Assembly: GCF_900142545.1 (NCBI RefSeq)
Contig: NZ_FRBF01000008.1
Location: forward strand, 62,001-126,000
Direction of reading: 5' to 3'
Source of the DNA: Fibrobacter sp. UWT2
GTDB taxonomy: Bacteria > Fibrobacterota > Fibrobacteria > Fibrobacterales > Fibrobacteraceae
DNA: 64,000 bases
Positions 1 to 64,000 of the stretch are shown piece after piece. Numbering within the stretch: the stretch's first letter is position 1; each line of letters starts with the position of its first letter. A program made the translations under genes and the position numbers. Under the pieces are notes generated by a model. It ran no database searches. It saw nothing but the letters and a program-made list of their open reading frames with translations, and had not been told where the DNA came from.

Positions 1-1557
1 GCGGACGCCGGCCAGAATTTCACGGGGGGCGGTTTCCAGGAATTCGGCGGAGAGACGGATATCGTGAGCGTCCCCTTCCAGCGGGGTAGCCGAAAGCTTA
101 ATCGAAATCTTATGGGGGCCGAGCTGGAAGGTGTTTTCGACGGGGCCCACGTTGCGACAGAGGCGTTCTTGCCAGCGCACTTCCGGGGAGCCGGCCTTCA
201 CTTCGCAGCCGAATTCGCGCTTGAGGCGGGCGAGCAACACGTCCAGCTGAACTTCGCCTACGGTATGCAGGTACCAGAATCCGCCATCGTCTTTTTGCAC
301 GCGGAAGCTGGGGTCCATACGGGCGAGGACGTTCAGGCTCTTTTCTACATGGTTGTAGTCTTCGGCCCCGAGGCATTCCACGCGGGTCTGCAAAAGCGGC
401 TGGTACTTGTCGCGGATAGAGGAGTGGGGAAGCTCCCCTTGGTCGCCTTGAGGCATGGGGTCGCTCCGCCCTTCGGGCGTCACTTTGAGAATTTCGCCGA
501 GTTCTGTCTCGAAGGGGCTTCGCATGGCGTAAATGTCGCCGGAGCGGATTTCGTCGACAGGCTGCAACAGGTTTGCCTTGAGGCGCGAGAATTCAAAACC
601 CGCGGGCCAAGCCTTGCGTTCCATATTCGTATGGCTGCGGAACAGCGAAATTTCGCCTACACCCTTGAAGTGGCGCAGTCGAATGACTTGTCCCAGCTCG
701 TCTGCCCCGAATTCGGGAACATCGGGCAAGAAAAAGGAAAGGGCGGTCACCAGGCTCCGAACGCCGAAACCCTCCATGGCGGACCCTGCGTAGCAGAGAG
801 CATAGTCGTTGCTCTGCGCAAGTCCCTTAAGGCCTCGCAGAAGCATCTTGGGCGGAACCGGCTTTCCTTCGAGCGCAAGTTGCAAGACTTCGTCGTCAAA
901 GTTGCTGGCGAATTCCACGGCTTCGGCGTAATGCTTCTTGATTTTTTCGGTGGCCTCGCTGGCTTCGCCTGCCTGCGGCCACGAATCGTCGATAATTTCT
1001 TCGCCCGAGGGAGAATGTATAAGTCTGCTCTTGCTGAGGACATCCAGCGTGCTTTCGATTCGCCCGTTTTTGTATTCGGGGAATGCCATCAATACGGGGC
1101 GTACCCCTAGCACTTCTTCGATATTGATGAGGGTCTCGTCAAGAGAATAATCAGGATTGTCTAGCTTATTGACAAATAAAATCGTGCGGACGCCCGCTTC
1201 GCGGAGTTTTTTGTAGGCCGCAACCGTTTGTGTTTCAACCCCGCTCGCGGCACTTACCACAAGGACGGCACCTTCTACGGCCGAAAGCGCCATGTCCACT
1301 TCGGCACCAAAATCTACATGGCCCGGCGTATCGATAAAATTGAACCAGGTGTTCTTCCATTCGAAATGGGCCACGCCGCTTTCAATGGTAATGCCGCGTT
1401 CTTTTTCTTCGGGCATATAGTCCATAGTGGCAAGGCCTTCTTCCACCTTGCCGGGCCTGCGTACTTCGCCTGCCGCAAACAGGATTCGCTCGGAAAGAGT
1501 CGTCTTTCCGGCATCCACATGGGCAAGGATGGCGATGTTGCGAACAGGCTGTGTCAT
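1..1557 (-). CDS. EF-G-like translational GTPase, C-terminus missing at window edge
   Basis: Reading leftward from an ATG at 1557, the frame stays open to base 1 (519 residues seen), so the gene is cut by the window. The N-terminus carries the translational GTPase motifs: P-loop AHVDAGKTT (about residues 12-20), the switch region with RGITI (54-58), DTPGH (76-80) and NKLD (130-133). The order and the long tail past the G domain fit the EF-G / ribosomal-protection (TetM, Tet(O)) superfamily rather than EF-Tu. Such proteins act on the ribosome using GTP. It is not certain whether this is the housekeeping EF-G, a second EF-G-like paralogue or a ribosomal-protection protein. It starts 12 nt after the yolD-like gene with no obvious Shine-Dalgarno, so it may be read with the upstream polymerase operon. 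Confidence 0.85.
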   Translation of the reverse strand, partial: MTQPVRNIAILAHVDAGKTTLSERILFAAGEVRRPGKVEEGLATMDYMPEEKERGITIESGVAHFEWKNTWFNFIDTPGHVDFGAEVDMALSAVEGAVLVVSAASGVETQTVAAYKKLREAGVRTILFVNKLDNPDYSLDETLINIEEVLGVRPVLMAFPEYKNGRIESTLDVLSKSRLIHSPSGEEIIDDSWPQAGEASEATEKIKKHYAEAVEFASNFDDEVLQLALEGKPVPPKMLLRGLKGLAQSNDYALCYAGSAMEGFGVRSLVTALSFFLPDVPEFGADELGQVIRLRHFKGVGEISLFRSHTNMERKAWPAGFEFSRLKANLLQPVDEIRSGDIYAMRSPFETELGEILKVTPEGRSDPMPQGDQGELPHSSIRDKYQPLLQTRVECLGAEDYNHVEKSLNVLARMDPSFRVQKDDGGFWYLHTVGEVQLDVLLARLKREFGCEVKAGSPEVRWQERLCRNVGPVENTFQLGPHKISIKLSATPLEGDAHDIRLSAEFLETAPREILAGVR

Positions 1558-1569
1558 GATACTACTAAT

Positions 1570-1782
1570 TTAAAAATTCTCGTCTAGCGTGAGTTCGTTT
1601 GCCACCGATTCTTGCTTGCGTTCTGCGGTCGCATCAAGTGCCTCGGCATGCCCGCGGAGTGCCGCAAACGGGTGGAAAATCTTCGCGCGGTCTTCCATGC
1701 TCATACGCGGATGCTTAATCAAGAAATTCCAATCGTTCCGCGGATACGGCAAATCGATGATGTCTTTGTAATTATCAATCAT
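1570..1782 (-). CDS. YolD-like small protein paired with Y-family polymerase
   Basis: A 70-residue protein starting at ATG 1782 with a GAGAG purine tract upstream. It shows the YolD-like pattern: YKDIIDLPYPR near the N-terminus, then HPRMSMEDRAKIFHPFAAL and a helical tail with a TAERK motif. In Firmicutes, YolD-like genes usually sit next to ImpB/MucB/SamB-type Y-family DNA polymerases, and here it lies 47 nt downstream of one on the same strand. That pairing supports a role in the SOS or mutagenic repair setting, although the molecular function of YolD is not established. An in-frame ATG at 1812 would add ten residues, but those lie inside a dispersed repeat, so the shorter start is preferred. 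Confidence 0.75.
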   Translation of the reverse strand: MIDNYKDIIDLPYPRNDWNFLIKHPRMSMEDRAKIFHPFAALRGHAEALDATAERKQESVANELTLDENF

Positions 1783-1786
1783 AATC

Positions 1787-1832
1787 TCTCGTCTTTCGTC
1801 TGTAGCGAGCACAGCGAGCGTTCTTTCGTCTA
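1787..1832 (+). repeat. Dispersed repeat A, copy 1 (about 45 bp)
   Basis: Outer arms CGTCTTTCGTCTGTAGC and CGTTCTTTCGTCTA flank a variable core (here GAGCACAGCGAG). The same arms recur at 35991-36036 and, in opposite orientation, at 9589-9631. This copy lies between the polymerase and the yolD-like gene and supplies the TAG stop codon of the polymerase. Confidence 0.8.
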
Positions 1833-3215
1833 AGCCCGATGTCCTCCGATTTGTCCGTTGCGTTCAATAGTGGTGGCGCCTTCTTGCAAATCCATTCCCT
1901 TCACAATGGCGTTCTTGCCAAAACGCTTCTTGATTAAAAGTTCCGCTTTCAGGCGCTTCTTTTCGCGTTCCTGTTTTTTCACGTCGGTAAACAAGTCGTA
2001 CTGTTCGTGGCTAGCATCGACAATGTCGGCGGCAACCAGGTTCAATCGCCGCACTGTAAGCTTCGGGTCCACAATGCGGTCAAAAAGTTTCATGACTGCA
2101 TCTGCCATCACCGATTGGGAACTAGTGTAATAGCCGATGTTTGCCGTGCCGTGAGCAGGTTTCGGAATCGTGCGCCCGTAAAAATCCGTTACGGTTACGC
2201 CGCGGTAAATTCCCTTGTCCACGTTTTCACGGTCGTAACCCACTGTGAGCACCATTGCGTTTGTCACCAAGTCGTGGGCAATCAAAGTCATTGAGACTGT
2301 ATCGACCATTTCGCGCACCACAAGCCGCGCCTTGTCAAACGGATACGGGTCTTGCAACACTTGGCCTTCGCCTGTGCTTCTGTTCCGCGGTTTCGCTTTC
2401 TTGATGTCTGCAATCGTGCAAGGCTCGTAACCCCAGGCGTGGTCAATCAGAATTTCTGCGTTCACACCGAAAAGCTTGTACAATGCTTCAGGATTCTTGA
2501 CGCTCACGCGGGCAATGTCGCCCATCGTGTAAATGCCGCGCCCGGCATTCAGCCTGCAATTTTCCAAGCGCTCCGCAATTCCGCGGCCCACCTGCCAAAA
2601 ACTCGTAATTGGCCGGTGCGACCAAAGCTGTTTGCGGTAACTCATCTCGTCGAGTTCCGCGATGCGCACGCCATCTGCATCTGCTTCCACATGCTTCGCC
2701 ATCACATCCATCGCAATCTTGCAAAGGTACAGATTTGTGCCGATGCCGCCCGTGGCAGTAATTCCCGTAGATGTGAATACATCTTGGATAATCGTCTTCA
2801 CCAGTTCGCGGGCAGTCTTTCTATAAAGCTTCAAGTACCGCGTCAAATCCAAAAAACATTCGTCAATTGAATACGCATGAATATCTTCGGCGCTTACATA
2901 CTTCAGGTAAACATTGTAGACTTTGGTGGAATATTCCACGTACTTCGCCATTTGCGGCTTTGCGATGGTGAATTCAATCTTTTCGCCCGTACGCCGCTGT
3001 ACCTCGCGTACCTTTTGGTTTACTTCGAAAAGTCTTGCGCGGCCTGGAATTCCGTAAGCCTTGAGCGCCGGCGTTACCGCCAAGCAAATCGTCTTTTCGG
3101 TGCGGCTTTCGTCGGCTACCACAAGTTTCGCCTTAAGCGGGTCAAGGCCCCGGAGAATACATTCCACCGAGGCAAAGAACGACTTTAGGTCAATGGCCGC
3201 GTAAGTGCGTCCCAC
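1830..3215 (-). CDS. Y-family DNA polymerase (ImpB/MucB/SamB, DinB/UmuC-like)
   Basis: A 461-residue translesion polymerase. The N-terminal catalytic motif AAIDLKSFFASVE places the first metal-binding Asp at residue 9, and SIDECFLDLT (116-125) gives the second acidic pair. The fingers, thumb and little-finger regions follow, so it looks full length. Its similarity to the class that travels with YolD-like proteins is supported by the yolD-like gene just downstream. The start is GTG at 3215 with AGG upstream, 5 nt after the stop of the GGDEF gene, so the two are probably co-transcribed. Y-family enzymes copy past damaged bases at low fidelity. The stop codon comes from a dispersed repeat, so the extreme C-terminus may have been reshaped by that insertion. 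Confidence 0.9.
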   Translation of the reverse strand: MGRTYAAIDLKSFFASVECILRGLDPLKAKLVVADESRTEKTICLAVTPALKAYGIPGRARLFEVNQKVREVQRRTGEKIEFTIAKPQMAKYVEYSTKVYNVYLKYVSAEDIHAYSIDECFLDLTRYLKLYRKTARELVKTIIQDVFTSTGITATGGIGTNLYLCKIAMDVMAKHVEADADGVRIAELDEMSYRKQLWSHRPITSFWQVGRGIAERLENCRLNAGRGIYTMGDIARVSVKNPEALYKLFGVNAEILIDHAWGYEPCTIADIKKAKPRNRSTGEGQVLQDPYPFDKARLVVREMVDTVSMTLIAHDLVTNAMVLTVGYDRENVDKGIYRGVTVTDFYGRTIPKPAHGTANIGYYTSSQSVMADAVMKLFDRIVDPKLTVRRLNLVAADIVDASHEQYDLFTDVKKQEREKKRLKAELLIKKRFGKNAIVKGMDLQEGATTIERNGQIGGHRA

Positions 3216-3220
3216 GATTT

Positions 3221-4597
3221 TTACCTGTATTTTAATTCAGGATGTTCGGCGTAGAAGGAATTCTTGTCGGCATACATCTGTTCGTCTGCAATATGCATTG
3301 CTCGACGAACATCGGGCTCACCATAACACGTACCAATGGAGAAGCGAACATTTTCAGATAGTTTTGCCATCGTGCGTATTTTGGCAACGCGGGTGTTCAA
3401 CTCGTTTTCAGTGATATTCGAAACGAGCACCATGAATTCGTCGCCACCGGCGCGGTACACGTCTTCATCCGGGAAAACGTATTGCAAAATTTCTGCTGCC
3501 GAACGTAACACCTTGTCGCCGGAGATGTGTCCCTGATCGTCGTTCATGCGCTTGAGTCCGTTCAAGTCGGCAAAAATAACGGCGTCAGGTGAAGGTTTGC
3601 GCCCTGCCACAATTTGGTCAATGCGGTTGTTCATCACGTTACGGTTTTTGACGCCGGTAAGCGAGTCAATCGTACTCATAATCTGAAGCTTGTTCAGAAG
3701 CAAGTAGCTTGAAATTTCAGATGCTATAAGGAATGTCGTGACTTCGAGGGTTTCCTTGATCTTCAATACATCGTCAACATTGAAATTGACTGCCCACAAG
3801 TAGCCGAGCAATTCGCCGCCATGACGCAGCGGGAAGAGTACAATCGTCTTTACGCCGCTAAGGTCAAGCATCGATCCCCAAATCGGATTTGCCAAGCGGA
3901 GCTTTTCCATATCGCGTTCGTCTTTTACGATAATGCAGGTGCTGCCGGCAAGTGTTTCGGGCCATGTTTCTGCAATGGCGTAAAAACCTTCGACATATCG
4001 CGACATCGGCTTTATTTTAACATCTTCGCGAGTGGATTCCGCAAAAATGGAGCACTCGCGATTTTCGGTGTCGGTGAGCAAAATGCAGCAATGGTCAGAA
4101 CCGCAAGTTTTACGGATGTCTTCGACAACCTCTTGGAATGTCTGCTTGACATTGTCCGTGCCGCGCAGCTTGATACAGGTGTTGAGCGCGTACGTGGCCG
4201 TTTCTGCAGAGAGGTCTGCCATGGCCGAAGAATCGGCTTTGGGGGTTACATCGTAACAGTAGACGCAGTAGCCGATATTTTCGCAGTCGGAATCCAGCGG
4301 CATCAGGAACATGTTCAGCCAGAGACCCATCATGTAGAGGTCCACGTAGGCGTGGAGCGGCTTGCCCGATTGGATACAGCGGAAGCAGTGGTCTTCGAAA
4401 TTCTGATTCTTCGGAAAACACATCTCGTATGGTGAATTCGGCACAAACGGAGTGTGCCTGAAGGCCTCCATATCATCACAATGAGCCTTGTTCCCTGCAA
4501 CAACACGGATATTCCCATAAGACCCGTCCGGAAACAATTCCACGGACATCACGCAGGCTTTCGCCCTGTAATGCGATAGAATCTTATCAAAATCCAT
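3221..4597 (-). CDS. Diguanylate cyclase, cytosolic, GAF-like sensor plus GGDEF
   Basis: A 458-residue protein without signal peptide or membrane segments. The C-terminal GGDEF domain (about 300-455) has an intact active site RAGGDEF and an upstream IDSLTGVKNR motif, so it should make cyclic di-GMP from two GTP. The middle (about 140-290) looks like a GAF-type sensor. The N-terminal region contains spaced Cys residues (CMSVE, NSPYEMC, HCFRC, CVYCYD), which could bind a metal or sense redox; that is inference. A good Shine-Dalgarno (GGGAGGACC) precedes the ATG at 4597. It is the first gene of a minus-strand run that continues into the Y-family polymerase. Confidence 0.88.
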   Translation of the reverse strand: MDFDKILSHYRAKACVMSVELFPDGSYGNIRVVAGNKAHCDDMEAFRHTPFVPNSPYEMCFPKNQNFEDHCFRCIQSGKPLHAYVDLYMMGLWLNMFLMPLDSDCENIGYCVYCYDVTPKADSSAMADLSAETATYALNTCIKLRGTDNVKQTFQEVVEDIRKTCGSDHCCILLTDTENRECSIFAESTREDVKIKPMSRYVEGFYAIAETWPETLAGSTCIIVKDERDMEKLRLANPIWGSMLDLSGVKTIVLFPLRHGGELLGYLWAVNFNVDDVLKIKETLEVTTFLIASEISSYLLLNKLQIMSTIDSLTGVKNRNVMNNRIDQIVAGRKPSPDAVIFADLNGLKRMNDDQGHISGDKVLRSAAEILQYVFPDEDVYRAGGDEFMVLVSNITENELNTRVAKIRTMAKLSENVRFSIGTCYGEPDVRRAMHIADEQMYADKNSFYAEHPELKYR

Positions 4598-4677
4598 ATG
4601 AGTTGGTCCTCCCTTGGCTCTCTGTTTTCTTGATAAATAATTTAAAAAGATTTTAAAGGAGCCAAGTGCTGCGTTGA

Positions 4678-5778
4678 TTATTCCCGGTGTTCGTAGAGAT
4701 ACAGATTCGCTTCGGGCACGGCAAGTTCGGAACCCTTAATTTTCCATTCGTCATCGGTTCCGGTGCGGTACTTGACCACGACACGATAGCGGTTGTCGGT
4801 CTGCAGCACTGCTTTCGGAACTGTCCAAAAGTTTTCGGTACCCACGACCATTTCAAGTTCATGGGCATCACGAGTGTCAATACCCAAAATCGTAATGGAT
4901 TTAACCATGTCCTTGGGGTTACGCACTTGGATGATGCTCCAAAATTCGCTGGCGCCTTCCTTGACCCAAATCGAGGTGGAATCGCCCCACACGCCTTCGA
5001 CGCCTTCGCAGCTCACGAATTCCCATTCGCCGGAATAGCGGCCCACTTGAATTCCCATGATGTCAGAAGCAGGAGCGCCGCCCAAGTCTACGCCGCAGTT
5101 TGCATCGGGGCAACGGTCGGTAATGCGCACCGTGACTTCTTTCCAGCCGTCCGGCGTCCTCGCCTTCACATGCACGCAGCCACCGCAAGCGGCGCCGCCA
5201 TTCCACGGGCCCTTTTCATCGCCCGGAGAAACGTTCACATGGATTGCCGCATAGTATTGAATATTGGTCTGGCCGTAATTGCAGGCGCCACCCAAGCTCG
5301 TTTCTTTCGCCGTAATGCTTCCGTAGGTAGTCACAGAACCCTTGCCGCCGTTTTCGGTGAGCTCGGGGTCTGCCGCAGTAAAGCTATCGCAATTCGTGCA
5401 CTTGCCATCATCAGCCTGCCCTGAACTTTCAGGGTCATTAGAAGACGCTGGTGCAGAATCAGAAGATCCTGGCGCCATACTTGACGAAGAAGCCTCCGAC
5501 ACAACGGACGAAGAGGGGCCCTGAGTTGATTCAGAAGAGGTTGCGGTATTTTCGGAGGAACTCGGATCTGCATTAGACGAAAGCTTTGATTCCGAAGAAG
5601 TATTTTCCGAGTTCGAAGACTTTGCTCCGGCAGAATTATCCGCCGAAGAACTAGACGTCAGCGAGCTTTCGCTTGAAGGTGTGTCAGTGGCGTTCGTCGC
5701 CGCCGAATCGTCACCGCAGGCGACAATGCCTGCTCCTACCAAGGCGCTAAAACAAAAAACAAGGGCAAGATTTCTCAT
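4678..5778 (-). CDS. Expansin-like secreted lipoprotein
   Basis: A 366-residue protein with a lipoprotein signal peptide (VGAGIVACGDD, lipidated Cys about residue 21) and a Ser/Thr-rich linker to about residue 120. The mature region has the expansin double-psi beta-barrel hallmarks: GGACNYG, ACGGCVHV, VRITDRCPDANCGVDL and the ASDIMG segment. It is followed by a C-terminal beta domain of the size of the expansin D2/CBM63-like domain. Bacterial expansins loosen cellulose-matrix contacts without hydrolysis, which fits a fibre degrader; activity here is inferred. The ATG at 5778 lacks a Shine-Dalgarno, but a TATATTCA box ends 5 nt upstream, suggesting a leaderless message. It is probably monocistronic. 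Confidence 0.82.
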   Translation of the reverse strand: MRNLALVFCFSALVGAGIVACGDDSAATNATDTPSSESSLTSSSSADNSAGAKSSNSENTSSESKLSSNADPSSSENTATSSESTQGPSSSVVSEASSSSMAPGSSDSAPASSNDPESSGQADDGKCTNCDSFTAADPELTENGGKGSVTTYGSITAKETSLGGACNYGQTNIQYYAAIHVNVSPGDEKGPWNGGAACGGCVHVKARTPDGWKEVTVRITDRCPDANCGVDLGGAPASDIMGIQVGRYSGEWEFVSCEGVEGVWGDSTSIWVKEGASEFWSIIQVRNPKDMVKSITILGIDTRDAHELEMVVGTENFWTVPKAVLQTDNRYRVVVKYRTGTDDEWKIKGSELAVPEANLYLYEHRE

Positions 5779-5783
5779 ACCCT

Positions 5784-5791
5784 TGAATATA
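5784..5791 (-). promoter_or_regulatory. Predicted -7 box of the expansin-like gene
   Basis: TATATTCA on the minus strand, ending 5 nt before the ATG at 5778. It matches the box seen upstream of several other genes here and resembles the Bacteroidota TAnnTTTG -7 element. Confidence 0.5.
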
Positions 5792-5830
5792 TATTATTTA
5801 TGGAGAAAAAGACTATTCGCCTTACCAGTC

Positions 5831-5911
5831 GTTGCGCTCGTTGAGCGCAAGACCTTGCGGGTATCAAATGCGAACCCACAAGTGGGTTCTCGCTTGATAC
5901 CCTTACCAGTC
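5831..5911. repeat. Palindromic element bounded by a 10-bp direct repeat
   Basis: CTTACCAGTC occurs at 5821-5830 and again at 5902-5911. Between them lie a hairpin GCGCTC/GAGCGC (5834-5848) and a longer one whose arms are GGGTATCAA (5859-5867) and TTGATACCC (5894-5902), with inner arms GAACCCAC/GTGGGTTC. The right copy of the direct repeat contains the TAA stop of the Bat-like gene, so this looks like an insertion with target duplication at a stop codon. The hairpins could also act as a transcription terminator. Confidence 0.65.
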
Positions 5912-6607
5912 TTTGGCCGGTCTGGCTTGGCCGCGGAGAGGTTTCCAGGGCTTGCGTTCGCCGTTCTGCTCGTCGAAATCCTTCAACAGCTGGGCCGCGT
6001 CTTCAGGGCTCATTTCACCCATCTGCACCGGCTGTTCCTGCGGTTCTTCGCCACCATTGCTGTCGCTCGATTCGCCTTCAGGCTGCTGTTCGGGCTGTTG
6101 GCCTGCACCGCCTTCGTTGCTGTCAGAGCTTTCGGCATTTGAATTGCTAGACTGGCCGTTTTCACCATTTTGATCTTGATTCTGGTCCTGATTCTGTTGG
6201 TCCTTATCTTGATCTTGCTGGTCTTTGTTCTGATCTTGGTTTTGCTGATCCTTATTTTGATCCTGATTCTGGTCCTTGTTTTGGTCTTGGTTATTATCCT
6301 GATTCTGATCTTGGTTCTTATCGTTCTTCTTGTTTTCGTTTTTCTGCTCGTCCTTGGCCTCGTGAATACGGTCCAGGAGCATTTGCAGTTTCTGATCGTT
6401 CGGATAATATTGCAGGCCTTCGTTACAAGTAATTTCTGCCGAGGGCAAGCGGTTTTCGATATACTGGAACGCCGCATCGCTGTAATAGGCGCTTGCCGAC
6501 TTCGGTGCCGCAAACGCTGCCACTGCAAGGAAAAATACAACTGCAAAAATCTGAATAGCTCGCACCTCGAAGCGACCGAAGGGAGCGTGCCCATAGCTCA
6601 TAGCCAT
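5903..6607 (-). CDS. Bat-type TPR protein with Asn/Gln/Asp-rich tract
   Basis: A 234-residue protein with one N-terminal hydrophobic segment (about 17-34, signal or anchor), a short TPR-like segment (YIENRLPSAEITCNEGLQYYP) and then a long low-complexity tract of NQDQ/KDQ repeats (about 85-135), followed by a Glu/Ser/Gly-rich tail. The architecture resembles the TPR proteins of Bat (Bacteroides aerotolerance) operons, which are periplasmic or membrane-associated and of unclear biochemical role. The ATG at 6607 overlaps the stop of the upstream TPR gene (TAATG) and the Shine-Dalgarno GGAGG lies in that gene's last codons, so the two are translationally coupled. No BatA/BatB-type VWA genes are in view. 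Confidence 0.6.
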   Translation of the reverse strand: MAMSYGHAPFGRFEVRAIQIFAVVFFLAVAAFAAPKSASAYYSDAAFQYIENRLPSAEITCNEGLQYYPNDQKLQMLLDRIHEAKDEQKNENKKNDKNQDQNQDNNQDQNKDQNQDQNKDQQNQDQNKDQQDQDKDQQNQDQNQDQNGENGQSSNSNAESSDSNEGGAGQQPEQQPEGESSDSNGGEEPQEQPVQMGEMSPEDAAQLLKDFDEQNGERKPWKPLRGQARPAKDW

Positions 6608-7344
6608 TAGATTACCTCCAGGTCGTTGTCGGTGTTACTGGCGTCAATCTTCGCCTTGGGCTTGCGGCCGGCCTTGATTTCGATGACGTCGTCAATGCGC
6701 TGTACGTGTCCGCTGAGCTGGCCGGCGGTCTCGTCTTCGGCAATCAGGTTCTCGAGCATTTCCTTTGCTTCGGCGTACTTGCCGTCTTTGCAAAGCTGCA
6801 AGGCTCGCGCCAGAACTTCCTTGGCCTTGTCGCTCAAAGGCGGCTGCTTCTGGTCGTTATTCTGGTCTTGGTTCTGGTCCTGATTCTGCTTTTGCTTGTC
6901 GAGTTCTTCTTTCAGTTTGCGCTGAACGATTTCCACGTTCTTTTTCGCATTTTCAAAAGTGTTGTCAAGGTCAATGGCCTTCTTCAAGTAAGCGACCGAT
7001 TCGCGCCATGCAGCAATGCGTTCGCTACCTTCAGCCGCTTTTTCGCCCATGCGGAAATGCGTATTCGCCAAATTGTAGGCTGCCTTCGCCGCCATCTTTT
7101 TATCCGGCATGCGCACGGCGCTCTCAAGCTCTTTCTTGGCTTCGTCATAGTTGCCGAGCTTGTACTGGCAAGTTCCGATATTGTAGAACAAAAGCGGGTT
7201 TGCAGGCTCCGCTTCACGGGCCTTCATGTACTTTTCGAGCGCACCGGCGTAGTCGCCGTTCTTAAACAATTTATTGCCGTCATTAATGGGGCGCGCCCAC
7301 AGCCCGGCAGCAAGTAAACACATCAAAAAAACAAGTAAACGCAT
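6607..7344 (-). CDS. Bat-type TPR protein (BatC/BatE-like), exported
   Basis: A 245-residue protein with an N-terminal signal peptide (LLVFLMCLLAAGLWA), then tandem TPR units (about 20-130: GNKLFKNGDYAGALEKYM, NIGTCQYKLGNYDEAK, YNLANTHFRMG) and a short NQDQ-rich linker (about 152-166). A further TPR-like helix pair precedes the end. This is the form of the BatC/BatE scaffold proteins of Bat operons. TPRs mediate protein contacts; the partner is unknown. It is the first gene of a two-gene coupled unit with the gene at 5903-6607, with which it shares the NQDQ motif. A TATATTCT box lies at 7362-7369 upstream. Confidence 0.65.
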   Translation of the reverse strand: MRLLVFLMCLLAAGLWARPINDGNKLFKNGDYAGALEKYMKAREAEPANPLLFYNIGTCQYKLGNYDEAKKELESAVRMPDKKMAAKAAYNLANTHFRMGEKAAEGSERIAAWRESVAYLKKAIDLDNTFENAKKNVEIVQRKLKEELDKQKQNQDQNQDQNNDQKQPPLSDKAKEVLARALQLCKDGKYAEAKEMLENLIAEDETAGQLSGHVQRIDDVIEIKAGRKPKAKIDASNTDNDLEVI

Positions 7345-7375
7345 TCTAAAACCTTCAACTAAGAATATACAAAAA

Positions 7376-7396
7376 TGCCTGGCACGCGGCCAGACA
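7376..7396 (-). terminator. Rho-independent terminator after the NPCBM membrane protein gene
   Basis: On the minus strand TGTCTGGC pairs with GCCAGGCA around loop CGCGT and is followed by TTTTTG. It sits 32 nt past the stop at 7428. Confidence 0.65.
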
Positions 7397-7427
7397 CTCT
7401 ATTAGGTAAAGATATGGCTTGACTTTA

Positions 7428-9200
7428 TTAATCTACGTGAATAACCGGATTCACCCAGTCAATGTGGTCAAAATTCTTGGAGCCCAGTTCATCGGTTTCA
7501 AGAGAAATTTTTTTACCACCGCGAATGTCCAAGTCGGCAGTTGCCGTCTGGCGGCCTTCCATACGCCCGCTACGCCAGATTTCCTTGTCGTCGACACGCA
7601 CGATAAATTCTACCACACCGTTGCCCGATTCATCGTCAACGCCGCAAGTTACGGTAAATCGAGAAGCGTTTTCCGGAAGCGCGTAAACATGTTTCGACGG
7701 AGCATGCGATCCGATTCCGTTAAGGTAAAGTGTGCCGTTCAAATGCAATGGATTATTGTCGACCGTTTTGCCGATATTCGTGTTGCCGTAGCCTTGAGAC
7801 TGGTGTAGCAATTTCAAGTCATAAACAAAGCTTTCACCCTTCTTGAGGTGGTAAGCGGTTTTTGCCTGCTGCAAATAGCTCCCGCCCACATCTACCAAAT
7901 AAATCAAGGCAAACAATGCATACGGCACAAGTGCGGGCAACTTCACCTTGCCGCAAACTCGCAAAGCCTTGTCAAGTGCCGCTGGCGCAAACGTATGCGC
8001 CATATACGCAAACATCACCACGATGCCCGCCATGGCAATCCAGAACCAAAGCGCGCTTCCGCGAATCGATGTCATCATCGAAATGTTCAAGAAGGCGACC
8101 ATCGAAAGGAGTACCGCCCAAATCACGACCGGGCGGTTCTTGCAGGCGACTCCTGCAATGGCAACGACAGCGGCGGCAAGCACATAACGTTCGTGCATGC
8201 AGGGTAAAATCATAAAGAAGGCTAACGCATTCAATGCCGCCAAGGTCATCACGCGCGATACCGGCAAGCGCTTGAAGAAGGTCAATGCCATTACCGCGAC
8301 CGAAATAACCACAAAGAAAATCTTTCCTAGCAGGCCCGGATTCATGAACGAGGGCGCCCATTCAAAAATCGGCCTGGATTGCGGTGTCATGTTCCCCGAG
8401 AATACCATCCACAAGTTACCCGCATTCATCGATGCATAAGGGTATTCGTCAATGGTGCTCAAGTAGGCCTGTGCAAATTCCTTGCTAAAGTTTCCTGCAA
8501 TAATAAAAGGCAGGAATACCAGCAGGAACATGGCGGCCATTGCCAAGAGGCCTTTCCACATGACTTTGCGGTAACGCAGCGAAAGCGCTCCGAATACCGG
8601 CAAGAACATGATCATTTGGAATTTGGTCAAGAGTCCAAGCATGAACAGCGCCATGCCTATGGCGTAGGTTTTAGGCTTAGAGGCGTACCAAAGTCCCCAC
8701 ACGCAGAATGTCACCGGCAATACGTCGACCTGTCCCCAAATCGGGCCATCCAGGTAAAACGCCGGGTTTGCCACCACTAGGAGCATCACGACGGTTTTTA
8801 CTTCGGGAAGCCAGCTCTTTTTATGAATGCGCAACCACACAAAATGAGCAAGCGAAATGTGGGCCAAAATCACCGGGAAAAGGCAGAACTGCTTGAGTTC
8901 ATATTCCAGATCCATGTTGAGGCCGGTAACCTGGTAAATCCAGCCGACCACGCGGAGCCATAACACATAAAGCGGCGGGTAGTTGCCGGTAAAGTTACCG
9001 ACCCCATGCTGCAAGTCGCTTATCCAATGCTTCCAAAAAGTCAAGTCAGAAGCGAAGCCGATTCCGTGCAACATTACGAAATTCAACAGGATAACAAGCA
9101 GGCCCCACAAGGCGAAAGAATCCTGTTGAAGGCAGCCCTTGATTTTTTGGGGGAATGCAGACAAGGTACTTTTCAATGAAAACTTTATCGGTAAACGCAT
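7428..9200 (-). CDS. Polytopic membrane protein, PMT/ArnT-like glycosyltransferase fold, with C-terminal NPCBM domain
   Basis: A 590-residue protein. Residues about 30-445 hold ten or more hydrophobic segments with a conserved-looking first loop (DLTFWKHWISDL) and motifs such as GPIWGQVDVLP and CMHERYVL, like GT-C glycosyltransferases that use polyprenyl-linked sugars. The last 120 residues (from about 470) look like an NPCBM domain: GIGSHAPSKHVYALPENA, CGVDDESG, FIVRVDDKEIWRSG, HIDWVNPVI. NPCBM is usually attached to secreted glycosidases; here it would sit outside the membrane. The fusion suggests binding of a glycan acceptor, which is inference. No Shine-Dalgarno precedes ATG 9200, but TATATTTA ends 5 nt before it. 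Confidence 0.75.
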   Translation of the reverse strand: MRLPIKFSLKSTLSAFPQKIKGCLQQDSFALWGLLVILLNFVMLHGIGFASDLTFWKHWISDLQHGVGNFTGNYPPLYVLWLRVVGWIYQVTGLNMDLEYELKQFCLFPVILAHISLAHFVWLRIHKKSWLPEVKTVVMLLVVANPAFYLDGPIWGQVDVLPVTFCVWGLWYASKPKTYAIGMALFMLGLLTKFQMIMFLPVFGALSLRYRKVMWKGLLAMAAMFLLVFLPFIIAGNFSKEFAQAYLSTIDEYPYASMNAGNLWMVFSGNMTPQSRPIFEWAPSFMNPGLLGKIFFVVISVAVMALTFFKRLPVSRVMTLAALNALAFFMILPCMHERYVLAAAVVAIAGVACKNRPVVIWAVLLSMVAFLNISMMTSIRGSALWFWIAMAGIVVMFAYMAHTFAPAALDKALRVCGKVKLPALVPYALFALIYLVDVGGSYLQQAKTAYHLKKGESFVYDLKLLHQSQGYGNTNIGKTVDNNPLHLNGTLYLNGIGSHAPSKHVYALPENASRFTVTCGVDDESGNGVVEFIVRVDDKEIWRSGRMEGRQTATADLDIRGGKKISLETDELGSKNFDHIDWVNPVIHVD

Positions 9201-9205
9201 ACGGG

Positions 9206-9213
9206 TAAATATA
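9206..9213 (-). promoter_or_regulatory. Predicted -7 box of the NPCBM membrane protein gene
   Basis: TATATTTA on the minus strand ending 5 nt before the ATG at 9200; the space to the upstream gene's stop at 9215 is only 14 nt, so the promoter overlaps that gene's end. Confidence 0.45.
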
Positions 9214-9214
9214 A

Positions 9215-10414
9215 TTATTTCCAGAACGCTCTAAGCAGAAGTGTCATTTTTTCGTGATCTCTGACATCTGTCATTTCACGAATGCTGTGCATGCTGAGCA
9301 TGGGCTCGCCAATGTCTACCGTCGGGATTCCAAGCGAAGCCGAAATTGTGGGGCCAACCGTCGAACCGCACGGCATGTCGTTGCGCATCACGAATGTCTG
9401 ATACGGAATATTATTTTGTTCGCAAAGAAGCTTGAAACGGGCGCTTGAAAATACGTCACTGGCGTAGCGCTTTTGTGAATTTATCTTCAATACGACGCCT
9501 TCGCCTAGAATCGGAGCGTGGTTGGGTTCATGCTTTTGCACAAAGTTCGGGTGTTCGGCATGCGCCATATCGATAGACAGAGCTAAACTAGACGAGAGAA
9601 CGCTCGCAAGCTCGCTACAGACGAGAGACGAAACGGATTCCAGCACGCTTTTCAAGAAGTTGCCGGCGGCGCCTTCGCGGGTTTCGGAACCAACCTCTTC
9701 GTTATTGAAGAAGGCGGCAACCTGAAAGTCCTTTTCTAGGGGTTGGCCGGCAGCAAAGGCTTCGGCAATGGCGTGGCAACTGCTCAGGTTGTCAAGGCGA
9801 CCCGAGTAAATCCATTCGTTTTCGAGTCCGCCAAACTGCGCAGGCTGCGCGTCAAAGAGTTGCACGTCAAAATCCAATAGTTTTCCGCCTTGCGGGACTT
9901 CCTGTTGTAATATATCTGTAAACTTTGTACCGATACTTGCAGTCCACAAGGCGTTTAAATCGGTCTGCGGGTTCACTTTGAGGCCTTCCTGGTTGACGCC
10001 GCGATTTAGGTGAACTGCCAGTTGCGGAATGCGGACAAATTTATTTCCACGGAACAACTTTGTCTGTACTGTTCCGTTCATTTCATAGGCAAGCAATCCT
10101 GCGTAACCCAGGTCCCGGTCCAGCCAGCTTGTATAAATGGGGCTTCCGTAAATTTCGGGATGCAGGGTTTGAATTCCTGCTGCGGCACGGTCCGGGTTGG
10201 GGGTGATTTTCAGGGTCGGAAAATCCGTATGGGCTAGGGCTATCCTAAACTGGGAGTCCGAACAAATTTGCTTTGGGATTCTTACGGCAATCAAGGCGCC
10301 ACCACGTTCGAAAAAACGGGTGTTTTTGTCGCTTTTGGCGTTAAAAAGGGCTTTTAACGTCTCTACGGTATGGTAAGGGGTCACCGATTTGTTCAAAAAT
10401 TCAAAGTATTTCAT
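9215..10414 (-). CDS. M18 family aminopeptidase
   Basis: A 399-residue zinc aminopeptidase. M18 signatures are present in order: LAHTDFP (first metal His, about residue 81), SGRLDNLSS (bridging Asp), AAFFNNEEVGS (catalytic Glu pair), SIDMAHAEHPN, MRNDMPCGSTVGP and the C-terminal MHSIREM (last metal His). M18 enzymes remove N-terminal residues from peptides in the cytosol, often acidic or neutral ones. Length is close to the short bacterial M18 form. Between the NNEEVGS motif and SIDMAHAEHPN the protein contains VSSLVCSELASVLSSS, encoded entirely by a dispersed DNA repeat also found at two other places in the window. No Shine-Dalgarno is seen; TATTTTTA ends 4 nt before ATG 10414. Confidence 0.92.
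   Translation of the reverse strand: MKYFEFLNKSVTPYHTVETLKALFNAKSDKNTRFFERGGALIAVRIPKQICSDSQFRIALAHTDFPTLKITPNPDRAAAGIQTLHPEIYGSPIYTSWLDRDLGYAGLLAYEMNGTVQTKLFRGNKFVRIPQLAVHLNRGVNQEGLKVNPQTDLNALWTASIGTKFTDILQQEVPQGGKLLDFDVQLFDAQPAQFGGLENEWIYSGRLDNLSSCHAIAEAFAAGQPLEKDFQVAAFFNNEEVGSETREGAAGNFLKSVLESVSSLVCSELASVLSSSLALSIDMAHAEHPNFVQKHEPNHAPILGEGVVLKINSQKRYASDVFSSARFKLLCEQNNIPYQTFVMRNDMPCGSTVGPTISASLGIPTVDIGEPMLSMHSIREMTDVRDHEKMTLLLRAFWK
9589..9631 (-). repeat. Dispersed repeat A, copy 3, inside the M18 gene
   Basis: In the coding sense it reads CGTCTCTCGTCTGTAGC, core GAGCTTGCGAG, then CGTTCTCTCGTCTA, matching copies at 1787-1832 and 35991-36036. It is translated in frame in the aminopeptidase (residues SSLVCSELASVLSS). 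Confidence 0.8.
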
Positions 10415-10418
10415 GCCT

Positions 10419-10426
10419 TAAAAATA
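10419..10426 (-). promoter_or_regulatory. Predicted -7 box of the M18 aminopeptidase gene
   Basis: TATTTTTA on the minus strand, 4 nt before the ATG at 10414; no Shine-Dalgarno fits in the gap. Confidence 0.4.
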
Positions 10427-10498
10427 GATATTACAATGATTTACAAGTATTTCGCATACTTTTTTTTACCTAAGGACTTTATTGCCAAGTCTTTAATC

Positions 10499-10506
10499 TA
10501 TATTCT
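10499..10506 (+). promoter_or_regulatory. Predicted -7 box deciding the MlaD start
   Basis: TATATTCT ends 4 nt before the ATG at 10511. It favours that ATG over upstream in-frame codons such as the ATG at 10436, which would lie upstream of the transcription start. Confidence 0.45.
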
Positions 10507-10510
10507 TGAC

Positions 10511-11518
10511 ATGGCTTTTAAACCATTAAAACGTATCAACTGGATGGAAATGTCCGGCCTCCTGGTCGGTATCTTCTTTGCCGTTGCCGTGATGGTTTTT
10601 GGCATTGTGCTTTATGCAAGGCTTTTCACCTCCGGCATGATCGGTGTGGAAGAATACCACCTGCATAGCCGCTTCGAAAAAGCATTCGGTCTTCGCCCGG
10701 GCACCCAAGTCCTGATTAGCGGTGTGAACGTGGGCCGTATCGACAGTATGTCTGTTGAAGGTGAAGGCGTCAGGATTGAGTTTATTATCAGAAAGCAGTT
10801 CCAGAACCTGATTACAGATAGTGCCACTGTGTTTGCCATGCGTGACCAGAACATGATTGCGGCGCGTGTTATCAACATTGACATTCGTCGTGGAAAGGGT
10901 AACGTGCTGCCTGATGGCGGTTTTTTGCCGCCAGGAGAGTCGCAGGATATCGAAACGGTATTGGAAAAAGTCGACATGGTTCTGGGCCGCGTGAACGGAT
11001 TGATCGACGCTGCTGACACCATTCTCAGCATGGCCAAGGATACGGGAACGACTATCGGTGCATTGTTTGGCTCCAGACTTTTGTATGACAACTTGAACCG
11101 CCAGCTCATGCGTCTTGACGATATTACTTACCAAGGCAAAAAGGTTTTGTACCAGGCATCTGGCTTGTTCGATACGATTCAATATCATGTTCCTGTCTTG
11201 CTTGAAAAGGTGGATACCATTGCAACGACTGTCTCTGAAATGATGGTCGAGGTCAGACCCTTGCCGCAAAAGGTGGACAACGTGATGGGCCGTGTTGACG
11301 GTTTGATGGGTCAGGTGGACAAAACCTTCGGCCGTGTCGATGGACTCTTGAACGAGGTAAGCCTCGTAACCTCTGGACTTTCGGACTTTATGGAAGCGAC
11401 GGAGCAGACGCTCCAGAATGCAGACGACTTGATGGCTGGCGTTTCGAACATGTGGATTGTGAAACGTTCCATGCCTAACCAAGATTCCGTGCCCTTCATG
11501 GTGGAGACGTTATGGTAA
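10511..11518 (+). CDS. MlaD/MCE-domain lipid-transport protein
   Basis: About 335 residues from ATG 10511. One N-terminal membrane anchor (GLLVGIFFAVAVMVFGIVLYA, first 20 listed partly) is followed by an MCE/MlaD domain (about 40-115) with FEKAFGLRPGTQVLISGVNVG, AARVINIDIRRG and a PPG segment. The rest is helical with repeated 'MGRVDGLMGQVD' type heptads, the coiled region seen in long MCE proteins. MCE proteins form periplasmic rings or tubes that move phospholipids between membranes. No MlaE/MlaF-like permease or ATPase genes are adjacent; the only partner is the overlapping downstream gene. Two in-frame upstream starts exist, but the promoter box at 10499 argues for this ATG. Confidence 0.8.
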   Translation: MAFKPLKRINWMEMSGLLVGIFFAVAVMVFGIVLYARLFTSGMIGVEEYHLHSRFEKAFGLRPGTQVLISGVNVGRIDSMSVEGEGVRIEFIIRKQFQNLITDSATVFAMRDQNMIAARVINIDIRRGKGNVLPDGGFLPPGESQDIETVLEKVDMVLGRVNGLIDAADTILSMAKDTGTTIGALFGSRLLYDNLNRQLMRLDDITYQGKKVLYQASGLFDTIQYHVPVLLEKVDTIATTVSEMMVEVRPLPQKVDNVMGRVDGLMGQVDKTFGRVDGLLNEVSLVTSGLSDFMEATEQTLQNADDLMAGVSNMWIVKRSMPNQDSVPFMVETLW

Positions 11519-12279
11519 AGCTCAAGACTGCCATTATCGCACTCCTTGCCGCAGGTTCCATTGCAAACGCTTCCGATTCGGGCGTTTACTCGTTTCGCGC
11601 TCAAAGATCTTTAGACAAGGGTAAATTCGCAAAGGGTTACAACCAGCTTGAACGCGCCCTGCTTGCAAGCCGCAAAGAAGCCGACTTGCTTTCTGAAGGC
11701 CGCGTGCTGGTTGCTATGGCACAGATCCGTACCATGAGCCTCGACCTGAATTTCGCAGACTCCTTACTCTCGGTCGTCCGCAAGGATGTTCTCGACCAAG
11801 GCACCCTTCTGCAATACACGAAGGTGAAAGTCAGTCTTTTGAATGCCCAGGAAAAATTCAAGGAAGCCGCAAAGACTTGCAACGCCTACGACGAAAAAGC
11901 CTTGAAAAAGGCAGACGAAACGGCTCAGGCCGCATTCTACGGTGAATGTGCCGTTGCTTATGCGGCCGTTCGCAGCGACCGCGCTCCTGATGCTTTAAAG
12001 ATGGCTGGCAAGCGTTCCGACAAGAAGGGCGGTTTCTACGCCTTTACCGCCGCCCGCATGGCAGACCTTTCCGGAAGCAGCGAAGCTGATTCCCTTTACC
12101 GTGTCGCCGAAGAAAAGGCAATCAAGGCAAACAAGCCTTACAACACGGCAACCATTCTTTATTATCGCTCTAAATTGAAAAGCACGCCTAAAAACGAAGT
12201 AGCGGACTTGAAAGCCCGCTGCAAGAATGCTTTTGAATTGATGGGTCTTCCGAACAACGCCAAACGTTGCGCGGAATAA
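11512..12279 (+). CDS. Exported helical-repeat protein of unknown function
   Basis: A 255-residue protein beginning with a signal peptide (TAIIALLAAGSIANAS). The mature part is helical with TPR-like spacing (SLDKGKFAKGYNQLERALLASR, LNAQEKFKEAAKTCNAY). It overlaps the end of the MCE gene by 7 nt and has a GGAG motif 5-8 nt before its ATG, so it is translationally coupled. A periplasmic accessory role for the MCE protein is a reasonable inference, but no family was recognised. It ends 7 nt from the convergent gene at 12287. Confidence 0.6.
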   Translation: MVKLKTAIIALLAAGSIANASDSGVYSFRAQRSLDKGKFAKGYNQLERALLASRKEADLLSEGRVLVAMAQIRTMSLDLNFADSLLSVVRKDVLDQGTLLQYTKVKVSLLNAQEKFKEAAKTCNAYDEKALKKADETAQAAFYGECAVAYAAVRSDRAPDALKMAGKRSDKKGGFYAFTAARMADLSGSSEADSLYRVAEEKAIKANKPYNTATILYYRSKLKSTPKNEVADLKARCKNAFELMGLPNNAKRCAE

Positions 12280-12286
12280 TTTCAAC

Positions 12287-13183
12287 TTAATTTGCTGAAC
12301 TATCTGCCGGAGTGTTGACTGCGGCGGTTGTGTCGATGACTGCTGTCGAGTCCGTTGCTGCTGTAGAATCTGCTGCGGCTTCTTTCGCCTTGGCTTCTGC
12401 TGCGAGTTCATCGTCACGAATCTTCTTCATGGCGAGCAGTTCGCGATAAACGACTGCCGGGTGAATCTTGCCGTCAGCCATGCCGTCGACGAGCGTTTTG
12501 ATTTTTAGGAAGGTTTCGTTCTTCTCTAAATCTTCGCCGAAGAAATTGTAACCGAGCAACTTGGTGATCTTTGTGTAGAAGCTCCTGCGGAACTTCTTGA
12601 AGCGCGGCTGCATCACGTCGTTCAAGATCGTTTCAAGCGCCATTTCGGTCTGCATCGAGTCAAGTTCAAAGCTACGGTAAATGGTGCGGATGTGATCAGG
12701 AATCGTCGTGTCCGGGCTATCGAAATACTTGCGCATTACGTTAGCGGCTTCAGTCCTGTTCGGGTAAGGCCCGCGAGCAAGGCGAAGTGCATAGTAAAGT
12801 GACAGACGCCAGTTCTCGGGATACACGCGGCTTGCACGGCGCAATACCGAGAAGTCAGACGTGTCAGGAGCATCGACCGGAGTAACACCGCCTACAAAGT
12901 AATACGGCGTGTAGAACAAGGAGTCAAGACTGGTTGAAAGCTCAGCTACGTGACCGAGGTAAGCATATTCCTTACCCGTCAAGTAGCTTTCGCCGAGTTC
13001 CGTCAGACCCTTGATCCAGAAGAGCCCTGCGACTGAAGCGTCATGACCTGCAGCCACATAATGTACTGTCGAAGCCTTCGGCAAGAAAGACTCGTCGAAG
13101 TTCGTACCGGGAAGCGGCTTCGCGAAATGGAAAGCCGCCGCGATAACTGCGATAGCAACGATGATGGCAGCAAGGAAACGCAT
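12287..13183 (-). CDS. Membrane-anchored TPR-like protein, unknown function
   Basis: About 298 residues from ATG 13183. It has one N-terminal hydrophobic helix (FLAAIIVAIAVIAAAF), then a helical domain with GHDASVAGLFWIKGLTELGE and YPENWRLSLYYALRLARG. This resembles uncharacterised TPR-like proteins of several phyla that carry a 'LLADLLWLRAIQYFG' style segment. The tail is rich in Ala/Asp/Thr/Ser (TAATDSTAVIDTTAAV), probably disordered. It begins 2 nt after the pyrF stop and is the last gene of the ispA-dxs operon. A longer start at 13231 inside pyrF is possible but would add an Arg-rich extension before the anchor. Confidence 0.55.
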   Translation of the reverse strand: MRFLAAIIVAIAVIAAAFHFAKPLPGTNFDESFLPKASTVHYVAAGHDASVAGLFWIKGLTELGESYLTGKEYAYLGHVAELSTSLDSLFYTPYYFVGGVTPVDAPDTSDFSVLRRASRVYPENWRLSLYYALRLARGPYPNRTEAANVMRKYFDSPDTTIPDHIRTIYRSFELDSMQTEMALETILNDVMQPRFKKFRRSFYTKITKLLGYNFFGEDLEKNETFLKIKTLVDGMADGKIHPAVVYRELLAMKKIRDDELAAEAKAKEAAADSTAATDSTAVIDTTAAVNTPADSSAN

Positions 13184-13185
13184 AC

Positions 13186-14079
13186 TTAAATCTGGCAGGC
13201 CTCTGCGAGTTTTTCGAGAGCGTCTACGCAATCGCTTGCGAAGTTTTCAGGATGACCGCTGCGCTGGTAGGCAAAGTTCAAACCACTGGAGCTGTTGAGC
13301 ACGTGGAACTTGCGCTTGCCACCGCCATTGGCGATAGCCGTAAGCACGGTCTTTGCGTCACCGCCCTGACCGCCCGGAACACCAGGAATAGACACGCCCG
13401 GAATCAGGAACGGAATTTCGTGCTTGTGAGCAACCGTGTAGGCGGTAATCTTTTCGAGTTCTTCAGGATGCGTTGCACCGACCACGGCGCCGAGGTAACC
13501 GAGGTTGGCGTCCCATTCCATAATCTTGTCGGCTACGGAATAGAAGGCTTCGGCAACATCGCGCGGGTCGTCGCCACGGACCACCGGCAAATCCTGGAAG
13601 TCGTGGGCGCCCTTATTGCTCGTGCGGAGCAAAACGTATGCACCGTTTTCAGAATTTTCGCGAATGAACGGACCCACGGAATCGGCGCCCATCCAAGGAG
13701 ACACCGTCACGGCATCAGCCTTGTACACATCGTAAGCGGCGGTTGCATAAGCTGCGCTCGACTTACCGATGTCACCGCGCTTGGCATCCAGAATCACGGG
13801 AATACCAGCACTGCGGTAGTCAGCAATCAGCTGCTGCAGCACGAGCATGGCCTGCACGCTCACGCATTCGTAGTAAGCGCTATTCGGCTTCACCACGGCG
13901 GGTGTCACGTTGCGCTTGAGGCAGCATTCCAAAATTTCAGAATAGAAACGCTTGATCTTGTCTTCGACGCTACCTTCGGGGCAGCACGGGTCAATCAACT
14001 TCATGACCGGATCCATGCCGAGGCAAATCGGGTTACCGCACTTGGCGATACGTTCTTCTAAACGGGCCTGAAAGTTCAT
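13186..14079 (-). CDS. pyrF: Orotidine 5'-phosphate decarboxylase, type 2
   Basis: A 297-residue enzyme that converts OMP to UMP in the last step of pyrimidine synthesis. Diagnostic motifs are LGMDPVM near residue 20, KPNSAYYE, and the catalytic VILDAKRGDIGKSS (Lys-Asp-Lys-Asp type array, about 95-108), followed by VSPWMGADSVGPF. The length and motifs fit the longer type 2 (mycobacterial-style) subfamily. The ATG overlaps the stop of the upstream SPOUT methyltransferase gene (TAATG), so translation is coupled. There is no obvious pathway link to the isoprenoid genes upstream. Confidence 0.93.
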   Translation of the reverse strand: MNFQARLEERIAKCGNPICLGMDPVMKLIDPCCPEGSVEDKIKRFYSEILECCLKRNVTPAVVKPNSAYYECVSVQAMLVLQQLIADYRSAGIPVILDAKRGDIGKSSAAYATAAYDVYKADAVTVSPWMGADSVGPFIRENSENGAYVLLRTSNKGAHDFQDLPVVRGDDPRDVAEAFYSVADKIMEWDANLGYLGAVVGATHPEELEKITAYTVAHKHEIPFLIPGVSIPGVPGGQGGDAKTVLTAIANGGGKRKFHVLNSSSGLNFAYQRSGHPENFASDCVDALEKLAEACQI

Positions 14080-15323
14080 TACTTCAAATCCTCTTGAATC
14101 TGGGCGGCTTCGTAGCTAAGGATACCGTGAGCGACAGCGACGTTCAGGGATTCGAGTTCGCTGCTCATCGGGATCTTCACCGTTTCGTCGGCGAGTTCAA
14201 TGAAGTACGGGTTGGTGCCGGCGCCTTCGTTACCCACGAGGAATGCCATCTTGCGAAGCTTGTTCTGCGGAATCTGACGCAGGGACTGCTTGGCGTGCAG
14301 GTCGGTAGCGATAATGGTGTAGCCCTTGCTGCGGAGGAAATTGATCTGGTCAACGAGATCCACGTCGAATTCAAAAGGCACGCGGAGGAACGTTCCCGAG
14401 GAACCGCGCACAACCTTCGGATTGAATGGGCTCACGGTACCGCGGCCAAGAATCATGCCGTCAGAACCAAAGCCGAGGCTTGTGCGGAAAAGCGTACCGA
14501 GGTTACCCGGATCCTGTACGGCGTCTACGAGCGTGATTACGCTGCGGCTAGATTCATAAACCGGCTTCTTGCTTGCAATGCGAGCCACGGCAACAATGCC
14601 CTGCGTCGTCACCGTCGAAGAAATCTTCTTCATCTGTTCTTCGGTGAGGATGTTCAGCTTGATTTCGGCTTCGTTGATCTGTTCGATCAAGGCTTCGTCA
14701 TTAAAGCCTTCGGTCATGTACACACCGATAACGAGTTCGCGGTGGTGAGACACGAGTTCCTGCACCACGTGCACGCCTTCGCCAAGGAAGCGGCCTTCGC
14801 GTTCGCGGCCCTTTTCAGTCGTAAGGGCAAGGAGCTTCTTGAACCAAGGCGGATTGAAGTTGGAATCTTCAGAAGCTTCTGCCTGAGCCACGCGTGCTTC
14901 GAGTGCGGCTTCGTCCAATACTTCTTCGACTTCTTCCTTCTGTTCTTCAGGACGCTGACGGTAAATCGGAGCACCTGCAGATGCAAATTCGCGGCGCGGG
15001 CGACGGTCGCCAAAGCGCTTGTCACCGAACGGACGGCGACCTTCGCGGCCTCCGAAGGAGCCACGGTCATCACCGTCGCGACGCGGACGGCGTTCACGGT
15101 CAAAGCGGCTATCTCCATCACGGTTGAAGCGGCGATCGTCACGATCACCAAAGGGCTTCCTGTCGCCAAACTTACGTTCGCCACGGTCGAAAGAACGACC
15201 TTCACGGCCTCCGCGTTCTTCGCGGTCATCGTCACGGCGCGGACGACGTTCAGGCTTTTCGCTCACTCCGAACTTGCGGTCCAGAGTCACTTTTACGGTG
15301 CGGTTTTTATTTTCTTCGCTCAT
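14079..15323 (-). CDS. SPOUT (TrmH/SpoU) RNA methyltransferase with Arg/Asp-rich N-terminal tail
   Basis: A 414-residue protein. The C-terminal half (about 150-414) is a SpoU/TrmH enzyme: substrate-binding domain then motif 1 DAVQDPGNLGTLFRTSLGFG, motif 2 FLVGNEGAG and motif 3 IPMSSELESLNVAVAHGI, which form the AdoMet trefoil knot. Such enzymes 2'-O-methylate rRNA or tRNA riboses (RlmB, TsnR and relatives). The first 115 residues are an unusual disordered tail of RRPRRDDD, FGDRKPFGDRDD and GGREG repeats, like RGG-type RNA-binding tails. ATG 15323 overlaps the dxs stop (ATGA). The precise RNA target cannot be read from the sequence. Confidence 0.88.
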   Translation of the reverse strand: MSEENKNRTVKVTLDRKFGVSEKPERRPRRDDDREERGGREGRSFDRGERKFGDRKPFGDRDDRRFNRDGDSRFDRERRPRRDGDDRGSFGGREGRRPFGDKRFGDRRPRREFASAGAPIYRQRPEEQKEEVEEVLDEAALEARVAQAEASEDSNFNPPWFKKLLALTTEKGREREGRFLGEGVHVVQELVSHHRELVIGVYMTEGFNDEALIEQINEAEIKLNILTEEQMKKISSTVTTQGIVAVARIASKKPVYESSRSVITLVDAVQDPGNLGTLFRTSLGFGSDGMILGRGTVSPFNPKVVRGSSGTFLRVPFEFDVDLVDQINFLRSKGYTIIATDLHAKQSLRQIPQNKLRKMAFLVGNEGAGTNPYFIELADETVKIPMSSELESLNVAVAHGILSYEAAQIQEDLK

Positions 15324-17188
15324 ACTTTTTCCATGATTTGTTTGGCGACGGATTCTCCGTCAATTTTCAAAAGCTTGAACAAGGCAGGAATTTCGCCCTG
15401 TTCCACAAAATGATCCGGCAGGCCAAAGCGCAGCAGGCGCTTGTCGGTGTAGCCGAGATCAGCAATGAGTTCAGCCACGGCAGAACCGAAACCGCCCACC
15501 AGCGTGTTGTCTTCGAGCGTCACAATCGTCTTGTGTGCGTCAAAGAGCTTGCGGTAAGCTTCGGTATCCAGCGGCTTGATAACGCGAGCATCCACGACCG
15601 TGGGGTTCTTTCCGTTTTCGCGGAGAACGGCGGCCGTCTTCTTCAGTTCGTTCGTCATGAAGCCTGCACCCAAAAGCAAGATGTCCTTGCCTTCTTCCAG
15701 AACCTTCGGAAGCTTCACGTCCACGGTTTCGGGAGCGGGTTTCAGGTGTTCTTCGAGTGCGGTCCCGCGCGGATATCGGATCGCGACAGGGCCCTTCATA
15801 TCGATAGCCGCGCGCACCATGTCGCGCAGTTCGTTTTCGTTGCTCGGCGCCAAGATGGTAATACCCGGCACCGTGCGCAAGAATGACAAGTCGAACGCGC
15901 CATGGTGAGTCGGGCCATCGGCTCCGACTAGGCCCGCACGGTCAAGCACCATCACCACATGCAGGTTCTGCAAGGCGATGTCGTGCATAATCTGGTCGTA
16001 GGCGCGCTGCATAAAGCTCGAATAAATCGCGACCACCGGAACCACGCCATCGCAGGCAAGGCCCGAGGCAAACGTGAGTGCGTGTTCTTCGGCAATACCC
16101 ACGTCAATCACGCGGTCCGGGAGTTCCTTCGCCACAATGTCCATACCGCAACCGGTAGGCATAGCGGCGGTAATGCCGATAATGCGGTCGTCCTTCTTCG
16201 CGAGTTCAAGCAAAGTATTTCCGAACACATGCGTCAAAGACGGGTTCGGTTTTCCCGGAGCAAGCGGAAGACCGCTTTCGGGATCGAAAGGTCCAATGCC
16301 GTGCCACTTGGTCGGGTTCTTCACAGCTGCATCCAAGCCGCGTCCCTTTTCGGTCAAGATATGCACCAGGCACGGACCCGGCTGTTCCTTGACGCGCTGC
16401 AACAGCATAATCAGTTCGTTAATGTCATGGCCATCGATCGGGCCAAAATAACGGATACCGAGATCTTCAAAGAATCGACCCGGCTTCACCACCGTCTTCG
16501 CCGCATTTTCCGCCTGCAGGAACAAGTCGCGGAAACGAGATCCCAGAATGCCCGGGAGACGCTTCATCAGGCGGTCGAGGTCCGAACGCATCTTGTTGTA
16601 GACCGGGTCCGAAATCACGCGGTTCAGGTACTTGCTGAAGTTACCCACGTTCGGAGCAATGCTCATCTTGTTGTCGTTCAAGATGATGGTCATGTTCTGC
16701 TTGGAAAGACCAGCATTGTTGATGGCTTCGTAAGCCATACCGCCCGTCATGGAGCCGTCGCCGATCACTGCCACCACACTATTCTTGTGCTTAAAGTGGT
16801 CGCGCGCCACGGCAAAGCCAAGGGCGGCAGAAATAGAGGTCGTCGCGTGTCCTGCACCGTAGCAGTCGTACTCGCTTTCGTTCCTCTTCAAGAATCCGGA
16901 AATGCCACCCTGCTGGCGAAGCGTCTCGAAACGGTCGAAACGGCCCGTCAAAAGCTTGTGGACATAAGCCTGGTGCCCCACGTCCCACACAATCTTATCG
17001 TCGGGAGCGTTGAACACGTAATGGAGAGCGAGCGTCAGTTCCACCACACCCAGGCTAGACGCCAGGTGACCGCCATGCTTAGCCACTTGACCGATGATGG
17101 TCTCGCGGATCTGCGACGCCAGGTGATAAAGCTCCTCGACAGAGCAATGCTTTATGTCCTGGGGGGACTTGATATTCTTAAGGTCCAT
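15320..17188 (-). CDS. dxs: 1-deoxy-D-xylulose-5-phosphate synthase
   Basis: A 622-residue full-length DXS, the entry enzyme of the MEP isoprenoid pathway, joining pyruvate and glyceraldehyde 3-phosphate with thiamine diphosphate. Seen: N-terminal HLASSLGVVELTLALHYVF, WDVGHQAYVHKLLTGR, the ThDP-binding IGDGSMTGGMAYEA...NDNKMSI segment, transketolase-like GIAEEHALTFASGLA and DRAGLVGADGPTHHG, and a C-terminal RFGLPDHFVEQG. The ATG shares a base with the stop of the prenyl synthase gene (TAATG), so substrate supply and chain elongation enzymes are made from one message. Confidence 0.97.
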   Translation of the reverse strand: MDLKNIKSPQDIKHCSVEELYHLASQIRETIIGQVAKHGGHLASSLGVVELTLALHYVFNAPDDKIVWDVGHQAYVHKLLTGRFDRFETLRQQGGISGFLKRNESEYDCYGAGHATTSISAALGFAVARDHFKHKNSVVAVIGDGSMTGGMAYEAINNAGLSKQNMTIILNDNKMSIAPNVGNFSKYLNRVISDPVYNKMRSDLDRLMKRLPGILGSRFRDLFLQAENAAKTVVKPGRFFEDLGIRYFGPIDGHDINELIMLLQRVKEQPGPCLVHILTEKGRGLDAAVKNPTKWHGIGPFDPESGLPLAPGKPNPSLTHVFGNTLLELAKKDDRIIGITAAMPTGCGMDIVAKELPDRVIDVGIAEEHALTFASGLACDGVVPVVAIYSSFMQRAYDQIMHDIALQNLHVVMVLDRAGLVGADGPTHHGAFDLSFLRTVPGITILAPSNENELRDMVRAAIDMKGPVAIRYPRGTALEEHLKPAPETVDVKLPKVLEEGKDILLLGAGFMTNELKKTAAVLRENGKNPTVVDARVIKPLDTEAYRKLFDAHKTIVTLEDNTLVGGFGSAVAELIADLGYTDKRLLRFGLPDHFVEQGEIPALFKLLKIDGESVAKQIMEKV

Positions 17189-18075
17189 TAGTTAACCCTG
17201 GTAATGATGAATGCGGCAATGGAGCGCAGGATCTTGGTATCGCACTTGAGGCCATCCAGGGCCTTGAGCGATTCCTCGTACAGTTCATGCGCACGCTCGC
17301 GGGACTTGTCGAGACCCACGAGAGCCGGGTATGTCGCCTTACCCTTTTCGATGTCGGAACCGGCATCCTTGCCCAGTTCTTCGGTCGTAGAAACAATGTC
17401 CAGAATGTCGTCCACAATCTGGAATGCAAGGCCGATGGAACGGCCATAGTCGCGAATAATCTTGATGTCGTCTTCGCTTGCGCCTGCAAGGCGTGCACCC
17501 ACTTCCAGAGAGGCTTCGATCAAGGCGGCCGTCTTGTGGTAATGGATATAGTCGACGATTTCCAAGTCAACCTTCTTGCCTTCGCATTCGATGTCGATCA
17601 TTTCACCACCGATCATGCCGTAGGTACCCAACAGGTGGGCTAGGACTTCTATTGCCTTGGCGTTACCGGTACGGCCCATCAGTTCAAAAGCACGAATGCA
17701 GAGGGCATCGCCAGCCATCACGGCAGTCGCTTCGCCGAACTGTTTGTGGCTTGTGGGCTTACCGCGTCTAAAGTCATCGTTATCGATGCAAGGAAGGTCG
17801 TCGTGAATCAGGCTAAAGGTATGGAGCATTTCGAGGGCGCTCATGGCGTAATCTACCGATTCGCCCTTGCCGCCGAACATGTCGAATGCAGCACGCACCA
17901 GTGCCGGGCGGAGTCTCTTGCCGCCAGCAAACATTGAATAACGCATCGCCTCGTGGAGCCTTTCCGGACGGTCGGCTACGGGCGGCAAAAATTCATCAAA
18001 CTTCTTTTCCGCTTCCTTAGAGATGCGGGACAGGTAATCGAGGGCAACAGCCGCTTCTTTTTCAAGGGTTTCCAT
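17188..18075 (-). CDS. Polyprenyl (farnesyl/geranylgeranyl) diphosphate synthase
   Basis: A 295-residue trans-prenyltransferase of the IspA type. It has the FARM motif DDLPCIDND (92-100, with the two extra residues typical of bacterial farnesyl enzymes), GGKRLRP (51-57) for diphosphate binding, and the second Asp-rich motif QIVDDILD. It condenses isopentenyl diphosphate with allylic diphosphates. The start at 18075 is preferred over 18156, which would add 27 unlike residues; TATCTTTG ends 7 nt before this ATG. It heads an overlapping operon with dxs, the SPOUT gene, pyrF and the 12287 gene. Whether the product is C15 or C20 cannot be fixed here. Confidence 0.92.
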   Translation of the reverse strand: METLEKEAAVALDYLSRISKEAEKKFDEFLPPVADRPERLHEAMRYSMFAGGKRLRPALVRAAFDMFGGKGESVDYAMSALEMLHTFSLIHDDLPCIDNDDFRRGKPTSHKQFGEATAVMAGDALCIRAFELMGRTGNAKAIEVLAHLLGTYGMIGGEMIDIECEGKKVDLEIVDYIHYHKTAALIEASLEVGARLAGASEDDIKIIRDYGRSIGLAFQIVDDILDIVSTTEELGKDAGSDIEKGKATYPALVGLDKSRERAHELYEESLKALDGLKCDTKILRSIAAFIITRVN

Positions 18076-18082
18076 ATAACCC

Positions 18083-18090
18083 CAAAGATA
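18083..18090 (-). promoter_or_regulatory. Predicted -7 box of the prenyl synthase-dxs operon
   Basis: TATCTTTG on the minus strand, 7 nt upstream of ATG 18075. It is a full match to the Bacteroidota TAnnTTTG element. Confidence 0.55.
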
Positions 18091-18180
18091 CTTAATTTCG
18101 CGATTGTATACAAGTCTAAACAGAGCGAAACAAGCCCGCAAGATGCGAAAAAACACATAAAAATGGCACTATATTTTGTG

Positions 18181-20061
18181 TTATTTTTCTGCCAAAACAA
18201 CTTTGCGAACTTGAATAGGTTCTACATCACTCTCATATTTGGGATTATAACAATCCACATATTCATACCAAGAACCTACATTCTGCTCGTTAAAATTCCA
18301 TTTCCAAAGCCATTCCTGAGAGCAATCAACAAAAGTGTTTTCTGATTTGCATCGATAACATTTTCCATTATACGCCACACAAGTACGTTTAGGCTTATCA
18401 GGCACCATGTCCAACGGAAAACCAGGACATACCCCAATCCGATTGTTATCAATCTTTTTACCAGTTTCACAATCAACCTCTCTCCACCACCAAGTATCTT
18501 GGGCATTATCATTAATCCATCCATGTTGAGCTCCCCGATCAGGATTTAACAAATAACATTTTCCTTCTTCCATATTTTGTAGCCCTTCGTTGAAAATTTG
18601 ATCCGGCGAATAATCTTGATTAGGACCAATATTCAATGCAACAGCAGAATTACTACTAGTAACATATTCAGATGACGAAGAACTTTCATCATATTCTTTA
18701 GATGAAGACGAATTTATTTCTTCAGAACTTGATGTTGTTACAGAATTGACGGAAGAACAACTAAAATAATAATCCCAATCTATATCCAACGAGTCATTTG
18801 ATGAACTCGAACTCGCGATCGCCTGTGACGAACTTGATTTTTCAACCAAGCCGAAATGATAAGCGCACGCATAAACATAATCGTCGAATGTTTTTAGAGG
18901 AATATCAGTATATAACAGCCCCAACGATACTTTTGCCCCAGTATCATCATAAACATATACCGAGCTTTTAACAATAGCATTATACAACTCTTCTACATCA
19001 AAATACGCCACATCAAATTTGCTTTCTGTTATTAATGAATCATGTTCAAAATCAACTTTTCCCCAAAATGAATACAACTGTCTTTCTTGGAGATTATAAT
19101 GAAAGCCCATTGGTGCAATCTCATAAAAATCAGAAATACAACCATCTACTGGGGGGTCTTGGTGAGTACAATGCCAATCGCCTTCAAATTCGTGGTAACC
19201 TTGACACCCTTCTTTTTTGCACATAAAAGACATCGGCGAAAAATTGACTTCCGGAACATTAGCATGAAATTCAATTTGGCCATCACGGCACATAATATAA
19301 TCATAGAAATAGAAATCACCAATCATTGCAGGGCGATTTGCAAATGTTGTATATTCCATAGAACTGCAATCATTTGGATGACCGGAATAGCAAATTTCAC
19401 CGGTTCTATCAACATCACAGTCTTCAATTTCTTCATCGCAACCATCGTTTTCACTAGAAGACGAATCTATATCTTCTTTTGAACTAGAAGATTCTTCACC
19501 CTCTTTAGACGAAGAACTTTCTTCCTCAGAACTAGACGACTCTTCAGATGAGCTACTCATTTTTTCCGAAGAAGACGATTTATCATTTTGAGAGGAACTA
19601 GATTCAGAACAATTAGGGAGGGGAGCTCCACAAGAACCTCCACTAGAATTTATTTTCGTAATTTCACCACCCCATAAAGCCGCAAGATCTGTAGGTTTAC
19701 ATATATAATTGCTTGTACGGCAATCCTCGCGGCATGCGTCTTCAAGATCTTTAAGTTCTTGTTTCACCCAATTTGCCGAGCAAAAGTCACAACTGACCTT
19801 TGATTTCACATATCCATTTTTTGATCCAGTCAAGTCACCACAAACGGGCACCCATCCTCCATCATAACCATAATCAGAGCCTAAGCCCCCCTCGATATAG
19901 CACTCATTTGCATAATGCGCTCTTCTATCAATTTTTATAGCTGAAACAATTTCTTCTTTACTAAAGCCCTGTTGTATATAAGGGTCTATATCGTCACAAT
20001 AAATAAGAGCATAGGAAAAATTATACATTAAAGCAAGAGAAATCCACATTAACTTATTCAT
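18181..20061 (-). CDS. Large secreted Cys-rich protein with poly-Ser linkers
   Basis: A 626-residue exported protein (signal peptide ISLALMYNFSYAL). It has several Cys-rich segments (CDFCSANW, CREDCRTSNYICK, RCKSENTFVDCSQEWLW) separated by Ser/Glu linkers (SSSSEKMSSSSEESSS) typical of Fibrobacter surface proteins. The C-terminal part has CYLLNPDRGAQHGWINDN and WWREVDCETGKK, possibly a Trp-rich binding region. No catalytic family was recognised. It overlaps the lipoprotein gene upstream by 8 nt. Base composition is clearly more AT-rich than the dxs operon next to it, which suggests separate acquisition or fast change. Confidence 0.6.
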   Translation of the reverse strand: MNKLMWISLALMYNFSYALIYCDDIDPYIQQGFSKEEIVSAIKIDRRAHYANECYIEGGLGSDYGYDGGWVPVCGDLTGSKNGYVKSKVSCDFCSANWVKQELKDLEDACREDCRTSNYICKPTDLAALWGGEITKINSSGGSCGAPLPNCSESSSSQNDKSSSSEKMSSSSEESSSSEEESSSSKEGEESSSSKEDIDSSSSENDGCDEEIEDCDVDRTGEICYSGHPNDCSSMEYTTFANRPAMIGDFYFYDYIMCRDGQIEFHANVPEVNFSPMSFMCKKEGCQGYHEFEGDWHCTHQDPPVDGCISDFYEIAPMGFHYNLQERQLYSFWGKVDFEHDSLITESKFDVAYFDVEELYNAIVKSSVYVYDDTGAKVSLGLLYTDIPLKTFDDYVYACAYHFGLVEKSSSSQAIASSSSSNDSLDIDWDYYFSCSSVNSVTTSSSEEINSSSSKEYDESSSSSEYVTSSNSAVALNIGPNQDYSPDQIFNEGLQNMEEGKCYLLNPDRGAQHGWINDNAQDTWWWREVDCETGKKIDNNRIGVCPGFPLDMVPDKPKRTCVAYNGKCYRCKSENTFVDCSQEWLWKWNFNEQNVGSWYEYVDCYNPKYESDVEPIQVRKVVLAEK

Positions 20062-20515
20062 TTGGACAATTTCCTCTTTCCTTGCATAATTTCATAAGAT
20101 TTTTCAACACGCCCTCTGGCCCTGGCCGCCTAGGCAAATTTCTGACATTTTCTTGATTTAAAGAATCATTGTATTTATCTTGACGATGTTTCAATTTCTT
20201 AAAATCATCCGTTTCCATTATTTTTTTTATTTTTGATTCTTCTGTTTCACCATCCTCGCATGTCACATTAACGCTAGGACAATTGCGCTTAACGCAACGA
20301 GCCGCTTCATCACACGGCAAACCCCTACAACCTCGCAAGCAACCGTGTGTTTCAGGTTCTTTTGGCTTCGGATCAATAACATCGCTACTATTCTCCAAAA
20401 TTTTTTCTTTCATTTCACTTTGTTTATTTAACTCGTTTGGCTCTTCCCTCTTTTCCGAGCATCCCACACTCAGCATAGCAAATACTAAAGCGATTACCAA
20501 ATATTGTATTTTCAT
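20054..20515 (-). CDS. Small lipoprotein, unknown function
   Basis: About 153 residues from ATG 20515, which follows GGGAAAATTTAT. The lipobox is AMLSVGCSEK. The mature part is charged, with a Cys cluster (HGCLRGCRGLPCDEAARCVKRNC) and a C-terminal CKERGNCPNE. No family was recognised. It overlaps the large Cys-rich secreted gene downstream by 8 nt, so the two probably act together at the surface or in the periplasm. The alternative start at 20587 would put 24 residues before the signal peptide and is rejected. Confidence 0.55.
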   Translation of the reverse strand: MKIQYLVIALVFAMLSVGCSEKREEPNELNKQSEMKEKILENSSDVIDPKPKEPETHGCLRGCRGLPCDEAARCVKRNCPSVNVTCEDGETEESKIKKIMETDDFKKLKHRQDKYNDSLNQENVRNLPRRPGPEGVLKNLMKLCKERGNCPNE

Positions 20516-20595
20516 ATAAATTTTCCCTTTTCCCAAAAGATAATAACTTTTATTTTCAAACTCTTGTAAAAACAAATTCATATACAAACAAAATA

Positions 20596-20615
20596 GGAAT
20601 CACGTTAGTGATTCC
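20596..20615 (-). terminator. Terminator after the 571-residue lipoprotein gene
   Basis: GGAATCAC and GTGATTCC form a perfect 8-bp stem with a 4-nt loop. On the minus strand it is followed by TATTTTGTTTG, 32 nt past the stop at 20647. Confidence 0.6.
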
Positions 20616-20646
20616 CAATCCGTGTGACAATTTTTGTATTTGTTCC

Positions 20647-22362
20647 CTAGAACAATGCGCCGTAAAGCGTCACGTCGTCGATGTAGAATTCGGTGCCGTC
20701 CTGCGGGAAAATATGGAGTTGCTTGACCAAGTACTTCACGCCGCTCCAAGAGGTGAAGCAGGTTTCCGTCTTTGCATTTCCGACGCAGAGTTCAGCCGGG
20801 TTCACGCTGATGCGCTGCCAGTCTTTGGAAAGCGGCAACCATTCGGTAGCGGCCTTCAGGCTCTTATCGTCGTTGATGTAGTTTTCAAGCGAGAGGCGAA
20901 TGTTTCCGTCGCCCTTGGCGTAGAACACGACGGAATCGATCGCGGAGAAATTCATCTCGTATTCGAATGTCGTACCGACAAGCACCCAGGCGTAATCGTC
21001 ATCGGCAAGCTTGTATTCGCCATGGAACACCTTGGACTTGCGAGTCGAATCGTATACAATGCCGTCGGCCACGTTTTTCGCCAAAGGCGTAAGCGTCGTA
21101 CCCTTGAAGAGTGCGTCCGTATTCACGTACCAACTCTTGATACCGTCTTCAAAGTCCTGCAGCACCATCACGGGGTTAGTGAACTTGGTATTGTACGGCT
21201 CGGCAATCGCCTTCCATTCGGCATACAGGGTCTTTGCGCTATCCGGCATCACAAAGTAGATATCGAGCGAATCCCTTGCCGGCACGCTGGGCAACACATA
21301 AGAGCCCGCGTTATTTGTCTTGACCAACAAATCGAGGCCGTAAACGCCCACCCACAGGAATTCTTCACCGGTACGGAGCGTTACTTTGCTCGAAATAGAG
21401 GCGGTCGCTTCCAGGCGGAGCGTGTCGAGCTTCGCGAGGTCCTTGGCCTTGTAGACTTTGGAGTATGCAAATCCGTCCTTGGTAACCGTCAGGCGGTAAT
21501 TGCCCGAGTCGGGCCATTCCATTTCAAAACGGCCATTCTTGTCGGTACGCAGGTCAGATTCCACCATCGTGTTCTGCACGGCGTAATCTTCGACCTTGGC
21601 ATCGGCGGCACGCAGGGCAACCGTTGCATACGTAGCCGGGGTTCCATCTTTCAAGATGGCAAGAACCTGCAAAAGCTTTTCGGGTTCAACTGTATCCGTT
21701 TCGGCCGTATCTTCCGGAGTCGTATCTGCAGGCACAGCAGTGCGGTAATCCTGCATAATCGATTCCATCGGAGTCACGAAGAGGTCCTTTTCGCCTAGGC
21801 TCTTGTCGTAGTCTTCGTTTACGAAGTACAGCTGCAGGGAGTCGTTAGCCGGAATAGACGAAAGTGCGAACCAGCCCGATTCGTCAGTTTTCACCAACAT
21901 ATCGGTACCCACAATACCTACCCATACCGCAGACGATCCTTCAGGAATGTCTACGACACCGGCAAGGACTGCGGTCGGTTCAAGATGCACGGTGTCGGGC
22001 TTCTGCGAAACGCCCGCTTCTGCAAATTCGCTACGGGTTACCACCTTGGAGTATGCCACGCCATCGTGTGCAACCGTCAAGCGGTACTTCCCGTCGGCAG
22101 GAATGTCGACCTTGAAGTTTCCCTTTTCGTCGGCATAGGCGTCTGCTACCACGAGTGCGTTCACTTCGCTTGCAGTAGGTTCCTTGAAGTCGACCTTACG
22201 AAGGGCCACGGTGGCATAGGAGGCGGGCTGCCCGTCAACGAGGGCAATGCCGTTGGTAGTAATGCTACCCGGTCCGCCAGCAACTTCTTCCTTGTTGGAA
22301 CAGGCTACCAAACCCGCTATCGATAGCGAGAGCAAAGGCAAAAGAAAGAGCGATTTTCTCAT
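20647..22362 (-). CDS. Lipoprotein with two carboxypeptidase-regulatory-like domains and a C-terminal jelly-roll domain
   Basis: A 571-residue lipoprotein (lipobox SIAGLVACSNK). Two homologous halves each combine a regulatory-like beta sandwich (PASYATVALRKVD...GNFKVDIPADGKYRLTV and PATYATVALRAAD...GRFEMEWPDSGNYRLTV) with a following domain containing WVGI/WVGV and PANDSLQLYFV. The C-terminal 170 residues (VLQDFEDGIKSW to YIDDVTLYG) look like a CBM11-type carbohydrate-binding jelly roll. This suggests a surface glycan-binding protein, which is inference. The ATG overlaps the stop of the TIGR02147 gene (ATGA) with AGGAG upstream, so its synthesis is coupled to that protein. Confidence 0.7.
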   Translation of the reverse strand: MRKSLFLLPLLSLSIAGLVACSNKEEVAGGPGSITTNGIALVDGQPASYATVALRKVDFKEPTASEVNALVVADAYADEKGNFKVDIPADGKYRLTVAHDGVAYSKVVTRSEFAEAGVSQKPDTVHLEPTAVLAGVVDIPEGSSAVWVGIVGTDMLVKTDESGWFALSSIPANDSLQLYFVNEDYDKSLGEKDLFVTPMESIMQDYRTAVPADTTPEDTAETDTVEPEKLLQVLAILKDGTPATYATVALRAADAKVEDYAVQNTMVESDLRTDKNGRFEMEWPDSGNYRLTVTKDGFAYSKVYKAKDLAKLDTLRLEATASISSKVTLRTGEEFLWVGVYGLDLLVKTNNAGSYVLPSVPARDSLDIYFVMPDSAKTLYAEWKAIAEPYNTKFTNPVMVLQDFEDGIKSWYVNTDALFKGTTLTPLAKNVADGIVYDSTRKSKVFHGEYKLADDDYAWVLVGTTFEYEMNFSAIDSVVFYAKGDGNIRLSLENYINDDKSLKAATEWLPLSKDWQRISVNPAELCVGNAKTETCFTSWSGVKYLVKQLHIFPQDGTEFYIDDVTLYGALF

Positions 22363-23201
22363 TTTTCTTTCTCCTTTTCCTTTAGGGGTTTGGTGAATGC
22401 CAGGGGGAACATCTGGATGTTCAACTGGAATACAGTATCGTCATCCGTCCCTTCTTGGGATAAACGTAGTAAATCTTCACGGAAAGCGTTAATCTTTTCG
22501 CGCAAGAGCTGGATATCGTCCATGCAAAATGTCATGGTGACGGTGCTGATGTCCCTGAGGAACGGCTGATGCCTGTCCAGGGATTCGTCGGCTAGGCGGA
22601 TCGTTTCGTGCTGGAATGCACGGACGGCCTGTGAACGCCAGTTTCCTCCGGTAGATACGAAGGTGTCGTTCACCTTCCAGTAGCCGTCGCGGTCGGTAGA
22701 AATCATGTTGAGGTCGGCCAGCAGCTTGACTGCGTCACGGGCCTCTTTTTCGGTAATGTTCGGGGTGCAGCTTTCGGCCAGTCCCTGGTAGTCGTCCTTG
22801 AACTTGCAGATACCGATTACAGAACGTATTGCATTGTAATACCAGTGGCGGTAGAACTCCAGTTCCTTCTTTTGCAACAACTTAAGAGAAACGCCCTTCA
22901 GGGCCTGCATGCGTTCGTAGTGTTGCAAGGCGTCGGCGTCGGTCTTGGCACGACCGAAATACACCATTTCTGCCCAGTAATCGGCTTCTTTGCCTTCAAG
23001 TTCGAAGAATTCTGCTGCGGGCTTAATCAGACTAAGGGGCAAGTGGATCTTGCCCTGCGATACGCGAAGGAGGTTGCCAGGATCAGCGCCCATCTTCATG
23101 GCCATGTAGCGCCAGGAGATGACTGTCTTACGCTGCTTAAAATCCTCAAAAGCATCCCTCAACCACTCGCGATAGTCCGTATATTCAAAAATCTTCTTCA
23201 T
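22359..23201 (-). CDS. TIGR02147 / DUF4423 family protein, putative regulator
   Basis: A 280-residue protein of the TIGR02147 family that is expanded in Fibrobacter. Diagnostic parts are the N-terminal YTDYREWLRDAFED, SWRYMAMKMGADPGNLLRVSQGK (helix-turn-helix-like), and FYRHWYYNAIRSVI. Family members are predicted DNA-binding regulators and often sit next to lipoprotein or surface protein genes. Here it overlaps a 571-residue lipoprotein gene by 4 nt, an arrangement that would let it tune that gene. No Shine-Dalgarno is seen; TATCTTTA ends 5 nt before the ATG. Confidence 0.8.
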   Translation of the reverse strand: MKKIFEYTDYREWLRDAFEDFKQRKTVISWRYMAMKMGADPGNLLRVSQGKIHLPLSLIKPAAEFFELEGKEADYWAEMVYFGRAKTDADALQHYERMQALKGVSLKLLQKKELEFYRHWYYNAIRSVIGICKFKDDYQGLAESCTPNITEKEARDAVKLLADLNMISTDRDGYWKVNDTFVSTGGNWRSQAVRAFQHETIRLADESLDRHQPFLRDISTVTMTFCMDDIQLLREKINAFREDLLRLSQEGTDDDTVFQLNIQMFPLAFTKPLKEKEKEK

Positions 23202-23206
23202 AACTA

Positions 23207-23214
23207 TAAAGATA
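23207..23214 (-). promoter_or_regulatory. Predicted -7 box of the TIGR02147-lipoprotein operon
   Basis: TATCTTTA on the minus strand, 5 nt before ATG 23201. Confidence 0.45.
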
Positions 23215-23247
23215 AATCATTGACTATCAAAAGCCTATGGAGGGAGA

Positions 23248-23634
23248 TTAATCTCCGTTGTGGAAGTTTACAACGATTTTACAATCCGCATCGCAGGTCG
23301 CTTCCCACCGACATTCTGGCTTATCCATTATGGATAAATCCCTGCAAATTCCGTCAAATTTGAGGATTTCCGGGTTTTCTGCACTTCGGCTATAGGTGAC
23401 CTCGTAGCTCAGTTCGCCCGCAGAAGAGGCCTGCACCGGTGGTTCGGCCATCAGGCGAGCTGTGAGCAAAATCACACAGTTGTCTTTGCGGGGCATCTTC
23501 GATTCGTCTTCGCCCTGCGCCAGGTTCCAACGGATCTGAATAGGCTTGAAATCGACCTCAGGTTCTTTCTTGGCACAAGATGCAAAGAGAAAGAAGATAG
23601 CGAAGAGGACGAGTAAAAAATCACTGCGAGACAT
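23248..23634 (-). CDS. Small lipoprotein, unknown function
   Basis: A 128-residue protein with a lipoprotein signal (FAIFFLFASCAKK). The mature part is beta-rich with six Cys (NCVILL, GICRDL, CRWEATCDADCK). No family was recognised. Its upstream region and AGGA ribosome-binding site come from the dispersed repeat B at 23638-23675. A perfect palindrome GGAGATTAATCTCC (23237-23250) overlaps its stop codon and could be a weak terminator. Confidence 0.55.
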   Translation of the reverse strand: MSRSDFLLVLFAIFFLFASCAKKEPEVDFKPIQIRWNLAQGEDESKMPRKDNCVILLTARLMAEPPVQASSAGELSYEVTYSRSAENPEILKFDGICRDLSIMDKPECRWEATCDADCKIVVNFHNGD

Positions 23635-23637
23635 ACG

Positions 23638-23675
23638 TCCTGTCTACTGCCTACTTCCTACTGTCTACTACCTAG
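23638..23675 (-). repeat. Dispersed repeat B, locus 1
   Basis: On the minus strand about two units of the CAGTAGGAAGTAG type repeat (GACAGTAGGAAGTA, GGCAGTAGACAGG). Related DNA occurs at 26245-26314 and 38998-39080. It provides the TAG stop of the diguanylate cyclase gene and the leader of the small lipoprotein gene. Confidence 0.7.
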
Positions 23676-24996
23676 TATGGCGGAAGGTGGCGCTGGTGAC
23701 GCGGTTACGGCCATTTTCCTTGGAGGCGTAAAGGGCCTTGTCGGCGCGTTCGAACAAGCGCTTCGGGTCTTCGCCGGCGATCATTTCGGCAATACCGAAG
23801 GAGCAGGTGATCTTCTGTTGCTTGATCAGCTGCGTGTTTTCGATAGCCATGCGGAGCTTTTCAGCAAGGAACTGAGCGTTCTGGATCGGCGTGTCGCCGC
23901 AGAGAATCACGAATTCTTCGCCGCCCCAACGCACCAGGGCGTCGGTGTTGCGGATCTTACTCTGGATAAGCTTTGCGAGGTTCACCAGGACTTCGTCGCC
24001 TACCATGTGGCCGTAGGTGTCGTTCACGTGCTTGAAGTGGTCGATATCCAAGATCACGAAGGACACGGGGCTGTCGTTCTTGCTCAAGTTCTCTTGTTCG
24101 CGCATGAGCACGCTGCTGAAGCCGGCACGGTTCAGGCAGCCTGTAAGCGGGTCTTCCTTGCTGGACTTCTCGTATTCGGTCTTCTCGATTTCCAGGGCGC
24201 GCAGGTTCTTTTCCAGTTCTTCGCGCTTCTTCTTGCTGGCCGTACGTTCGCGGCTGTAGTCAAAGAAGCGGATCATGAGAATCACGAAGAAGGTGATGAA
24301 CCAGAGGGCCACGAGTGCCGTCGAGAGTTCTGCCTTCGAAATTTTCTTGCCCTTGAAGCAAAGTCCCTTGATTTCAAGAGTTCCGTAACCGAGCGGAGCG
24401 TTGGTGCCCGTCTGGATTTCGATGAGCGGAATGTTTGAGAGGTCGACTCTTGCGTTGTGGACGTTGATTTCGTTCTGGGCCACCCACCAGCTAGCTACGC
24501 GGAATTCCTGCGGAACGAAGACGGCGGGATAGGTTTCTTCGAGAGGGAAAAATTCAATTTCGTTGAACTTGAGCGAAAGTTCGTCGTCGGGGCGGGAGAA
24601 GGCGCTGTCGTAGCCGCGCATATAAAGACGCACGGTTCCTTCGCCACGGGGCTTTACCCACACGAAAATGCTGTCGAACTTGGAAAGGTCCTTGCCGCGG
24701 GTTTTGCCGTCACCCAAGAAGATCTTGACGCCCACATACGGGTAGGCGTAGCCTTCCTTCAGTTCGTAGTCCACGATGATGGAAGAGTCGGTACGGGAAA
24801 GCTTCACCGCCGAAGCGCCGCCATCGGCCGAGTCCGTCTCGGCAATGAGATACGGGTAATCGTGGAGGTACAGAGGCTCAATAACGTCTAGACCGTTCTG
24901 ATGGGCAAAAAGTGCTATGACCGTGATTGCCAAAAGCACGAAAATCAGAATGTTCATCCTGAACAGAACGTATATCTTCTCAAGTATCCTAGACAT
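23668..24996 (-). CDS. Membrane diguanylate cyclase with periplasmic sensor domain
   Basis: A 442-residue protein. A first membrane helix (NILIFVLLAITVIALFA) is followed by a periplasmic beta-rich region of about 190 residues that looks like a carbohydrate-binding jelly roll (LKEGYAYPYVGVKIFLGDG, VWVKPRGEGTVRLYMRG). A second helix (ALVALWFITFFVILMI), a coiled linker (EELEKNLRALEIEKTEYEKSS) and a GGDEF domain (about 285-435) come next. The active site is RWGGEEFVIL, intact. It should make cyclic di-GMP in response to an outside cue, possibly a glycan (inference). Its C-terminal codon and stop lie in repeat B. Confidence 0.85.
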   Translation of the reverse strand: MSRILEKIYVLFRMNILIFVLLAITVIALFAHQNGLDVIEPLYLHDYPYLIAETDSADGGASAVKLSRTDSSIIVDYELKEGYAYPYVGVKIFLGDGKTRGKDLSKFDSIFVWVKPRGEGTVRLYMRGYDSAFSRPDDELSLKFNEIEFFPLEETYPAVFVPQEFRVASWWVAQNEINVHNARVDLSNIPLIEIQTGTNAPLGYGTLEIKGLCFKGKKISKAELSTALVALWFITFFVILMIRFFDYSRERTASKKKREELEKNLRALEIEKTEYEKSSKEDPLTGCLNRAGFSSVLMREQENLSKNDSPVSFVILDIDHFKHVNDTYGHMVGDEVLVNLAKLIQSKIRNTDALVRWGGEEFVILCGDTPIQNAQFLAEKLRMAIENTQLIKQQKITCSFGIAEMIAGEDPKRLFERADKALYASKENGRNRVTSATFRHTR

Positions 24997-25022
24997 GGGC
25001 GTACCCTACCAAATCCTTCATT

Positions 25023-25030
25023 TAAATATA
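25023..25030 (-). promoter_or_regulatory. Predicted -7 box of the membrane diguanylate cyclase gene
   Basis: TATATTTA on the minus strand in the AT-rich gap 24997-25119, about 26 nt before ATG 24996. Confidence 0.35.
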
Positions 25031-25119
25031 CAAAAAACGCTAAAAAAGCAACATTCGCTCTTTAAAAGTGTGCGCTTCATAACGCGAATATGCAAAAAAA
25101 TCAGCGTTTGTAAGAAAAA

Positions 25120-26220
25120 TTAGCGCGAAAGCCACCTTCCGAGGCGTCCGACGACGGGTCGAATGGCCTTTGCCATGTCTTCGTGAGAATGTATGTCAGG
25201 GTGTCCCAGGAGTCCCACATTTGCTGTAGTGAGGGTCATGAATTCCAAATCGGACTTGCCGGCGGCCTTCTGGGCGTCGTAAATCGCCTTTACGGTGGGG
25301 GTCAGGTCGTCGTTAGGCCATACCTTGGTGGACAAAAGCAGGAACTTGACTCCCGGATGGGCCTTGCGGAGCTTATCCAGAAGATTGGCGTAGGCCTTCT
25401 TGAAGGCGTCATGCTTTGCGTAGGGTGGATTCCCCTGGAAGTCATTGATTCCGATGAAAAGGACTATGACTTGCGGATGGAAAGAGTCGAAATCGTAGCG
25501 AATGGTGGATTCCGCAATGCCATTGGCGATGTCGCCGGGGGCTTCACCTGGAACGGTGAATTCGTACAGGCGGGGGATAGGCCATTCCGGCACGATATTG
25601 TCGTAGTTGCGGACGAGACCGCGGCCGCTGAAGGCGTTGACCTGGAAATCGGCCTTGTAACCGTCGGCAATCAGAAACGCGAAACTCTTGGAGGCGTTCG
25701 TCTTTTCGAACACCAAGGATTCATCCTGGCCGTTCTGGCCTTCGTCACCGAATCCTACCGTAAAGGAGTCGCCGATGAATTCAATGCGTCGGTTGGACGG
25801 TTTCGGCGGTTCCTCGAACTTGCCTGATTTGTCGGTGGCTACTCTGTATAGGTGAACGCCACCGGGATTGCTTTCGCTGATTTTGATCAGGCGGTAAGCA
25901 TGCGAACCGGCACTGCCGGTTGTTTTTACTTTATACACATTTTTGGAATTTGTCGTGAATACGGCGATTTCCTTGCCGTCTTCGTCGACGCGGAATCTGG
26001 CTTCGCCTTCTAGTTCAAATTCCAAGGACTTCGCGGCTGCCTTGAACTGCACCATGGCTGCCGGGGCGCTTGTGCGGCTGTATTCCTTGCCGTGTTCCCA
26101 ACGGCCGGTAAACAACAGGTTTTTCGAAAACTCGTTCACGGAGACCTCCGCTCCAAAAGAAGCTGCCGACAAAAGGGCACAGCCCACTAATGTCGAGTAA
26201 ATCCAATTCAAACAACGCAT
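25120..26220 (-). CDS. CE2-type acetyl esterase (SGNH hydrolase), secreted
   Basis: A 366-residue exported protein (signal peptide VGCALLSAASFGAE). An N-terminal jelly-roll domain (about 30-130) precedes an SGNH hydrolase domain with the nucleophile motif EFIGDSFTVGFGDEG, GRGLVRNYD, FIGINDF and the C-terminal HPDIHSHEDM carrying the catalytic His. This two-domain order is that of carbohydrate esterase family 2, which deacetylates xylan, glucomannan or cello-oligosaccharides. It fits a plant cell wall degrader. The gene stands alone; repeat B tandem units lie between it and the divergent cytochrome gene. Confidence 0.82.
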   Translation of the reverse strand: MRCLNWIYSTLVGCALLSAASFGAEVSVNEFSKNLLFTGRWEHGKEYSRTSAPAAMVQFKAAAKSLEFELEGEARFRVDEDGKEIAVFTTNSKNVYKVKTTGSAGSHAYRLIKISESNPGGVHLYRVATDKSGKFEEPPKPSNRRIEFIGDSFTVGFGDEGQNGQDESLVFEKTNASKSFAFLIADGYKADFQVNAFSGRGLVRNYDNIVPEWPIPRLYEFTVPGEAPGDIANGIAESTIRYDFDSFHPQVIVLFIGINDFQGNPPYAKHDAFKKAYANLLDKLRKAHPGVKFLLLSTKVWPNDDLTPTVKAIYDAQKAAGKSDLEFMTLTTANVGLLGHPDIHSHEDMAKAIRPVVGRLGRWLSR

Positions 26221-26244
26221 GGGGAAAATAGTAGTAAAATAGAA

Positions 26245-26314
26245 GGCAGTAGGAAGTAGGCAGTAGGAAGTAGACAGTAGGAAGTAGACAGTAGGAAGTA
26301 TACGGTAGGAAGTG
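26245..26314. repeat. Dispersed repeat B, locus 2: five tandem 14-bp units
   Basis: Five consecutive units of GGCAGTAGGAAGTA / GACAGTAGGAAGTA / TACGGTAGGAAGTG with few changes, in the gap between two divergent genes. There is no unique spacer sequence, so it is not a CRISPR array. Confidence 0.85.
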
Positions 26315-26383
26315 GTTAGTGGTTAGGGATGTGAGATGTGGAATGTGTAATCGCGCGTTTCACATTTTGTTACATTGATTTGC

Positions 26384-26860
26384 ATGAAATTCGCTCGGTT
26401 GGCATCTACGGGAATATTGGCTTTGGCGGCTTATGGAATGCTGCTGGGGATTTCTGCGTTTGCCGGGAGCGATAAAGCTACCGAAAGTAAACCGGCGGTG
26501 CAAAAACCGGAACCCGGTTCTCCCGGGGACACGCTCACCCGCGAAGACGCCCGCATGGCGCTTCTGGTGTACAAACTCCTCGACAAAGACGGAAAGATCA
26601 AGGGGGCGAACCTTAAGCGTGGCGAAAAGCTTTTTATGCAAAATTGCAAGCCTTGTCATGGAGACGATGGCCACCGGTTTAATTTTTCCAACTTCAACGA
26701 GCCGCCCGCCTTTATTGGCGACCGTGCCCGCAAGGAAATGCCGACATTCTGGTATCAGTTGAATTTCGGTGATGATGACCGAGGAATGCAAGCTTACATC
26801 GACGAGTTCCCGTTACAGGACCTCATCGATATTGCTGGTTACGCTCAAACGATGCCGTAA
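26384..26860 (+). CDS. Exported c-type cytochrome, single haem
   Basis: About 158 residues from ATG 26384. A signal peptide (TGILALAAYGMLLGISAFAG) leads to a linker and a small cytochrome c domain with one haem motif CKPCH (about 84-88). Candidate Met ligands for the haem iron lie in KEMPTFW and RGMQAY. It would carry electrons in the periplasm. For a fermentative Fibrobacter-type cell, a lone cytochrome c is unusual but cytochromes do occur in the phylum; the partner is unknown. It ends at the base before the convergent gene at 26861 with no terminator between. Confidence 0.75.
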   Translation: MKFARLASTGILALAAYGMLLGISAFAGSDKATESKPAVQKPEPGSPGDTLTREDARMALLVYKLLDKDGKIKGANLKRGEKLFMQNCKPCHGDDGHRFNFSNFNEPPAFIGDRARKEMPTFWYQLNFGDDDRGMQAYIDEFPLQDLIDIAGYAQTMP

Positions 26861-28744
26861 TTACGGCTGGTGGCCGTTGTAGACCTTGACTTCTTGAATA
26901 AAGGAAAGTTCCAACAGTTCGGGGACTTCGCTTCCGTAAGGCTGAATCTCGATCGTTTGCGGAGACTTGGCGAGCTTCAAGGCATGCACAAAGAAATTCC
27001 TTTCGACTTCGCTTTCGCCGCGCTTGGTCGGGTTCTTCACCTTGGCACCGATCAGGGCGCCGACCGTCTTGGCGTAACGCAAAACTTTCACCAAGTCGAA
27101 CGTGCTCAGTTTCTGGTAGTTGTTACCATACTTGGTAGAGTTGAGTGCGGTCTGCAAGGTTTCAGAATTAGCGGTGTCCTTGAGCTCGTAGTCCGGAGCC
27201 TTTGCTTCGGGCCAGCCTGCTGCAAAGTCCTTGCGCCATTCTTCAGTGGGGGCGCTGGAGCGGTTCACGTTCTTGCGTTCCACGAACGGGCAGTAGCCGT
27301 AGTTTGTAAGAATGTCGAAGGCACGGCTTTCCATTTCGGGCTTGAGTACAAAGCCGTAGCCGGCAATGTATTCGTTGGTGCATTCCATGAACTGCGGGAA
27401 GCGTGAAAGCTCGTTTAGCACATCGGCGTTTTCGATTTTGAGCAAACGAACTGTCTGGACGCGGGCGCCGTAGTAAGAGGAATTCCATTCGGCAATGGTA
27501 GATTCCACGTTGACCGGCGGCTTGATCCAGCCCTTAAAATTCTCAATTTCGGATTCGGCGATGCCGCACTTGAGGCCACGAATGTAGCTGTCGCGGTTCA
27601 GCGAGAAGCGCAAGTACACTTCGTCGTTTTCGACCTTGCTCAAGCAGGCGAGCATAAACAGCACTCGCGGAGAGGTTCCGGTGGAGGCGATGAGTTCGAA
27701 GTTGGGCAAGCAAGAAATGTTCTGTTCCGGAATCGAGGCGATAGACGATTCGATCCAGTCGCGGCCGGCCTGTTCCAAGGTGACGGCTGCAATCTTTCCG
27801 TTCGCCATGGTGAAGCGGACAAGACCCAGGAGCCAGAGTTCGCGGAGCGGACGGGGCAGGTATTCCCACGCAATCAAGCCATCCTTTTCTTGCAGACGGA
27901 AGGTGGGATCCATAACCCAGAAAATAGAAGAGGCGACGGGTGCGGTACGCGGCTTATCCAGCATTCTCAAGAGGCGTACGCAATGGCTGCGGTCTCCGCG
28001 GAAGCGTTCCTTGAGCCACCAGGAGACCAAGTCCTGATGCAGGCGGAAACCGTTCTTGCGGATGAATTCGAGAGCCTTTTCTGTGGGAACGAGACAGGCG
28101 TCTTCCTGTTCCAGCCAACCATTTCCGGTGAGGAAGTTGAAAATCAGGGACAGTTCATTTTCGGCGGTCTTTTCAGAAATACGCTTTGCCGAAGTGAAAG
28201 CGTCGGTACAAATCTGGTAGCTGCGGCGGTGCAGCAGGTTGCTGTTGTTGACCTTGAGTTCTCCGGTCATGCCCAAGGCGAGAACTTCGCAAATGTGCCA
28301 GTCGATCAGGTTCTGGTAAAAGGCGTCGGCGCCCTTTACTGCCGGCGCATCTTCGAGAGGCATGCAGAAAATGTCTATGAAGTTTGCGAAGCCGTAGTAT
28401 ACGGAAGTGCTGGCAGAAGGACTGCGCCACAATACATATTCGCGGCACATTTCGAGCAAGAAGTTCTGCAGGTCGCGGCACTTGCTTACGGGAACTGTCA
28501 GGCGAAGTTCGTTAAAGGTCAGACCTCTAGATGCACTATTGTAAATCAGGACCATGCAGTGACGCTGCCATGGTTCCATCTTCTGGAACAGGCCTGCAAC
28601 ACGATCTTTGTCGTTATAAAAACCGAGAGTTTCGTCTTGGATGAGAGCGTTGTTCAGCAAGCCCTTATGGCCGAATGCTTTCGCGTGCGCGTTGCGAAGC
28701 AGCGGCTTGGACATCCCTTCAAAAAAAGCATTCAAATCAAACAT
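26861..28744 (-). CDS. XPB/Ssl2 N-terminal-like (helicase-associated, PF13625-type) protein without helicase domain
   Basis: A 627-residue cytosolic protein from ATG 28744 (AAAGG 8 nt upstream). The centre has the pattern of the helicase-associated C3/XPB N-terminal domain: ISCLPNFELIASTGTSPRVLFML, LRFSLNRDSYIRGLKCGI and IKPPVNVESTIAEWNSSY. The N-terminal third is helical and includes winged-helix-like segments (FNELRLTVPVSKCRDLQNFL). No Walker motifs are present and no XPB helicase gene is nearby. In other bacteria such domains occur alone or beside XPB-like helicases; function is not established. The match is from pattern memory, so moderate confidence. Confidence 0.6.
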   Translation of the reverse strand: MFDLNAFFEGMSKPLLRNAHAKAFGHKGLLNNALIQDETLGFYNDKDRVAGLFQKMEPWQRHCMVLIYNSASRGLTFNELRLTVPVSKCRDLQNFLLEMCREYVLWRSPSASTSVYYGFANFIDIFCMPLEDAPAVKGADAFYQNLIDWHICEVLALGMTGELKVNNSNLLHRRSYQICTDAFTSAKRISEKTAENELSLIFNFLTGNGWLEQEDACLVPTEKALEFIRKNGFRLHQDLVSWWLKERFRGDRSHCVRLLRMLDKPRTAPVASSIFWVMDPTFRLQEKDGLIAWEYLPRPLRELWLLGLVRFTMANGKIAAVTLEQAGRDWIESSIASIPEQNISCLPNFELIASTGTSPRVLFMLACLSKVENDEVYLRFSLNRDSYIRGLKCGIAESEIENFKGWIKPPVNVESTIAEWNSSYYGARVQTVRLLKIENADVLNELSRFPQFMECTNEYIAGYGFVLKPEMESRAFDILTNYGYCPFVERKNVNRSSAPTEEWRKDFAAGWPEAKAPDYELKDTANSETLQTALNSTKYGNNYQKLSTFDLVKVLRYAKTVGALIGAKVKNPTKRGESEVERNFFVHALKLAKSPQTIEIQPYGSEVPELLELSFIQEVKVYNGHQP

Positions 28745-28767
28745 CAAATCAACCTTTATTGGGGAGC

Positions 28768-28775
28768 CAAATATA
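28768..28775 (-). promoter_or_regulatory. Predicted -7 box of the XPB-N-like gene
   Basis: TATATTTG on the minus strand, 23 nt before ATG 28744, with a Shine-Dalgarno in the leader: a leadered contrast to the genes whose box abuts the ATG. Confidence 0.5.
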
Positions 28776-28784
28776 GTAAAAAAA

Positions 28785-29687
28785 TCAACGGCGTGGCATC
28801 TTTCTTTTTTCTGCCCGCTTGAGTAAACCGGTCAAAAAGCGGAAAAATTTCTCGGAACGCGAATTATCCTGCTTTCCATGTCGAAGGGTGATGACAATAT
28901 CGCGCTTGAATTCGGCGTCGGTAATCTTGAGAAGGCGAATGCGGCGGTTGTTGATCCGTCCCCAAGAAAATTCTGGCCAGAACCCTACGCCGATTCCACT
29001 TGCGATGGCATCTTTAACTGCTAGCGCGTTGTCGCTTTCAAAAATGATATGCGTCTTGAACCCGACTCGTTCACAATACTCGTTACAAATATTGCGCAAC
29101 TGCTTGGATCCGTAGAGCCCGATAAAGTTGGTTTCTTGCAGTTCCTTGAGGGAGATGCTGTCGCGCTTGCGGTATTGCGCTACGTTAGGAACGGCAAGGT
29201 AGATGTTTTCGGTGCATACGAAACTTTCTTCGTCGTCGGAACTGAATTTTTGAGCCGAGGCCTTGTAGTTGGCGTAAGTGCGGACGCAGATATCGTAAAG
29301 CGTCGTCTCTTCGTTCTGCACTAGGTTGAATCGTAGGTCGGGATCGTTTTGCTTATATAGAATAACGGCATTGGTCACGAAGGTTGAAGCTGCCAGCACG
29401 TTCAAGTTTACGGTTGCCGACTGTTCGTTTTCCATGGCGCGGAGCTGTGCCGGGAGAGCCTCGATGTCTTCGTAAAGGGGTTTGACTTTCTTATAAAAAT
29501 ATTCCCCGACTTCGGTGAGCTTGATGTTTCGCCCCTGGTTTTTAAAGAGCTTGACGCCCAATTCATCTTCTAGTTTATGCAGGGCGTGCGTGAGCGCAGG
29601 CTGTACGATACATAGGGCTTTGGCGCTTTGTGTCACGTGCTCGGTGCGGGCGACTTCTAAAAAATACTTTAAGTGTGTGAGTTCCAT
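28785..29687 (-). CDS. LysR-family transcription regulator
   Basis: A 300-residue LTTR. The N-terminal helix-turn-helix is clear (LKYFLEVARTEHVTQSAKAL, QPALTHALHKLEDELGVKLF) and the C-terminal effector-binding fold follows (NLNVLAASTFVTNAV, IASGIGVGFWPEFSW). It most resembles the hydrogen-peroxide or CbbR/CynR-like general LTTR shape, and the ligand is unknown. LTTRs often control the divergent neighbour; here that is the FISUMP lipoprotein and AAE transporter pair starting at 29805, across a 117-nt AT-rich gap that could hold its operator. Confidence 0.88.
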   Translation of the reverse strand: MELTHLKYFLEVARTEHVTQSAKALCIVQPALTHALHKLEDELGVKLFKNQGRNIKLTEVGEYFYKKVKPLYEDIEALPAQLRAMENEQSATVNLNVLAASTFVTNAVILYKQNDPDLRFNLVQNEETTLYDICVRTYANYKASAQKFSSDDEESFVCTENIYLAVPNVAQYRKRDSISLKELQETNFIGLYGSKQLRNICNEYCERVGFKTHIIFESDNALAVKDAIASGIGVGFWPEFSWGRINNRRIRLLKITDAEFKRDIVITLRHGKQDNSRSEKFFRFLTGLLKRAEKRKMPRR

Positions 29688-29804
29688 ACATTTTTCTTAT
29701 CTAAAATTATCCATCAAAATAATTGATGAATTAAATATAAATAATCTATTAGACAATATGAATTGAGAGTTCTAATTTTGTCCCCGAAAACGAAAGGAGT
29801 ATAT

Positions 29805-30362
29805 ATGAAACTGTTCTTCAAGACCATTGCAATCACTGCAATCACCCTCTTCACCCTTACCGCCTGCGACCAGGCTAACACTTGCGACTTCGACGCTTCT
29901 GCGAATACGCTTTCTTGCTCTGAAAAGACTTACAGGACATCTAATCTTGGTGGAAAAGTCTGGCTTGCCGAAAATATGGCCGTTTACATTCCCGATTCCA
30001 GTGTCTGCTACGGAAACGATCACGTGAACTGTGACGCCATGGGCCGCTTGTACACTTGGACTGCGGCGACAACGGGACTTTGCCCGAAGGGATGGACTCT
30101 TCCGACTCGGCAGGATTTCAAGAACGCCTTCGGCAATACGTCTGTAGCTACACTCAAGGATGGCTCCTCTTTCAATATGCAGTTTGCCGGTTTCCGCTAT
30201 TATGACGGAAAGTTTGCCGATAAGGATATCAGCGCCAGCTTCTGGACGAGCGACAGCTACGATGCCTCCAGGGCTTATCTGGTTCGCGTTACCGATTCTA
30301 CCATTACTTATGAACACTTCAACAAGAATATTTTAGCCTCTGTCCGCTGCGTAAAAGAGTAA
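29805..30362 (+). CDS. FISUMP-domain lipoprotein
   Basis: About 185 residues from ATG 29805 with AAAGGAGT at ideal spacing. The lipobox is FTLTACDQ. The rest is a single FISUMP domain: LGGKVWLAENMAV, SVCYGND, GRLYTWTAATTG, CPKGWTLPTRQDF, FAGFRYYDGKF, SFWTSDSYD and the final SVRCVKE. FISUMP is related to C-type-lectin-like sulfatase-modifying folds and is heavily expanded in Fibrobacter; its role is unknown, perhaps surface binding. It lies 21 nt before the AAE transporter gene, so they may share a transcript. Confidence 0.88.
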   Translation: MKLFFKTIAITAITLFTLTACDQANTCDFDASANTLSCSEKTYRTSNLGGKVWLAENMAVYIPDSSVCYGNDHVNCDAMGRLYTWTAATTGLCPKGWTLPTRQDFKNAFGNTSVATLKDGSSFNMQFAGFRYYDGKFADKDISASFWTSDSYDASRAYLVRVTDSTITYEHFNKNILASVRCVKE

Positions 30363-30383
30363 ATTTAAAGACGGAGGGATAAA

Positions 30384-32066
30384 ATGACTTGGCTAATAGA
30401 CTTATTTACGAAGCCCTCGGTGGGCCAGCAAGTCCTTGCGATTGCCATTACGGCGGCACTCGGTCTGATGATCGGAAAGATTAAGGTCAAGGGAATTGGC
30501 CTGGGTAGTGCCGGAGCGCTATTTATAGGTATCGCACTTGGACATTTCGGGCTCCGCGTAGAACCTAACGTGCTTCATTTTATTCAGGAATTCGGCCTGA
30601 TTCTGTTTGTGTACACCATCGGTATGCAGGTGGGGCCGGGCTTTATCGATTCCATCCGCCGTCATGGCCTTGTGCTGAATATTCTTTCGACCAGTGTGGT
30701 GCTGCTTGGGGTCTTAGTCACGCTGTGCCTGTACTTCTTTACTGATATGCATAACAACGTACCCGTACTCATTGGGATGCTTTGTGGCGCTGTCACGAAC
30801 ACGCCTTCCCTAGGAGCCGCTAACTCAGCCTTTGCCGCGGCCGGGGTGGAAACCTCCCTGACGGGTATCGGGTACGCTGTTGCATATCCGTTCGGTGTTA
30901 TCGGAATCATTTTGGTGATGATCCTTACGCGAGTTATCTTTAGGCAGGATCCGAACAAGGCTGCTGAAAGTTATTCTGCAGAAATTGCCGCCCACAGCAA
31001 GGAAATTGAATCTTGCAGTTTGACGGTGGAAAATCAGAACTTGTACGGAATTATGCTGAAGGATATTCCTGGCCTAGTTGCGAGCGGGGTAGTGATTACC
31101 CGCTTGATGCGTGGCGAGAATATCTTTACTCCCAATGGAGAGACCGTGATTGAGCAAGGTGACAAGGTACATATCGTGGGTATGCCTGAAGCAGTCTGCT
31201 CCATGGAAAAGATTATTGGCCGTAGACTTGAAAAACCCATTACGCAAGAATCGGGCGATGCCGACAAGAAGATTGTCGTCAAGACGATTTTGGTGACCAA
31301 CAAGAAAATTCTTGGTCGCACTATCGGTTCCTTGGCACTTGCGGAACGCTATGGCGTAAACATCAGCCGTGTGGTACGCAGCGGATTCAAGTTCACAGGT
31401 CGCCTGGATTTACGAATCAAGTTTGCAGACAAACTCCGTGTCGTCGGTACTGCAGAAGGTATCGAGGCCGCGGCGAAGGAACTGGGCAATTCTTTAACAG
31501 CACTGGACCATCCAGAAATATTGCCCGCGTTCCTTGGCATCTTCCTGGGAGTCATTGTGGGCAGCATTCCTCTTGCTATCCCAGGGATGCCGACCCCGCT
31601 TAAGCTGGGTCTCGCCGGCGGCCCCCTGATTGTCGCTATCGTGCTTAGCCGCAAACGCAAGATTGGTCCGCTGAACTTCTTTATGGCCAATAGCGCAAAC
31701 CTGATGCTCCGTGAATTCGGTCTGACGCTCTTCCTCAGCTGTGTGGGTTTGAATGCGGGAATCAAGTTCTTCGATGTGCTCTTGAATGGTGACGGTCTCC
31801 ATTACATGGCCTTGGCGGCGCTCATCACTTTCTTGCCGCTTGCCATCGTTGCTGCTGTGGGACACCTCGTCTTCAAAGTCAACTATCTGTCGCTCTGCGG
31901 CGTACTCGCAGGAGCCACCACCGACCCGCCTGCACTTGCATTTGCCAACGGCCAAGCCAACAGCGAAGCGGTCAACATCGGCTACGCCTCGGTTTACCCG
32001 CTCACCATGTTGCTTAGAATTTTGAGTGGGCAGGTACTCGCTATCTTGTTACTTCAGGCTATATAA
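30384..32066 (+). CDS. AAE-family (YidE/YbjL/AspT-type) transporter with TrkA-C domains
   Basis: A 560-residue inner-membrane protein with two mirrored hydrophobic halves. The first (about 1-190) has VYTIGMQVGPGFIDSIRRHG and GAVTNTPSLGAANSAF, the second (about 385-560) has FLSCVGLNAGIKFF and AGATTDPPALAFAN, the paired AspT-type signatures. Between them are two RCK_C/TrkA-C domains (LYGIMLKDIPGLVASGVVITRL and LGRTIGSLALAERYGVNISRV). Members such as AspT exchange aspartate for alanine; others are uncharacterised. A GGAGGG Shine-Dalgarno precedes ATG 30384. Dicarboxylate or amino-acid exchange is a plausible but untested role. Confidence 0.88.
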   Translation: MTWLIDLFTKPSVGQQVLAIAITAALGLMIGKIKVKGIGLGSAGALFIGIALGHFGLRVEPNVLHFIQEFGLILFVYTIGMQVGPGFIDSIRRHGLVLNILSTSVVLLGVLVTLCLYFFTDMHNNVPVLIGMLCGAVTNTPSLGAANSAFAAAGVETSLTGIGYAVAYPFGVIGIILVMILTRVIFRQDPNKAAESYSAEIAAHSKEIESCSLTVENQNLYGIMLKDIPGLVASGVVITRLMRGENIFTPNGETVIEQGDKVHIVGMPEAVCSMEKIIGRRLEKPITQESGDADKKIVVKTILVTNKKILGRTIGSLALAERYGVNISRVVRSGFKFTGRLDLRIKFADKLRVVGTAEGIEAAAKELGNSLTALDHPEILPAFLGIFLGVIVGSIPLAIPGMPTPLKLGLAGGPLIVAIVLSRKRKIGPLNFFMANSANLMLREFGLTLFLSCVGLNAGIKFFDVLLNGDGLHYMALAALITFLPLAIVAAVGHLVFKVNYLSLCGVLAGATTDPPALAFANGQANSEAVNIGYASVYPLTMLLRILSGQVLAILLLQAI

Positions 32067-32098
32067 GTCTGCCTAATGGTCTTATGTGAGCAACAAAA

Positions 32099-32120
32099 GC
32101 CCCTAGTATTAACTAGGGGC
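32099..32120 (+). terminator. Hairpin after the AAE transporter gene
   Basis: GCCCCTAG and CTAGGGGC form an 8-bp stem around TATTAA, 33 nt past the stop at 32066. It lacks a T-run, so it may be an RNA-stabilising hairpin rather than the terminator itself. Confidence 0.4.
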
Positions 32121-32198
32121 GGTTGCGAGAGTGAGGCGATATCATATTTCCATGGTGCGATAGAGCCGAACGGTCTTTTTAGTACTCCCTCGAACACT

Positions 32199-32229
32199 AA
32201 ACGACCCTCCATCCGGAGGGTCGTTTTTT
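32199..32229 (+). terminator. Strong Rho-independent terminator between convergent genes
   Basis: AAACGACCCTCC pairs with GGAGGGTCGTTT around ATCC (12 bp) and runs into T6 on the plus strand. It ends the transporter transcript and probably also serves the minus-strand gene at 32258. Confidence 0.85.
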
Positions 32230-32257
32230 AAAAAAGTTGAGAGTTGTTCTAATCTTT

Positions 32258-33049
32258 TTATTCAGCGGGGCAGGCGTCGACGAGTTGACCTTCGAGCGTC
32301 GTTTCGCACATATCCTTCATTGCTGCAGGGAGCTCTTCGCAGCCTCCCATGACACCTGGAACAATGCAGTAAATCACATCGCCGCCAGCAGCAGGCTGTT
32401 CGCCGGCACCCGGACCAGCAGGTTCTTCACCGGCACCCGGCCCGGCAGGTTCTTCACCAGCGCCCGGCCCAGCGGGTTCTTCGCCTGCACCCGGCCCGGC
32501 GGGTTCTTCGCCAGCGCCCGGACCGGCAGGTTCTTCACCGGCACCCGGACCGGCAGGTTCTTCACCGGCACCCGGACCGGCAGGTTCTTCACCAGCACCC
32601 GGACCGGCAGGTTCTTCGCCAGCGCCCGGCCCGGCAGGTTCTTCGCCAGCGCCCGGATCAGCGGGATCTTCACCGGCACCCGGACCAGCGGGTTCTTCGC
32701 CAGCGCCCGGATTTTCAGTGGCAGGTTCGTCTGTAGCCGGAGTACTTGTGGCGCCTTTTTCGCAACCTTCAACCGGTTTGCCGAACGTCATCGGAGTAAA
32801 GAGTGTTCCGTTGCATTGTACGGTATCTTTATCTTCTTCAACATAAACCTTGACGCACATATTAACGGTCTGTGAGCAAGTAAGATTGATCGCATCTTCA
32901 AGCGTTTGAACACTTGCCGGCAGGTCGGTCGTCGATGGGGTGGTGGACGGAGTGCCGTTAGACGGACTAGAGGAACTGTCGTCACCGCACGCAACGAAAG
33001 AAGCCATTGCAAGGGCGGCGAAAGGAAGGATGATTTTTTTGTTAAGCAT
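32258..33049 (-). CDS. Lipoprotein with tandem GAGEEPAGP repeats
   Basis: A 263-residue lipoprotein (lipobox MASFVACGDD, then SSSS). A folded N-terminal region (about 40-105) holds three Cys. About a dozen tandem copies of GAGEEPAGP follow (about 115-225), and a C-terminal region has four Cys (YCIVPGVMGGCEELP, MCETTLEGQLVDACPAE). The repeat would form an extended acidic, Pro-rich stalk, holding the C-terminal domain away from the outer membrane. Function is unknown. TAGGAGTC precedes the ATG as a Shine-Dalgarno. Confidence 0.75.
   Translation of the reverse strand: MLNKKIILPFAALAMASFVACGDDSSSSPSNGTPSTTPSTTDLPASVQTLEDAINLTCSQTVNMCVKVYVEEDKDTVQCNGTLFTPMTFGKPVEGCEKGATSTPATDEPATENPGAGEEPAGPGAGEDPADPGAGEEPAGPGAGEEPAGPGAGEEPAGPGAGEEPAGPGAGEEPAGPGAGEEPAGPGAGEEPAGPGAGEEPAGPGAGEEPAGPGAGEQPAAGGDVIYCIVPGVMGGCEELPAAMKDMCETTLEGQLVDACPAE
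32394..32712 (-). repeat. 27-bp in-frame tandem repeat (about 12 units)
   Basis: Nearly identical 27-bp units encoding GAGEEPAGP, with one variant EDPADP unit near the coding 5' side. Neighbouring units differ only at third positions (CCGGCACCCGG versus CCAGCGCCCGG), so copy number is likely to change by slippage. Confidence 0.85.
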
Positions 33050-33204
33050 TTTGACTCCTATAGAAAAACCTTAATAAACATATATCCGATTCAAAAAGAA
33101 ACGGATATGCTTGGCTGGTAAAAAAATTTTTATTCGCTCTATTATAGAGCAATAGTATCGTTTTATGGAACTTTTTGTTGCGTTTTCAAGGCTTTTCCGC
33201 AAAA

Positions 33205-33233
33205 AAATCCCCCGGCTTTTCGCCAGGGGATTT
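33205..33233 (-). terminator. Terminator after the PRPP synthase homologue
   Basis: On the minus strand AAATCCCC pairs with GGGGATTT and is followed by a T7 run, 22 nt past the stop at 33255. Confidence 0.75.
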
Positions 33234-33254
33234 AAAATCGTTACTCAGAATTTA

Positions 33255-34421
33255 TTAGAAAAACTGAGGGGGCCAACGCGGGTTCTTCGAGGACATATCG
33301 ATCTTGTAGAAGTCCTTTTCGAAGCGGCCGTCGTCCATGCCGTACATCTGCATCACGTGGCGAGCAATCCACTTACCGAGCTTGAGCACGGTGAGCTTCT
33401 TGCGCAGACGACCCTGGCAGTCACGGTTCATGATATCCGGGAGAGTCGAGGTCGTGAGGATTTCGTCGATAGCCGGGCTGTTGAGCTTTTCACGAGCTTC
33501 GGCACTGGTGTGGAAGTGGGTCACGCCGAAGCATACGCGGTTCGGGTTGCCCTTCTTGATGTGTTCGCAGCACTGCACAATCGTCGTACCGGTACGCACC
33601 ATGTCGTCGAACACGATCACGTCCTTGCCTTCGATTTCTTCGATGCTGATGTCGGAAAGTTCCGGGTTGAAGGTCATGCTGATTTCGCGTTCGCCGGTAC
33701 GGACCTTGTCCATCACCACGCGCTTGCATTCGGGGAGCTGGAGAGCGTCGAACACGGCGTTCATGAACGGGCGTGCGCCCTTGTCCGGAGAGACGATTAC
33801 GAGGTTGTTGCCATCCTTACCGGTCTGAACAAAGTTGCTGCTCTTGATGTAGTGAGCGTAAACGTCGGTCGGAATCAGGTTGTGGAAGTTGCCTTCGAAC
33901 ACTTCGTTAAAGAGGTTCTGAACCTTGACACTGTGGTTGTGGCAAGTCACGACGGCGTCCACGCCGGCGGTCTTCAAAAGTTCAGCGTAGAGGTGGCTTG
34001 TGAAAGCCTGGCCGTCGAACTTCTTGAGGTCGATGTCCGGGCGATCCTTTTCGAGCGGACCAACGCGGTGCGGACCGCGGTCCTGAGCGCTGTAGAACAA
34101 ATCGGGTTCCACGAGCACCACCTGTTCGGCACCGTTGTCCTTAGCGGCGCGGGCCAAAATGCAGTTACGCATGGCGTAGTCGTTACGGCTGCGTTCATGG
34201 TTCGAAACCGAGCAAATCAAAACGATCTTGCCTTCCAGGCGACGGCCGATATGTTCCATATCGTCCACGTCGAGCATGTAGCGGGGGCAGAATTCGGAGT
34301 TTGCGAAGGTCTTCAAGGAGACCACGTCGGAAATATCTTCACGGAGACCGATGTACTGCGCCATGTCGATGGCGAACGGATCGTCGGTGAAGTTTCCGGT
34401 CACGATAAAACGATCAGACAT
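33255..34421 (-). CDS. Ribose-phosphate pyrophosphokinase homologue (PRPP synthase-like)
   Basis: About 388 residues from ATG 34421. It has the two-domain PRTase-type fold of PRPP synthases: N-terminal IVTGNFTDDPFAIDMAQYIG, ICSVSNHERSRNDYAMRNCILARAAKDNG region, SPDKGARPFMNAV and the PRPP loop VIVFDDMVRTGTTIVQ. Standard Prs proteins are about 315 residues; this one is longer, with altered motifs (SVSNHERSRND instead of the usual catalytic loop), so it may be the divergent class. It would make PRPP for nucleotide and amino acid synthesis. TATATTTG at 34462-34469 is a likely promoter box. Confidence 0.8.
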   Translation of the reverse strand: MSDRFIVTGNFTDDPFAIDMAQYIGLREDISDVVSLKTFANSEFCPRYMLDVDDMEHIGRRLEGKIVLICSVSNHERSRNDYAMRNCILARAAKDNGAEQVVLVEPDLFYSAQDRGPHRVGPLEKDRPDIDLKKFDGQAFTSHLYAELLKTAGVDAVVTCHNHSVKVQNLFNEVFEGNFHNLIPTDVYAHYIKSSNFVQTGKDGNNLVIVSPDKGARPFMNAVFDALQLPECKRVVMDKVRTGEREISMTFNPELSDISIEEIEGKDVIVFDDMVRTGTTIVQCCEHIKKGNPNRVCFGVTHFHTSAEAREKLNSPAIDEILTTSTLPDIMNRDCQGRLRKKLTVLKLGKWIARHVMQMYGMDDGRFEKDFYKIDMSSKNPRWPPQFF

Positions 34422-34461
34422 ATTTACGCCTTGATGTTGAGGTTGAACCATTGGTTATGGG

Positions 34462-34469
34462 CAAATATA
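34462..34469 (-). promoter_or_regulatory. Predicted -7 box of the PRPP synthase homologue
   Basis: TATATTTG on the minus strand, 40 nt before ATG 34421. Confidence 0.5.
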
Positions 34470-34519
34470 GAATAATTCGATACCCAAATTCAAGGTCGTC
34501 ATACAATAGGCGACGTATC

Positions 34520-34551
34520 AAAAAAGACTTTCGCCATTTCTGACGAAAGCC
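34520..34551 (-). terminator. Terminator after lysA
   Basis: On the minus strand GGCTTTCG pairs with CGAAAGTC and runs into T6, 28 nt past the lysA stop. Confidence 0.7.
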
Positions 34552-34579
34552 TAAAAATCATAACGAAGCTATGCGACGC

Positions 34580-35842
34580 TTACAGGTCGATAATCTTATC
34601 GTTCTGGAGGAGTTGTTCGAACGTCTGGCGTTCGCGCACGACCTTCAGTTCACCGTTGGTGTACATGGTTTCGGCAGCATAACGACGGCTGTTGTAGTTG
34701 CTGCTCATGGCGGCACCGTAGGCGCCAGCGTCATGGAGAACCAGCAGGTCGCCCACCTGGGCCTTCGGGAGCTTGCGGGTCACCACGAAGCCACCTTCTT
34801 CCTGCGTGAACACGTCACCGGATTCGCAGAGCGGGCCTGCGACAACGGCGTCGACCGTTTCGTTCAGTTCGCGACCGTCGCGGGCGATAATCGAAATGGC
34901 GTGATAGCTACCATAGAAACTCGGGCGAACGAGGTCGGTAAAGCCGGCGTCTACCAAGTAGAACAGGTTGTCGCCCTGCTTCTTGACGGCGCGGATTTCG
35001 GCCATCAGGTAACCGCTTTCGGCCACTAGGTAACGACCCGGTTCCACTTCAAGGTGAACCTCGTGGCCGATGCTCTGCTGAATGCGCTTGCGGGCATCGT
35101 CCCACAGCTTGTAGTAAGCGTTCACGTCGATGCGGTTGCCCTTGTCTTCTTCGTGATACGGAATCGGGAGGCCGCCCCCTGCACTGATAGTGCGCAAGTG
35201 AGAGCCCAGGCGACGGCTAGCATCGACCATGGCATCGCAAACCTGTGCGAGGTGTTCGAAGTCCGTGCCGGAACCGATATGCATGTGCAAGCCTGTGATC
35301 CACATGCCGTTAGCCTGAGCGAGCTTGATGCAGTCCTTGATCTGTTCGTGCCAGATGCCGTGCTTGGAAAGGTCGCCACCGGTGTTGGTCTTGCGGGAGT
35401 GTCCGTGGCCAAAGCCCGGGTTCACGCGGATGGTGAGTTCGGACTTCACGCCGAAATCAGCGAGCTGCTGGATCATATCCGGCGAGCCCACGTTCACGGC
35501 GATGTCATACTTCTTCACGAGTTCAAGAGCGTCCTTGTCGAAGATGTCTGCGGTATAGACAATTTCGGGAGCCTTGCCCTTTTGCTGGCCGCCCTTGAAT
35601 CCGGCCTTGAGGGCGCGAACGATTTCGCCGGCAGAAACTGCATCGACGACGCAGCCAAGTTTACGGATAAGCGAAACCACGGAAAGGTTCGGGCATGCCT
35701 TCTGGGCAAAGCGAACGGTGTCAAATACCTGGACATCCTTCACGCACTTTTCGATAGTGGCGCGGTCATAAATCCAGAGCGGGGTGCCGTACTGTTCGGC
35801 TGCCTTCACAAAAACGTCTTGAGGAATAGAATAGTTTGCCAT
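34580..35842 (-). CDS. lysA: Diaminopimelate decarboxylase
   Basis: About 420 residues from ATG 35842 (MANYSIPQDV). A fold-type III PLP enzyme making lysine from meso-diaminopimelate. Visible motifs: TPLWIYDRATIEKC, RFAQKACPN with the PLP Lys, VDAVSAGEI, HMHIGSGTDFEHL, ISAGGGLPIPY, EVEPGRYLVAESG, GPLCESGDVF and LHDAGAYGAAMSSNYNSR. The LysA identity is preferred to other decarboxylases because of CESGDVF and NYNSR. The open frame continues 136 codons upstream, but that part is repeat and terminator sequence, so the short start is used. It is probably a single-gene transcript. Confidence 0.93.
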   Translation of the reverse strand: MANYSIPQDVFVKAAEQYGTPLWIYDRATIEKCVKDVQVFDTVRFAQKACPNLSVVSLIRKLGCVVDAVSAGEIVRALKAGFKGGQQKGKAPEIVYTADIFDKDALELVKKYDIAVNVGSPDMIQQLADFGVKSELTIRVNPGFGHGHSRKTNTGGDLSKHGIWHEQIKDCIKLAQANGMWITGLHMHIGSGTDFEHLAQVCDAMVDASRRLGSHLRTISAGGGLPIPYHEEDKGNRIDVNAYYKLWDDARKRIQQSIGHEVHLEVEPGRYLVAESGYLMAEIRAVKKQGDNLFYLVDAGFTDLVRPSFYGSYHAISIIARDGRELNETVDAVVAGPLCESGDVFTQEEGGFVVTRKLPKAQVGDLLVLHDAGAYGAAMSSNYNSRRYAAETMYTNGELKVVRERQTFEQLLQNDKIIDL

Positions 35843-35968
35843 ACGGGGGTAAAATTTAGAAAATGAGTATGAGGTATGAGGTCGCACTGACGTGCTTTGA
35901 GGTCGCTTCGCTTTGAGCAAGCGGAATGAGGAATGTGGAATTTGCGATGGGTTTACACAAAATGAAAA

Positions 35969-35990
35969 AGGTCTCGGTAAACCGAAACCT
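35969..35990 (-). terminator. Terminator after the histone-tail/CBM48 gene
   Basis: On the minus strand AGGTTTCGG pairs with CCGAGACCT around TTTA (one mismatch) and is followed by TTTTTC. Confidence 0.7.
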
Positions 35991-36036
35991 CTCTCGTCTT
36001 TCGTCTGTAGCCGCGAAGCGGCGTTCTTTCGTCTAA
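35991..36036 (+). repeat. Dispersed repeat A, copy 2
   Basis: Same arms as copies at 1787 and 9589, but with a perfect inverted core GCCGC-GAA-GCGGC. It lies between the stop of the 36039 gene and its terminator, so it would be transcribed in the 3' untranslated region. The stretch 35843-35968 further holds loose GAGGTCGC and ATGAGGTATGAGG repeats and no gene. Confidence 0.8.
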
Positions 36037-36038
36037 AA

Positions 36039-36515
36039 TTAGACGTGCTTGACCTTGTTGTCGCCTTCGTCCCAGTACTGGCCGTCGCAAACGAACTTGT
36101 ATTCGTAATCGCCAGAATCGAGGGTGATCTTGCCAGTCCAAAGACCAGTCTTCTTGTCCTTCTTGAGCATGTCTTTATCAACAGCCCAGTTGTTGAAGGA
36201 ACCTGCAACAGACACGGTCGTTGCGAGCGGGCAGTTGGCTTCGAACACAACCGTCACCTTCTTGGGAGCCTTAGCAGCGGCCTTCTTGGCCGGGGCCTTC
36301 TTTTCAGCAGCAGCCTTCGGGGCGGCCTTCTTAGCAGCCGGCTTAGCGGCAACAGCTTTCTTTTCTGCAGCCGGCTTTGCAGCGGTCTTGCAGGCAGCCT
36401 TCTTGGCCGGGGCCTTCTTTTCGGCAGCCGGCTTAGCGGCGGCTTTCGGAGCAGCCTTAGCGGCAACCTTCTTGGCGGTGGCCTTGGCAACTACAGTTTT
36501 AGTACCTTTAGACAT
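36039..36515 (-). CDS. Histone H1-like Lys/Ala tail fused to a CBM48/AMPK-type glycogen-binding domain
   Basis: A 158-residue protein. Residues 1-85 are almost only Lys, Ala and Pro in repeats such as EKKAPAKKAA and KPAAKKAAPKAA, like bacterial histone H1-like (HctA/AlgP) tails that bind nucleic acid. Residues 86-158 form a CBM48/AMPK glycogen-binding domain: VTVVFEANCPLATTVSVAGSFNNW and GDYEYKFVCDGQYW. No enzyme is attached. Such a small protein could link polysaccharide (glycogen) to DNA or to acidic surfaces; this is inference. AAGGAG lies 6 nt before the ATG, and a TATCTTTG box (36540-36547, minus) gives it a clear promoter. Confidence 0.8.
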   Translation of the reverse strand: MSKGTKTVVAKATAKKVAAKAAPKAAAKPAAEKKAPAKKAACKTAAKPAAEKKAVAAKPAAKKAAPKAAAEKKAPAKKAAAKAPKKVTVVFEANCPLATTVSVAGSFNNWAVDKDMLKKDKKTGLWTGKITLDSGDYEYKFVCDGQYWDEGDNKVKHV

Positions 36516-36539
36516 TTTTATCTCCTTGCTTTGTTTGCG

Positions 36540-36547
36540 CGCAAAGA
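36540..36547 (-). promoter_or_regulatory. Predicted -7 box of the CBM48 fusion gene
   Basis: TATCTTTG on the minus strand, about 24 nt before ATG 36515; the divergent rpe box lies 32 nt to the right. Confidence 0.5.
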
Positions 36548-36579
36548 TAGTAAATTTTTTTCAACCTGTCTAGTTTTGC

Positions 36580-36587
36580 TATATTTG
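36580..36587 (+). promoter_or_regulatory. Predicted -7 box of rpe
   Basis: TATATTTG ends 4 nt before ATG 36592, leaving no room for a ribosome-binding site; an upstream TTTTTTTC run lies at a plausible -33 spacing. Confidence 0.55.
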
Positions 36588-36591
36588 AGTT

Positions 36592-37242
36592 ATGCTCAAG
36601 CAAATCATCGCCCCTAGCGTTTTAAACGCAAACTTCCTCGAACTCGGCAACGGCCTCAAGGCTATCGAAAACGGTGGCGCAGGCCTTGTTCACCTCGACA
36701 TCATGGACGGACACTTTGTCCCAAACATCAGCTTCGGCCCGGGAATCTCCGCCTGCGTGGGCAAGGGAACCAAGCTCCCGCTCGATTGCCACTTGATGAT
36801 CGAAAACCCCGAAAACTACGTGGGTGAATTTGCAAAGGCTGGCGCAAGCCTGATCAGCGTGCACGCCGAAACTACAAATCACCTCGACCGTCTGCTGCAC
36901 CAGATTAAGGAACTCGGCGTGAAGCCCGCTGTGGCCATTAACCCGGCAACTCCGCTCGAAAGCATCAAGTACGTGCTCGATATCGTAGACATGGTTTTGG
37001 TGATGTCGGTGAACCCTGGCTTTGGCGGCCAGAGCCTGATTCCTTACTGCCTCGACAAGATTCGCGAACTGCGTCAGATGAAGCCGGAATTGGATATCCA
37101 GATTGATGGCGGCGTGAAGCTTGATAACATTCTCGCCTGCAAGGAAGCCGGCGCAAACGTATTCGTCGTCGGTTCCGCGATTTTCGGCAAGCCCGATCCG
37201 GAAGCCGTTTGCCGCGAATTCGTGAAGCTCGTTAACGGCTAG
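36592..37242 (+). CDS. rpe: Ribulose-phosphate 3-epimerase
   Basis: A 216-residue (beta/alpha)8 enzyme of the pentose phosphate pathway, interconverting ribulose 5-phosphate and xylulose 5-phosphate. Motifs: IIAPSVLNANFLELG, VHLDIMDGHFVPNISFGP (metal-binding His and Asp), LDCHLMIENPE, VLVMSVNPGFGGQ and IQIDGGVKLDN, with GSAIF near the C-terminus. Length is typical. Its last 11 nt overlap the end of the convergent DUF4874/DUF4832 gene, so no terminator lies between them. It appears to be read from its own box immediately before the ATG. Confidence 0.96.
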   Translation: MLKQIIAPSVLNANFLELGNGLKAIENGGAGLVHLDIMDGHFVPNISFGPGISACVGKGTKLPLDCHLMIENPENYVGEFAKAGASLISVHAETTNHLDRLLHQIKELGVKPAVAINPATPLESIKYVLDIVDMVLVMSVNPGFGGQSLIPYCLDKIRELRQMKPELDIQIDGGVKLDNILACKEAGANVFVVGSAIFGKPDPEAVCREFVKLVNG

Positions 37243-38938
37243 TCGCACCATTGGCGCGGTAGCGTTTTTCGCCATCGCGGATAATCGCATTGTGGCGCTC
37301 CCTCTGAACGAAGGGGGCGTTCTTCTTTTGTACCGCAGCTGGGAGGGCGCGCGGAATCGATGATTTGACATTTTCGTCATAGTAGATTTTGCCCAAATAG
37401 GCGGCAGGCTGCTCGTCGCCACATGTTCCGCCACCCACACGCTTACTGTTGGCAAATTGAACCTCGCCCACCTTCAAGAACACTTGGTAACGTCCTTTGC
37501 CTCGTATATTTAATTTGGTCAAAATTTCAATTTCGTTATTTCCGTCGAACGTCATCACAGTATCGCCACCTGCAATCGATATAGTTCGGCTATGGATATC
37601 ACGGGAATCAATGTCCGGCAGGTCGTAATAAGTCGGCATAGGGCACTCCAACAAACCGGTACCTTCCAGGTCTGTTAAAATGGCAAGCCTCACCGGTGCA
37701 TTCCATGTCAAATTGCCAAAGCCCACATTCTGAATGCGGAGTTTCGCGCGTAAAATTCCGTCGTCTCCCACCGTATCGCTCAGCCACGATTCGCGCAGCA
37801 CGAAGCGGTAGCCCAGGTGGTCGTTGACGTACTTGAAACCTGTCAACGAATCTATTTTCGAACCATCATATTCAAAATCTTTCCCTTCAAACTGCGATTT
37901 TTTCCAGCTATCAATTAAGTTGTTGTTCCACTGAATATTCAGGTAACTTGTATGTGTGCGAAAGCCTTCGTACGCCAAGAACTCCGGCGTATTGATAACT
38001 TGATAGCCGTTCGCTGTCGTGAGAGCCTCACCACCGTAAGGTGTGTTGATGCCGAACTTCTCAAGCCAAGCCACACCTTCTTCGCGGCAAATGGAAGTCT
38101 TGCAATCTGCGCCCCAGGTGCCGTAATCGTACTGCGTTCCCAGATAGCCGTCGTTGAACATTCCCACGCGGTACATGGTGTCGCCTTTTGCCTTTGCAAT
38201 TTCTTTGAATTTATCGCCGTCGATATTAAAATCAACACCCCAGTTGTCAAAGCCTAAGACCTTCGCCGAATAGTTTCCCGTGCGGGTAAGAATCTTAAGT
38301 TCCGGCGGCGTATTGCGAAGCATCAGGTTCACTGCCTCGGCTACGCGGTCGTATGTGATATTCGTATCAGAATGCATTTCACCGTAGGCACCATGCATAC
38401 CCATCTCGAGAGCGACAATTACATCGGTATTTTTCGAAAGCACCGGTGCAAGCTGCTTCACATGCTTCAGCACCCATTCGTGATCGGGCGTTACGTTGCT
38501 GCGACCGTTGTACCACGGGTCGTAACAGATACGCACAATTACAAAACCCTTGTTCGTGCGGATGTTATCAAATGTCGTCTGCAGAACGTTCAGGGCGTCT
38601 TCGGTCAGGTCCTGGTTCTTGCCCCAGGTAGTATCCTTCTTGCCGCCGGTCGTATCGATTCCTAGCCAGGCGTGGCTACTGAATTCCGAAATTTCGGCGC
38701 GCAAATGCAACAATCTGCTCCAAGGCTTTTCAATCGGCTTGCCGCCCGAGGGCTTGAGATGCAACACCTGCGGCGTATAGAATCCGCGATCATAATTGCC
38801 GAGAGTCGCCATCGCATCGGTCGTGTCGATAGACTGTTTCACGAGACCCGCCGCAAAGAGCGATGCTGGCGCAAACAGGAATGCGCCAAGCAGAGCGACT
38901 CGCACCGCATTCCGCATCATATCAGAAAACATTCTCAT
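37232..38938 (-). CDS. Secreted DUF4874/DUF4832 protein
   Basis: About 568 residues from ATG 38938, which follows GGGGGAG. A signal peptide (VALLGAFLFAPASLFAAG) is followed by a DUF4874-type barrel-like region (NYDRGFYTPQVLHL, RLLHLRAEISEFS, VIVRICYDPWYNGR, ALEMGMHGAYGEMHSD) and a DUF4832-type beta region (YRFVLRESWLSD, LRAKLRIQNVGFGNL). The acidic residues in GMHGAYGEMH recall glycoside hydrolase-like active sites, but no activity is known for the family. In Fibrobacter such proteins are exported, so a glycan role is likely (inference). It lies downstream of GH9, separated by a terminator. Confidence 0.75.
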   Translation of the reverse strand: MRMFSDMMRNAVRVALLGAFLFAPASLFAAGLVKQSIDTTDAMATLGNYDRGFYTPQVLHLKPSGGKPIEKPWSRLLHLRAEISEFSSHAWLGIDTTGGKKDTTWGKNQDLTEDALNVLQTTFDNIRTNKGFVIVRICYDPWYNGRSNVTPDHEWVLKHVKQLAPVLSKNTDVIVALEMGMHGAYGEMHSDTNITYDRVAEAVNLMLRNTPPELKILTRTGNYSAKVLGFDNWGVDFNIDGDKFKEIAKAKGDTMYRVGMFNDGYLGTQYDYGTWGADCKTSICREEGVAWLEKFGINTPYGGEALTTANGYQVINTPEFLAYEGFRTHTSYLNIQWNNNLIDSWKKSQFEGKDFEYDGSKIDSLTGFKYVNDHLGYRFVLRESWLSDTVGDDGILRAKLRIQNVGFGNLTWNAPVRLAILTDLEGTGLLECPMPTYYDLPDIDSRDIHSRTISIAGGDTVMTFDGNNEIEILTKLNIRGKGRYQVFLKVGEVQFANSKRVGGGTCGDEQPAAYLGKIYYDENVKSSIPRALPAAVQKKNAPFVQRERHNAIIRDGEKRYRANGATSR

Positions 38939-38959
38939 AAACTCCCCCAATAAAAAAAA

Positions 38960-38982
38960 GGATATAACCTCTAGTTATATCC
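38960..38982 (-). terminator. Terminator after the GH9 gene
   Basis: GGATATAA and TTATATCC form the stem; on the minus strand T8 follows. It lies just before the Shine-Dalgarno of the next gene. Confidence 0.65.
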
Positions 38983-38997
38983 GTAATATATATTTTA

Positions 38998-39080
38998 GTA
39001 GGAAGTTTGAAGCCGGAAGTTAGAAGTAGAATGCTGTTTTTACAATAAATCCTTCCTACTTCTTACCGTCTACTGCCTAC
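38998..39080. repeat. Dispersed repeat B, locus 3 (degenerate)
   Basis: AGTAGGAAGTTTGAAGCCGG at the left and, on the minus strand, AAGTAGGCAGTAGACGG with AGAAGTAGGAAGG at the right, around an AT-rich centre. The right part supplies the TAG stop of GH9. Confidence 0.6.
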
Positions 39081-40804
39081 TTGTTATAAATCGCTTCGAG
39101 GGCGGCAGCAAGGTAGGCGAGCGGAGCGTTCCAGTTGATGGCCACTTCGTTGGTCGCGTAGCTGCAGCGGTTATCGATATAGGCGAGTGCCGGCTTATCG
39201 GCAGCGGCATAGTTCGGGCACTTCCAATTTTCCTTGCCGTCCAGGTTAATGTCCTGCTTGCCGAGGTGCGGGCCACCTACAAGCATTCCCGGCACCGGAT
39301 CGTCGACCATGTCGGATTCACTCGGACGGTGGTGCGGGTTGCGTGGGCTCCTGTAACCGAAGCCGGTCACATAAGTCATGTCCTGCGGGTTCTTGCCGAG
39401 TAAGTAATCAAGGCACTGCTGCGCACCATCCAAGTAGCTCTTGTCTTTGGTTAGCAGGTAAGCGTGCACCAACACCATGCCGTTGTTTGCCATGGCGCTA
39501 TTGGAACCCCAGTTCCAGCTCCACGGGAATGCGGGCAGGCGGTAGGCGCTCGTGTCACCTACAGTGCGAAGGTTGTTGGCTTCGGTGAGCACAGTCTTCT
39601 TGGCGGCAGCAACAATTTCCTTGTCGAAGTCAGCAGAATCCAGTGCCACGCGGAAAGCGGCGAGCATGTTCACGTTTCCCCACCAGGCGCCATCGGGCGT
39701 GAAGAGATTATTCTTCAAGTCATCCTGATAATACTGCTTCTTGGTGGCGCGGAAAAGTTCTGCAGCGGCCCAGCGGAATTCATCCTTGCCATCTTCGCCG
39801 TCGTGCATGTAGTTGCCCGTCTGCACATCGGCAGGCTGCTTGTAGAACTGCTGCGGGTGCATCTTGGCCCAAGCGTAAGCTTCTTCGGCGGCCTTGAGCA
39901 TCTTGTCGGAATAAGCCTTGTCCACGTTCTTGTAGACGACACTTGCCTGAGCCATCACAGCAGCAAAGTCAAGCGTTGCCGTTACGTTCTTGATAATTGC
40001 ATAGCGGGCGTCCCTGTCGTTTTCAGGGAGAACGCTGCCACCGAACTTAAGCGTTGTCACCTTGTGGTAAACGCCGCCGTCCTTGTCCTGCATGGTGAGC
40101 ATCCAGTCCAAGTTGTAGCGCACTTCTTCTAAAATCTCAGGGTACTTCGCGAATTCGCGCGGAATGTTCCAGGAGAGCGAATCCAGATACTTCGGGAAGT
40201 TTTCGTAAGCTTCGAGCAGCGTAAACACGGTGATGCCGGAATTCACGATGTACTTGCCGTAGTCGCCGGCATCGTACCAGCCACGATCGGACTTGATCAC
40301 CTGACCGTTACCTTTGCCGCCCGTAGCCTTGTCAGAACCATAAACGATTACGCGATTATCTTTATGGCCTGCAGCGCGGGCCCACTTGCCGGCATACTGC
40401 GGTTCCAGCGACATGCTGGCGCGCTGGTAGTAGAACCACTTGAGGCTTGCCTTTACCAAGTCGTTATAGACATTCTTGCCCACGACAATCGGGGTGCCCA
40501 CATATTCCTTGCCGCGGAAGAGGCGGTAGGTGCCAGGTTTCTTGACTGCAGAAATATCGAAAGTCTGTACTTCTTCGCCGCTGTATTCCCAATCATAGAC
40601 CATGGGGGCCTTGAGTTTCAAGACAGTCTTTCCGTTAAGGTCACGGACTTCGAGCCCATTGGCATCGCTACCGGGGTAAACGACAATCTTTTCGGCATCG
40701 GGGGCGAAACCAAGCTGGTTTACGAGGGGGCCTGCAAAAGCAGACGAAAAAGACACGGCTACAGAAACCGCGCTTGCTAAAATCACGTTTTTAGAGAATC
40801 TCAT
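39077..40804 (-). CDS. GH9 endoglucanase (cellulase), secreted
   Basis: A 575-residue cellulase. Signal peptide (AVSVAVSFSSAFAG), then the Ig-like CelD-N domain (about 25-110: NQLGFAPDAEKIVVY, GTYRLFRGKEYVG) and the (alpha/alpha)6 GH9 domain. Catalytic signatures are GWYDAGDYGKY (175-185, catalytic Asp pair), NPHHRPSESD (His/Arg substrate ligands) and YATNEVAINWNAPL with the acid Glu at 553. It cleaves beta-1,4-glucan. No dockerin, CBM or type IX sorting domain is seen at the C-terminus, which ends on AIYNK with a stop from repeat B. TATATTCT ends 4 nt before the ATG. Confidence 0.95.
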   Translation of the reverse strand: MRFSKNVILASAVSVAVSFSSAFAGPLVNQLGFAPDAEKIVVYPGSDANGLEVRDLNGKTVLKLKAPMVYDWEYSGEEVQTFDISAVKKPGTYRLFRGKEYVGTPIVVGKNVYNDLVKASLKWFYYQRASMSLEPQYAGKWARAAGHKDNRVIVYGSDKATGGKGNGQVIKSDRGWYDAGDYGKYIVNSGITVFTLLEAYENFPKYLDSLSWNIPREFAKYPEILEEVRYNLDWMLTMQDKDGGVYHKVTTLKFGGSVLPENDRDARYAIIKNVTATLDFAAVMAQASVVYKNVDKAYSDKMLKAAEEAYAWAKMHPQQFYKQPADVQTGNYMHDGEDGKDEFRWAAAELFRATKKQYYQDDLKNNLFTPDGAWWGNVNMLAAFRVALDSADFDKEIVAAAKKTVLTEANNLRTVGDTSAYRLPAFPWSWNWGSNSAMANNGMVLVHAYLLTKDKSYLDGAQQCLDYLLGKNPQDMTYVTGFGYRSPRNPHHRPSESDMVDDPVPGMLVGGPHLGKQDINLDGKENWKCPNYAAADKPALAYIDNRCSYATNEVAINWNAPLAYLAAALEAIYNK

Positions 40805-40808
40805 ACCT

Positions 40809-40816
40809 AGAATATA
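40809..40816 (-). promoter_or_regulatory. Predicted -7 box of the GH9 gene
   Basis: TATATTCT on the minus strand, 4 nt before ATG 40804. It lies directly against the terminator of the upstream FISUMP gene. Confidence 0.45.
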
Positions 40817-40818
40817 CC

Positions 40819-40850
40819 TAAAAAACCCCTGAGAGGGTTACTCCCAGGGG
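40819..40850 (-). terminator. Terminator after the larger FISUMP gene
   Basis: On the minus strand CCCCTG pairs with CAGGGG and runs into T6, 28 nt past the stop at 40878. Confidence 0.7.
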
Positions 40851-40877
40851 CGAAATTTCGTTTTCAGCAGAAAACAC

Positions 40878-42245
40878 CTATTCAGCGTCTTTTACGCAGC
40901 GAACCGAAGCGCCCCAACCCTTGGGGAACTCGTCAATTTCTACATGACTGTCCGTGATTTCAAGTGATGTTGCATTTGCATCGGCACGCCAGTTGCTATT
41001 GTCCGCAGCCCAGAAATTGATGTTTTCACCATCGTACTGAAGTTTGCCATCATAACCATTGTAATATCCGGTCAGAACAACAGAGAGACCGAACAAGTCT
41101 TTTCCGCCCGCTGTGACAGACAGGTAATTTTCCTGTTCTTCGCCCACAATTTCGACTAGAGATTCAAGATCGGCCTTGCTCGGCAAGCGCCACCCATCGG
41201 GGCAAACGCCCTGGATATTTTCGCTAATGTCACACTTTTCGCTCGTGCCGCAGTACAGAGTATCGTTCACCTGAGGCCCATCGATTGCATCTACCCATTC
41301 ATAGAAATATTCGCCATCGATAATTTTTCTTGAGTATTCTTCGTACTTGAGGTTTTCGGCCATCCAGACAAGCTTCCCGATAGTTACGGTCTTGTATTCC
41401 TTGTTGTCGCGCTTATCGGTCAATGTGCCGTATTCGACAACCGGGACGAGCAGCGTGTCGCAGGTTTGTTCCGCATCTGCACCGGCCTCGTTGCCACCCA
41501 CACTTTCGCAAGTGCTCTTGGCCGCACTGAATGCCATTTCGGCATACACGGCTTTTGACATATTGTGGGCAACTACTTTTTCGTTAGAACCGTTGACACC
41601 CTTTGTGGAGACGACCAAGTCGTCGTCAGCATTCACGGAATAGGTGTATTCTACGGCGTCGCCAAAAGCATCTTTGCCTACAAAATGCCAGGTGCTCACG
41701 TCGTTCTTGTCCATTGCGTCGCAGGCGCCTGCGGTAGCTGTAGCAGAGCAGACGACTTTCTGCTCGTACTTGAGGCCGTCGGAGCTGCTAGATTCTTCGG
41801 GAGTGGACGAGGAACTGAGATCTTCGACTTCGTTATTAGCAGAAGATCTGGATTCGTCGCCTTGAGTGGTTACAGAAGAACTTGAGTTAACTGCGTCTTC
41901 TTCCGCCGAACTGGAAGAAATCGGATTGTCGTAGCCCGGCACATAGTCGATGCCGCAGTCCATTTTGTGAATCAGGCTGCCAAAGGTCCAGCTCCCATTG
42001 CCGTCGCAAAAGGCATAGCCCATGTCCAACAGGAACGTGCCCTTGCACTTGAGCGAGCTGTTGCAATTGTATTGCATTTGCAAGTCGTTGAAAGACGCGA
42101 CTGTATCCGGAAGGGTTCCTGACTTTGTATTCGTCGGATTGTCAGTGACATTTGCATTTGATGTGGAATCGTTGCCGCAGCCAGTAAAAACTGCCGTGGC
42201 GATACAACATGCGGCAAATAAACTATTGCCAATAAGTCCCTTCAT
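40878..42245 (-). CDS. FISUMP-domain lipoprotein with poly-Ser linkers
   Basis: About 455 residues from ATG 42245 with a perfect AAAGGAGG. Lipobox VFTGCGND. An N-terminal Cys-containing domain (NCNSSLKCKGTFLLDMGYAFCDG) is followed by Ser-rich linkers (PISSSSAEED, DLSSSSTPEESSSSDG), a second domain (CSATATAGACDAMDKND) and a C-terminal FISUMP domain: YKTVTIGKLVWMAENLKYEE, CPDGWRLPSKADLESL, LTGYYNGYDGK, INFWAADN and GASVRCVKD. It is a surface-exposed lipoprotein of unknown binding function. An open frame upstream adds 64 codons but lacks a better start. Confidence 0.85.
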   Translation of the reverse strand: MKGLIGNSLFAACCIATAVFTGCGNDSTSNANVTDNPTNTKSGTLPDTVASFNDLQMQYNCNSSLKCKGTFLLDMGYAFCDGNGSWTFGSLIHKMDCGIDYVPGYDNPISSSSAEEDAVNSSSSVTTQGDESRSSANNEVEDLSSSSTPEESSSSDGLKYEQKVVCSATATAGACDAMDKNDVSTWHFVGKDAFGDAVEYTYSVNADDDLVVSTKGVNGSNEKVVAHNMSKAVYAEMAFSAAKSTCESVGGNEAGADAEQTCDTLLVPVVEYGTLTDKRDNKEYKTVTIGKLVWMAENLKYEEYSRKIIDGEYFYEWVDAIDGPQVNDTLYCGTSEKCDISENIQGVCPDGWRLPSKADLESLVEIVGEEQENYLSVTAGGKDLFGLSVVLTGYYNGYDGKLQYDGENINFWAADNSNWRADANATSLEITDSHVEIDEFPKGWGASVRCVKDAE

Positions 42246-42337
42246 TTTTCCTCCTTTAAAGTGAATTATATAGGCTGCCCAATTATAACAAATTATTTTA
42301 CTGACTTTAACAAGTGAAAAATAATGCATAAAGAAAA

Positions 42338-42359
42338 CCCGACTCCATGCGGAGTCGGG
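42338..42359 (-). terminator. Terminator after the coiled-coil membrane protein gene
   Basis: CCCGACTCC and GGAGTCGGG form a perfect 9-bp stem around ATGC; on the minus strand TTTTCTTT follows, 22 nt past the stop. Confidence 0.8.
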
Positions 42360-42381
42360 ACTTTCTAAATGGAAATCAGCG

Positions 42382-42825
42382 TTACTTTTCTTTCTTGTCG
42401 TCACCGCCGACAGAAACGGTCGTGTCGCCCTTGGCAATGGAAATACCCTTCTTGAGGGCGATTGCCGTGATAGCGATAATCAGAACAATCAGGACGGCGC
42501 AGCCACTCGGCGAAGCAAGGGCGGCGACAGCAGACTGCTGCTTGACGGCTTCCTGCAATTCGGTCTGCAGTCTGGCCACTTCGTTATTCAGCGAATCGTT
42601 TGCGCCCTGCAGATGCTGCAAGTTCACCTTCAATTCGCCGACCTGGGCCGTGCAAATCTCCAGGTCCTTTGAGAGCGTCAAAGAATCCTTCTGCAAGTCC
42701 AAGATAGCCTTGTTCACGCTATCCCTGTGCTGCTTGAATTTCTTCATCAGCTCCATCTTGTTGAGCTTGGCGTTTGCATTGTCGGTAGAATCCGGTGTTG
42801 CCGGTGCTTGGGTTTCTGTAGCCAT
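42382..42825 (-). CDS. Coiled-coil protein with C-terminal membrane helix
   Basis: A 147-residue protein. A polar N-terminus (Ala/Thr/Pro-rich, 1-15) leads to a long heptad-patterned helix (about 20-95: KMELMKKFKQHRDSVNKAI, NLQHLQGANDSLNNEVARL), one membrane segment (CAVLIVLIIAITAIALKKG, about 109-127) and a short basic/acidic tail. It follows the amidase gene by 23 nt on the same strand, with AGGAAG before its ATG. The pairing of a cell-wall amidase with a small membrane protein recalls phage lysis pairs, but it has no holin signature; function is unknown. Confidence 0.55.
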   Translation of the reverse strand: MATETQAPATPDSTDNANAKLNKMELMKKFKQHRDSVNKAILDLQKDSLTLSKDLEICTAQVGELKVNLQHLQGANDSLNNEVARLQTELQEAVKQQSAVAALASPSGCAVLIVLIIAITAIALKKGISIAKGDTTVSVGGDDKKEK

Positions 42826-42848
42826 GTTTTCTTCTTCCTATTTGGGGG

Positions 42849-43853
42849 TTAATGCTTTTTTCCGCCGAGCAATTGGATGACCAGGGAAATGATGCTTTCC
42901 AGGAGCGAAGGCGCCTTTACCGGGGTGGTTTTGGGCTTGCTCACTTGTGCTTTTGCGGCGGGTTTAACTTCTGGGGCCTTCTTGGCTTCTACCTTCGGGG
43001 TTTCAGCAGGCTTGATTGCTTCAGCGGGCTTTTCCTGAACGGGCTCGGCCACCTTTGTGGCTTCCGAGGGCGCGGCCGTCTTGACGGCGTCGGCCTTGGC
43101 TTCTTCTACTTGCGGAAGTACATCGGAGCATGCCGAGATGAGGGACTTTAGCGAGGGACCGAAGGGCCAGTCGAATTTATCCTTGCGTACGTTCGTATGG
43201 TAGAAAACGCCCTTGAAGGCGACAGCCTCTGCGTTATTTGCGAAGGGGGCGTCGTCGGCCTTAAAGTTCATGGGAATGTCGTGCTTTTTGCCGAGATACT
43301 TGATGAGGGCTGCCGTCGCAGAAATCTGAACGTCTGTCATGGAGGCAAAATAATCGTAGCCCCTGTAGTTCAACTTATCGTAGAACTGGGTCTCGGACAC
43401 CTTGCAGTACTCGTTCTTGTAGGCGTCTATGAGGTTTTCGCCGGAAAGCTTCAAGGGGCCGTAATTGGAAATCTCGATGCCGATAGACTGCTTCGACATG
43501 ACTCCGTTTCCGCCGACGGCGCCGCTACCCAAGTGGTAGCTCCATTCGGTATCGGGGAACATCTCATAAATTCTTCCAGTGCGGTCTACCACGTAGGATA
43601 CCGAGACGCAGTTGTCCTTTGTCGAGAGGGCGGTCGTATCTGATTTGATGTAGCCGACCGTAAAATGCAGACAAATGCTTTTCTTGGTCGTCTTGACCTT
43701 GTAATAATAAGAATCGAAATCCGGACGGATGGAGTAAATCTTTATCCCATGGCCAATATCGGTCGTCTGGGTCAACTTGTACTTGACCCCTGCGGAGTTG
43801 GTCAGGTTGGAGAAAAATTCGTCTTCGCGCTTTTGGATGGTCTCCGGTCTCAT
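42849..43853 (-). CDS. Peptidoglycan amidase (Amidase_2, N-acetylmuramoyl-L-alanine amidase type)
   Basis: A 334-residue protein. Residues about 50-225 form an Amidase_2 domain with the zinc His in ICLHFTVGY, the VSYVVDRTGRIYEMFPD strand pair, SIGIEISNYGPL and the second zinc site region FYHTNVRKDKFDWPFGP. It should cut the MurNAc-L-Ala bond. A Lys/Ala/Pro/Glu-rich tail (about 250-310) ends in an amphipathic helix (SLLESIISLVIQLLGGKK) that could bind membrane. There is no signal peptide, which is unusual for a cell-wall enzyme and typical of phage endolysins. GAAGGGG precedes the ATG. Confidence 0.8.
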   Translation of the reverse strand: MRPETIQKREDEFFSNLTNSAGVKYKLTQTTDIGHGIKIYSIRPDFDSYYYKVKTTKKSICLHFTVGYIKSDTTALSTKDNCVSVSYVVDRTGRIYEMFPDTEWSYHLGSGAVGGNGVMSKQSIGIEISNYGPLKLSGENLIDAYKNEYCKVSETQFYDKLNYRGYDYFASMTDVQISATAALIKYLGKKHDIPMNFKADDAPFANNAEAVAFKGVFYHTNVRKDKFDWPFGPSLKSLISACSDVLPQVEEAKADAVKTAAPSEATKVAEPVQEKPAEAIKPAETPKVEAKKAPEVKPAAKAQVSKPKTTPVKAPSLLESIISLVIQLLGGKKH

Positions 43854-43961
43854 AAACCCCTTCTTTTTTATTACAAGGTAAAATAATTCTCTTTTGTATG
43901 CAACTCTACGTTCAAAATAAACGATAATTTTCAGTACAAAATTGAAAATGTATCAAAAAGG

Positions 43962-43990
43962 AAACCCGGCTCCTTGGGGGAGTCGGGTTT
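43962..43990 (-). terminator. Terminator of the oligopeptide ABC operon
   Basis: AAACCCGGCTCC and GGAGTCGGGTTT pair (12 nt, one G-T/C mismatch); on the minus strand CCTTTTTG follows, 43 nt past the last gene. Confidence 0.8.
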
Positions 43991-44032
43991 TCAAAGATTG
44001 CTTCGTCGCCTTACGGCGCCTCGCAACGGTGT

Positions 44033-44845
44033 TTAGCCTTTCTTGGAACGATGGCTGTTCTTAATCCATTCGGTCTTGTGGACTTCCGGGATATCGTCGA
44101 GCAGCTTGAGCGTGTGCGGTTCGGTTGTGTTGTCGAGCACTTCAGCAGGAGTACCCTGGTTCACGATCTTACCGTCGTGCATGATGAAGATACGGTCAGA
44201 AACGTAGTTTGCAAGACCGATATCGTGGGTCACGAACACCACGGTCATCTTCAGCTCGTCTTTCAACTTGCGGAGGTAATCGAGGATGTTTGCACGCACG
44301 CAGGCGTCCACCATGGAGGTGGCTTCGTCAGCGATCAAGACCTTCGGACGGAGCGCGAAGATACGGGCCAAGAGCATACGCTGCATCTGACCACCGGAAA
44401 GTTCGAATGGGTACTTGCCTTCGATATCTTCGGGCTTCACGTTCACAGCCATCAGGCCTTCGTCCACGCGGCGGCGGACTTCTTCCTTGGAAGGCTTGTC
44501 CTTGAGGATGTTCAGGGCGTCTTCCAGCTGGCTACGAATCGTAAAGAACTGGTTGAAGCAGCCGAACGGATCCTGGAACACGGACTGCACTTCGTTCCAG
44601 TGAGCCTTCAGGTTCTTGATGGGCTTGTCGCGATACAGGAACTGGCCGCGAGTCGGCTTGTAAAGACCGAGCATGATCTTTGCGAGCACGGACTTACCGC
44701 AACCCGAACCACCCACGATGGAGATGAATTCTTCGTCGTAAATGTCGAAGGACACATCCTTCACGGCGGTCTTCAGGGTCTTACCGGCACCAAAGTCCTT
44801 GCTGATGCGCTTAGCGGAAAATACAACGGGTTTATCAGACAGCAT
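44033..44845 (-). CDS. Oligopeptide ABC importer ATPase (DppF/OppF type)
   Basis: A 270-residue ABC ATPase: Walker A GGSGCGKSVLAKIM (about 43-56), Q-loop region QSVFQDPFGCFNQF, signature LSGGQMQRMLLARI, Walker B VLIADEATSMVDA and switch His in FVTHDIGLANYVSD. It energises import of peptides or related solutes with the neighbouring ATPase and permeases. It is the last gene of a five-gene minus-strand operon and overlaps the preceding ATPase by 11 nt. It lacks the C-terminal oligo_HPY extension with the Cys cluster that its partner carries. Confidence 0.92.
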   Translation of the reverse strand: MLSDKPVVFSAKRISKDFGAGKTLKTAVKDVSFDIYDEEFISIVGGSGCGKSVLAKIMLGLYKPTRGQFLYRDKPIKNLKAHWNEVQSVFQDPFGCFNQFFTIRSQLEDALNILKDKPSKEEVRRRVDEGLMAVNVKPEDIEGKYPFELSGGQMQRMLLARIFALRPKVLIADEATSMVDACVRANILDYLRKLKDELKMTVVFVTHDIGLANYVSDRIFIMHDGKIVNQGTPAEVLDNTTEPHTLKLLDDIPEVHKTEWIKNSHRSKKG

Positions 44846-45833
44846 AATCGCACCTCACTTGACGGTCGCCTACAATGCGGATGTTCTGGGTATTCTTCTT
44901 GCAGTCGGGGCATGCCTTCTTGCAACGGGGTGCAAAGCGGCAACCCACGATCTTGTTCTTGAGGCTCGGAGGTGCACCTTCGATAGCCACCGGATGACGG
45001 GTACGCTGGGAAGCTTCGGTAGAAAGCATAGCGCCCATCAGAGCCTGCGTATAGGGGTGACGCGGGTCCTTAACGACCTGGTCAGCCGTACCGTATTCCA
45101 CGATTTCGCCGGCGTACATGATGGCGATATTGTCAGCCACGTGGTACAGGAGCGGAAGTTCGTGGGTAATGAAGATCATGGTAGAGAAGATGCCCTTGTC
45201 GAGCAAGTCAAAGATCATCTTGATCACTTCTTTCTGGGTAGAAACGTCCAGAGCGGAAGTCGGTTCGTCAGCGATCACCATCTGCGGGTTGAGCAAGGTG
45301 GAAATACCGATCACGGAACGCTGGCGTTCACCGGCGGTGAGCTGAATCGGATAAGAGTTCAGCACGCGCTTGGTGTCCATACCGAACAAGTCGAAACGTT
45401 CGCAAAGACGGTCGTAAATTTCCTTGCTGTCGAGCTTCTTGCCCGGCTGCTGGTGAGCAGCGATCACGTCGGCTGCGATGTCCTTGATTTTACGAACCGG
45501 GTTCAAGGCGTTGAATGCACCCTGCGGGATCATGGAAACCTGCTGGGCGAGCACGTTGGCGCGCACGTCTTCGAGCTTGCGGTGCATCAGGGATTCCATG
45601 TGGTCGCCCACGCGCACACGTACGTCACCCTTTTCAGGATAAAGCGGCGGAATGCACATGCCCATAAGGCCAGACACCAAGGTGGACTTACCACAACCAG
45701 ATTCACCTGCGATACCGAGGATTTCACCCTTCTTCATGGAGAAGGACACATCCGTCACGGCATGAGTCTTGTCGCCGAAACGGCCAAGGTAATAGAGGCC
45801 GAGATTTTCTACTTCAAATACATTTTCAGACAT
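44835..45833 (-). CDS. Oligopeptide ABC importer ATPase (DppD/OppD type)
   Basis: A 332-residue ABC ATPase with Walker A GESGCGKSTLVSGLMG, the diverged signature LTAGERQRSVIGIS (instead of LSGGxxQR), Walker B MVIADEPTSALDV and THELPLLYHVAD. The C-terminal extension has GCRFAPRCKKACPDC, the four-Cys cluster that binds an iron-sulfur centre in Dpp/Opp ATPases. It pairs with the DppF-type ATPase downstream. AGAGGT precedes the ATG. Confidence 0.92.
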   Translation of the reverse strand: MSENVFEVENLGLYYLGRFGDKTHAVTDVSFSMKKGEILGIAGESGCGKSTLVSGLMGMCIPPLYPEKGDVRVRVGDHMESLMHRKLEDVRANVLAQQVSMIPQGAFNALNPVRKIKDIAADVIAAHQQPGKKLDSKEIYDRLCERFDLFGMDTKRVLNSYPIQLTAGERQRSVIGISTLLNPQMVIADEPTSALDVSTQKEVIKMIFDLLDKGIFSTMIFITHELPLLYHVADNIAIMYAGEIVEYGTADQVVKDPRHPYTQALMGAMLSTEASQRTRHPVAIEGAPPSLKNKIVGCRFAPRCKKACPDCKKNTQNIRIVGDRQVRCDYAV

Positions 45834-45844
45834 TTCGTTACCTC

Positions 45845-46690
45845 TTATTTGCGCAGACGCGGGTTAAAGACGCCTTCCATAGAAGTATTGATGAGGTAAA
45901 GGGCAAACACCGTAAGGGTCACCACGAGGGTTGCCGGAATGAAGGCAATCCAGATGGAGTCGGCCAGAGCGCCGTTGTCCTTTGCCTGGTTCAAGATGAT
46001 ACCGAGGCTAGTCGTATCGACAGGGCCAAGGCCGATCATGGAGATAGAAGCTTCGGAAAGAATACCCGAACCCACCTGCATGATGAACACCATGAACACG
46101 TAAGAGAGCAAGTACGGAAGCACATGCTTGATCACGATCGTGAGCGTGGATGCACCGTTGATGCGAGCGAGAGCGATGTGGTCGCGGCTACGCAGAGAAG
46201 ATGCCTGGGCACGCACTGCACGAGCAGACCAGCTCCATGCGGTAAGACCGATGATGAGACCGATCAAGGTGAGGGAACGACCGTCCTTCACGGCAGAGCT
46301 GATGAGCACGAGGATCACGAACTGCGGAATCACGATGAAGAGGTTCGTGAACATGTTCAGAACTTCGTCAATCCATCCGCCGCGGAAACCGCCGAACAGA
46401 CCGATAAGCACACCGATCGTGGTAGCGATGATACCGGCCACAAAGCCCACATAGAGAGAGCTGCGGAGACCAGCGATCAAGAGCGATACATAGTCACGGC
46501 CGAGGTGGTCAGTACCGAGCAAGTGTTCAGAAGAAGAACCTGCATACGGACCAGCGAGAATGTCACGGGCGTGAGTATCGACGCTGTAGAAGAGAGGTCC
46601 AAAAAGCGCGATCAGGAGCGTGAGCACGAAGATCGAGATACCGATGACGAACATCGGGGACTTGAGAAGGTTTCTTAAGAGTTTCAACAT
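45845..46690 (-). CDS. Oligopeptide ABC importer permease (DppC/OppC type)
   Basis: A 281-residue membrane permease with an N-terminal helix, the DppC-type HLLGTDHLGRDYVSLLIAGLRSSL motif (seen in parts at about 55-78), four or more further helices and the EAA-loop-like ALARINGASTLTIVIKHVLP that docks the ATPase. It forms the channel with the DppB-type protein encoded 2 nt upstream. Confidence 0.9.
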   Translation of the reverse strand: MLKLLRNLLKSPMFVIGISIFVLTLLIALFGPLFYSVDTHARDILAGPYAGSSSEHLLGTDHLGRDYVSLLIAGLRSSLYVGFVAGIIATTIGVLIGLFGGFRGGWIDEVLNMFTNLFIVIPQFVILVLISSAVKDGRSLTLIGLIIGLTAWSWSARAVRAQASSLRSRDHIALARINGASTLTIVIKHVLPYLLSYVFMVFIMQVGSGILSEASISMIGLGPVDTTSLGIILNQAKDNGALADSIWIAFIPATLVVTLTVFALYLINTSMEGVFNPRLRK

Positions 46691-46692
46691 AA

Positions 46693-48069
46693 TTACTTAC
46701 CTCCCATTTGGAGACCGGCCTTCACGCGCGGATCGAACACGGCGATGAGCACGTCAACGGCGTAGTTGGCGACGAGCACGCAGGTCGAAATCATGAGGGT
46801 ACAACCCTGAATCGTTGCGTAGTCGTTCTTCTGGATGGCGTTGAGCATTGCCATACCGAGGCCCGGATAAGAGAAGATCATTTCGGTAATGAGTGCGCCA
46901 CCCACCATGGCACCGAGGCTCTGGGCAAGACCGGTGAGCTGCGGGAGCATTGCGTTACGGAACACGTAGCTGATGATCTTGCCTTCGCGAAGACCGAGCC
47001 ACTTGGCGTACTTCATGTAGTCAGTACCGAGTTCATAAATCGACATGGAGCGCATACCCGTTGCCTGACCCGAAAGAAGAATCGGGAAGCAGCTGAAGAA
47101 CGGGAGGATGTAGTACCAAGCGACGCTCTTGATGCAGGTCCAGGAGAAGGTGAGTTCCGGGATGTCGGAACTGTAAGCACCCATGGCCGGGAACCAGCCG
47201 AGCGTAATGGAGAACATTGCCACCAGGAGCATACCGAACACGAAGTATGGCACACCGTTCAGGAACATGGCGCAGGGGAAGAACACCTTGTCGAAGATGC
47301 CACGCTTGTAAGCAGCGAAGGCACCGAGCAAGTTACCAATGATCCAGCCGAGCAAAATGGTCGGAGCCTGGATGAGGAGCGTCCACGGGAGGGACTTCTT
47401 GATCACGTTGGTCACCGGTTCGTTGTTCTGGTAAGAGAGACCGAGGTCACCCTTGAACACGTTGGCAATGTAACGGAGGAACTGGGAGAATGCGGAAGAA
47501 AGCTTCGGGTCGGTCTTGAGGACGACTTCGTCAACCATCACGGTGTCCTGGCGTTCGGCCTGAACCTGTTCCATCACGGCAACCTGTTCGACCTTAGCGA
47601 CTTTCTTCTTGCCCTTCTTTTCCATGACCGGCTTACCCTTGGCATCGAGAACCGGCTTTTCTTCGAAGACCGGCTTGCCTTCGGCGTCAACCTTCTGGCG
47701 TTCCACCATCTTCGGGGTACCGTCTTCGTTGACTTCCTTCACGGTCACGAGTACCGGATTGCCAGCGTCGTCGAGCTTGGCGACCTTGCGGGTAACCATC
47801 TGACCATTTTCGTCGACTTCCGGTTCATAAATCACGTTGCCCTGATCGTCGAGTTCGGCCATACCGAAGGACACCAGGAGTTCGGCTTTCTTCTTCTGAG
47901 CTTCAGTCGGAGAAAGACCCTTACCGGCCTGACCCATGATAATGTCGACCGGGTTATTATCGCCAAGACGCGGCAAGGCGAAGTTCAATGCCACTGCAAA
48001 AACGAAGGTCAGGAGATACCAGAACCCCTTCTGCAGGACATAGCGTAGCATAGGATATTGTTTAAGCAT
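46693..48069 (-). CDS. Oligopeptide ABC importer permease (DppB/OppB type) with a repeat insertion
   Basis: A 458-residue permease. TM1 (about 13-32) and the C-terminal five-helix core (about 225-455) match DppB, with YMKYAKWLGLREGKIISYVFRNA as the EAA loop and a C-terminal DPRVK. Between residues about 72 and 188 it carries an extra soluble segment. It includes six repeats of the form (L/V)DxxGxPV at about 73, 85, 99, 113, 127 and 141, then a charged KKGKKKVAKVEQ stretch. Usual DppB proteins are 310-340 residues, so about 115 residues are added to the periplasmic loop. Substrate or binding-protein contact is a plausible role (inference). Confidence 0.88.
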   Translation of the reverse strand: MLKQYPMLRYVLQKGFWYLLTFVFAVALNFALPRLGDNNPVDIIMGQAGKGLSPTEAQKKKAELLVSFGMAELDDQGNVIYEPEVDENGQMVTRKVAKLDDAGNPVLVTVKEVNEDGTPKMVERQKVDAEGKPVFEEKPVLDAKGKPVMEKKGKKKVAKVEQVAVMEQVQAERQDTVMVDEVVLKTDPKLSSAFSQFLRYIANVFKGDLGLSYQNNEPVTNVIKKSLPWTLLIQAPTILLGWIIGNLLGAFAAYKRGIFDKVFFPCAMFLNGVPYFVFGMLLVAMFSITLGWFPAMGAYSSDIPELTFSWTCIKSVAWYYILPFFSCFPILLSGQATGMRSMSIYELGTDYMKYAKWLGLREGKIISYVFRNAMLPQLTGLAQSLGAMVGGALITEMIFSYPGLGMAMLNAIQKNDYATIQGCTLMISTCVLVANYAVDVLIAVFDPRVKAGLQMGGK

Positions 48070-48086
48070 TTGTATTCCTTTAACCT

Positions 48087-49910
48087 TTATTTAGCAAGCT
48101 TTAAGTTCCAGAGGATCTTGGTGCCCGAAGCCACCCACGGTAGCTGAGCCGGAGCGTACGGGTTTTCGGCGGTGGGCCAGTTCGTCCACACGCGATCGCT
48201 GAATTCGTAGAACTGTTCAGGCAGGTAAACCAGCGGAATAGAGGGCTGGTCTTCCATGAAGATCTTGTTGAGTTCGCGGTAAGCCTTTGCGATTTCCACG
48301 GAGTCCGTCATCAGAGGGATAGCGGAAAGGAGCTGGTCCACTTCGGGGCGGAAGCCTTCGGTACCCGGCTGGTTGTAACGGCCGATGTTCACGCCGGCCC
48401 AAGCGCCGAGCGGCTGCCAGTCGCGGCTTGCCATGATTTCGTTGAAGCGGCTCCACGGAAGAGACGGGGTAACGTCAGCAACCGGCTTGTGCATCACGAG
48501 GTCAAAGTTGCCAAGACCCATAGCCGGCCAGTAAGAACCGCCGTCCACGAAGCCTTCGCGAATATCGATACCGGCCTTGCGCATACCTTCGACAGCGATA
48601 GTCACCATGGCTTCCCAGTCAGTCCAGCCGTTCGGGCTAGTGATGTAGAGAGTCGGGAGACGCTCGCCCTTGGCATTTTCCATGTGGTCCAGGGTGCCGT
48701 CGTCGTTGAACACGGACTTGAAGCCAGCTTCGGAAAGAATCTGCTTCACGGCGGCGAGGCGTTCGGCTTCGTCGCTGATGCCGAGGTTCACGCCATACTT
48801 GTCGAGGTCTTCGTCGACAATGTACTTGCCTTCGAGGTCCGTCGGCATGATGAGGCCGGCCTTCAGGGTAGAGGTGTAGTTAGATACAGCGAACTGACGC
48901 AGAGCGTTGTAGTCGATAGCCGTAGCGAGGGCGCGACGGAAACGCTTGTCGTTCAGAGGTTCCTTAAGGGTGTTGATCACGAGCATCGGCATTGCACCCG
49001 GGCGGAAATAAGGCGGTTCGTTCCACCAGGTGTGGACGCCGGCCGAAGCCTTACGGGCAATACGCGGAATGAAGCTCTGGGAGGCATCGAGGTTGCCTTC
49101 ACGCATAGCAATCGTGTTGTGTTCGTTGTTCTTGTAAATCGGGTGAACAATGAACTTCGGAGCCGGGAGCTGACCGTCGTGGAGGGCGGCGTTGCCCCAG
49201 TAGTCGTCGCGGCGTTCAAGAATAATCTTGTTCGGGTCGGCGCTACGCAGGTTATACGGACCGGAAACGACCGGGTTCTGATCCATCGGGAGCTTCTTCG
49301 TTTCGTCGAGGCCCTTTTCCTTGATCAGCGGTTCAAACACGTGAGACGGAGCGATACGCGTTGCCTGCAACATGTCGCGCACGGTCAACGGGTTGTTACG
49401 CTTGTCTTTTGCAACCATGAACGAAAGGCGTTCGAATGCACCTTCTTCGCCCTTCTTCAGGGTGTCGATATGGATTGCAGAAATCTGTTCGGTAGAGTTG
49501 ATGGAGCCACGCAGGAACATGAAGGTCACGTCCACGGAGGTCACCGGCTTGCCATCGCTCCACTTGGCGGCGGGGTTCAGGTCCACAACGATAGAGTCGT
49601 TATTGGAGAGTTCCTCGACCAAGGTACCCAGAAGGGGTTCGATCTTACCGTTCAAGGAGTTGTACGTGATGAGCGGTTCGTACATCAGGTTGAAACGTCC
49701 GCCCACCGGCCAGGAAGCCATCCAGCTTTCGGCAAGCGGGTTAAAGGAACCCGGAGCGTCGTTCTGCTGGCCCGACAAGTACAGCGTCTGTTGACGGGGA
49801 AGCGCTCCACCCAGATCACCTTCCGAAGAAGCGTCGCCGCAACCCGAAAGGAGTGCACCGGATGCCGAGAGCGCGAGCGCCGTCCTGGCAATCGATTTAA
49901 GTCCAATCAT
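48087..49910 (-). CDS. Oligopeptide-type solute-binding lipoprotein (SBP family 5)
   Basis: A 607-residue lipoprotein (lipobox SGALLSGCGDAS). Family 5 features: LAESWMASWPVGGRFNLMYEPLITYN, VDLNPAAKWSDGKPVTSVDVTF (the WSDGxPxTAxDV motif), VSGPYNLRS, and RRALATAIDYNALRQF. It captures peptide or similar ligands in the periplasm and delivers them to the DppB/C channel. It is the first gene of the operon; AGAGGAC is its Shine-Dalgarno. Length is somewhat above the usual 500-550. Ligand cannot be told from sequence. Confidence 0.9.
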   Translation of the reverse strand: MIGLKSIARTALALSASGALLSGCGDASSEGDLGGALPRQQTLYLSGQQNDAPGSFNPLAESWMASWPVGGRFNLMYEPLITYNSLNGKIEPLLGTLVEELSNNDSIVVDLNPAAKWSDGKPVTSVDVTFMFLRGSINSTEQISAIHIDTLKKGEEGAFERLSFMVAKDKRNNPLTVRDMLQATRIAPSHVFEPLIKEKGLDETKKLPMDQNPVVSGPYNLRSADPNKIILERRDDYWGNAALHDGQLPAPKFIVHPIYKNNEHNTIAMREGNLDASQSFIPRIARKASAGVHTWWNEPPYFRPGAMPMLVINTLKEPLNDKRFRRALATAIDYNALRQFAVSNYTSTLKAGLIMPTDLEGKYIVDEDLDKYGVNLGISDEAERLAAVKQILSEAGFKSVFNDDGTLDHMENAKGERLPTLYITSPNGWTDWEAMVTIAVEGMRKAGIDIREGFVDGGSYWPAMGLGNFDLVMHKPVADVTPSLPWSRFNEIMASRDWQPLGAWAGVNIGRYNQPGTEGFRPEVDQLLSAIPLMTDSVEIAKAYRELNKIFMEDQPSIPLVYLPEQFYEFSDRVWTNWPTAENPYAPAQLPWVASGTKILWNLKLAK

Positions 49911-50287
49911 GTGTGTCCTCTTTTTATAGCTAAAAAAAGCTTAGTGTGAAAAAATTCAATCGTAATATAGATTTAAAAAAAATGATTGTTCTGAGCTTTT
50001 CAGAAAATAGTGTTTACAAATCGCGATAGGTCATAGGATTAGCGAACGAATGATTACAGAAATTTACAGACAAAGCGTTTACTTTGTCTACACTGGAGAA
50101 AAACGCCTCCAAAAAAGAGTTATAGTTTTTATCTATAGATAGATATCGGAATTATATATGCGGGTATTTGCATAAACGCATTGCCAAGTGATAGCGTTTT
50201 TCTATATTTAACTATATATAAAATATGTTAGTCGTCGTAAAATAGGCTGCTATCTATATTTAAAAGAGTTTTTAACAAGAGGCTAAA
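49911..50287 (+). other. AT-rich gene-free region between the ABC operon and metY
   Basis: About 377 nt without a credible gene. It must hold divergent promoters. On the plus strand TATATTTA occurs at 50203-50210 and 50255-50262; the second is well placed for metY, 25 nt before its ATG, with AAGAGGC at 50277-50283 as the ribosome-binding site. A 50070-50110 stretch has ACAAAGCG/CTTTGT and TGGAG/CTCC complementarity. No SAM or other known riboswitch core was recognised. Confidence 0.5.
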
Positions 50288-51565
50288 ATGTCTAAAATCG
50301 AAACCTTATGCATCCAGGGCGGTTGGCAGCCGAAAAACGGCGAACCGCGCGTGCTCCCCATCTACCAGAGCACCACTTTCAAGTACGAAACCACCAACGA
50401 TATGGCCGACTTGTTCGACCTGAAGGCTTCGGGCTACTTCTATACCCGTCTGCAGAACCCGACCAACGACGCTGTCGCTAATAAGATTGCCGCTCTCGAA
50501 GGCGGTGTCGCAGCCATGCTCACAAGCTCCGGTCAGGCTGCCAACTTCTACGCCGTCTTCAATATCTGCGAATCCGGCGACCACTTTATCAGCACTTCCG
50601 CTATTTACGGCGGTACGAGCAACCTCTTCAGCGTTACCATGAAGAAGCTCGGTATCGAATGCACGTTCGTGGACCAGGATGCCAGCGACGAAGAAATCGA
50701 AAAGGCTTTCCGCCCGAACACCAAGTGCGTTTTCGGCGAAACCGTAGCAAACCCGGCTGGTAAGGTGCTTGACCTCAAGCGCTTTGCTGACCTTGCTCAC
50801 AAGCACGGTGTTCCGATGATTGTCGACAACACCTTCCCGACCCCGATTCTCTGCCGTCCGATCGAATTTGGCGTGGACATCGTGACGCATTCTACCACTA
50901 AGTACATGGACGGCCACGCTATGGCAGTCGGTGGTTGCATTGTGGATAGCGGCAACTTCGACTGGGAAGCAAACCACGACCGTTTCAAGGGCCTTACCGA
51001 ACCGGATCCGAGCTATCACGGTCTCGCTTACACGAAGGCTTTCGGCAAGGGTGCTTTCATTACGAAGGCTACCGCTCAGCTCATGCGCGATTTTGGCTCC
51101 ATTCAGTCGCCGCAGAACGCTTTCCTCCTGAACGTGGGTCTTGAAACCTTGCACCTCCGCATGCCGCGCCACTGCGAAAACGCTCTCGCTTGCGCCAAGT
51201 TCCTCAAGAATCACCCGAAGGTTGCTTGGGTTAACTACGCTGGCCTCGAAGGCGACAAGTACTACGAACTTGCCCAGAAGCAGTTCAAGGGTGGCCTCCC
51301 GTGCGGCGTGCTTACGTTCGGCATCAAGGGTGGTCGTGAAAAGTCTATCCAGTTCATGGATAGCCTCAAGATGATTTGCATCGTGACTCACGTGGCTGAC
51401 GCTCGTAGCTGCGTGCTGCATCCGGCAAGCCACACTCACCGTCAGCTTAGCGATGAACAGTTGATTGAAGCTGGTGTTGCACCTGATTTGATCCGTTTCA
51501 GCGTCGGTATCGAAAATGTTGAAGACATTATTGCCGACCTCACGCAGGCTCTCGACAAAGTGTAA
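50288..51565 (+). CDS. metY: O-acetylhomoserine sulfhydrylase (aminocarboxypropyltransferase)
   Basis: A 425-residue Cys/Met metabolism PLP enzyme. Motifs: VLPIYQSTTFKYET, YFYTRLQNPTNDAVANKIAALEGG, SGQAANFYAVF, ETVANPAGKVLD, VDNTFPTPILCRPIEFG and the PLP Lys in HSTTKYMDGH (K205). The long length and the NPAG motif fit MetY (O-acetylhomoserine + sulfide to homocysteine) rather than MetB/MetC. A terminator follows at 51582. The assignment to MetY over a methionine gamma-lyase is from family pattern. Confidence 0.9.
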   Translation: MSKIETLCIQGGWQPKNGEPRVLPIYQSTTFKYETTNDMADLFDLKASGYFYTRLQNPTNDAVANKIAALEGGVAAMLTSSGQAANFYAVFNICESGDHFISTSAIYGGTSNLFSVTMKKLGIECTFVDQDASDEEIEKAFRPNTKCVFGETVANPAGKVLDLKRFADLAHKHGVPMIVDNTFPTPILCRPIEFGVDIVTHSTTKYMDGHAMAVGGCIVDSGNFDWEANHDRFKGLTEPDPSYHGLAYTKAFGKGAFITKATAQLMRDFGSIQSPQNAFLLNVGLETLHLRMPRHCENALACAKFLKNHPKVAWVNYAGLEGDKYYELAQKQFKGGLPCGVLTFGIKGGREKSIQFMDSLKMICIVTHVADARSCVLHPASHTHRQLSDEQLIEAGVAPDLIRFSVGIENVEDIIADLTQALDKV

Positions 51566-51581
51566 TTGCTGATTTTAGCGA

Positions 51582-51617
51582 AAAAAGTCCCTAGCGATGC
51601 CGGGGACTTTTTGTTTT
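51582..51617 (+). terminator. Terminator after metY
   Basis: AAAAAGTCCC pairs with GGGACTTTTT around an 11-nt loop and is followed by TTGTTTTT, 16 nt past the stop. Confidence 0.8.
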
Positions 51618-51965
51618 TATTTTGTGGATTTATTATAAAATAACGATTTTTGAGCGATATTCCGCAATTTGTGTTTTATGTGTAATTAGCGTGCAAATTT
51701 AATTTGTGCGAAAATGGGAAAAAGACTCGAATAAAAACCGAACAAAGTGTAAGTTTTTTGTATAAAATAAATTGGGAGGTACCCCTTGTCAAGGGGTACC
51801 CTTTATTGTAACTTTGTTTACAAAGAGAGTTTTGAGGGTTAGGAGTCCATCAAACACCTCGGGGGGTCCTGCTACGCAAGTGGTGGGGCCTCCTTTTTGC
51901 TTTAATAAGGCTTGAAAAAGGCCCTTTTGGGGTTTGTGTTCGTGTAAAGGGTGTGTAAGAAATTC

Positions 51966-51973
51966 TATCTTTA
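51966..51973 (+). promoter_or_regulatory. Predicted -7 box of leuS
   Basis: TATCTTTA, 26 nt before ATG 52000, with the Shine-Dalgarno AAGGA at 51986-51990 in the leader. Confidence 0.5.
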
Positions 51974-51999
51974 CCTCCGAAAATTTAAGGACATAAATA

Positions 52000-54687
52000 A
52001 TGGCTAAGTATAATCCGCAAGAAATTGAAACCAAGTGGCAGGCTTATTGGGCTGAACATCAGACCTTCAAGACTGGCACTGACAAGTCTAAGCCCAAGTT
52101 CTACTGCCTGGACATGTTCCCGTATCCTAGTGGCGCTGGCCTCCATGTGGGTCACCCCGAAGGTTACACCGCAACGGATATCATTTGCCGCTACAAGCGC
52201 TCCAAGGGTTTCAACGTCTTGCACCCCATGGGTTGGGATGCTTTCGGCCTCCCCGCTGAACAGTATGCAATTCAGACCGGAACACACCCGGCAATCACCA
52301 CCAAGAAAAACTGCGACAATTTCCGCCGTCAGATCCAGCGCCTTGGTCTTTCTTACGACTGGGAAAAGGAAGTGAACACCACTGACCCGAAGTATTACAA
52401 GTGGACCCAGTGGATCTTCAAGCGCCTTTATGGCACCTGGTTCGATGACGAACAGCAGAAGGGCCGCCCCATCGAAGAACTGCCCATCCCCGCCGAAGTG
52501 GAAAAGGAAGGCACCAAGGCCGTTCGCCTTTACAAGGATTCCAAGCGCCTTGCTTATTACGCCGACGCTCAGGTCTGGTGGTGCAAGCACTGCAAGATTG
52601 TTTGCGCTAACGAAGAAGTTCTGAATGACGGTTCTCATGAAAAGTGCGGCACCAAGGAAGTGGAACGCCGTAACCTGAAGCAGTGGCTCATGCGCATCCC
52701 GCATTATGGCGACCGCTTGCTGAAGGGCCTCGATAAGCTGGATTGGCCCCAGGGCGTGAAGGACATGCAGAAGAACTGGATCGGCAAGAGCCAGGGTGCA
52801 GAAGTGGATTTTGCCATCGCTGATGCAAACGGCAAGCCCACCGAAAACAAGCTCCGCGTTTATACCACCCGTTGCGACACCCTGTTTGGTGCAACCTACA
52901 TGGTGGTGGCTCCTGAACACAAGCTGGTTCCGACCCTCACTACCCCGGAACAGAAGGAAGCTGTGGAAGCCTACGTTCACGCTGCCGCCCTCAAGAGCGA
53001 TCTGGACCGTACCGAACTCGCCAAGGAAAAGACCGGCGTGTTCTCTGGCTCCTACGCCATCAACCCGCTGACCGGCACCAAGATTCCGGTTTGGGTGGCT
53101 GACTACGTTTTGACTGGCTACGGCACCGGCGCTATCATGGCTGTGCCCGCCCACGATACCCGCGACTTCGAATTCGCAAAGAAGTTCAACCTGCCTGTTA
53201 TCTGCATCATGGAACCGGACGCATCCTGCCCGGAAGACGTGAAGCCCCAGGTTCTCGCTGGCGAAGCATGCTGGGCTGCCGACGGCACCTACATCAATAG
53301 CCAGAACGACACCCTTTGCCTCAACGGCCTCAACAAGGAAGCTGGCAAGGCTAAGGTGATCGAATGGCTCGAAGCCAACAAGATCGGTAAGGCTACCGTG
53401 AACTACAAGCTCCGCGACTGGCTCTTCAGCCGTCAGCGCTACTGGGGTGAACCGTTCCCCATCATCCACTGGGAAGATGGCGAAATCTCTACCGTCGACG
53501 ATGCAGAACTCCCCGTGCAGCTGCCGGACCTGCAGGACTACAAGCCGGGTGACGGCGGTCAGTCTCCGCTGGCCAACGCAACCGAATGGCTCAACGTTGT
53601 AGACAAGAACGGCCGCAAGGGCGTTCGCGAAACCAACACCATGCCGCAGTGGGCTGGTTCCTGCTGGTACTACCTCCGCTATATTGACGCTTGCAACGGC
53701 GACGCATTCCTGGCCAAGGAACTTGAAAAGTACTGGATGCCCGTTGACCTGTATGTGGGCGGTGCAGAACACGCTGTGCTCCACTTGCTGTACAGCCGTT
53801 TCTGGCACAAGGTCCTCTTCGACCTGGGCCTCGTCTCTACCGACGAACCCTTCCAGAAGCTCTTTAACCAGGGCATGATTCTTGCCTTCGCTTACGAAGA
53901 CGCAGCCGGCTCCAAGGTTCCCACCGACGAAGTGGAAGAAAAGAACGGCAAGTTCTTCAAGAAGGGTACCGACATCGAACTGAAGCAGATTGTTGCCAAG
54001 ATGAGTAAGTCCCTGAAGAACGTTGTGAACCCGGACGACGTGGTTCGTGACTACGGTGCAGACAGCCTTCGTTTGTACGAAATGTTCATGGGTCCTCTGG
54101 ATGCCGTGAAGCCTTGGCAGACCAAGGGCATCGAAGGTATGAACCGCTTCCTGGGCCGCGCATGGCGTTCTGTGGTAGGCGACGACGATGCAGCTCCCGT
54201 CTTCGTTGACGAAGCCGCTCCGGAAGAAATCCAGAAGATTATGCACCAGTCCATCATCAAGGTGACCAGCGACATTGAAAACATGAGCTTCAATACCGCT
54301 ATCAGCCAGCTGATGATCTTCAACAACGAAATGATGAAGATGGACAAGCGCTACCGCGAACCTTGCGAAACCTTCGTAAAGCTCCTGCAGCCCTTTGCAC
54401 CCCACATCGCCGAAGAAATGTGGAGCATCCTGGGTCATGAAGGTTCCCTCACCAACGTGGCTTGGCCTGAAGCTGACGCAAGCAAGGCTGTGGAAAACAC
54501 CGTCGAAGTCGTGTTCCAGGTGAACGGCAAGCTCCGCGCCAAGGCAAATGTCGCCAAGGACATGGACAAGGCTGCTCTCGAAGCCCTCGCCATGGCTAAC
54601 GAACGCGTTCAAGAGTTTACTGCTGGCAAGACTGTGGTTAAGGTTATCGCCGTGCCGGGTAAGCTGGTGAATATTGTGGTGAAGTAA
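52000..54687 (+). CDS. leuS: Leucyl-tRNA synthetase
   Basis: An 895-residue class I synthetase charging tRNA-Leu. HIGH-type motif in [19 protein letters not shown] (HVGH, 49-52), the CP1 editing domain with [14 protein letters not shown] (threonine-rich site) and [12 protein letters not shown], a Leu-specific zinc-knuckle-like CKHCKIVC, and KMSKS at 667-671. The anticodon-binding and C-terminal domains are complete ([29 protein letters not shown]). Strong codon bias toward GAA, AAG and CGC fits high expression. It is the last core gene before the AT-rich island. Confidence 0.97.
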
Positions 54688-54747
54688 AGGTTCGGTTGAG
54701 GTGGGGGAGGAATCCCCCTCGCTTCAGCCCCTCCCGCCCTTACAATC

Positions 54748-54770
54748 AAGCCCGCTTCGGCGGGCTTTTT
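54748..54770 (+). terminator. Terminator after leuS
   Basis: AAGCCCGC-TTCG-GCGGGCTT with TTT following, a classic tetraloop terminator 60 nt past the stop. The GC-rich stretch 54771-54840 to its right holds further GCGGGCG/CGCCCGC pairing and no gene; it marks the junction with the AT-rich island. Confidence 0.85.
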
Positions 54771-54843
54771 CTATGCACCCACCCAGGGGCTTCCGCTACC
54801 CCCACTGCGGGCGCTCATACGCCGCGCCCGCAACGCCCCGGCT

Positions 54844-55395
54844 TTATCGCAATATTGTTAAAGTATCTGCTGGAATAAAATCGCACAACCATACTCTTTC
54901 ATTCCCAATGTAAAAATGTACGCCTGCATCTTCAGCTTTCACCGTATCAATTTGTAAAATAATAGGTGTGGAATCCCGTCTCTTACCAACTTGCGTAGCC
55001 ATGTCTGTGTCTATGGAAAGATGGACATATTGACGACGCATTGGTTTGAGACCTTCATTAAGGATAGATTTCAGGGCCCTGTGTGTCGTTCCGTGATACA
55101 GAATTGCTGGTGGAGTTCCTGCGATTTTCTTGATCATTTGAGGAACGGAATGTCCATACAATGCTCTAATCTTGTTAGCAACAATTTCATGACGTTTCTT
55201 TTCAGAAATTTTAATGATGTGTTCAAGATCCGTCAAATCAATGTTGCGCTCGTATTTCTCCGATTCGTTTAGGGCGAATAACAATTGTTCAATAGGAACG
55301 AAACCTTCGGCGTCCAATTCGAGCTCGTATTCCCAAGGAGCATGGCGCAGTGCGTAGGAAATTTCCTTGGACAGTTCTGTATAGTTTATGGACAT
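54844..55395 (-). CDS. kptA: KptA/Tpt1 RNA 2'-phosphotransferase
   Basis: A 183-residue protein with all KptA hallmarks: SKEISYALRHAPWEY with the active-site Arg17-His18, EGFVPIEQLL, IRALYGHSVP, LYHGTT (His101) and RRQYVHLS (Arg121-Arg122). The enzyme removes an internal RNA 2'-phosphate using NAD+, through an ADP-ribosylated RNA intermediate. Bacteria lack the tRNA-splicing junction it serves in yeast, so bacterial roles are open; possible ones include RNA repair or nucleic acid ADP-ribosylation. It is the last gene of a four-gene operon in which every gene overlaps the next, here by 10 nt. Confidence 0.93.
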   Translation of the reverse strand: MSINYTELSKEISYALRHAPWEYELELDAEGFVPIEQLLFALNESEKYERNIDLTDLEHIIKISEKKRHEIVANKIRALYGHSVPQMIKKIAGTPPAILYHGTTHRALKSILNEGLKPMRRQYVHLSIDTDMATQVGKRRDSTPIILQIDTVKAEDAGVHFYIGNERVWLCDFIPADTLTILR

Positions 55396-55784
55396 TGATT
55401 GCCTGCTTTTTCAAGGTCGTTGTCGTAATACCAACAAGTGGACTTACGATTGCCGTAATCAACCATATAGCGGAAACATTCTCGGGCGGAATGATATGTC
55501 ACGTTGTAAATACGACCAGTTTTGTTTTTTGCATTTATTTTGACAATGTCATTTGTTAAGAAGGATGGTTTTCCGATAACCTTGAAACCATTCGTTTTGA
55601 TTTCCAGTTCTGCGTATCCAGTAGCTTCGTTTGTTGATTGAATGACAAGAATGTCTTCTCGCTCTTCAATGACGATGAAGTGCCCGTTCCACCATCCACT
55701 TGCGTTCCAATCAATGGATTCTCTAAAAGGAGATTGCACATAATCGTGATTCTCGATACGACCATAAGAGTGAATCATGCTCAT
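55386..55784 (-). CDS. Small beta-rich protein of unknown family in the kptA operon
   Basis: About 132 residues from ATG 55784 (GGAGGAAGAA just upstream; an ATG at 55796 is possible). No signal peptide or membrane segment. The sequence is beta-strand-rich and aromatic (WNASGWWNGHFIVIEE, YAELEI, IVKINAKNKTGRIYNVTYHS) and ends with YMVDYGNRKSTCWYYDNDLE, a pattern like an SH3/Tudor-like barrel. No family was recognised. Its ATG overlaps the upstream stop (ATGA) and its end overlaps the kptA start, so it is firmly within the operon. Confidence 0.6.
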   Translation of the reverse strand: MSMIHSYGRIENHDYVQSPFRESIDWNASGWWNGHFIVIEEREDILVIQSTNEATGYAELEIKTNGFKVIGKPSFLTNDIVKINAKNKTGRIYNVTYHSARECFRYMVDYGNRKSTCWYYDNDLEKAGNQCP

Positions 55785-56281
55785 TTCTTCCTCCATTTGG
55801 ATTTTCTTGCAAAGACAGAACTTGGTAATGAAGATAGTATTTTTTCTGCCTCTGGAAGTGATTTTTCATTAGGTTTATAGTGGCCACTATCTGTATCTAT
55901 ATTAAATATTTTACCGTTGCGAATGTCTATCATGCCAGCGCATTTTACCTTTGGATTTTTGCCGCCAATAAGCATCGGATGTGGAGATCGAAGAGTTGGA
56001 TTATCGGGATTCTCTCGTTTCCCGAAAATTAAGTTTCCCTTTTCGTCGACGACATAAGTGTATTTTCCATTTGCTTTTTTTCCATCCATATACACAGCAT
56101 TTCCTTTTATTGCATCTTTAAGGTTTGTTGCTGTTGGATTCTTTGGATACCCTTTTTCAGGAATGAGAATGCCGTCCTTTATGTCTTTCTCCTTCATGTT
56201 TGCCATAACGCTGTATTTTGAAGCGAAAGGCTGGGATGCGCCTCGCGTTCCGCTGTAGAGTCCGCTTACACTGCTACCCAT
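55781..56281 (-). CDS. SGHYKP-motif protein in the kptA operon
   Basis: About 166 residues from ATG 56281 with a strong AAAGGAGG. The N-terminus MGSSVSGLYSGTRGASQPF is followed by YPKNPTATNLKDAIKGNAVYMDGK, YTYVVDEKGNLIFGKRENP and VKCAGMIDIRNGKIFNIDTDSGHYKPNEKSL (in two parts). From memory this matches an uncharacterised family found in Gram-positive genomes and as C-terminal modules of polymorphic-toxin-like proteins; I cannot confirm that here. No signal peptide. Overlaps DUF4417 upstream by 8 nt and the small protein downstream by 4 nt. Confidence 0.6.
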   Translation of the reverse strand: MGSSVSGLYSGTRGASQPFASKYSVMANMKEKDIKDGILIPEKGYPKNPTATNLKDAIKGNAVYMDGKKANGKYTYVVDEKGNLIFGKRENPDNPTLRSPHPMLIGGKNPKVKCAGMIDIRNGKIFNIDTDSGHYKPNEKSLPEAEKILSSLPSSVFARKSKWRKK

Positions 56282-56954
56282 TTTTGCCTCCTTTCTTGCG
56301 AGTAATCCAATCAGGATATTGATGAAATTCTGCATATTTCAGGTAGTGTTCAAATACCTTGTTTGGCATTGCTCCGTGAACAAGAACGATTCTGGGTGTG
56401 AGTGTTTGCAGGCATTCATGCAACCCGGCTTCGAAATGATATTTGTCACCTTTAGACTTGATACAGCCATAGGTGCTGATGACGATAATGCTGTCCTTTG
56501 GAACTCCGGCAAATGCGATTGCTTCGGGTAGCTTACAATTGGTGTAGGTTTCTTCGTTACCCCATCGAACAAACGGATAAACATTTAGGCCGCGGGACTG
56601 GAAATAGTGACCAATGATTCTATTGCGAACCACATTCAGTAATTGTGCGTAGAGAGGCGCGTCTCTATACAATGAACAGTCTGGTGGGAGGACCACGGGA
56701 AACTGCCGGAATTCGTTAATGTATTTTTCCGGATCGCGAATTACATCTGCAAACTTGATGTCGTTTTCAAAGAAACCTAGAGCTTCTTTATTTGTAGGCT
56801 TTTCATTTCGTCGACTGAAGGGGGTGATTCCGTTTGGGATGATGATAGATTTGGGCTTGTCAAGTGCCGGAACTTCGAATAGCCCATCAAAACGGGCATT
56901 TTTTACCAGTTCCGGATTGAAACCGTCGTCTATGGTGGCTTTGTAAAATTTCAT
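56274..56954 (-). CDS. DUF4417 protein, first gene of the kptA operon
   Basis: A 226-residue protein with the DUF4417 pattern: NGITPFSRRN, FFENDIKFADVIRDPEKYI, FPVVLPPDCSLYRDAPLYAQLLNVVRNRIIG, FVRWGNEETYTNC, IIVISTYGCIKSKGD, FEAGLHECLQTLTPRIVLVHG. The family is frequent in phage and mobile-element DNA and is functionally unknown; the Asp/Arg residues in PPDCSLYRD are candidate active-site residues (inference). It starts the operon that ends with kptA and is divergent from the ABC-3C operon across a 138-nt gap. Confidence 0.78.
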   Translation of the reverse strand: MKFYKATIDDGFNPELVKNARFDGLFEVPALDKPKSIIIPNGITPFSRRNEKPTNKEALGFFENDIKFADVIRDPEKYINEFRQFPVVLPPDCSLYRDAPLYAQLLNVVRNRIIGHYFQSRGLNVYPFVRWGNEETYTNCKLPEAIAFAGVPKDSIIVISTYGCIKSKGDKYHFEAGLHECLQTLTPRIVLVHGAMPNKVFEHYLKYAEFHQYPDWITRKKGGKNG

Positions 56955-57040
56955 AGAAATCTCCTATTACGTAGTTTCAGCAAGCTCCATTCCTGCTTTG
57001 ATGAGTAAATTAGGAGTTCTGTTTTGAAAATTTGCGTCGG

Positions 57041-57069
57041 GTTGCAACGCTTTGTTGCAGTATGTTGCA
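57041..57069 (+). promoter_or_regulatory. Operator-like GTTGCA repeats before the ABC-3C operon
   Basis: GTTGCA occurs at 57041, 57054 and 57064; TTGCAAC and GTTGCA at 57042-57059 form an inverted repeat around GCTTT. It lies 24 nt before the first ABC-3C gene in the divergent gap, where a repressor controlling both operons could bind. Confidence 0.45.
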
Positions 57070-57092
57070 ATTAAATTATTAGATTAGAAGAT

Positions 57093-57950
57093 ATGGATTT
57101 TTCACTATTTGCTCAATTATTAAAACCGCTTTTAGGTAAAGGCCTGAATCAAGACGAGTTTGTTCAAAGCCTGTTCTATGCGATAGTAGTTTTTCCGAAT
57201 AGTGAGAGCTTTGTTGATCCTCTAGAGAATGTCAAATATTCTATGTACCGTTTATACTTTTCTGGAAGTCGTCGAATCAATGAAATTGCGTATAAAATAT
57301 GCAATTATGCTGATCGAGAAATTTTCAGGGATTATGTTTTGAAGCAGAATGATGAGGTCCAAACGCAGCTGTGTAACGCGTTTAAGCCTTATATTCGGAT
57401 TTCGAAGAGAAATGTACCTGAAAAATTAGCAGATTTGTTTTATGAAATAATTTTCAACGCATCAAAAGAAAAGGGAAAACGGAAGAGAATCCCAAAGATG
57501 AAATCTAATAAGTTTGCTGATACATCAGAGGATGTTTTGCAAATTAAAGAATCTCTTGGTGAAATTATAAAGGAATTAGTTAAAACTGGCACAAACCCTA
57601 AAGAAAGTGAACGCCTGAAAATGCATGCTGTTTGTGTTTCAAACAAAATAACAGATAGTTCTATTTTATGTGAATCGGTTACGCATTATGCTGTTGTTTA
57701 CTTCAAAACCATTAGAAAACTTTTTAGGAATGTGTCAAAATCAAATAGTATTGATTTTGATGATGTTGCGACTGCTGTAAAATTTGAATATAAAAAATTG
57801 AAAAATAAGGGTTTATCTCAGGACGAAATCTACAATGCAATGGTTCAGTGGATTTGCACCAAAACGAATTCTACAAATATTACGGCTTGTTCCGTAATAG
57901 TCTCTTTCTTTGTTCAAGATTGTGAGGTGTTTGATGTTGTTGCCAAATAA
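57093..57950 (+). CDS. ABC-three-component (ABC-3C) system variable/effector-side protein
   Basis: A 285-residue protein, AT-rich and highly charged, without recognised catalytic motifs. The N-terminus (LLKPLLGKGLNQDEFVQSLF) and helical middle (ESLGEIIKELVKTG) resemble effector-side components of ABC-3C systems with a C-terminal ABC-3C-coupling domain (CTD7-like from position and partner, tentative). Context is the evidence: it is directly followed, with overlaps, by a small middle-component protein and a DUF2326-type ATPase. ABC-3C systems were predicted to be defence systems in which an SMC/Rad50-like ATPase triggers an effector on sensing nucleic acid. AGAAG precedes the ATG. Confidence 0.55.
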   Translation: MDFSLFAQLLKPLLGKGLNQDEFVQSLFYAIVVFPNSESFVDPLENVKYSMYRLYFSGSRRINEIAYKICNYADREIFRDYVLKQNDEVQTQLCNAFKPYIRISKRNVPEKLADLFYEIIFNASKEKGKRKRIPKMKSNKFADTSEDVLQIKESLGEIIKELVKTGTNPKESERLKMHAVCVSNKITDSSILCESVTHYAVVYFKTIRKLFRNVSKSNSIDFDDVATAVKFEYKKLKNKGLSQDEIYNAMVQWICTKTNSTNITACSVIVSFFVQDCEVFDVVAK

Positions 57951-58167
57951 ACTTTGTACATATCAAGAAAGTTCTCTACCTTACTTTATTGCGATTTTAG
58001 GGGAACTCAAGAATGCTTCGATGATGCCAAGTGAGCTTTATGAAAGGGTTTTGAAGAAAGACAAAAAAATTGATTTACTGGAATTTGTAGAAATTCTAGA
58101 TAGTCTTTTTGCTTTGGGAAAAGTTGAAATTGATTTGATGACAGGGGCTTTGAAATATGCTGACTAG
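57934..58167 (+). CDS. ABC-3C middle component (MC7-like)
   Basis: About 77 residues from ATG 57934 (TGAGG upstream), overlapping the previous gene by 17 nt. LLPNKLCTYQESSLPYF at the N-terminus, SELYERVLKK and LLEFVEILDSLFALGKVEIDL match the small middle components that link ATPase and effector in ABC-3C systems; the pattern is closest to MC7 as I recall it. Winged-helix-like size. Its end overlaps the ATPase start by 11 nt, so the three products are made together. Confidence 0.65.
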   Translation: MLLPNKLCTYQESSLPYFIAILGELKNASMMPSELYERVLKKDKKIDLLEFVEILDSLFALGKVEIDLMTGALKYAD

Positions 58168-59803
58168 AATAGAGTGTGATAAATTTTTAGATGATGGAAA
58201 AGGTCGCGAACCCATCGTATTCCACTCGGGTTTGAATGTGATTTTAGGAGGTTCAAAAGCCGACAATGCTGTCGGAAAATCAACATTTTTGCTTGTACTT
58301 GACTTTGTTTTTGGGGGTGATTCCTATGTCAAATCAAATAAGATGCTTTTTGAAAGAGTCGGACATCATGAAATCAAGTTTGAATTTGAATTTAGTGGCG
58401 AAAAGTATTTTTTCTCTCGCTCAACGCAAAAGGACAAATCAAAAATTGTAAAAAGATTTGTTGGCGAAAATGTTGAAGAGTTGTCTATTGTTGACTATAA
58501 AAAACTCTTGCAACGACTTTATTCAATTCAAAATGAAGGGCTATCGTTTAGAGATTTGGTTGGAACTTTCACAAGGGCTGTTGGAAAGTACAATGCTGAT
58601 TACAGAAATCCGATGCGCTCGGCAAAGGGGGAAACTGGGGAAAAATGTGTTCGTCGTCTTCTTAGAATGTTTAATGCGTATGGACCGATTGAGTCTGCAT
58701 TGAAAGAAGAAAAAATTGCCGAAGAAAAAAAGGCGATTATGCAAAAAGCGGTAAAATACGACATAATCTCAAAGATTCCCTCAAAAACAGAATGCGAAAA
58801 AAATCAAAAAGAATTACTTCGCCTTGAACGAGAGCTAGAGACATTGAAGGTAGAAAATGAATTGGGAATATTAGATGGGAAAAGTATTGATGCAAAACGG
58901 ATAATTGAACTTCGTAATGAAAAGTCTAGACTTCTGTCCAAGAAATTCAAATTACACAATAAGCTTGAATCACTGAAAGAAAATAAAGAACGCCCGCAAA
59001 CACTGAAATCACTAGAAAAACTTCAAGATTTTTTTCCTTCTGTGAATGTAAAAAAGATTGAGGAAATAGAATCATTTCACAAAAGTCTTTGTAGTGCTTT
59101 GAAATCAGAAACGGAAGAAGTTGAATCAGCAATTGTTGATGAATTGGAAAAAATTGAAGATCAGATTCAAAAAAATGAGGATGAAATTATATCCTTAAAT
59201 GCTCCTGAAAATGTTTCATCAAAGGTTGTAAGACGGTTGGTTGATTGTGAAATGAAAATTGAAAAATTGAAAAAGCTGACCCAACAATATGAAATGAAGC
59301 AGGAATTGGAAACCGCTAAGTGCGAAATTGAGGCGAACCTTGAAAATCTTCAAAAGAGTATTTTTCCTGGGATAGAAAGTCAGATTAACGATCGCGTTGC
59401 TGAATTGAACCGATTGATAAAGGGAAGCGAAGATACTCCACCTAAAATTACTATTGAATCTTTAAAAAAATATGTGTATGAAAACGAAAAAAATGATAGT
59501 ACTGGAGCAATGGTAAGATACCAGAATCTCTTCGACTTTACGATGCTTGAAAAAACATCTTTGCCTTTTTTTGTTCAAGACTCGGCGGACTTGAAGCAAG
59601 TGGAAGATGATTCCTTCCTAAAGATCATTGACTTGTACGCAACAACGTCAAAACAAATTTTTATTGCTATTGATAAAACCGAATCCTACACAACGGACGG
59701 AAACTTACCGAAGAATATTGAGGATAATATTGTGCTAAGACTTTCCAAGGGTCATGAACTATTTGGCTTTAGCTGGAGTAAAGAAAAAACTTCTGGACAA
59801 TAG
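58157..59803 (+). CDS. ABC-3C ATPase, DUF2326-type, SMC/Rad50-like
   Basis: A 548-residue ATPase with split ABC halves. The N-terminal half has GLNVILGGSKADNAVGKSTF (Walker A with an insertion, 31-43) and Q-loop region; long coiled-coil arms span about 190-440 (ELLRLERELETLKVENELG, VDELEKIEDQIQKNEDEI); the C-terminal half has SLPFFVQDSADLKQVEDD and FIAIDKTESYTT as the D-loop/Walker B side. The signature motif is not obvious. Rad50-like ATPases of this kind bind DNA ends; here it is inferred to be the sensor of the ABC-3C system. Confidence 0.78.
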   Translation: MLTRIECDKFLDDGKGREPIVFHSGLNVILGGSKADNAVGKSTFLLVLDFVFGGDSYVKSNKMLFERVGHHEIKFEFEFSGEKYFFSRSTQKDKSKIVKRFVGENVEELSIVDYKKLLQRLYSIQNEGLSFRDLVGTFTRAVGKYNADYRNPMRSAKGETGEKCVRRLLRMFNAYGPIESALKEEKIAEEKKAIMQKAVKYDIISKIPSKTECEKNQKELLRLERELETLKVENELGILDGKSIDAKRIIELRNEKSRLLSKKFKLHNKLESLKENKERPQTLKSLEKLQDFFPSVNVKKIEEIESFHKSLCSALKSETEEVESAIVDELEKIEDQIQKNEDEIISLNAPENVSSKVVRRLVDCEMKIEKLKKLTQQYEMKQELETAKCEIEANLENLQKSIFPGIESQINDRVAELNRLIKGSEDTPPKITIESLKKYVYENEKNDSTGAMVRYQNLFDFTMLEKTSLPFFVQDSADLKQVEDDSFLKIIDLYATTSKQIFIAIDKTESYTTDGNLPKNIEDNIVLRLSKGHELFGFSWSKEKTSGQ

Positions 59804-59820
59804 GAATGTTAAAATAAAAT

Positions 59821-59840
59821 GGCTTTGCAAAAGCAAAGCC
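59821..59840 (-). terminator. Terminator between ABC-3C and res
   Basis: GGCTTTGC and GCAAAGCC pair around AAAA; on the minus strand ATTTTATTTT follows, serving res. Confidence 0.6.
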
Positions 59841-59858
59841 TGAGAAGGAATGTTTAAA

Positions 59859-62813
59859 TTACAGTTTCTCAATAATCTCCTTCAGATTTTGAGTTTTGAT
59901 TTGTTTTTCAAAATGCACATTGACGCCAGCCGAAGATAGACATTCAAAGAATTTCTTTGCGGATTCGATTTTCAATTTTTCTCCACCACGAAGATCCTTT
60001 TCGGCATCTTTAACATCCTTGCATTCCACAATAAGGTTGAGTTCTTTCTTCCCGTTTCTCTTTACGATATACATAAAGTCAGGGCTGTAGGTTTCTCCAA
60101 GAATCGTTGGAATTTGGATTGTTTTTCGAGGAATTTTGCCGAAAACATCTACTCCGTCAATGTCATTTAGTATGTCATCCTTTTCCAAAGGGGAATCGAA
60201 TGTGATTGCATCGTAGAGGTATTTTTCAGGAACATTACTGCTATCGGTTTGGGTTCCAATAAGTCCCTGTTGAATGAATTTTTCTGCGTTGCCCTTATCA
60301 TCATTCAATGATGTTTTCTTGATTCTGCTTCGTGCAATTTTCTGATAGCTGAATCGTCCCATAAGATTCTTAATTTTCCAATCGTGAATTACACGGCAGA
60401 TATTGAAAAGAGACTTCTCGTTGAATAATGGCTTGCCACCATTTTTTACAAAAATGCAAAGAGCCTTGTGCATTTCAGTAATAGGAACAGATTCCTTTGC
60501 TTGAACTCGTTGCAGGAACTTACCATAGGGAATGGGCTTTTCAGTTTCGTATGTTTTTGATTTGGAATCTTTCAAAGAAGCAAACCCGTTTTCTGTAACA
60601 AGTTCTTGTCTAGAACTTGTTAGAACTGTTTTGCTGAATAGCTCTTGCTTGATAAGTTCCGGCAAAGTCTTGGATAGTTCTTCGTTGATACTCTCCTCAA
60701 AAGTGAGCATATAATGCTCGTTCATTTTGAGCCAAAGGTCTTTTAGAACCGAGTAGTTTTTGCTGCGAATACCGATATTTTTCTTTTTGGGTTGTTTATT
60801 GCGGTCTACAATTTTTTTCTTTGTGGCACTTTGCCTGAACAAGTCTGGATACTCGCTCTCAAATGCATCTACATTATCTTTGTTGACGGGGTAACCGGGC
60901 ATGTCATCTTTGCGACGGCCGATGAATTTCTTTCCATAAAGTTCGTCGTATAAATCATCAACGTCAATTCCAAATTTTTCGGCGTAAGCTTGAAGTTGTT
61001 CCTCTGTAATAAACATCAACTCGCTACGTTCACCGTTGATTTCCGCAATCAGCTTATTTGCGAAATCCTCTTCCGTATAATCCACAATGTAGTTCAATGT
61101 AAATTCTTCATCGGTAATGCGTTTGCCGGACTCGTTTACGGGCAAACGGAGGCCGCGGCCTACTTCTTGAAGTTTACTGATTTCGCTTCCACTGGAACGA
61201 AGTTTTGCGATGGTAAATACATTTGGGTTGTCCCAGCCTTCCTTCAAGGTCCATTTGGAGAAAATGAATCGCCTTGGACTGTCAAAAGACAATAGGGTTT
61301 TCTTGTCATTCAAAATTTCGTTGACTTGCTTTGAAATTTCTTCGTCGCTAGAGGAATTGTCTTCTGCAAAATATCCACCATGAGCGTCTTCAATATTTTT
61401 CAAAGAATTTTCAAGGTAGATTTTGTAATTTTTTTCAGAAGCTTCTAGCTTGGTGATAAATTTCTTCGTTTCTGTTTTTAGAATTTCTTCAAATGATTTC
61501 TTGATATAGCCGTTTTTGTCGCGATAGGCAGCGATGTCGTCAATAAAGAATAGGGCCAGCGTCTTGATTTTGTCTTCGCGCTTGTAGTTTTCGCGTTCTG
61601 TTTCTAAATGCCGTTGAATGGCCATACGAATCATTGATTCTTGATATGGCGTGGCGTACATGTCTGGTGTGATAAAAGAACCTTCTTTTAAAATTATTCC
61701 ATTAGAAAGTAGAACGGAATTCTTTGACTCGAAAGAGTCTATTCTTAGATTGCCGAAATCGTCATGAATTTCAGATAGCAACTCGTCTATCGTTAGAGTT
61801 TTTTGACGATTCTTATTTGACGCATCTTTCCAGGAGAACTTGATTGTTTCGGATGTTTTTTCAATAGAATCTACACGGACCTTTATATTTTCAGCATCAT
61901 TAGATTGAGGTAAGTGCTCCTTAGCGATTCCTTTGATGAGATTTTGTTGAAAAGAATCGTATGCGTCGAGATTGTAGACTAGATTTTTGTAATCCTTGAC
62001 AATTTGCTTTGACTTTCCTTTTCCGATTACGATTTCGGGGTATGTTGCACCGAAACGAATAAGCATTTGAGGACAAAGCTTATTCATGATTGCGTCAATA
62101 ATTTTTGTTTCAGAAGAAAATCGATGCGGCTCGTCAATGATTACGATGGGTCGAGTTGCCTTGAGAGCGTCCAAAGGACAATAATAATTTCCAATACCAT
62201 AATCAAAATCGTCCTTTGTGTAATTTGAATTGGTAAGAAGGCTGCTGTTCAACAAAAGAACAGAAATGTACTTGTCCGATTGACCGGGGTTCTGATAAAA
62301 ACCGGAAACAGCAGAAGGAAACATCTTCCTTTTGCTGGAACTCTTTTGCCCTGAACCTTCGAATAGTCGGATTTCTGTACCGTATTCACAATCTTGCTCG
62401 AAATGACGTTTTACATCAGGACTTTTAAGGAAGTTGGCTGCACCTGCTTTAATGGCGAGTCCTGGAACTACAAGGATGAACTTACTGATACCATGTTGTT
62501 TGTGCAATTCATACATGGTCTTTGTATAGACGTATGTTTTGCCCGTGCCGGTTTCCATTTTTACATCGATGTAGATGCACGGATTTTCTGCATTGCCAAG
62601 TGCGGTTTCTGCAGAAGTGAATCCTTTCATTCCCTTGTCAAAGTCTTTTTGTAGGATCTTAAGGACTTGTTCTAATTTTTTATCTTGGGGATGGAAAATT
62701 TTGTTGGAGGCATAGTCCAATGAATTTTCGCTTTCAATTGCGTCGACGACTTGTAGAATCTTGTCAACGGCTCGTTGTTGATGCGGAAGATTTGCTTCGA
62801 ATTGAAAATCCAT
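59859..62813 (-). CDS. Type III restriction endonuclease subunit (Res)
   Basis: A 984-residue SF2 helicase-nuclease. N-terminal LPHQQRAVDKIL (Q-motif-like), Walker A METGTGKT (86-93), DEPHRF (motif II, DExH-like), GATYPEI, then KEGWDNPNVF and EVGRGLRLPVNESGKRI (motifs V-VI). The C-terminus has the nuclease core PDFMYIV...LIVECKDV (PD-ExK type, about 905-935). Together with Mod it cuts DNA about 25 bp from paired unmethylated sites after ATP-driven movement or sliding. It lies 9 nt after the mod stop, the usual mod-res order. Sequence appears intact. Confidence 0.92.
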   Translation of the reverse strand: MDFQFEANLPHQQRAVDKILQVVDAIESENSLDYASNKIFHPQDKKLEQVLKILQKDFDKGMKGFTSAETALGNAENPCIYIDVKMETGTGKTYVYTKTMYELHKQHGISKFILVVPGLAIKAGAANFLKSPDVKRHFEQDCEYGTEIRLFEGSGQKSSSKRKMFPSAVSGFYQNPGQSDKYISVLLLNSSLLTNSNYTKDDFDYGIGNYYCPLDALKATRPIVIIDEPHRFSSETKIIDAIMNKLCPQMLIRFGATYPEIVIGKGKSKQIVKDYKNLVYNLDAYDSFQQNLIKGIAKEHLPQSNDAENIKVRVDSIEKTSETIKFSWKDASNKNRQKTLTIDELLSEIHDDFGNLRIDSFESKNSVLLSNGIILKEGSFITPDMYATPYQESMIRMAIQRHLETERENYKREDKIKTLALFFIDDIAAYRDKNGYIKKSFEEILKTETKKFITKLEASEKNYKIYLENSLKNIEDAHGGYFAEDNSSSDEEISKQVNEILNDKKTLLSFDSPRRFIFSKWTLKEGWDNPNVFTIAKLRSSGSEISKLQEVGRGLRLPVNESGKRITDEEFTLNYIVDYTEEDFANKLIAEINGERSELMFITEEQLQAYAEKFGIDVDDLYDELYGKKFIGRRKDDMPGYPVNKDNVDAFESEYPDLFRQSATKKKIVDRNKQPKKKNIGIRSKNYSVLKDLWLKMNEHYMLTFEESINEELSKTLPELIKQELFSKTVLTSSRQELVTENGFASLKDSKSKTYETEKPIPYGKFLQRVQAKESVPITEMHKALCIFVKNGGKPLFNEKSLFNICRVIHDWKIKNLMGRFSYQKIARSRIKKTSLNDDKGNAEKFIQQGLIGTQTDSSNVPEKYLYDAITFDSPLEKDDILNDIDGVDVFGKIPRKTIQIPTILGETYSPDFMYIVKRNGKKELNLIVECKDVKDAEKDLRGGEKLKIESAKKFFECLSSAGVNVHFEKQIKTQNLKEIIEKL

Positions 62814-62822
62814 GGCGACCTC

Positions 62823-64000
62823 TTAGTAACGAACTTCCAGTTGAATGTTGATGTCGCTAATTCCCTTGATGTTTGCTTTTAAGGTTTCTAGCATGGTCAT
62901 GCCAAAACTGTAGCCAAATGCAACGATATGTTTGGGTTTGAAGTTGTTCTCCTCATCGTATTTTTGGAAAAGAGACTTTATACTTTCGTTGCTGATTCCT
63001 TCGTCAATAAGATATAGATAATCGTTGATTCGGAATGCCTTGTAGCCCTTTAAATCAATGGTTTCAACTTGGGCGTTGAAGGTGTGGCCATCGTTAACCA
63101 TCCATGTGGCAAGAACAGTTTCGGTTCCGAATTCCTTTAAAACAGATGCATCGCCAATATTTGTATTTATATCGAACTTGATAATTTTGTCGATGGATTT
63201 TTGCGTCGTTTTTTGAATAGTGAAATGTTTGAAACCAAGATCGCCTTCGTAGTCAGGATTTTCTTCCTTGATTTTCTTTGCTGCACGGCGGATTCGTTCC
63301 ATGCCAATTTGGTCAAGAGTATGAGGCTTGTTTATGGAGTCTAGGAATTTGATTGCGTTTTTGGTAACGGAGTTTTGTTTTTGCTCATCTAGTGCAACAT
63401 TGAGCTGTACGGCGATAAATTGGACGTTTTTCCCAAAATCCTTGTTTGAATTCATGTTGAGAATTGAGTGTGCTGTTGTGCCACTTCCTGAAAAGAAGTC
63501 AAGAACCAAATCATTCTTTTTAAGGGTAAAGTCAATAATTCTTGAAATGAGATTTTCTGGTTTTGAATTGCTGAAAACCTCAATTCCATTAAAAAGATCT
63601 TTTACCATTTGACTTGACGCTCTAGTGTCTTCGTATATGACCGATTTGAGTAAGTCGGAAGCAGTTTCTATACGCTTTTTGATGTGGGGTTGTGTTGATT
63701 CATCTTCACCCCATACAACTTCCCCTTTTTTCTCATAATCGTTAAAAGTTTCTTTCGGCCATCGCCATCCATTTGTGGGTTTTGGACAAGGCTTCTTTGT
63801 AGTGGGGTGTAAAATGTCGTAATTGTAATCGCCTGGTTTTGTATTTGAAGAATTTGATGAACTGCTGAATACTCCTTTTTCATCAACATTGTTGTAGTGA
63901 GAAACTTGCGGAAGTTCGTCTTTGTGCTTTTTTATCCAAGATCTTAATTCTTCTTGAATTTTTTCAATATTTGAATATTTGTTCTTCAAAATTTCATATT
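62823..64000 (-). CDS. Type III DNA methyltransferase (Mod), N-terminus outside the window
   Basis: The frame stays open to base 64000, so only the C-terminal 392 or so residues are seen. It has the AdoMet-binding motif I DLVLDFFSGSGTTAHSIL and the preceding GWRWPKETF and NLISRIIDF segments of beta-class N6-adenine methylases; the catalytic DPPY motif would lie to the right of the window. The order motif IV before motif I fits the beta class used by type III Mod proteins. The protein sets the recognition site of the system and protects host DNA. The apparent start at 63989 is a TTG within the gene, not the true start. Confidence 0.9.
   Translation of the reverse strand, partial: YEILKNKYSNIEKIQEELRSWIKKHKDELPQVSHYNNVDEKGVFSSSSNSSNTKPGDYNYDILHPTTKKPCPKPTNGWRWPKETFNDYEKKGEVVWGEDESTQPHIKKRIETASDLLKSVIYEDTRASSQMVKDLFNGIEVFSNSKPENLISRIIDFTLKKNDLVLDFFSGSGTTAHSILNMNSNKDFGKNVQFIAVQLNVALDEQKQNSVTKNAIKFLDSINKPHTLDQIGMERIRRAAKKIKEENPDYEGDLGFKHFTIQKTTQKSIDKIIKFDINTNIGDASVLKEFGTETVLATWMVNDGHTFNAQVETIDLKGYKAFRINDYLYLIDEGISNESIKSLFQKYDEENNFKPKHIVAFGYSFGMTMLETLKANIKGISDINIQLEVRY

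Follow-up and report, generated by a model that had tools for sequence, protein, structure and literature searches.

The short tandemly repeated repetitive (STRR) heptamers of cyanobacteria are intergenic and dispersed, and by description the arrays of the rumen bacterium Fibrobacter considered here are likewise intergenic, dispersed heptamers. REP elements, which go with RAYT transposases, are short dispersed intergenic elements that form inverted pairs and carry a GTAG head. The Fibrobacter arrays share their shortness, their dispersal between genes and their inverted pairs, yet a REP element is one fixed palindrome with its RAYT, whereas here we find tandem heptads in a genome (G000) where no match to PF01797 was obtained. 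Mrazek and co-workers reportedly noticed in 2007 a heptanucleotide excess among the long simple sequence repeats of many bacteria, and are said to have explained this excess of period 7 by polymerase contact and slippage. The same excess is present in Fibrobacter, but local slippage alone does not fit the insertions described below.

An excess of heptanucleotide repeats in bacteria is already in print, and two papers report the hypothesis that seven nucleotides reflect the stretch contacted by the polymerase (PMC4692102, PMC4679880). Direct repeats of the heptamer TAACTGA were described in Beggiatoaceae, Cyanobacteria and Bacteroidetes (MacGregor, 2015; PMC4679880). They resemble the Fibrobacter arrays in being 7-bp direct repeats, mostly intergenic, some of them overlapping stop codons, with a patchy distribution between species. 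There, one heptamer is favoured and similar ones are rare, whereas Fibrobacter has many heptads (24 clusters for 118 arrays); TAACTGA repeats lie mostly upstream of start codons, whereas Fibrobacter arrays are in excess at the 3′ ends of genes; a single inverted case is reported among 170 sets, whereas inverted pairs are common in Fibrobacter, where, in a further difference, types are swapped at orthologous junctions. The GGGAATC and GGGGA(C/T)T heptamer repeats of Xanthomonas and Nostoc (Rehm, 2015; PMC4692102) are again dispersed intergenic heptamers whose number and sequence vary among close relatives at the same genes, with inverted cases and a preference for the sense strand near stops. 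Their units are of the G-quadruplex kind, under-represented between divergent genes and tied to increased stability; by contrast, the Fibrobacter arrays have mostly no G-runs, comprise many types and are inserted at empty junctions. While a G-quadruplex calls for a run of at least three G per unit, the four largest Fibrobacter clusters have at most GG. A literature search, with subscription journals mostly outside its reach, found no account of heptad or tandem repeats in Fibrobacter, nor did a term search of PMC4060949 find mention of such repeats. Heptanucleotide repeats are known in bacteria; the insertion, swapping and polarity reported here look new.

The AGTAGRM arrays of the window

The window is a stretch of 64,000 nucleotides (G000:C8:62001-126000) from a genome of 3.49 Mb in 49 contigs. 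For its esterase gene, the relatives that bear a name belong to Fibrobacter MAGs; the closest, at 93%, is labelled F. succinogenes in a comparison from which the genome itself was possibly absent. A sequence-only reading of this DNA had proposed five 14-bp tandem units at 26245-26314. The place and the kind of repeat stand, with an array of ten units (AGTAGGA, AGTAGGC and AGTAGAC) at 26241-26310 on the plus strand, flanked by the gene of a GDSL-type esterase on the minus strand and by a cytochrome-c-like ORF on the plus strand. The unit has to be revised: it is the 7-bp heptad AGTAGRM, the 14-mer being two heptads. TRF reports this array both at period 14 (4.8 copies, 94% matches) and at period 7 (8.1 copies, 78% matches). 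A second sequence type, AGTGGTT, is joined to it at 26311-26326 (plus), and GATGTGR heptads with an inverted partner form a hairpin at 26327-26370 (plus), resembling the AATGTG pair found at the same place in the related genome G003.

Exact matches to AGTAGRMAGTAGRM lie at 23642-23669 (minus), 26248-26296 (plus) and 39068-39081 (minus), and weaker units adjoin them, among them 38997-39031 (plus). Related DNA had been announced near 23638-23675 and 38998-39080; it was recovered at 23642-23676 (minus), 38997-39031 (plus) and 39054-39081 (minus), and the two stop codons said to lie inside it do so. An AGTAGRM array at 23638-23677 (minus), whose purine-rich strand runs in the direction of the diguanylate cyclase gene (GGDEF, PF00990), contains the TAG stop of that gene at 23668-23670. 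Behind the GH9 cellulase gene (PF00759) is an inverted AGTAG pair, with a left, purine-rich arm at 38997-39031 (plus) and a right arm at 39054-39081 (minus) that contains the gene's TAG stop at 39077-39079. The ORF starting just past the 23638-23677 array, formerly read as a lipoprotein gene, gave no match in a Pfam search. Other heptads are present at 35863-35951 (plus), upstream of a decarboxylase gene (minus), where ATGAGGT heptads, small hairpins and GGAATGA heptads follow one another; G005 has the same start at this place and G029 carries an AGTAGAC array instead. A stop codon considered at 35866 was dropped, the real gene there being, according to Pfam, the decarboxylase on the other strand, and this place is left out of the gene-end evidence.

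A class of arrays with period seven

Within the window, 44 matches with at most three mismatches compare with 26.95 expected and 40 in the largest shuffle. Over the whole genome there are 242 copies of the exact double heptad against 1 for a reversed control pattern, and 395 against 22 when one mismatch is allowed. Copies are numerous outside the window, so that the lack of further copies which the sequence-only reading had named as its refutation is not observed. The exact double heptad is found in 32 of the 37 genomes of the genus that were searched (0 to 397 copies, with 397 in G006), and in 4 of 23 other genomes of the phylum (1-6 copies). The reversed control yields 0-4 matches per genus genome, except for 46 in G010 and 22 in G009, which perhaps represent another heptad type. 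Besides AGTAGRM there are many other sequence types: one further heptad pattern, TCTCGTCTYTCGTC, is present in 53 of 61 genus genomes, with up to 221 copies and one control match overall, and its counts correlate with those of the double heptad over 37 genomes (Spearman rho 0.67, kinship ignored). A bias for one replication strand, considered when the G004 sites, among those listed, were all on the plus strand over 700 kb, was dropped as a probable artefact, since L139 has a minus-strand array that was not among them.

What the types have in common is their step. The DNA was scanned for stretches that resemble themselves at a lag p, with a minimum of 16 identical positions in 21. In G000, 464 kb gave 35 arrays of period 7, when periods 4, 5, 8, 10, 11 and 13 gave 1, 0, 0, 0, 1 and 0. 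The 1.553 Mb sampled from 18 Fibrobacter genomes (G000 included) contained 118 period-7 arrays, against 2, 2, 0, 0, 1 and 1 at those same periods. Periods divisible by 3 are raised there (21 arrays at 6, 54 at 12), as expected of coding repeats, and so are 14 and 21, as harmonics; of the periods that three does not divide, only 7 stands out. Tandem heptads exceed chance, as in the heptanucleotide tandem repeats of bacterial intergenic regions, and the location is mainly intergenic too: of 139 arrays, 98 sit in an unambiguous intergenic interval, and 36 run into an ORF predicted mechanically, in many cases at a 5′ end drawn too long. The largest clusters among the 118 arrays are AGTAGRM (37), AATGTGG (13), ACGAGAG (10) and AGTGGTT (9). 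Ten genomes from outside the genus but within the phylum, sampled over 307 kb, gave 16 period-7 arrays, one of which is a C-run and ten of which come from G039 alone, with 1, 2, 2, 2 and 4 arrays at periods 5, 8, 10, 11 and 13. Three members of the genus (G025, G035 and G082) had no period-7 arrays in the 60-100 kb sampled. Heptad arrays are spread across Fibrobacter as a genus and also occur in some further families of the phylum. Near-perfect long heptad hairpins were seen at L174 and L175 (G039) and at L181 (G044), some of them beginning 2-9 bp behind stop codons.

Arrays and the ends of genes

The sequence-only reading held that the copies create gene ends. This did not survive comparison: over 30 gene ends abutting an array, the end of the protein was kept in 69 of 84 ortholog comparisons (C-terminal residue the same within one), which are not independent and include a few matches to distant paralogues. 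The end was kept in 39 of 45 comparisons for arrays in purine sense, in 17 of 17 for the intermediate ones and in 13 of 22 for those in pyrimidine sense. As cases in point, the diguanylate cyclase has an identical end point in the seven genomes compared, its stop being TAG, TGA or TAA with AGTAG, ATGAGGT or TTCGGAA arrays downstream of it, and the GH9 enzyme finishes in ...IYNK in four genomes out of four, with TAG in G000, TGA in G029 and TAG in G003 and G005. A few gene ends do shift, by ten residues for example at G000 C2:212000. The array thus takes the place of the letters of the stop, mostly not of its position, and the identity of a stop codon can follow from the neighbouring repeat DNA.

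When 98 arrays were compared with random placement in the same interval, 3′ ends of genes were abutted at 56 of 108 edges (40.1 expected), an excess, and 5′ ends at 22 of 88 (21.6 expected), without excess. The sense of the array matters: purine-sense edges abut stops in 36 of 46 cases (18.2 expected) and mixed ones in 9 of 16 (4.3 expected), while pyrimidine-sense edges show a deficit (11 of 46, 17.6 expected). Part of the purine-sense excess is built in, because such an array ends any frame entering it. The rest could reflect a take-over of the stop, with deletions reaching as far as the last codon if the array offers a new stop. Purine-sense arrays, which carry stops in most types, would then come to abut the gene and provide its stop while the protein end is unmoved, and their positions suggest that pyrimidine-sense arrays could rarely do so. 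This idea is weakened by purine-sense arrays with stops in fewer than three frames, as 9 of 11 abut gene ends as well. The orientation of 32 AGTAGRM arrays relative to the flanking genes shows no bias (7 with both genes on the plus strand, 8 with both on the minus strand, 9 convergent, 8 divergent). An early count of sense and antisense arrays at stops (12 versus 4 of 32) was set aside as partly trivial, since the arrays hold stops, and is superseded by random placement and the ortholog test.

The same junction in relatives

The junction of the main array (26221-26375) has edges, AATAGTAGTA and TTCTACAT, that are common to most relatives. Between them, G000 has AGTAGRM, AGTGGTT and GATGTGR heptads, G029 a shorter AGTAGRM array plus other DNA, G003 an AATGTG inverted pair, G005 NTCTAAN heptads with an inverted partner, G079 ATTCGGA/ATTCAGA arrays (with a more distant right flank), and G036 no array, with 25 bp in all. 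Inspected by eye, the named MAG RUG14497 has the AATGTG type there, RUG13981 and RUG10152 the CTTAGA type, RGIG6529 is empty, and no heptad array was seen in Fibrobacter MAGs from horse faeces (L165-L169). Elsewhere, on contig C2, a 44-bp AGTAG array of G000 and G029 corresponds to 7 bp in G005 and to a GATGTG array in G003, and an AGTAG inverted pair of the same two genomes corresponds to 9 bp in G005 and G003. Over 16 junctions compared by eye between G000 and G029, leaving out three further C2 arrays without an orthologous stretch, 7 had the same type, 3 another type and 6 no array. The junction following the diguanylate cyclase contains, in G029 (L033/L062) and G036 (L036/L074), about 110 bp of ATGAGG and hairpin DNA that is nearly identical while the flanking coding DNA has clearly diverged, a pattern as in recent transfer or copying of one element.

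Some junctions were empty to begin with. At 13181-13188 (minus), the window has a stop, 2 bp and an ATG, and six genomes have a spacer of 2-3 bp (TAAGTATG, TAAGTTATG or TAATTATG); in G079 the place is filled by about 93 bp of heptad arrays, with a CTTAGA pair (purine, then pyrimidine) and a stretch of TTCAGA type. At another junction, G029 and G003 have a TAATG overlap, and G005 has TAG, 28 bp of CTTAGAG-type heptads, then ATG. Spacers so short leave no seed, so that arrays can arrive ready-made. Other junctions resemble replacement, not clean insertion. The target-site duplication and fixed ends of a MITE or insertion-sequence derivative were not evident by eye at the two cleanest junctions, and no clear ones were found at arrays. 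Arrays also share blocks: one of 28 bp, AGTAGACAGTAGGAAGTAGACGGTAGAC, is found at 4 places in G000, at 4 in G029 (one orthologous to a G000 place) and at 9 more in 6 other genomes, against 0 for the control, and 10 of the 35 arrays of the G000 sample have 28-mers in common with another array, two of these ten being identical copies 1.4 kb apart with identical flanks. Such sharing indicates that arrays are copied as blocks. The two identical copies, TTCCATA-type arrays at about 158718-158750 and 160103-160135 of G000:C2, look like a tandem duplication. With copies far beyond the window, swaps between relatives and a shared 28-bp block, the earlier view of a family spreading near gene borders, where it also changes, is borne out.

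Inverted pairs have a polarity. Where two arms of the same type lie within 120 bp, the purine-richer arm comes first in 17 rows out of 17, two of which are one place, one an orthologous copy and three only slightly asymmetric (0.50-0.54 versus 0.44-0.45). This polarity is common to several types, those of other families included, and is therefore not explained by descent of one element.

How the arrays may arise and persist

In our preferred reading, to which we give a probability of about 0.6, AGTAGRM is one type in a class of dispersed intergenic heptad arrays that arrive ready-made, are copied as blocks and are mostly neutral or selfish. Arrays of a few to about twenty units, sometimes inverted pairs with the purine-rich arm first, can appear ready-made in gene junctions, as the comparison of relatives shows. 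They can change in length by a multiple of 7 bp, presumably by slippage, and are lost or replaced by arrays of other sequence, as seen at orthologous junctions. The shared blocks show that multi-unit pieces of one type are copied from locus to locus, perhaps by template switching, end-joining capture or some enzyme. Arrays would survive wherever they leave the proteins intact, and most of them are most likely neutral or selfish. One may go further and imagine, as a speculation that we hold unlikely, that Fibrobacterota have an unrecognised process writing or inserting DNA in 7-base steps whatever the sequence, with a polymerase, a nucleotidyltransferase or an end-joining machine adding or copying seven nucleotides at a time. 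On this view, a fixed step combined with a free sequence points to the geometry of an enzyme, not to one conserved element. If true, heptad arrays would be a new class of mobile DNA.

That arrays are functional RNA or DNA elements, whether as terminators, as hairpins of 3′ UTRs or as protein-binding arrays controlling adjacent genes, is unlikely. To be sure, inverted pairs form hairpins (the region 38945-39085, which includes a separate terminator-like hairpin, folds with z of -3.5 and -3.0), minimum free energy alone predicts strong ones in G039 and G044, and arrays are in excess beside 3′ ends. Taken together, however, the 118 arrays fold slightly less well than 110 control intergenic stretches (median z -1.53 versus -1.81), and their type and presence differ between close relatives. 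Single cases are uneven: 26226-26370 gives z of -2.4 and -1.9, and 23630-23690 no hairpin. A scan for intrinsic terminators, which consist of a stable hairpin followed by a T-run, listed none inside the arrays at 26241-26310, 23638-23677 and 38997-39081, and an Rfam search of the window at gathering score returned no family match.

Purely local slippage, in which chance heptads expand in place because seven nucleotides suit the polymerase, is improbable. It would account for the single period common to unrelated sequences, and one orthologous array does differ by 21 bp between G000 and G029, the single clear case of a length change. As sole process it is already contradicted by arrays where relatives have no room for a seed and by the recurrence, at unrelated loci, of identical heptads and of one 28-bp block, although slippage may shape the length of arrays. 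Fibrobacter offers natural experiments in this respect: among close relatives a given junction may be empty or may contain one heptad type or another, arrays occupy junctions that had no prior seed, and a single genus has rich and poor species. This makes the choice between local slippage and mobile DNA directly testable.

It is very improbable that the arrays are cassettes selected behind genes for stops in all frames, which period 7 supplies in three frames within 21 nt. Purine-sense arrays do abut gene ends, and the purine strand contains a stop in 88 of the 118 consensus heptads, but permuted letters do nearly as well (88 versus 77.2; 38 versus 35.3 for the 51 distinct heptads), arrays of stop-free types number in the tens to hundreds, and any period not divisible by 3 would do, yet only 7 occurs. 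Finally, we hold it very improbable that the arrays are REP-like or retroelement repeats whose mobility came from a Y1 (RAYT/IS200) transposase or from a reverse transcriptase. Despite the inverted pairs and the likeness of GTAG in the AGTAGRM unit to the head of REPs, many heptad types have no GTAG, neither PF01797 nor PF00078 has a match in G000 or in the array-rich G029, G006 with its wealth of exact copies lacks PF01797, G004 and G030 lack PF00078, and the 20 and 16 of 61 genomes that possess such genes do not track array number, so that the evidence from G000 speaks against this route, barring an enzyme that has diverged beyond the reach of the models or that acted in the past.

Besides the heptads, the window contains a 27-bp coding repeat (32391-32711, 11.9 copies, within a minus-strand ORF) and, at about 32085-32135, a partial copy of a dispersed element of some 90 bp that is not heptad-based; the latter is also seen at L097:16060-16175, with 21 matches across G000 and numerous ones in G029, G003 and G005.

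What the first reader, a model, noticed from the sequence alone, without database searches (positions are those of the whole stretch)
54844..56954. KptA-containing four-gene overlapping operon: candidate new defence or RNA-repair system
Seen: DUF4417, an SGHYKP-motif protein, a small SH3-like unknown protein and KptA are on one strand and overlap by 8, 4 and 10 nt, so they form one translationally coupled unit. It lies next to ABC-3C and type III restriction genes in AT-rich DNA. Known: KptA/Tpt1 transfers an RNA 2'-phosphate to NAD+ through an ADP-ribosyl intermediate, and its bacterial purpose is unsettled. Inference: the operon could sense or repair RNA damage during infection, with the SGHYKP protein as toxin-like effector and the small protein as its immunity or adaptor.
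Basis: partly seen in the sequence, partly recalled or inferred. Interest (0 to 1): 0.9.

Follow-up and report, generated by a model that had tools for sequence, protein, structure and literature searches.

The report
Toxin operon with RNA-repair gene KptA
This is a bacterial toxin gene, its probable antidote gene and an RNA-repair gene (kptA) packed as one unit; the same toxin, antidote and kptA sit together in several bacterial phyla, which gives a first testable reason why bacteria carry kptA, an enzyme whose purpose there has been a puzzle.

Summary
In detail: DUF4417, an SGHYKP-motif protein, a small protein and KptA overlap by 8, 4 and 10 nt on the minus strand, and the order recurs in four Fibrobacter species. 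Comparative data show what it is. The SGHYKP protein is an undescribed polymorphic-toxin domain: relatives form the C-terminus of RHS and CdiA/FHA-type proteins and orphan cassettes in at least seven phyla. The small protein belongs with the DUF6960 family encoded behind that toxin elsewhere, so it is the probable immunity protein. DUF4417 partners several unrelated short toxins (SGHYKP, YwqJ deaminase, EndoU) that share an MG..G leader. KptA follows the toxin, not DUF4417: it stands directly behind toxin and immunity gene in 11 of 35 toxin loci, including cassettes without DUF4417. KptA also follows a second, unrelated toxin plus SUKH-like immunity in 3 of 3 loci, and it stays beside immunity genes where the toxin is lost. 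Best reading: KptA is a second, enzymatic immunity factor that erases toxin-made RNA 2'-phosphates. The linkage is shown; the chemistry is inferred. Phage defence is not supported. No paper in the searched library links kptA to toxin immunity loci.

The parts
54844..55395 (-). kptA (RNA 2'-phosphotransferase, Tpt1 family), 183 aa; catalytic R17, H18, R77, R121 and HGT101-103 kept
   Evidence: PF01885 E 9e-39; CthTpt1 structure 6e3a E 4e-61; alignment with toxin-linked KptAs
55386..55784 (-). probable cognate immunity protein, 132 aa, DUF6960-related
   Evidence: relatives stand directly behind the same toxin domain in RHS and CdiA-type loci; two of them and the Cronobacter one match PF22283 DUF6960; common alignment
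55781..56281 (-). SGHYKP toxin, 166 aa: short leader plus polymorphic-toxin C-terminal domain
   Evidence: 35 loci across phyla, including CTs of RHS proteins (L081, L085, L090) and a CdiA-type protein (L088); no Pfam family
56207..56281 (-). leader of the toxin (MGSSVSGLYSGTRGASQPFASKYSV), shared in type with other DUF4417-partnered toxins
55961..55984 (-). conserved motif PHPMLIGG (H101), candidate active site
   Evidence: invariant P100 H101 P102 L104 G106 G107 in 28 sequences
55871..55888 (-). conserved motif SGHYKP (S132, H134), candidate active site
   Evidence: invariant S132 G133 H134 P137 in 28 sequences
56274..56954 (-). DUF4417 partner protein, 226 aa; predicted TIM barrel
   Evidence: PF14386 E 3e-45; model pLDDT 88.7, best VIA match 7ui4 DpdA Z 9.1, then TGT entries
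56955..57092 (.). 138-bp divergent intergenic region shared with the ABC-3C system
   Evidence: gene coordinates; divergent pairing recurs in L057, L068, L071, L074 and in pieces in L073
57093..59803 (+). neighbouring ABC-3C system (CTD11, MC7, DUF2326 ATPase); recurrent neighbour, membership unproven
59859..63998 (-). neighbouring type III restriction-modification genes, same island
52000..54687 (+). leuS, left boundary of the island; a second copy of its 3' part lies beyond the window at about 65416-66648

Best explanation
The operon is a polymorphic-toxin cassette with two layers of protection. DUF4417 is the constant partner of short toxins that carry an MG..G leader. The SGHYKP protein is the toxin. 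The DUF6960-related protein is its dedicated immunity protein, presumably binding it. KptA is a second, enzymatic immunity factor: it removes the lesion the toxin leaves on RNA, using NAD+ to take off a 2'-phosphate as ADP-ribose cyclic phosphate. The chemistry I think most likely is a toxin that puts a phosphate on an RNA 2'-OH (or otherwise leaves an RNA 2'-phosphate without needing religation), because KptA alone can reverse that and no RNA ligase, kinase or 2H gene was recognised in these operons. Shown: the linkage, the toxin and immunity homologies, KptA's conserved catalytic residues, and retention of immunity plus KptA after toxin loss. Inferred: toxicity, binding by the immunity protein, RNA as target, 2'-phosphate as lesion, DUF4417 as processing or delivery partner.
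For: Toxin domain: C-terminus of RHS proteins of 2141, 2150 and 1156 aa and of a CdiA-type protein, and an orphan cassette behind a VENN pre-toxin domain. Domain swap: with DUF4417 79% identical, L057 has the same kind of leader but a YwqJ-deaminase CT and another small gene; EndoU CTs occur with other DUF4417 genes. KptA directly behind toxin/immunity (gap -34 to +77 nt, same strand) in 11 of 35 loci, 9 of 33 outside Fibrobacter, in Bacillota, Spirochaetota and Cyanobacteriota; 6 more within 2.2 kb on the other strand, one of them only a fragment. KptA anywhere in 21 of 33 toxin genomes against 29 of 200 Lachnospiraceae (Fisher p 1e-8). L084, L086 and L091 have toxin, immunity and KptA without DUF4417. 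Operonic KptAs fall in two deep clades; 8 label changes, at least 3 forced. Second toxin: three loci (LXG in L179, partial in L181, RHS in L190) with SUKH-like immunity then KptA, unrelated to SGHYKP by profile. Toxin loss: L043 keeps only the last 32 residues of the toxin before intact immunity and KptA; L044 has the SGHYKP immunity, KptA, and relatives of the small genes that accompany the EndoU and deaminase toxins. Paenibacillus KptA lies behind Imm48 in RHS loci.
Against: 18 of 35 toxin loci have no KptA within the stretch held, so it is not obligatory; 12 of 33 toxin genomes show none at all (some are incomplete). Most KptAs in an unselected Lachnospiraceae sample stand alone. No toxicity, binding or enzymatic data exist. 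The toxin fold has no clear PDB match, so its activity is inferred from conserved residues and company. No delivery domain is encoded in the window copy.
Confidence: 0.62

Rival explanations
1. The SGHYKP toxin is a metal-independent ribonuclease (two invariant histidines) that leaves 2',3'-cyclic phosphate ends; a host 2H enzyme opens them to 2'-phosphate and KptA heals the end before religation.
For: Two invariant His plus S132 and near-invariant R89; the only invariant acidic residue is D33, so no obvious metal site or ART glutamate. Nuclease toxins predominate among polymorphic toxins (PMC3482391). KptA has been proposed as an end-healing enzyme in phage RNA repair (PMC9503650).
Against: Ligation would still be needed, and no ligase, kinase or 2H protein was recognised in the toxin-immunity-KptA operons.
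Confidence: 0.33
2. KptA is a passenger: immunity islands gather small genes and KptA is one of them without a link to this toxin.
For: KptA also occurs in an immunity array behind RHS (L180) and at leuS island sites; half of the toxin loci lack it.
Against: Overlapping or near-overlapping start-stop junctions behind the immunity gene in several phyla, several independent recruitments, and a second toxin with KptA in the same slot in 3 of 3 loci.
Confidence: 0.15
3. KptA is itself an effector, ADP-ribosylating RNA or DNA 5'-phosphate ends, and the small protein restrains it.
For: KptA/Tpt1-like enzymes can ADP-ribosylate phosphate ends and have been suggested as toxins (PMC11833690).
Against: KptA persists with immunity genes after toxin loss (L043, L044), stands alone in many genomes, and follows the immunity gene in the operonic loci.
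Confidence: 0.06
4. The operon is an intracellular toxin-antitoxin or abortive-infection system against phages.
For: No delivery domain in the window copy; it lies in an island with ABC-3C and type III R-M, and ABC-3C is divergently paired with DUF4417-toxin operons in several phyla.
Against: No PADLOC match for any of the four proteins; the toxin's relatives are interbacterial toxins on RHS and CdiA-type carriers; immunity-only loci fit interbacterial competition.
Confidence: 0.15

Closest known systems
Polymorphic toxin systems (RHS, CdiA/CDI, LXG) as defined by Zhang et al. 2012 (PMC3482391)
   Same: C-terminal toxin domain swapped between carriers, cognate immunity gene 3', orphan cassettes, polyimmunity loci
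   Different: The toxin family is not in Pfam; here it sits on a short leader with a DUF4417 partner instead of a large carrier; a kptA gene follows the immunity gene. The paper's held text names neither KptA nor DUF4417.
Enzymatic immunity: PARG hydrolases protecting against the RNA-modifying toxin RhsP2 (PMC11833690); Tri1 against Tre1 (from my own knowledge)
   Same: An enzyme reverses the toxin's chemical lesion
   Different: Here the eraser would be KptA, acting on a 2'-phosphate, encoded as a third gene beside a separate immunity protein; not tested at the bench
KptA/Tpt1 RNA 2'-phosphotransferase (structure paper PMC6333775)
   Same: Same family, same catalytic residues; the window KptA aligns to CthTpt1 almost end to end
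   Different: Bacterial role called a longstanding conundrum there; here a genomic role is proposed
Reversible tRNA 2'-phosphorylation removed by KptA in thermophilic archaea (PMC9095486; abstract seen, kinase name ArkI from my own knowledge)
   Same: A 2'-phosphate on RNA as a reversible mark that KptA can remove
   Different: There a tRNA-stabilising modification; here the proposed writer is a toxin unrelated in sequence to any Pfam family

Membership tests
Polymorphic toxin system | same toxin domain found as C-terminus of large secreted carriers | tested here: met
   RHS CTs in L081, L085, L090, CdiA-type in L088, orphan cassettes in L005, L091
Polymorphic toxin system | toxin domain exchanged behind a constant partner or leader | tested here: met
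   DUF4417 plus MG leader with SGHYKP, YwqJ-deaminase or EndoU domains
Polymorphic toxin system | cognate immunity gene directly 3' that neutralises the toxin | tested here: inconclusive
   Position and co-occurrence met (DUF6960-related or a second family behind nearly every toxin); neutralisation not testable
Polymorphic toxin system | orphan immunity and polyimmunity loci without the toxin | tested here: met
   L043 with toxin stub, L044 array
Polymorphic toxin system | delivery or secretion module with the toxin | tested here: not met
   Window toxin is 166 aa with only a short leader; no secretion domain among the operon's Pfam matches. Other members of the toxin family do have carriers. 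So the domain is filed as a polymorphic-toxin domain, and the window operon as a DUF4417-partnered variant whose delivery is unknown.
KptA/Tpt1 | Arg-His-Arg-Arg tetrad and HGT motif | tested here: met
   Alignment to CthTpt1 and among 14 KptAs
KptA/Tpt1 | NAD+-dependent RNA 2'-phosphotransferase activity | not testable with these tools
   needs an enzyme assay
RNA repair operon (ligase/kinase/2H type) | RNA ligase or end-healing partner in the operon | tested here: not met
   None among the four window proteins; none recognised by eye in the neighbourhoods listed, which were not all scanned by profile
Catalogued anti-phage defence system | match to a PADLOC model | tested here: not met
   No match for the four proteins; only the ABC-3C and R-M neighbours match
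ADP-ribosyltransferase toxin (SGHYKP) | catalytic glutamate of the ART fold | tested here: not met
   No invariant E; the only invariant acidic residue is D33
TGT/DpdA-like TIM barrel (DUF4417) | fold and catalytic aspartates of TGT | tested here: inconclusive
   VIA Z 9.1 to DpdA, about 8.7 to TGT, 8% identity; Foldseek E not significant; no sequence match

The most novel reading that the evidence does not exclude
The SGHYKP toxin, and perhaps the second KptA-linked toxin with a ParB-like motif, kill by phosphorylating 2'-hydroxyls of RNA: a toxin chemistry not described in the papers read here, with KptA as the dedicated eraser and therefore toxin immunity as one native role of bacterial KptA.
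Probability: 0.3. Interest if true: 0.92.

Novelty: new variant of a known kind. Interest (0 to 1): 0.8.

Why it matters
Why bacteria carry KptA is an open question: E. coli lacks the ligase that would make its substrate, and loss of the gene has no growth effect (PMC6333775). A repeated toxin-immunity-KptA arrangement, with two unrelated toxins and several phyla, gives a concrete hypothesis and a simple test. It also names a new toxin family outside Pfam, and gives DUF6960 a probable role as immunity protein and DUF4417 one as partner of short exchangeable toxins.

Tried and rejected
Toxin in phage, plasmid and viral collections: one plasmid relative with P0003, three records with the Nostoc form, no phage or viral match. 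Pfam and NCBIfam scans of the toxin found nothing credible. Foldseek against PDB: nothing significant; VIA best was human phosphohistidine phosphatase, Z 5.1 over 83 residues, too weak to use; BFVD best had E 1.3e-3 and no name. KptA as part of the DUF4417 module was rejected: DUF4417 loci with other toxins lack it, and KptA follows the toxin without DUF4417. Common ancestry of the two KptA-linked toxins found no support at profile level. A ParB fold for the second toxin rests on a motif described in PMC3482391 and was not confirmed.

Full report
Observation. The four genes, their coordinates and their overlaps are as described. Family matches: DUF4417 PF14386 E 3e-45; KptA PF01885 E 9e-39; the other two proteins match no Pfam, NCBIfam or PADLOC model credibly. 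The ABC-3C system starts 138 bp away in the opposite direction and type III R-M genes follow. The island is 33-43% GC against about 52% around it.

Recurrence in the genus. Among 151 relatives the SGHYKP protein occurs in four genomes of the same genus, all with the order DUF4417, SGHYKP, small gene, KptA; in one (L003/L048) DUF4417 and the toxin/small-gene junction are disrupted. KptA occurs in 7 of 121 relatives and DUF4417 in 25 of 121, so neither is housekeeping there. In this genus every complete KptA gene seen sits beside the small gene.

The SGHYKP protein is a toxin domain. A plasmid relative in Cronobacter lies directly behind a VENN pre-toxin domain, inside an orphan cassette array downstream of a hemagglutinin-repeat protein. 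A genome-wide scan gave 35 loci, including Bacillota, Spirochaetota, Synergistota, Actinomycetota (Bifidobacterium), Cyanobacteriota, Pseudomonadota and Myxococcota. In L085, L081 and L090 it is the C-terminus of proteins of 2141, 2150 and 1156 aa; L085 and L090 show RHS-core sequence ahead of it. In L088 it ends a CdiA-type protein. The alignment has invariant H101 and H134 in PHPxLIGG and SGH(Y/F)(K/R)P, plus S132; R89 is nearly invariant, and D33 is the only invariant acidic residue. The AlphaFold model is confident (pLDDT 90.4, pTM 0.84) but has no significant PDB match.

The small protein is the probable immunity protein. Two immunity families stand behind the toxin: a DUF6960-related one, to which the window protein belongs, and a second family of about 155 aa with no Pfam match.

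DUF4417 is a partner of exchangeable short toxins. In Fibrobacter, DUF4417 genes are next to genes that start MG(S/T/G/R) and carry different C-termini: SGHYKP, YwqJ deaminase (PF14431, E 1e-4), EndoU (PF14436, E 9e-20 and 3e-13) and unidentified ones; all four DUF4417 loci above the family cut-off in a Bacillota sample also have an MG-leader gene next to them. A more divergent DUF4417-like set in Fibrobacter (L024-L037) has other neighbours. In phages DUF4417 is fused to ParB-CTPase folds with unknown role (PMC12704722). Its model is a TIM barrel whose nearest solved folds are DpdA and TGT (Z about 9, 8% identity); I treat that as fold only.

KptA goes with the toxin. It lies directly behind toxin or immunity gene on the same strand in 11 of 35 loci, with gaps of -34 to +77 nt, and on the other strand within 2.2 kb in 6 more, one of them a fragment. 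Outside Fibrobacter it is 9 of 33. One of the 11 (L097) consists of remnants of both genes. Some MAG loci are near-duplicates (for example L066/L075 and L078/L082), so the counts are not fully independent; the printed binomial tail ignores this and I do not rely on it. KptA was found anywhere in 21 of 33 toxin genomes, against 29 of 200 Lachnospiraceae genomes and 7 of 121 Fibrobacter relatives; the background is not matched by lineage. The KptA tree has two deep clades, and the operonic state needs 8 changes, at least 3 forced by supported branches, so the association probably arose more than once. L084, L086 and L091 show toxin, immunity and KptA without DUF4417; in L069 only a fragment of DUF4417 remains.

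A second toxin. Three loci carry a different C-terminal toxin (on an LXG-type protein behind ESX-like genes in L179, on a contig-edge fragment in L181, and on an RHS protein in L190), then a 119-121 aa immunity-like protein (weak SUKH_5 match, E 5e-4), then KptA. These were the only three full hits in 328 Lachnospiraceae genomes; two of them were first noticed through KptA, the third (L190) was found with the toxin as query. The two toxins are unrelated by profile. The second carries a motif like Tox-ParBL1, and the ParB superfamily includes phosphotransferases (PMC3482391); the fold was not confirmed. KptA also lies in or behind immunity arrays at RHS loci (L180; L168-L170 with Imm48).

Toxin loss. 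In L043 only the last 32 residues of the toxin remain, identical to the G032 toxin, directly before an intact immunity gene (98% identical to that of G032) and an intact KptA (90%). In L044, beside leuS, the SGHYKP immunity and KptA (each 80% identical to the window's) stand with relatives of the small genes that accompany the EndoU and deaminase toxins, and no SGHYKP toxin or DUF4417 was found there by tblastn. A Treponema plasmid has KptA behind an immunity remnant. This is the pattern of immunity genes, and it is the main reason to read KptA as protective.

Mechanism. KptA removes an RNA 2'-phosphate with NAD+ (PMC6333775), and the toxin-linked KptAs keep the catalytic residues (L181 has K in place of the second arginine and the called L190 gene starts late). 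The simplest lesion that KptA alone can reverse is a 2'-phosphate on intact RNA. A ribonuclease would leave ends that still need ligation, and no ligase was recognised in these operons, though I did not scan every neighbour by profile. I therefore prefer a 2'-phosphate-writing toxin over a ribonuclease, but only modestly.

Island context. The left boundary is leuS; its last 410 codons recur at 93% DNA identity 10.7 kb further on, beyond the window. Other Fibrobacter genomes have related genes beside leuS (L044, L057), so it is an island hotspot. ABC-3C is divergently paired with the DUF4417-toxin operon in Fibrobacter (window, L057), Lachnospira (L068) and Bifidobacterium (L071, L074), and in pieces in Treponema (L073). 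Whether it belongs to the system is open.

Novelty. The searched library (open-licence PMC papers only) gave no paper linking KptA to toxin immunity loci; the nearest is PMC11833690, on PARG enzymes as immunity and KptA-like enzymes as possible toxins. DUF6960 is named in no paper held. The 2016 review of RNA damage in biological conflicts is not held, so earlier mention there cannot be excluded.

Noticed in passing
window 52000-54687 and G000:C8:127416-128648 (window about 65416-66648): The 3' part of leuS (aa 486-895) is repeated at 93% DNA identity 10.7 kb downstream, bounding the island; L044 and L057 also carry toxin or immunity genes beside leuS.
   Followed up: partly
window 57093-59803; L057, L068, L071, L074, L073: An ABC-3C system (CTD11, MC7, DUF2326) is divergently paired with DUF4417-toxin operons in Fibrobacter, Lachnospira, Bifidobacterium and, in pieces, Treponema.
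   Followed up: partly
window 57093-57950: The N-terminus of the CTD11 protein matches PADLOC LmuA (E 1.5e-15).
   Followed up: no
L065-L083, L094, L096, L203: A second immunity family of about 155 aa (YLFNCxF..DPDG) behind the SGHYKP toxin, with no Pfam match.
   Followed up: partly
L024, L026, L027, L030-L037: A divergent DUF4417-like group in Fibrobacter with other, unidentified downstream genes.
   Followed up: no
L051, L052, L054 (MGGRGTFAAG..HALPEESHSS); L053; L056: Further MG-leader proteins beside DUF4417 without a Pfam domain: candidate new toxin families.
   Followed up: no
L090 genome (G176), C1:266696-267196: A KptA gene on contig 1 of the Nannocystis genome may lie about 10 kb from its RHS-SGHYKP toxin, if contig 1 is the toxin contig; not checked.
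   Followed up: no
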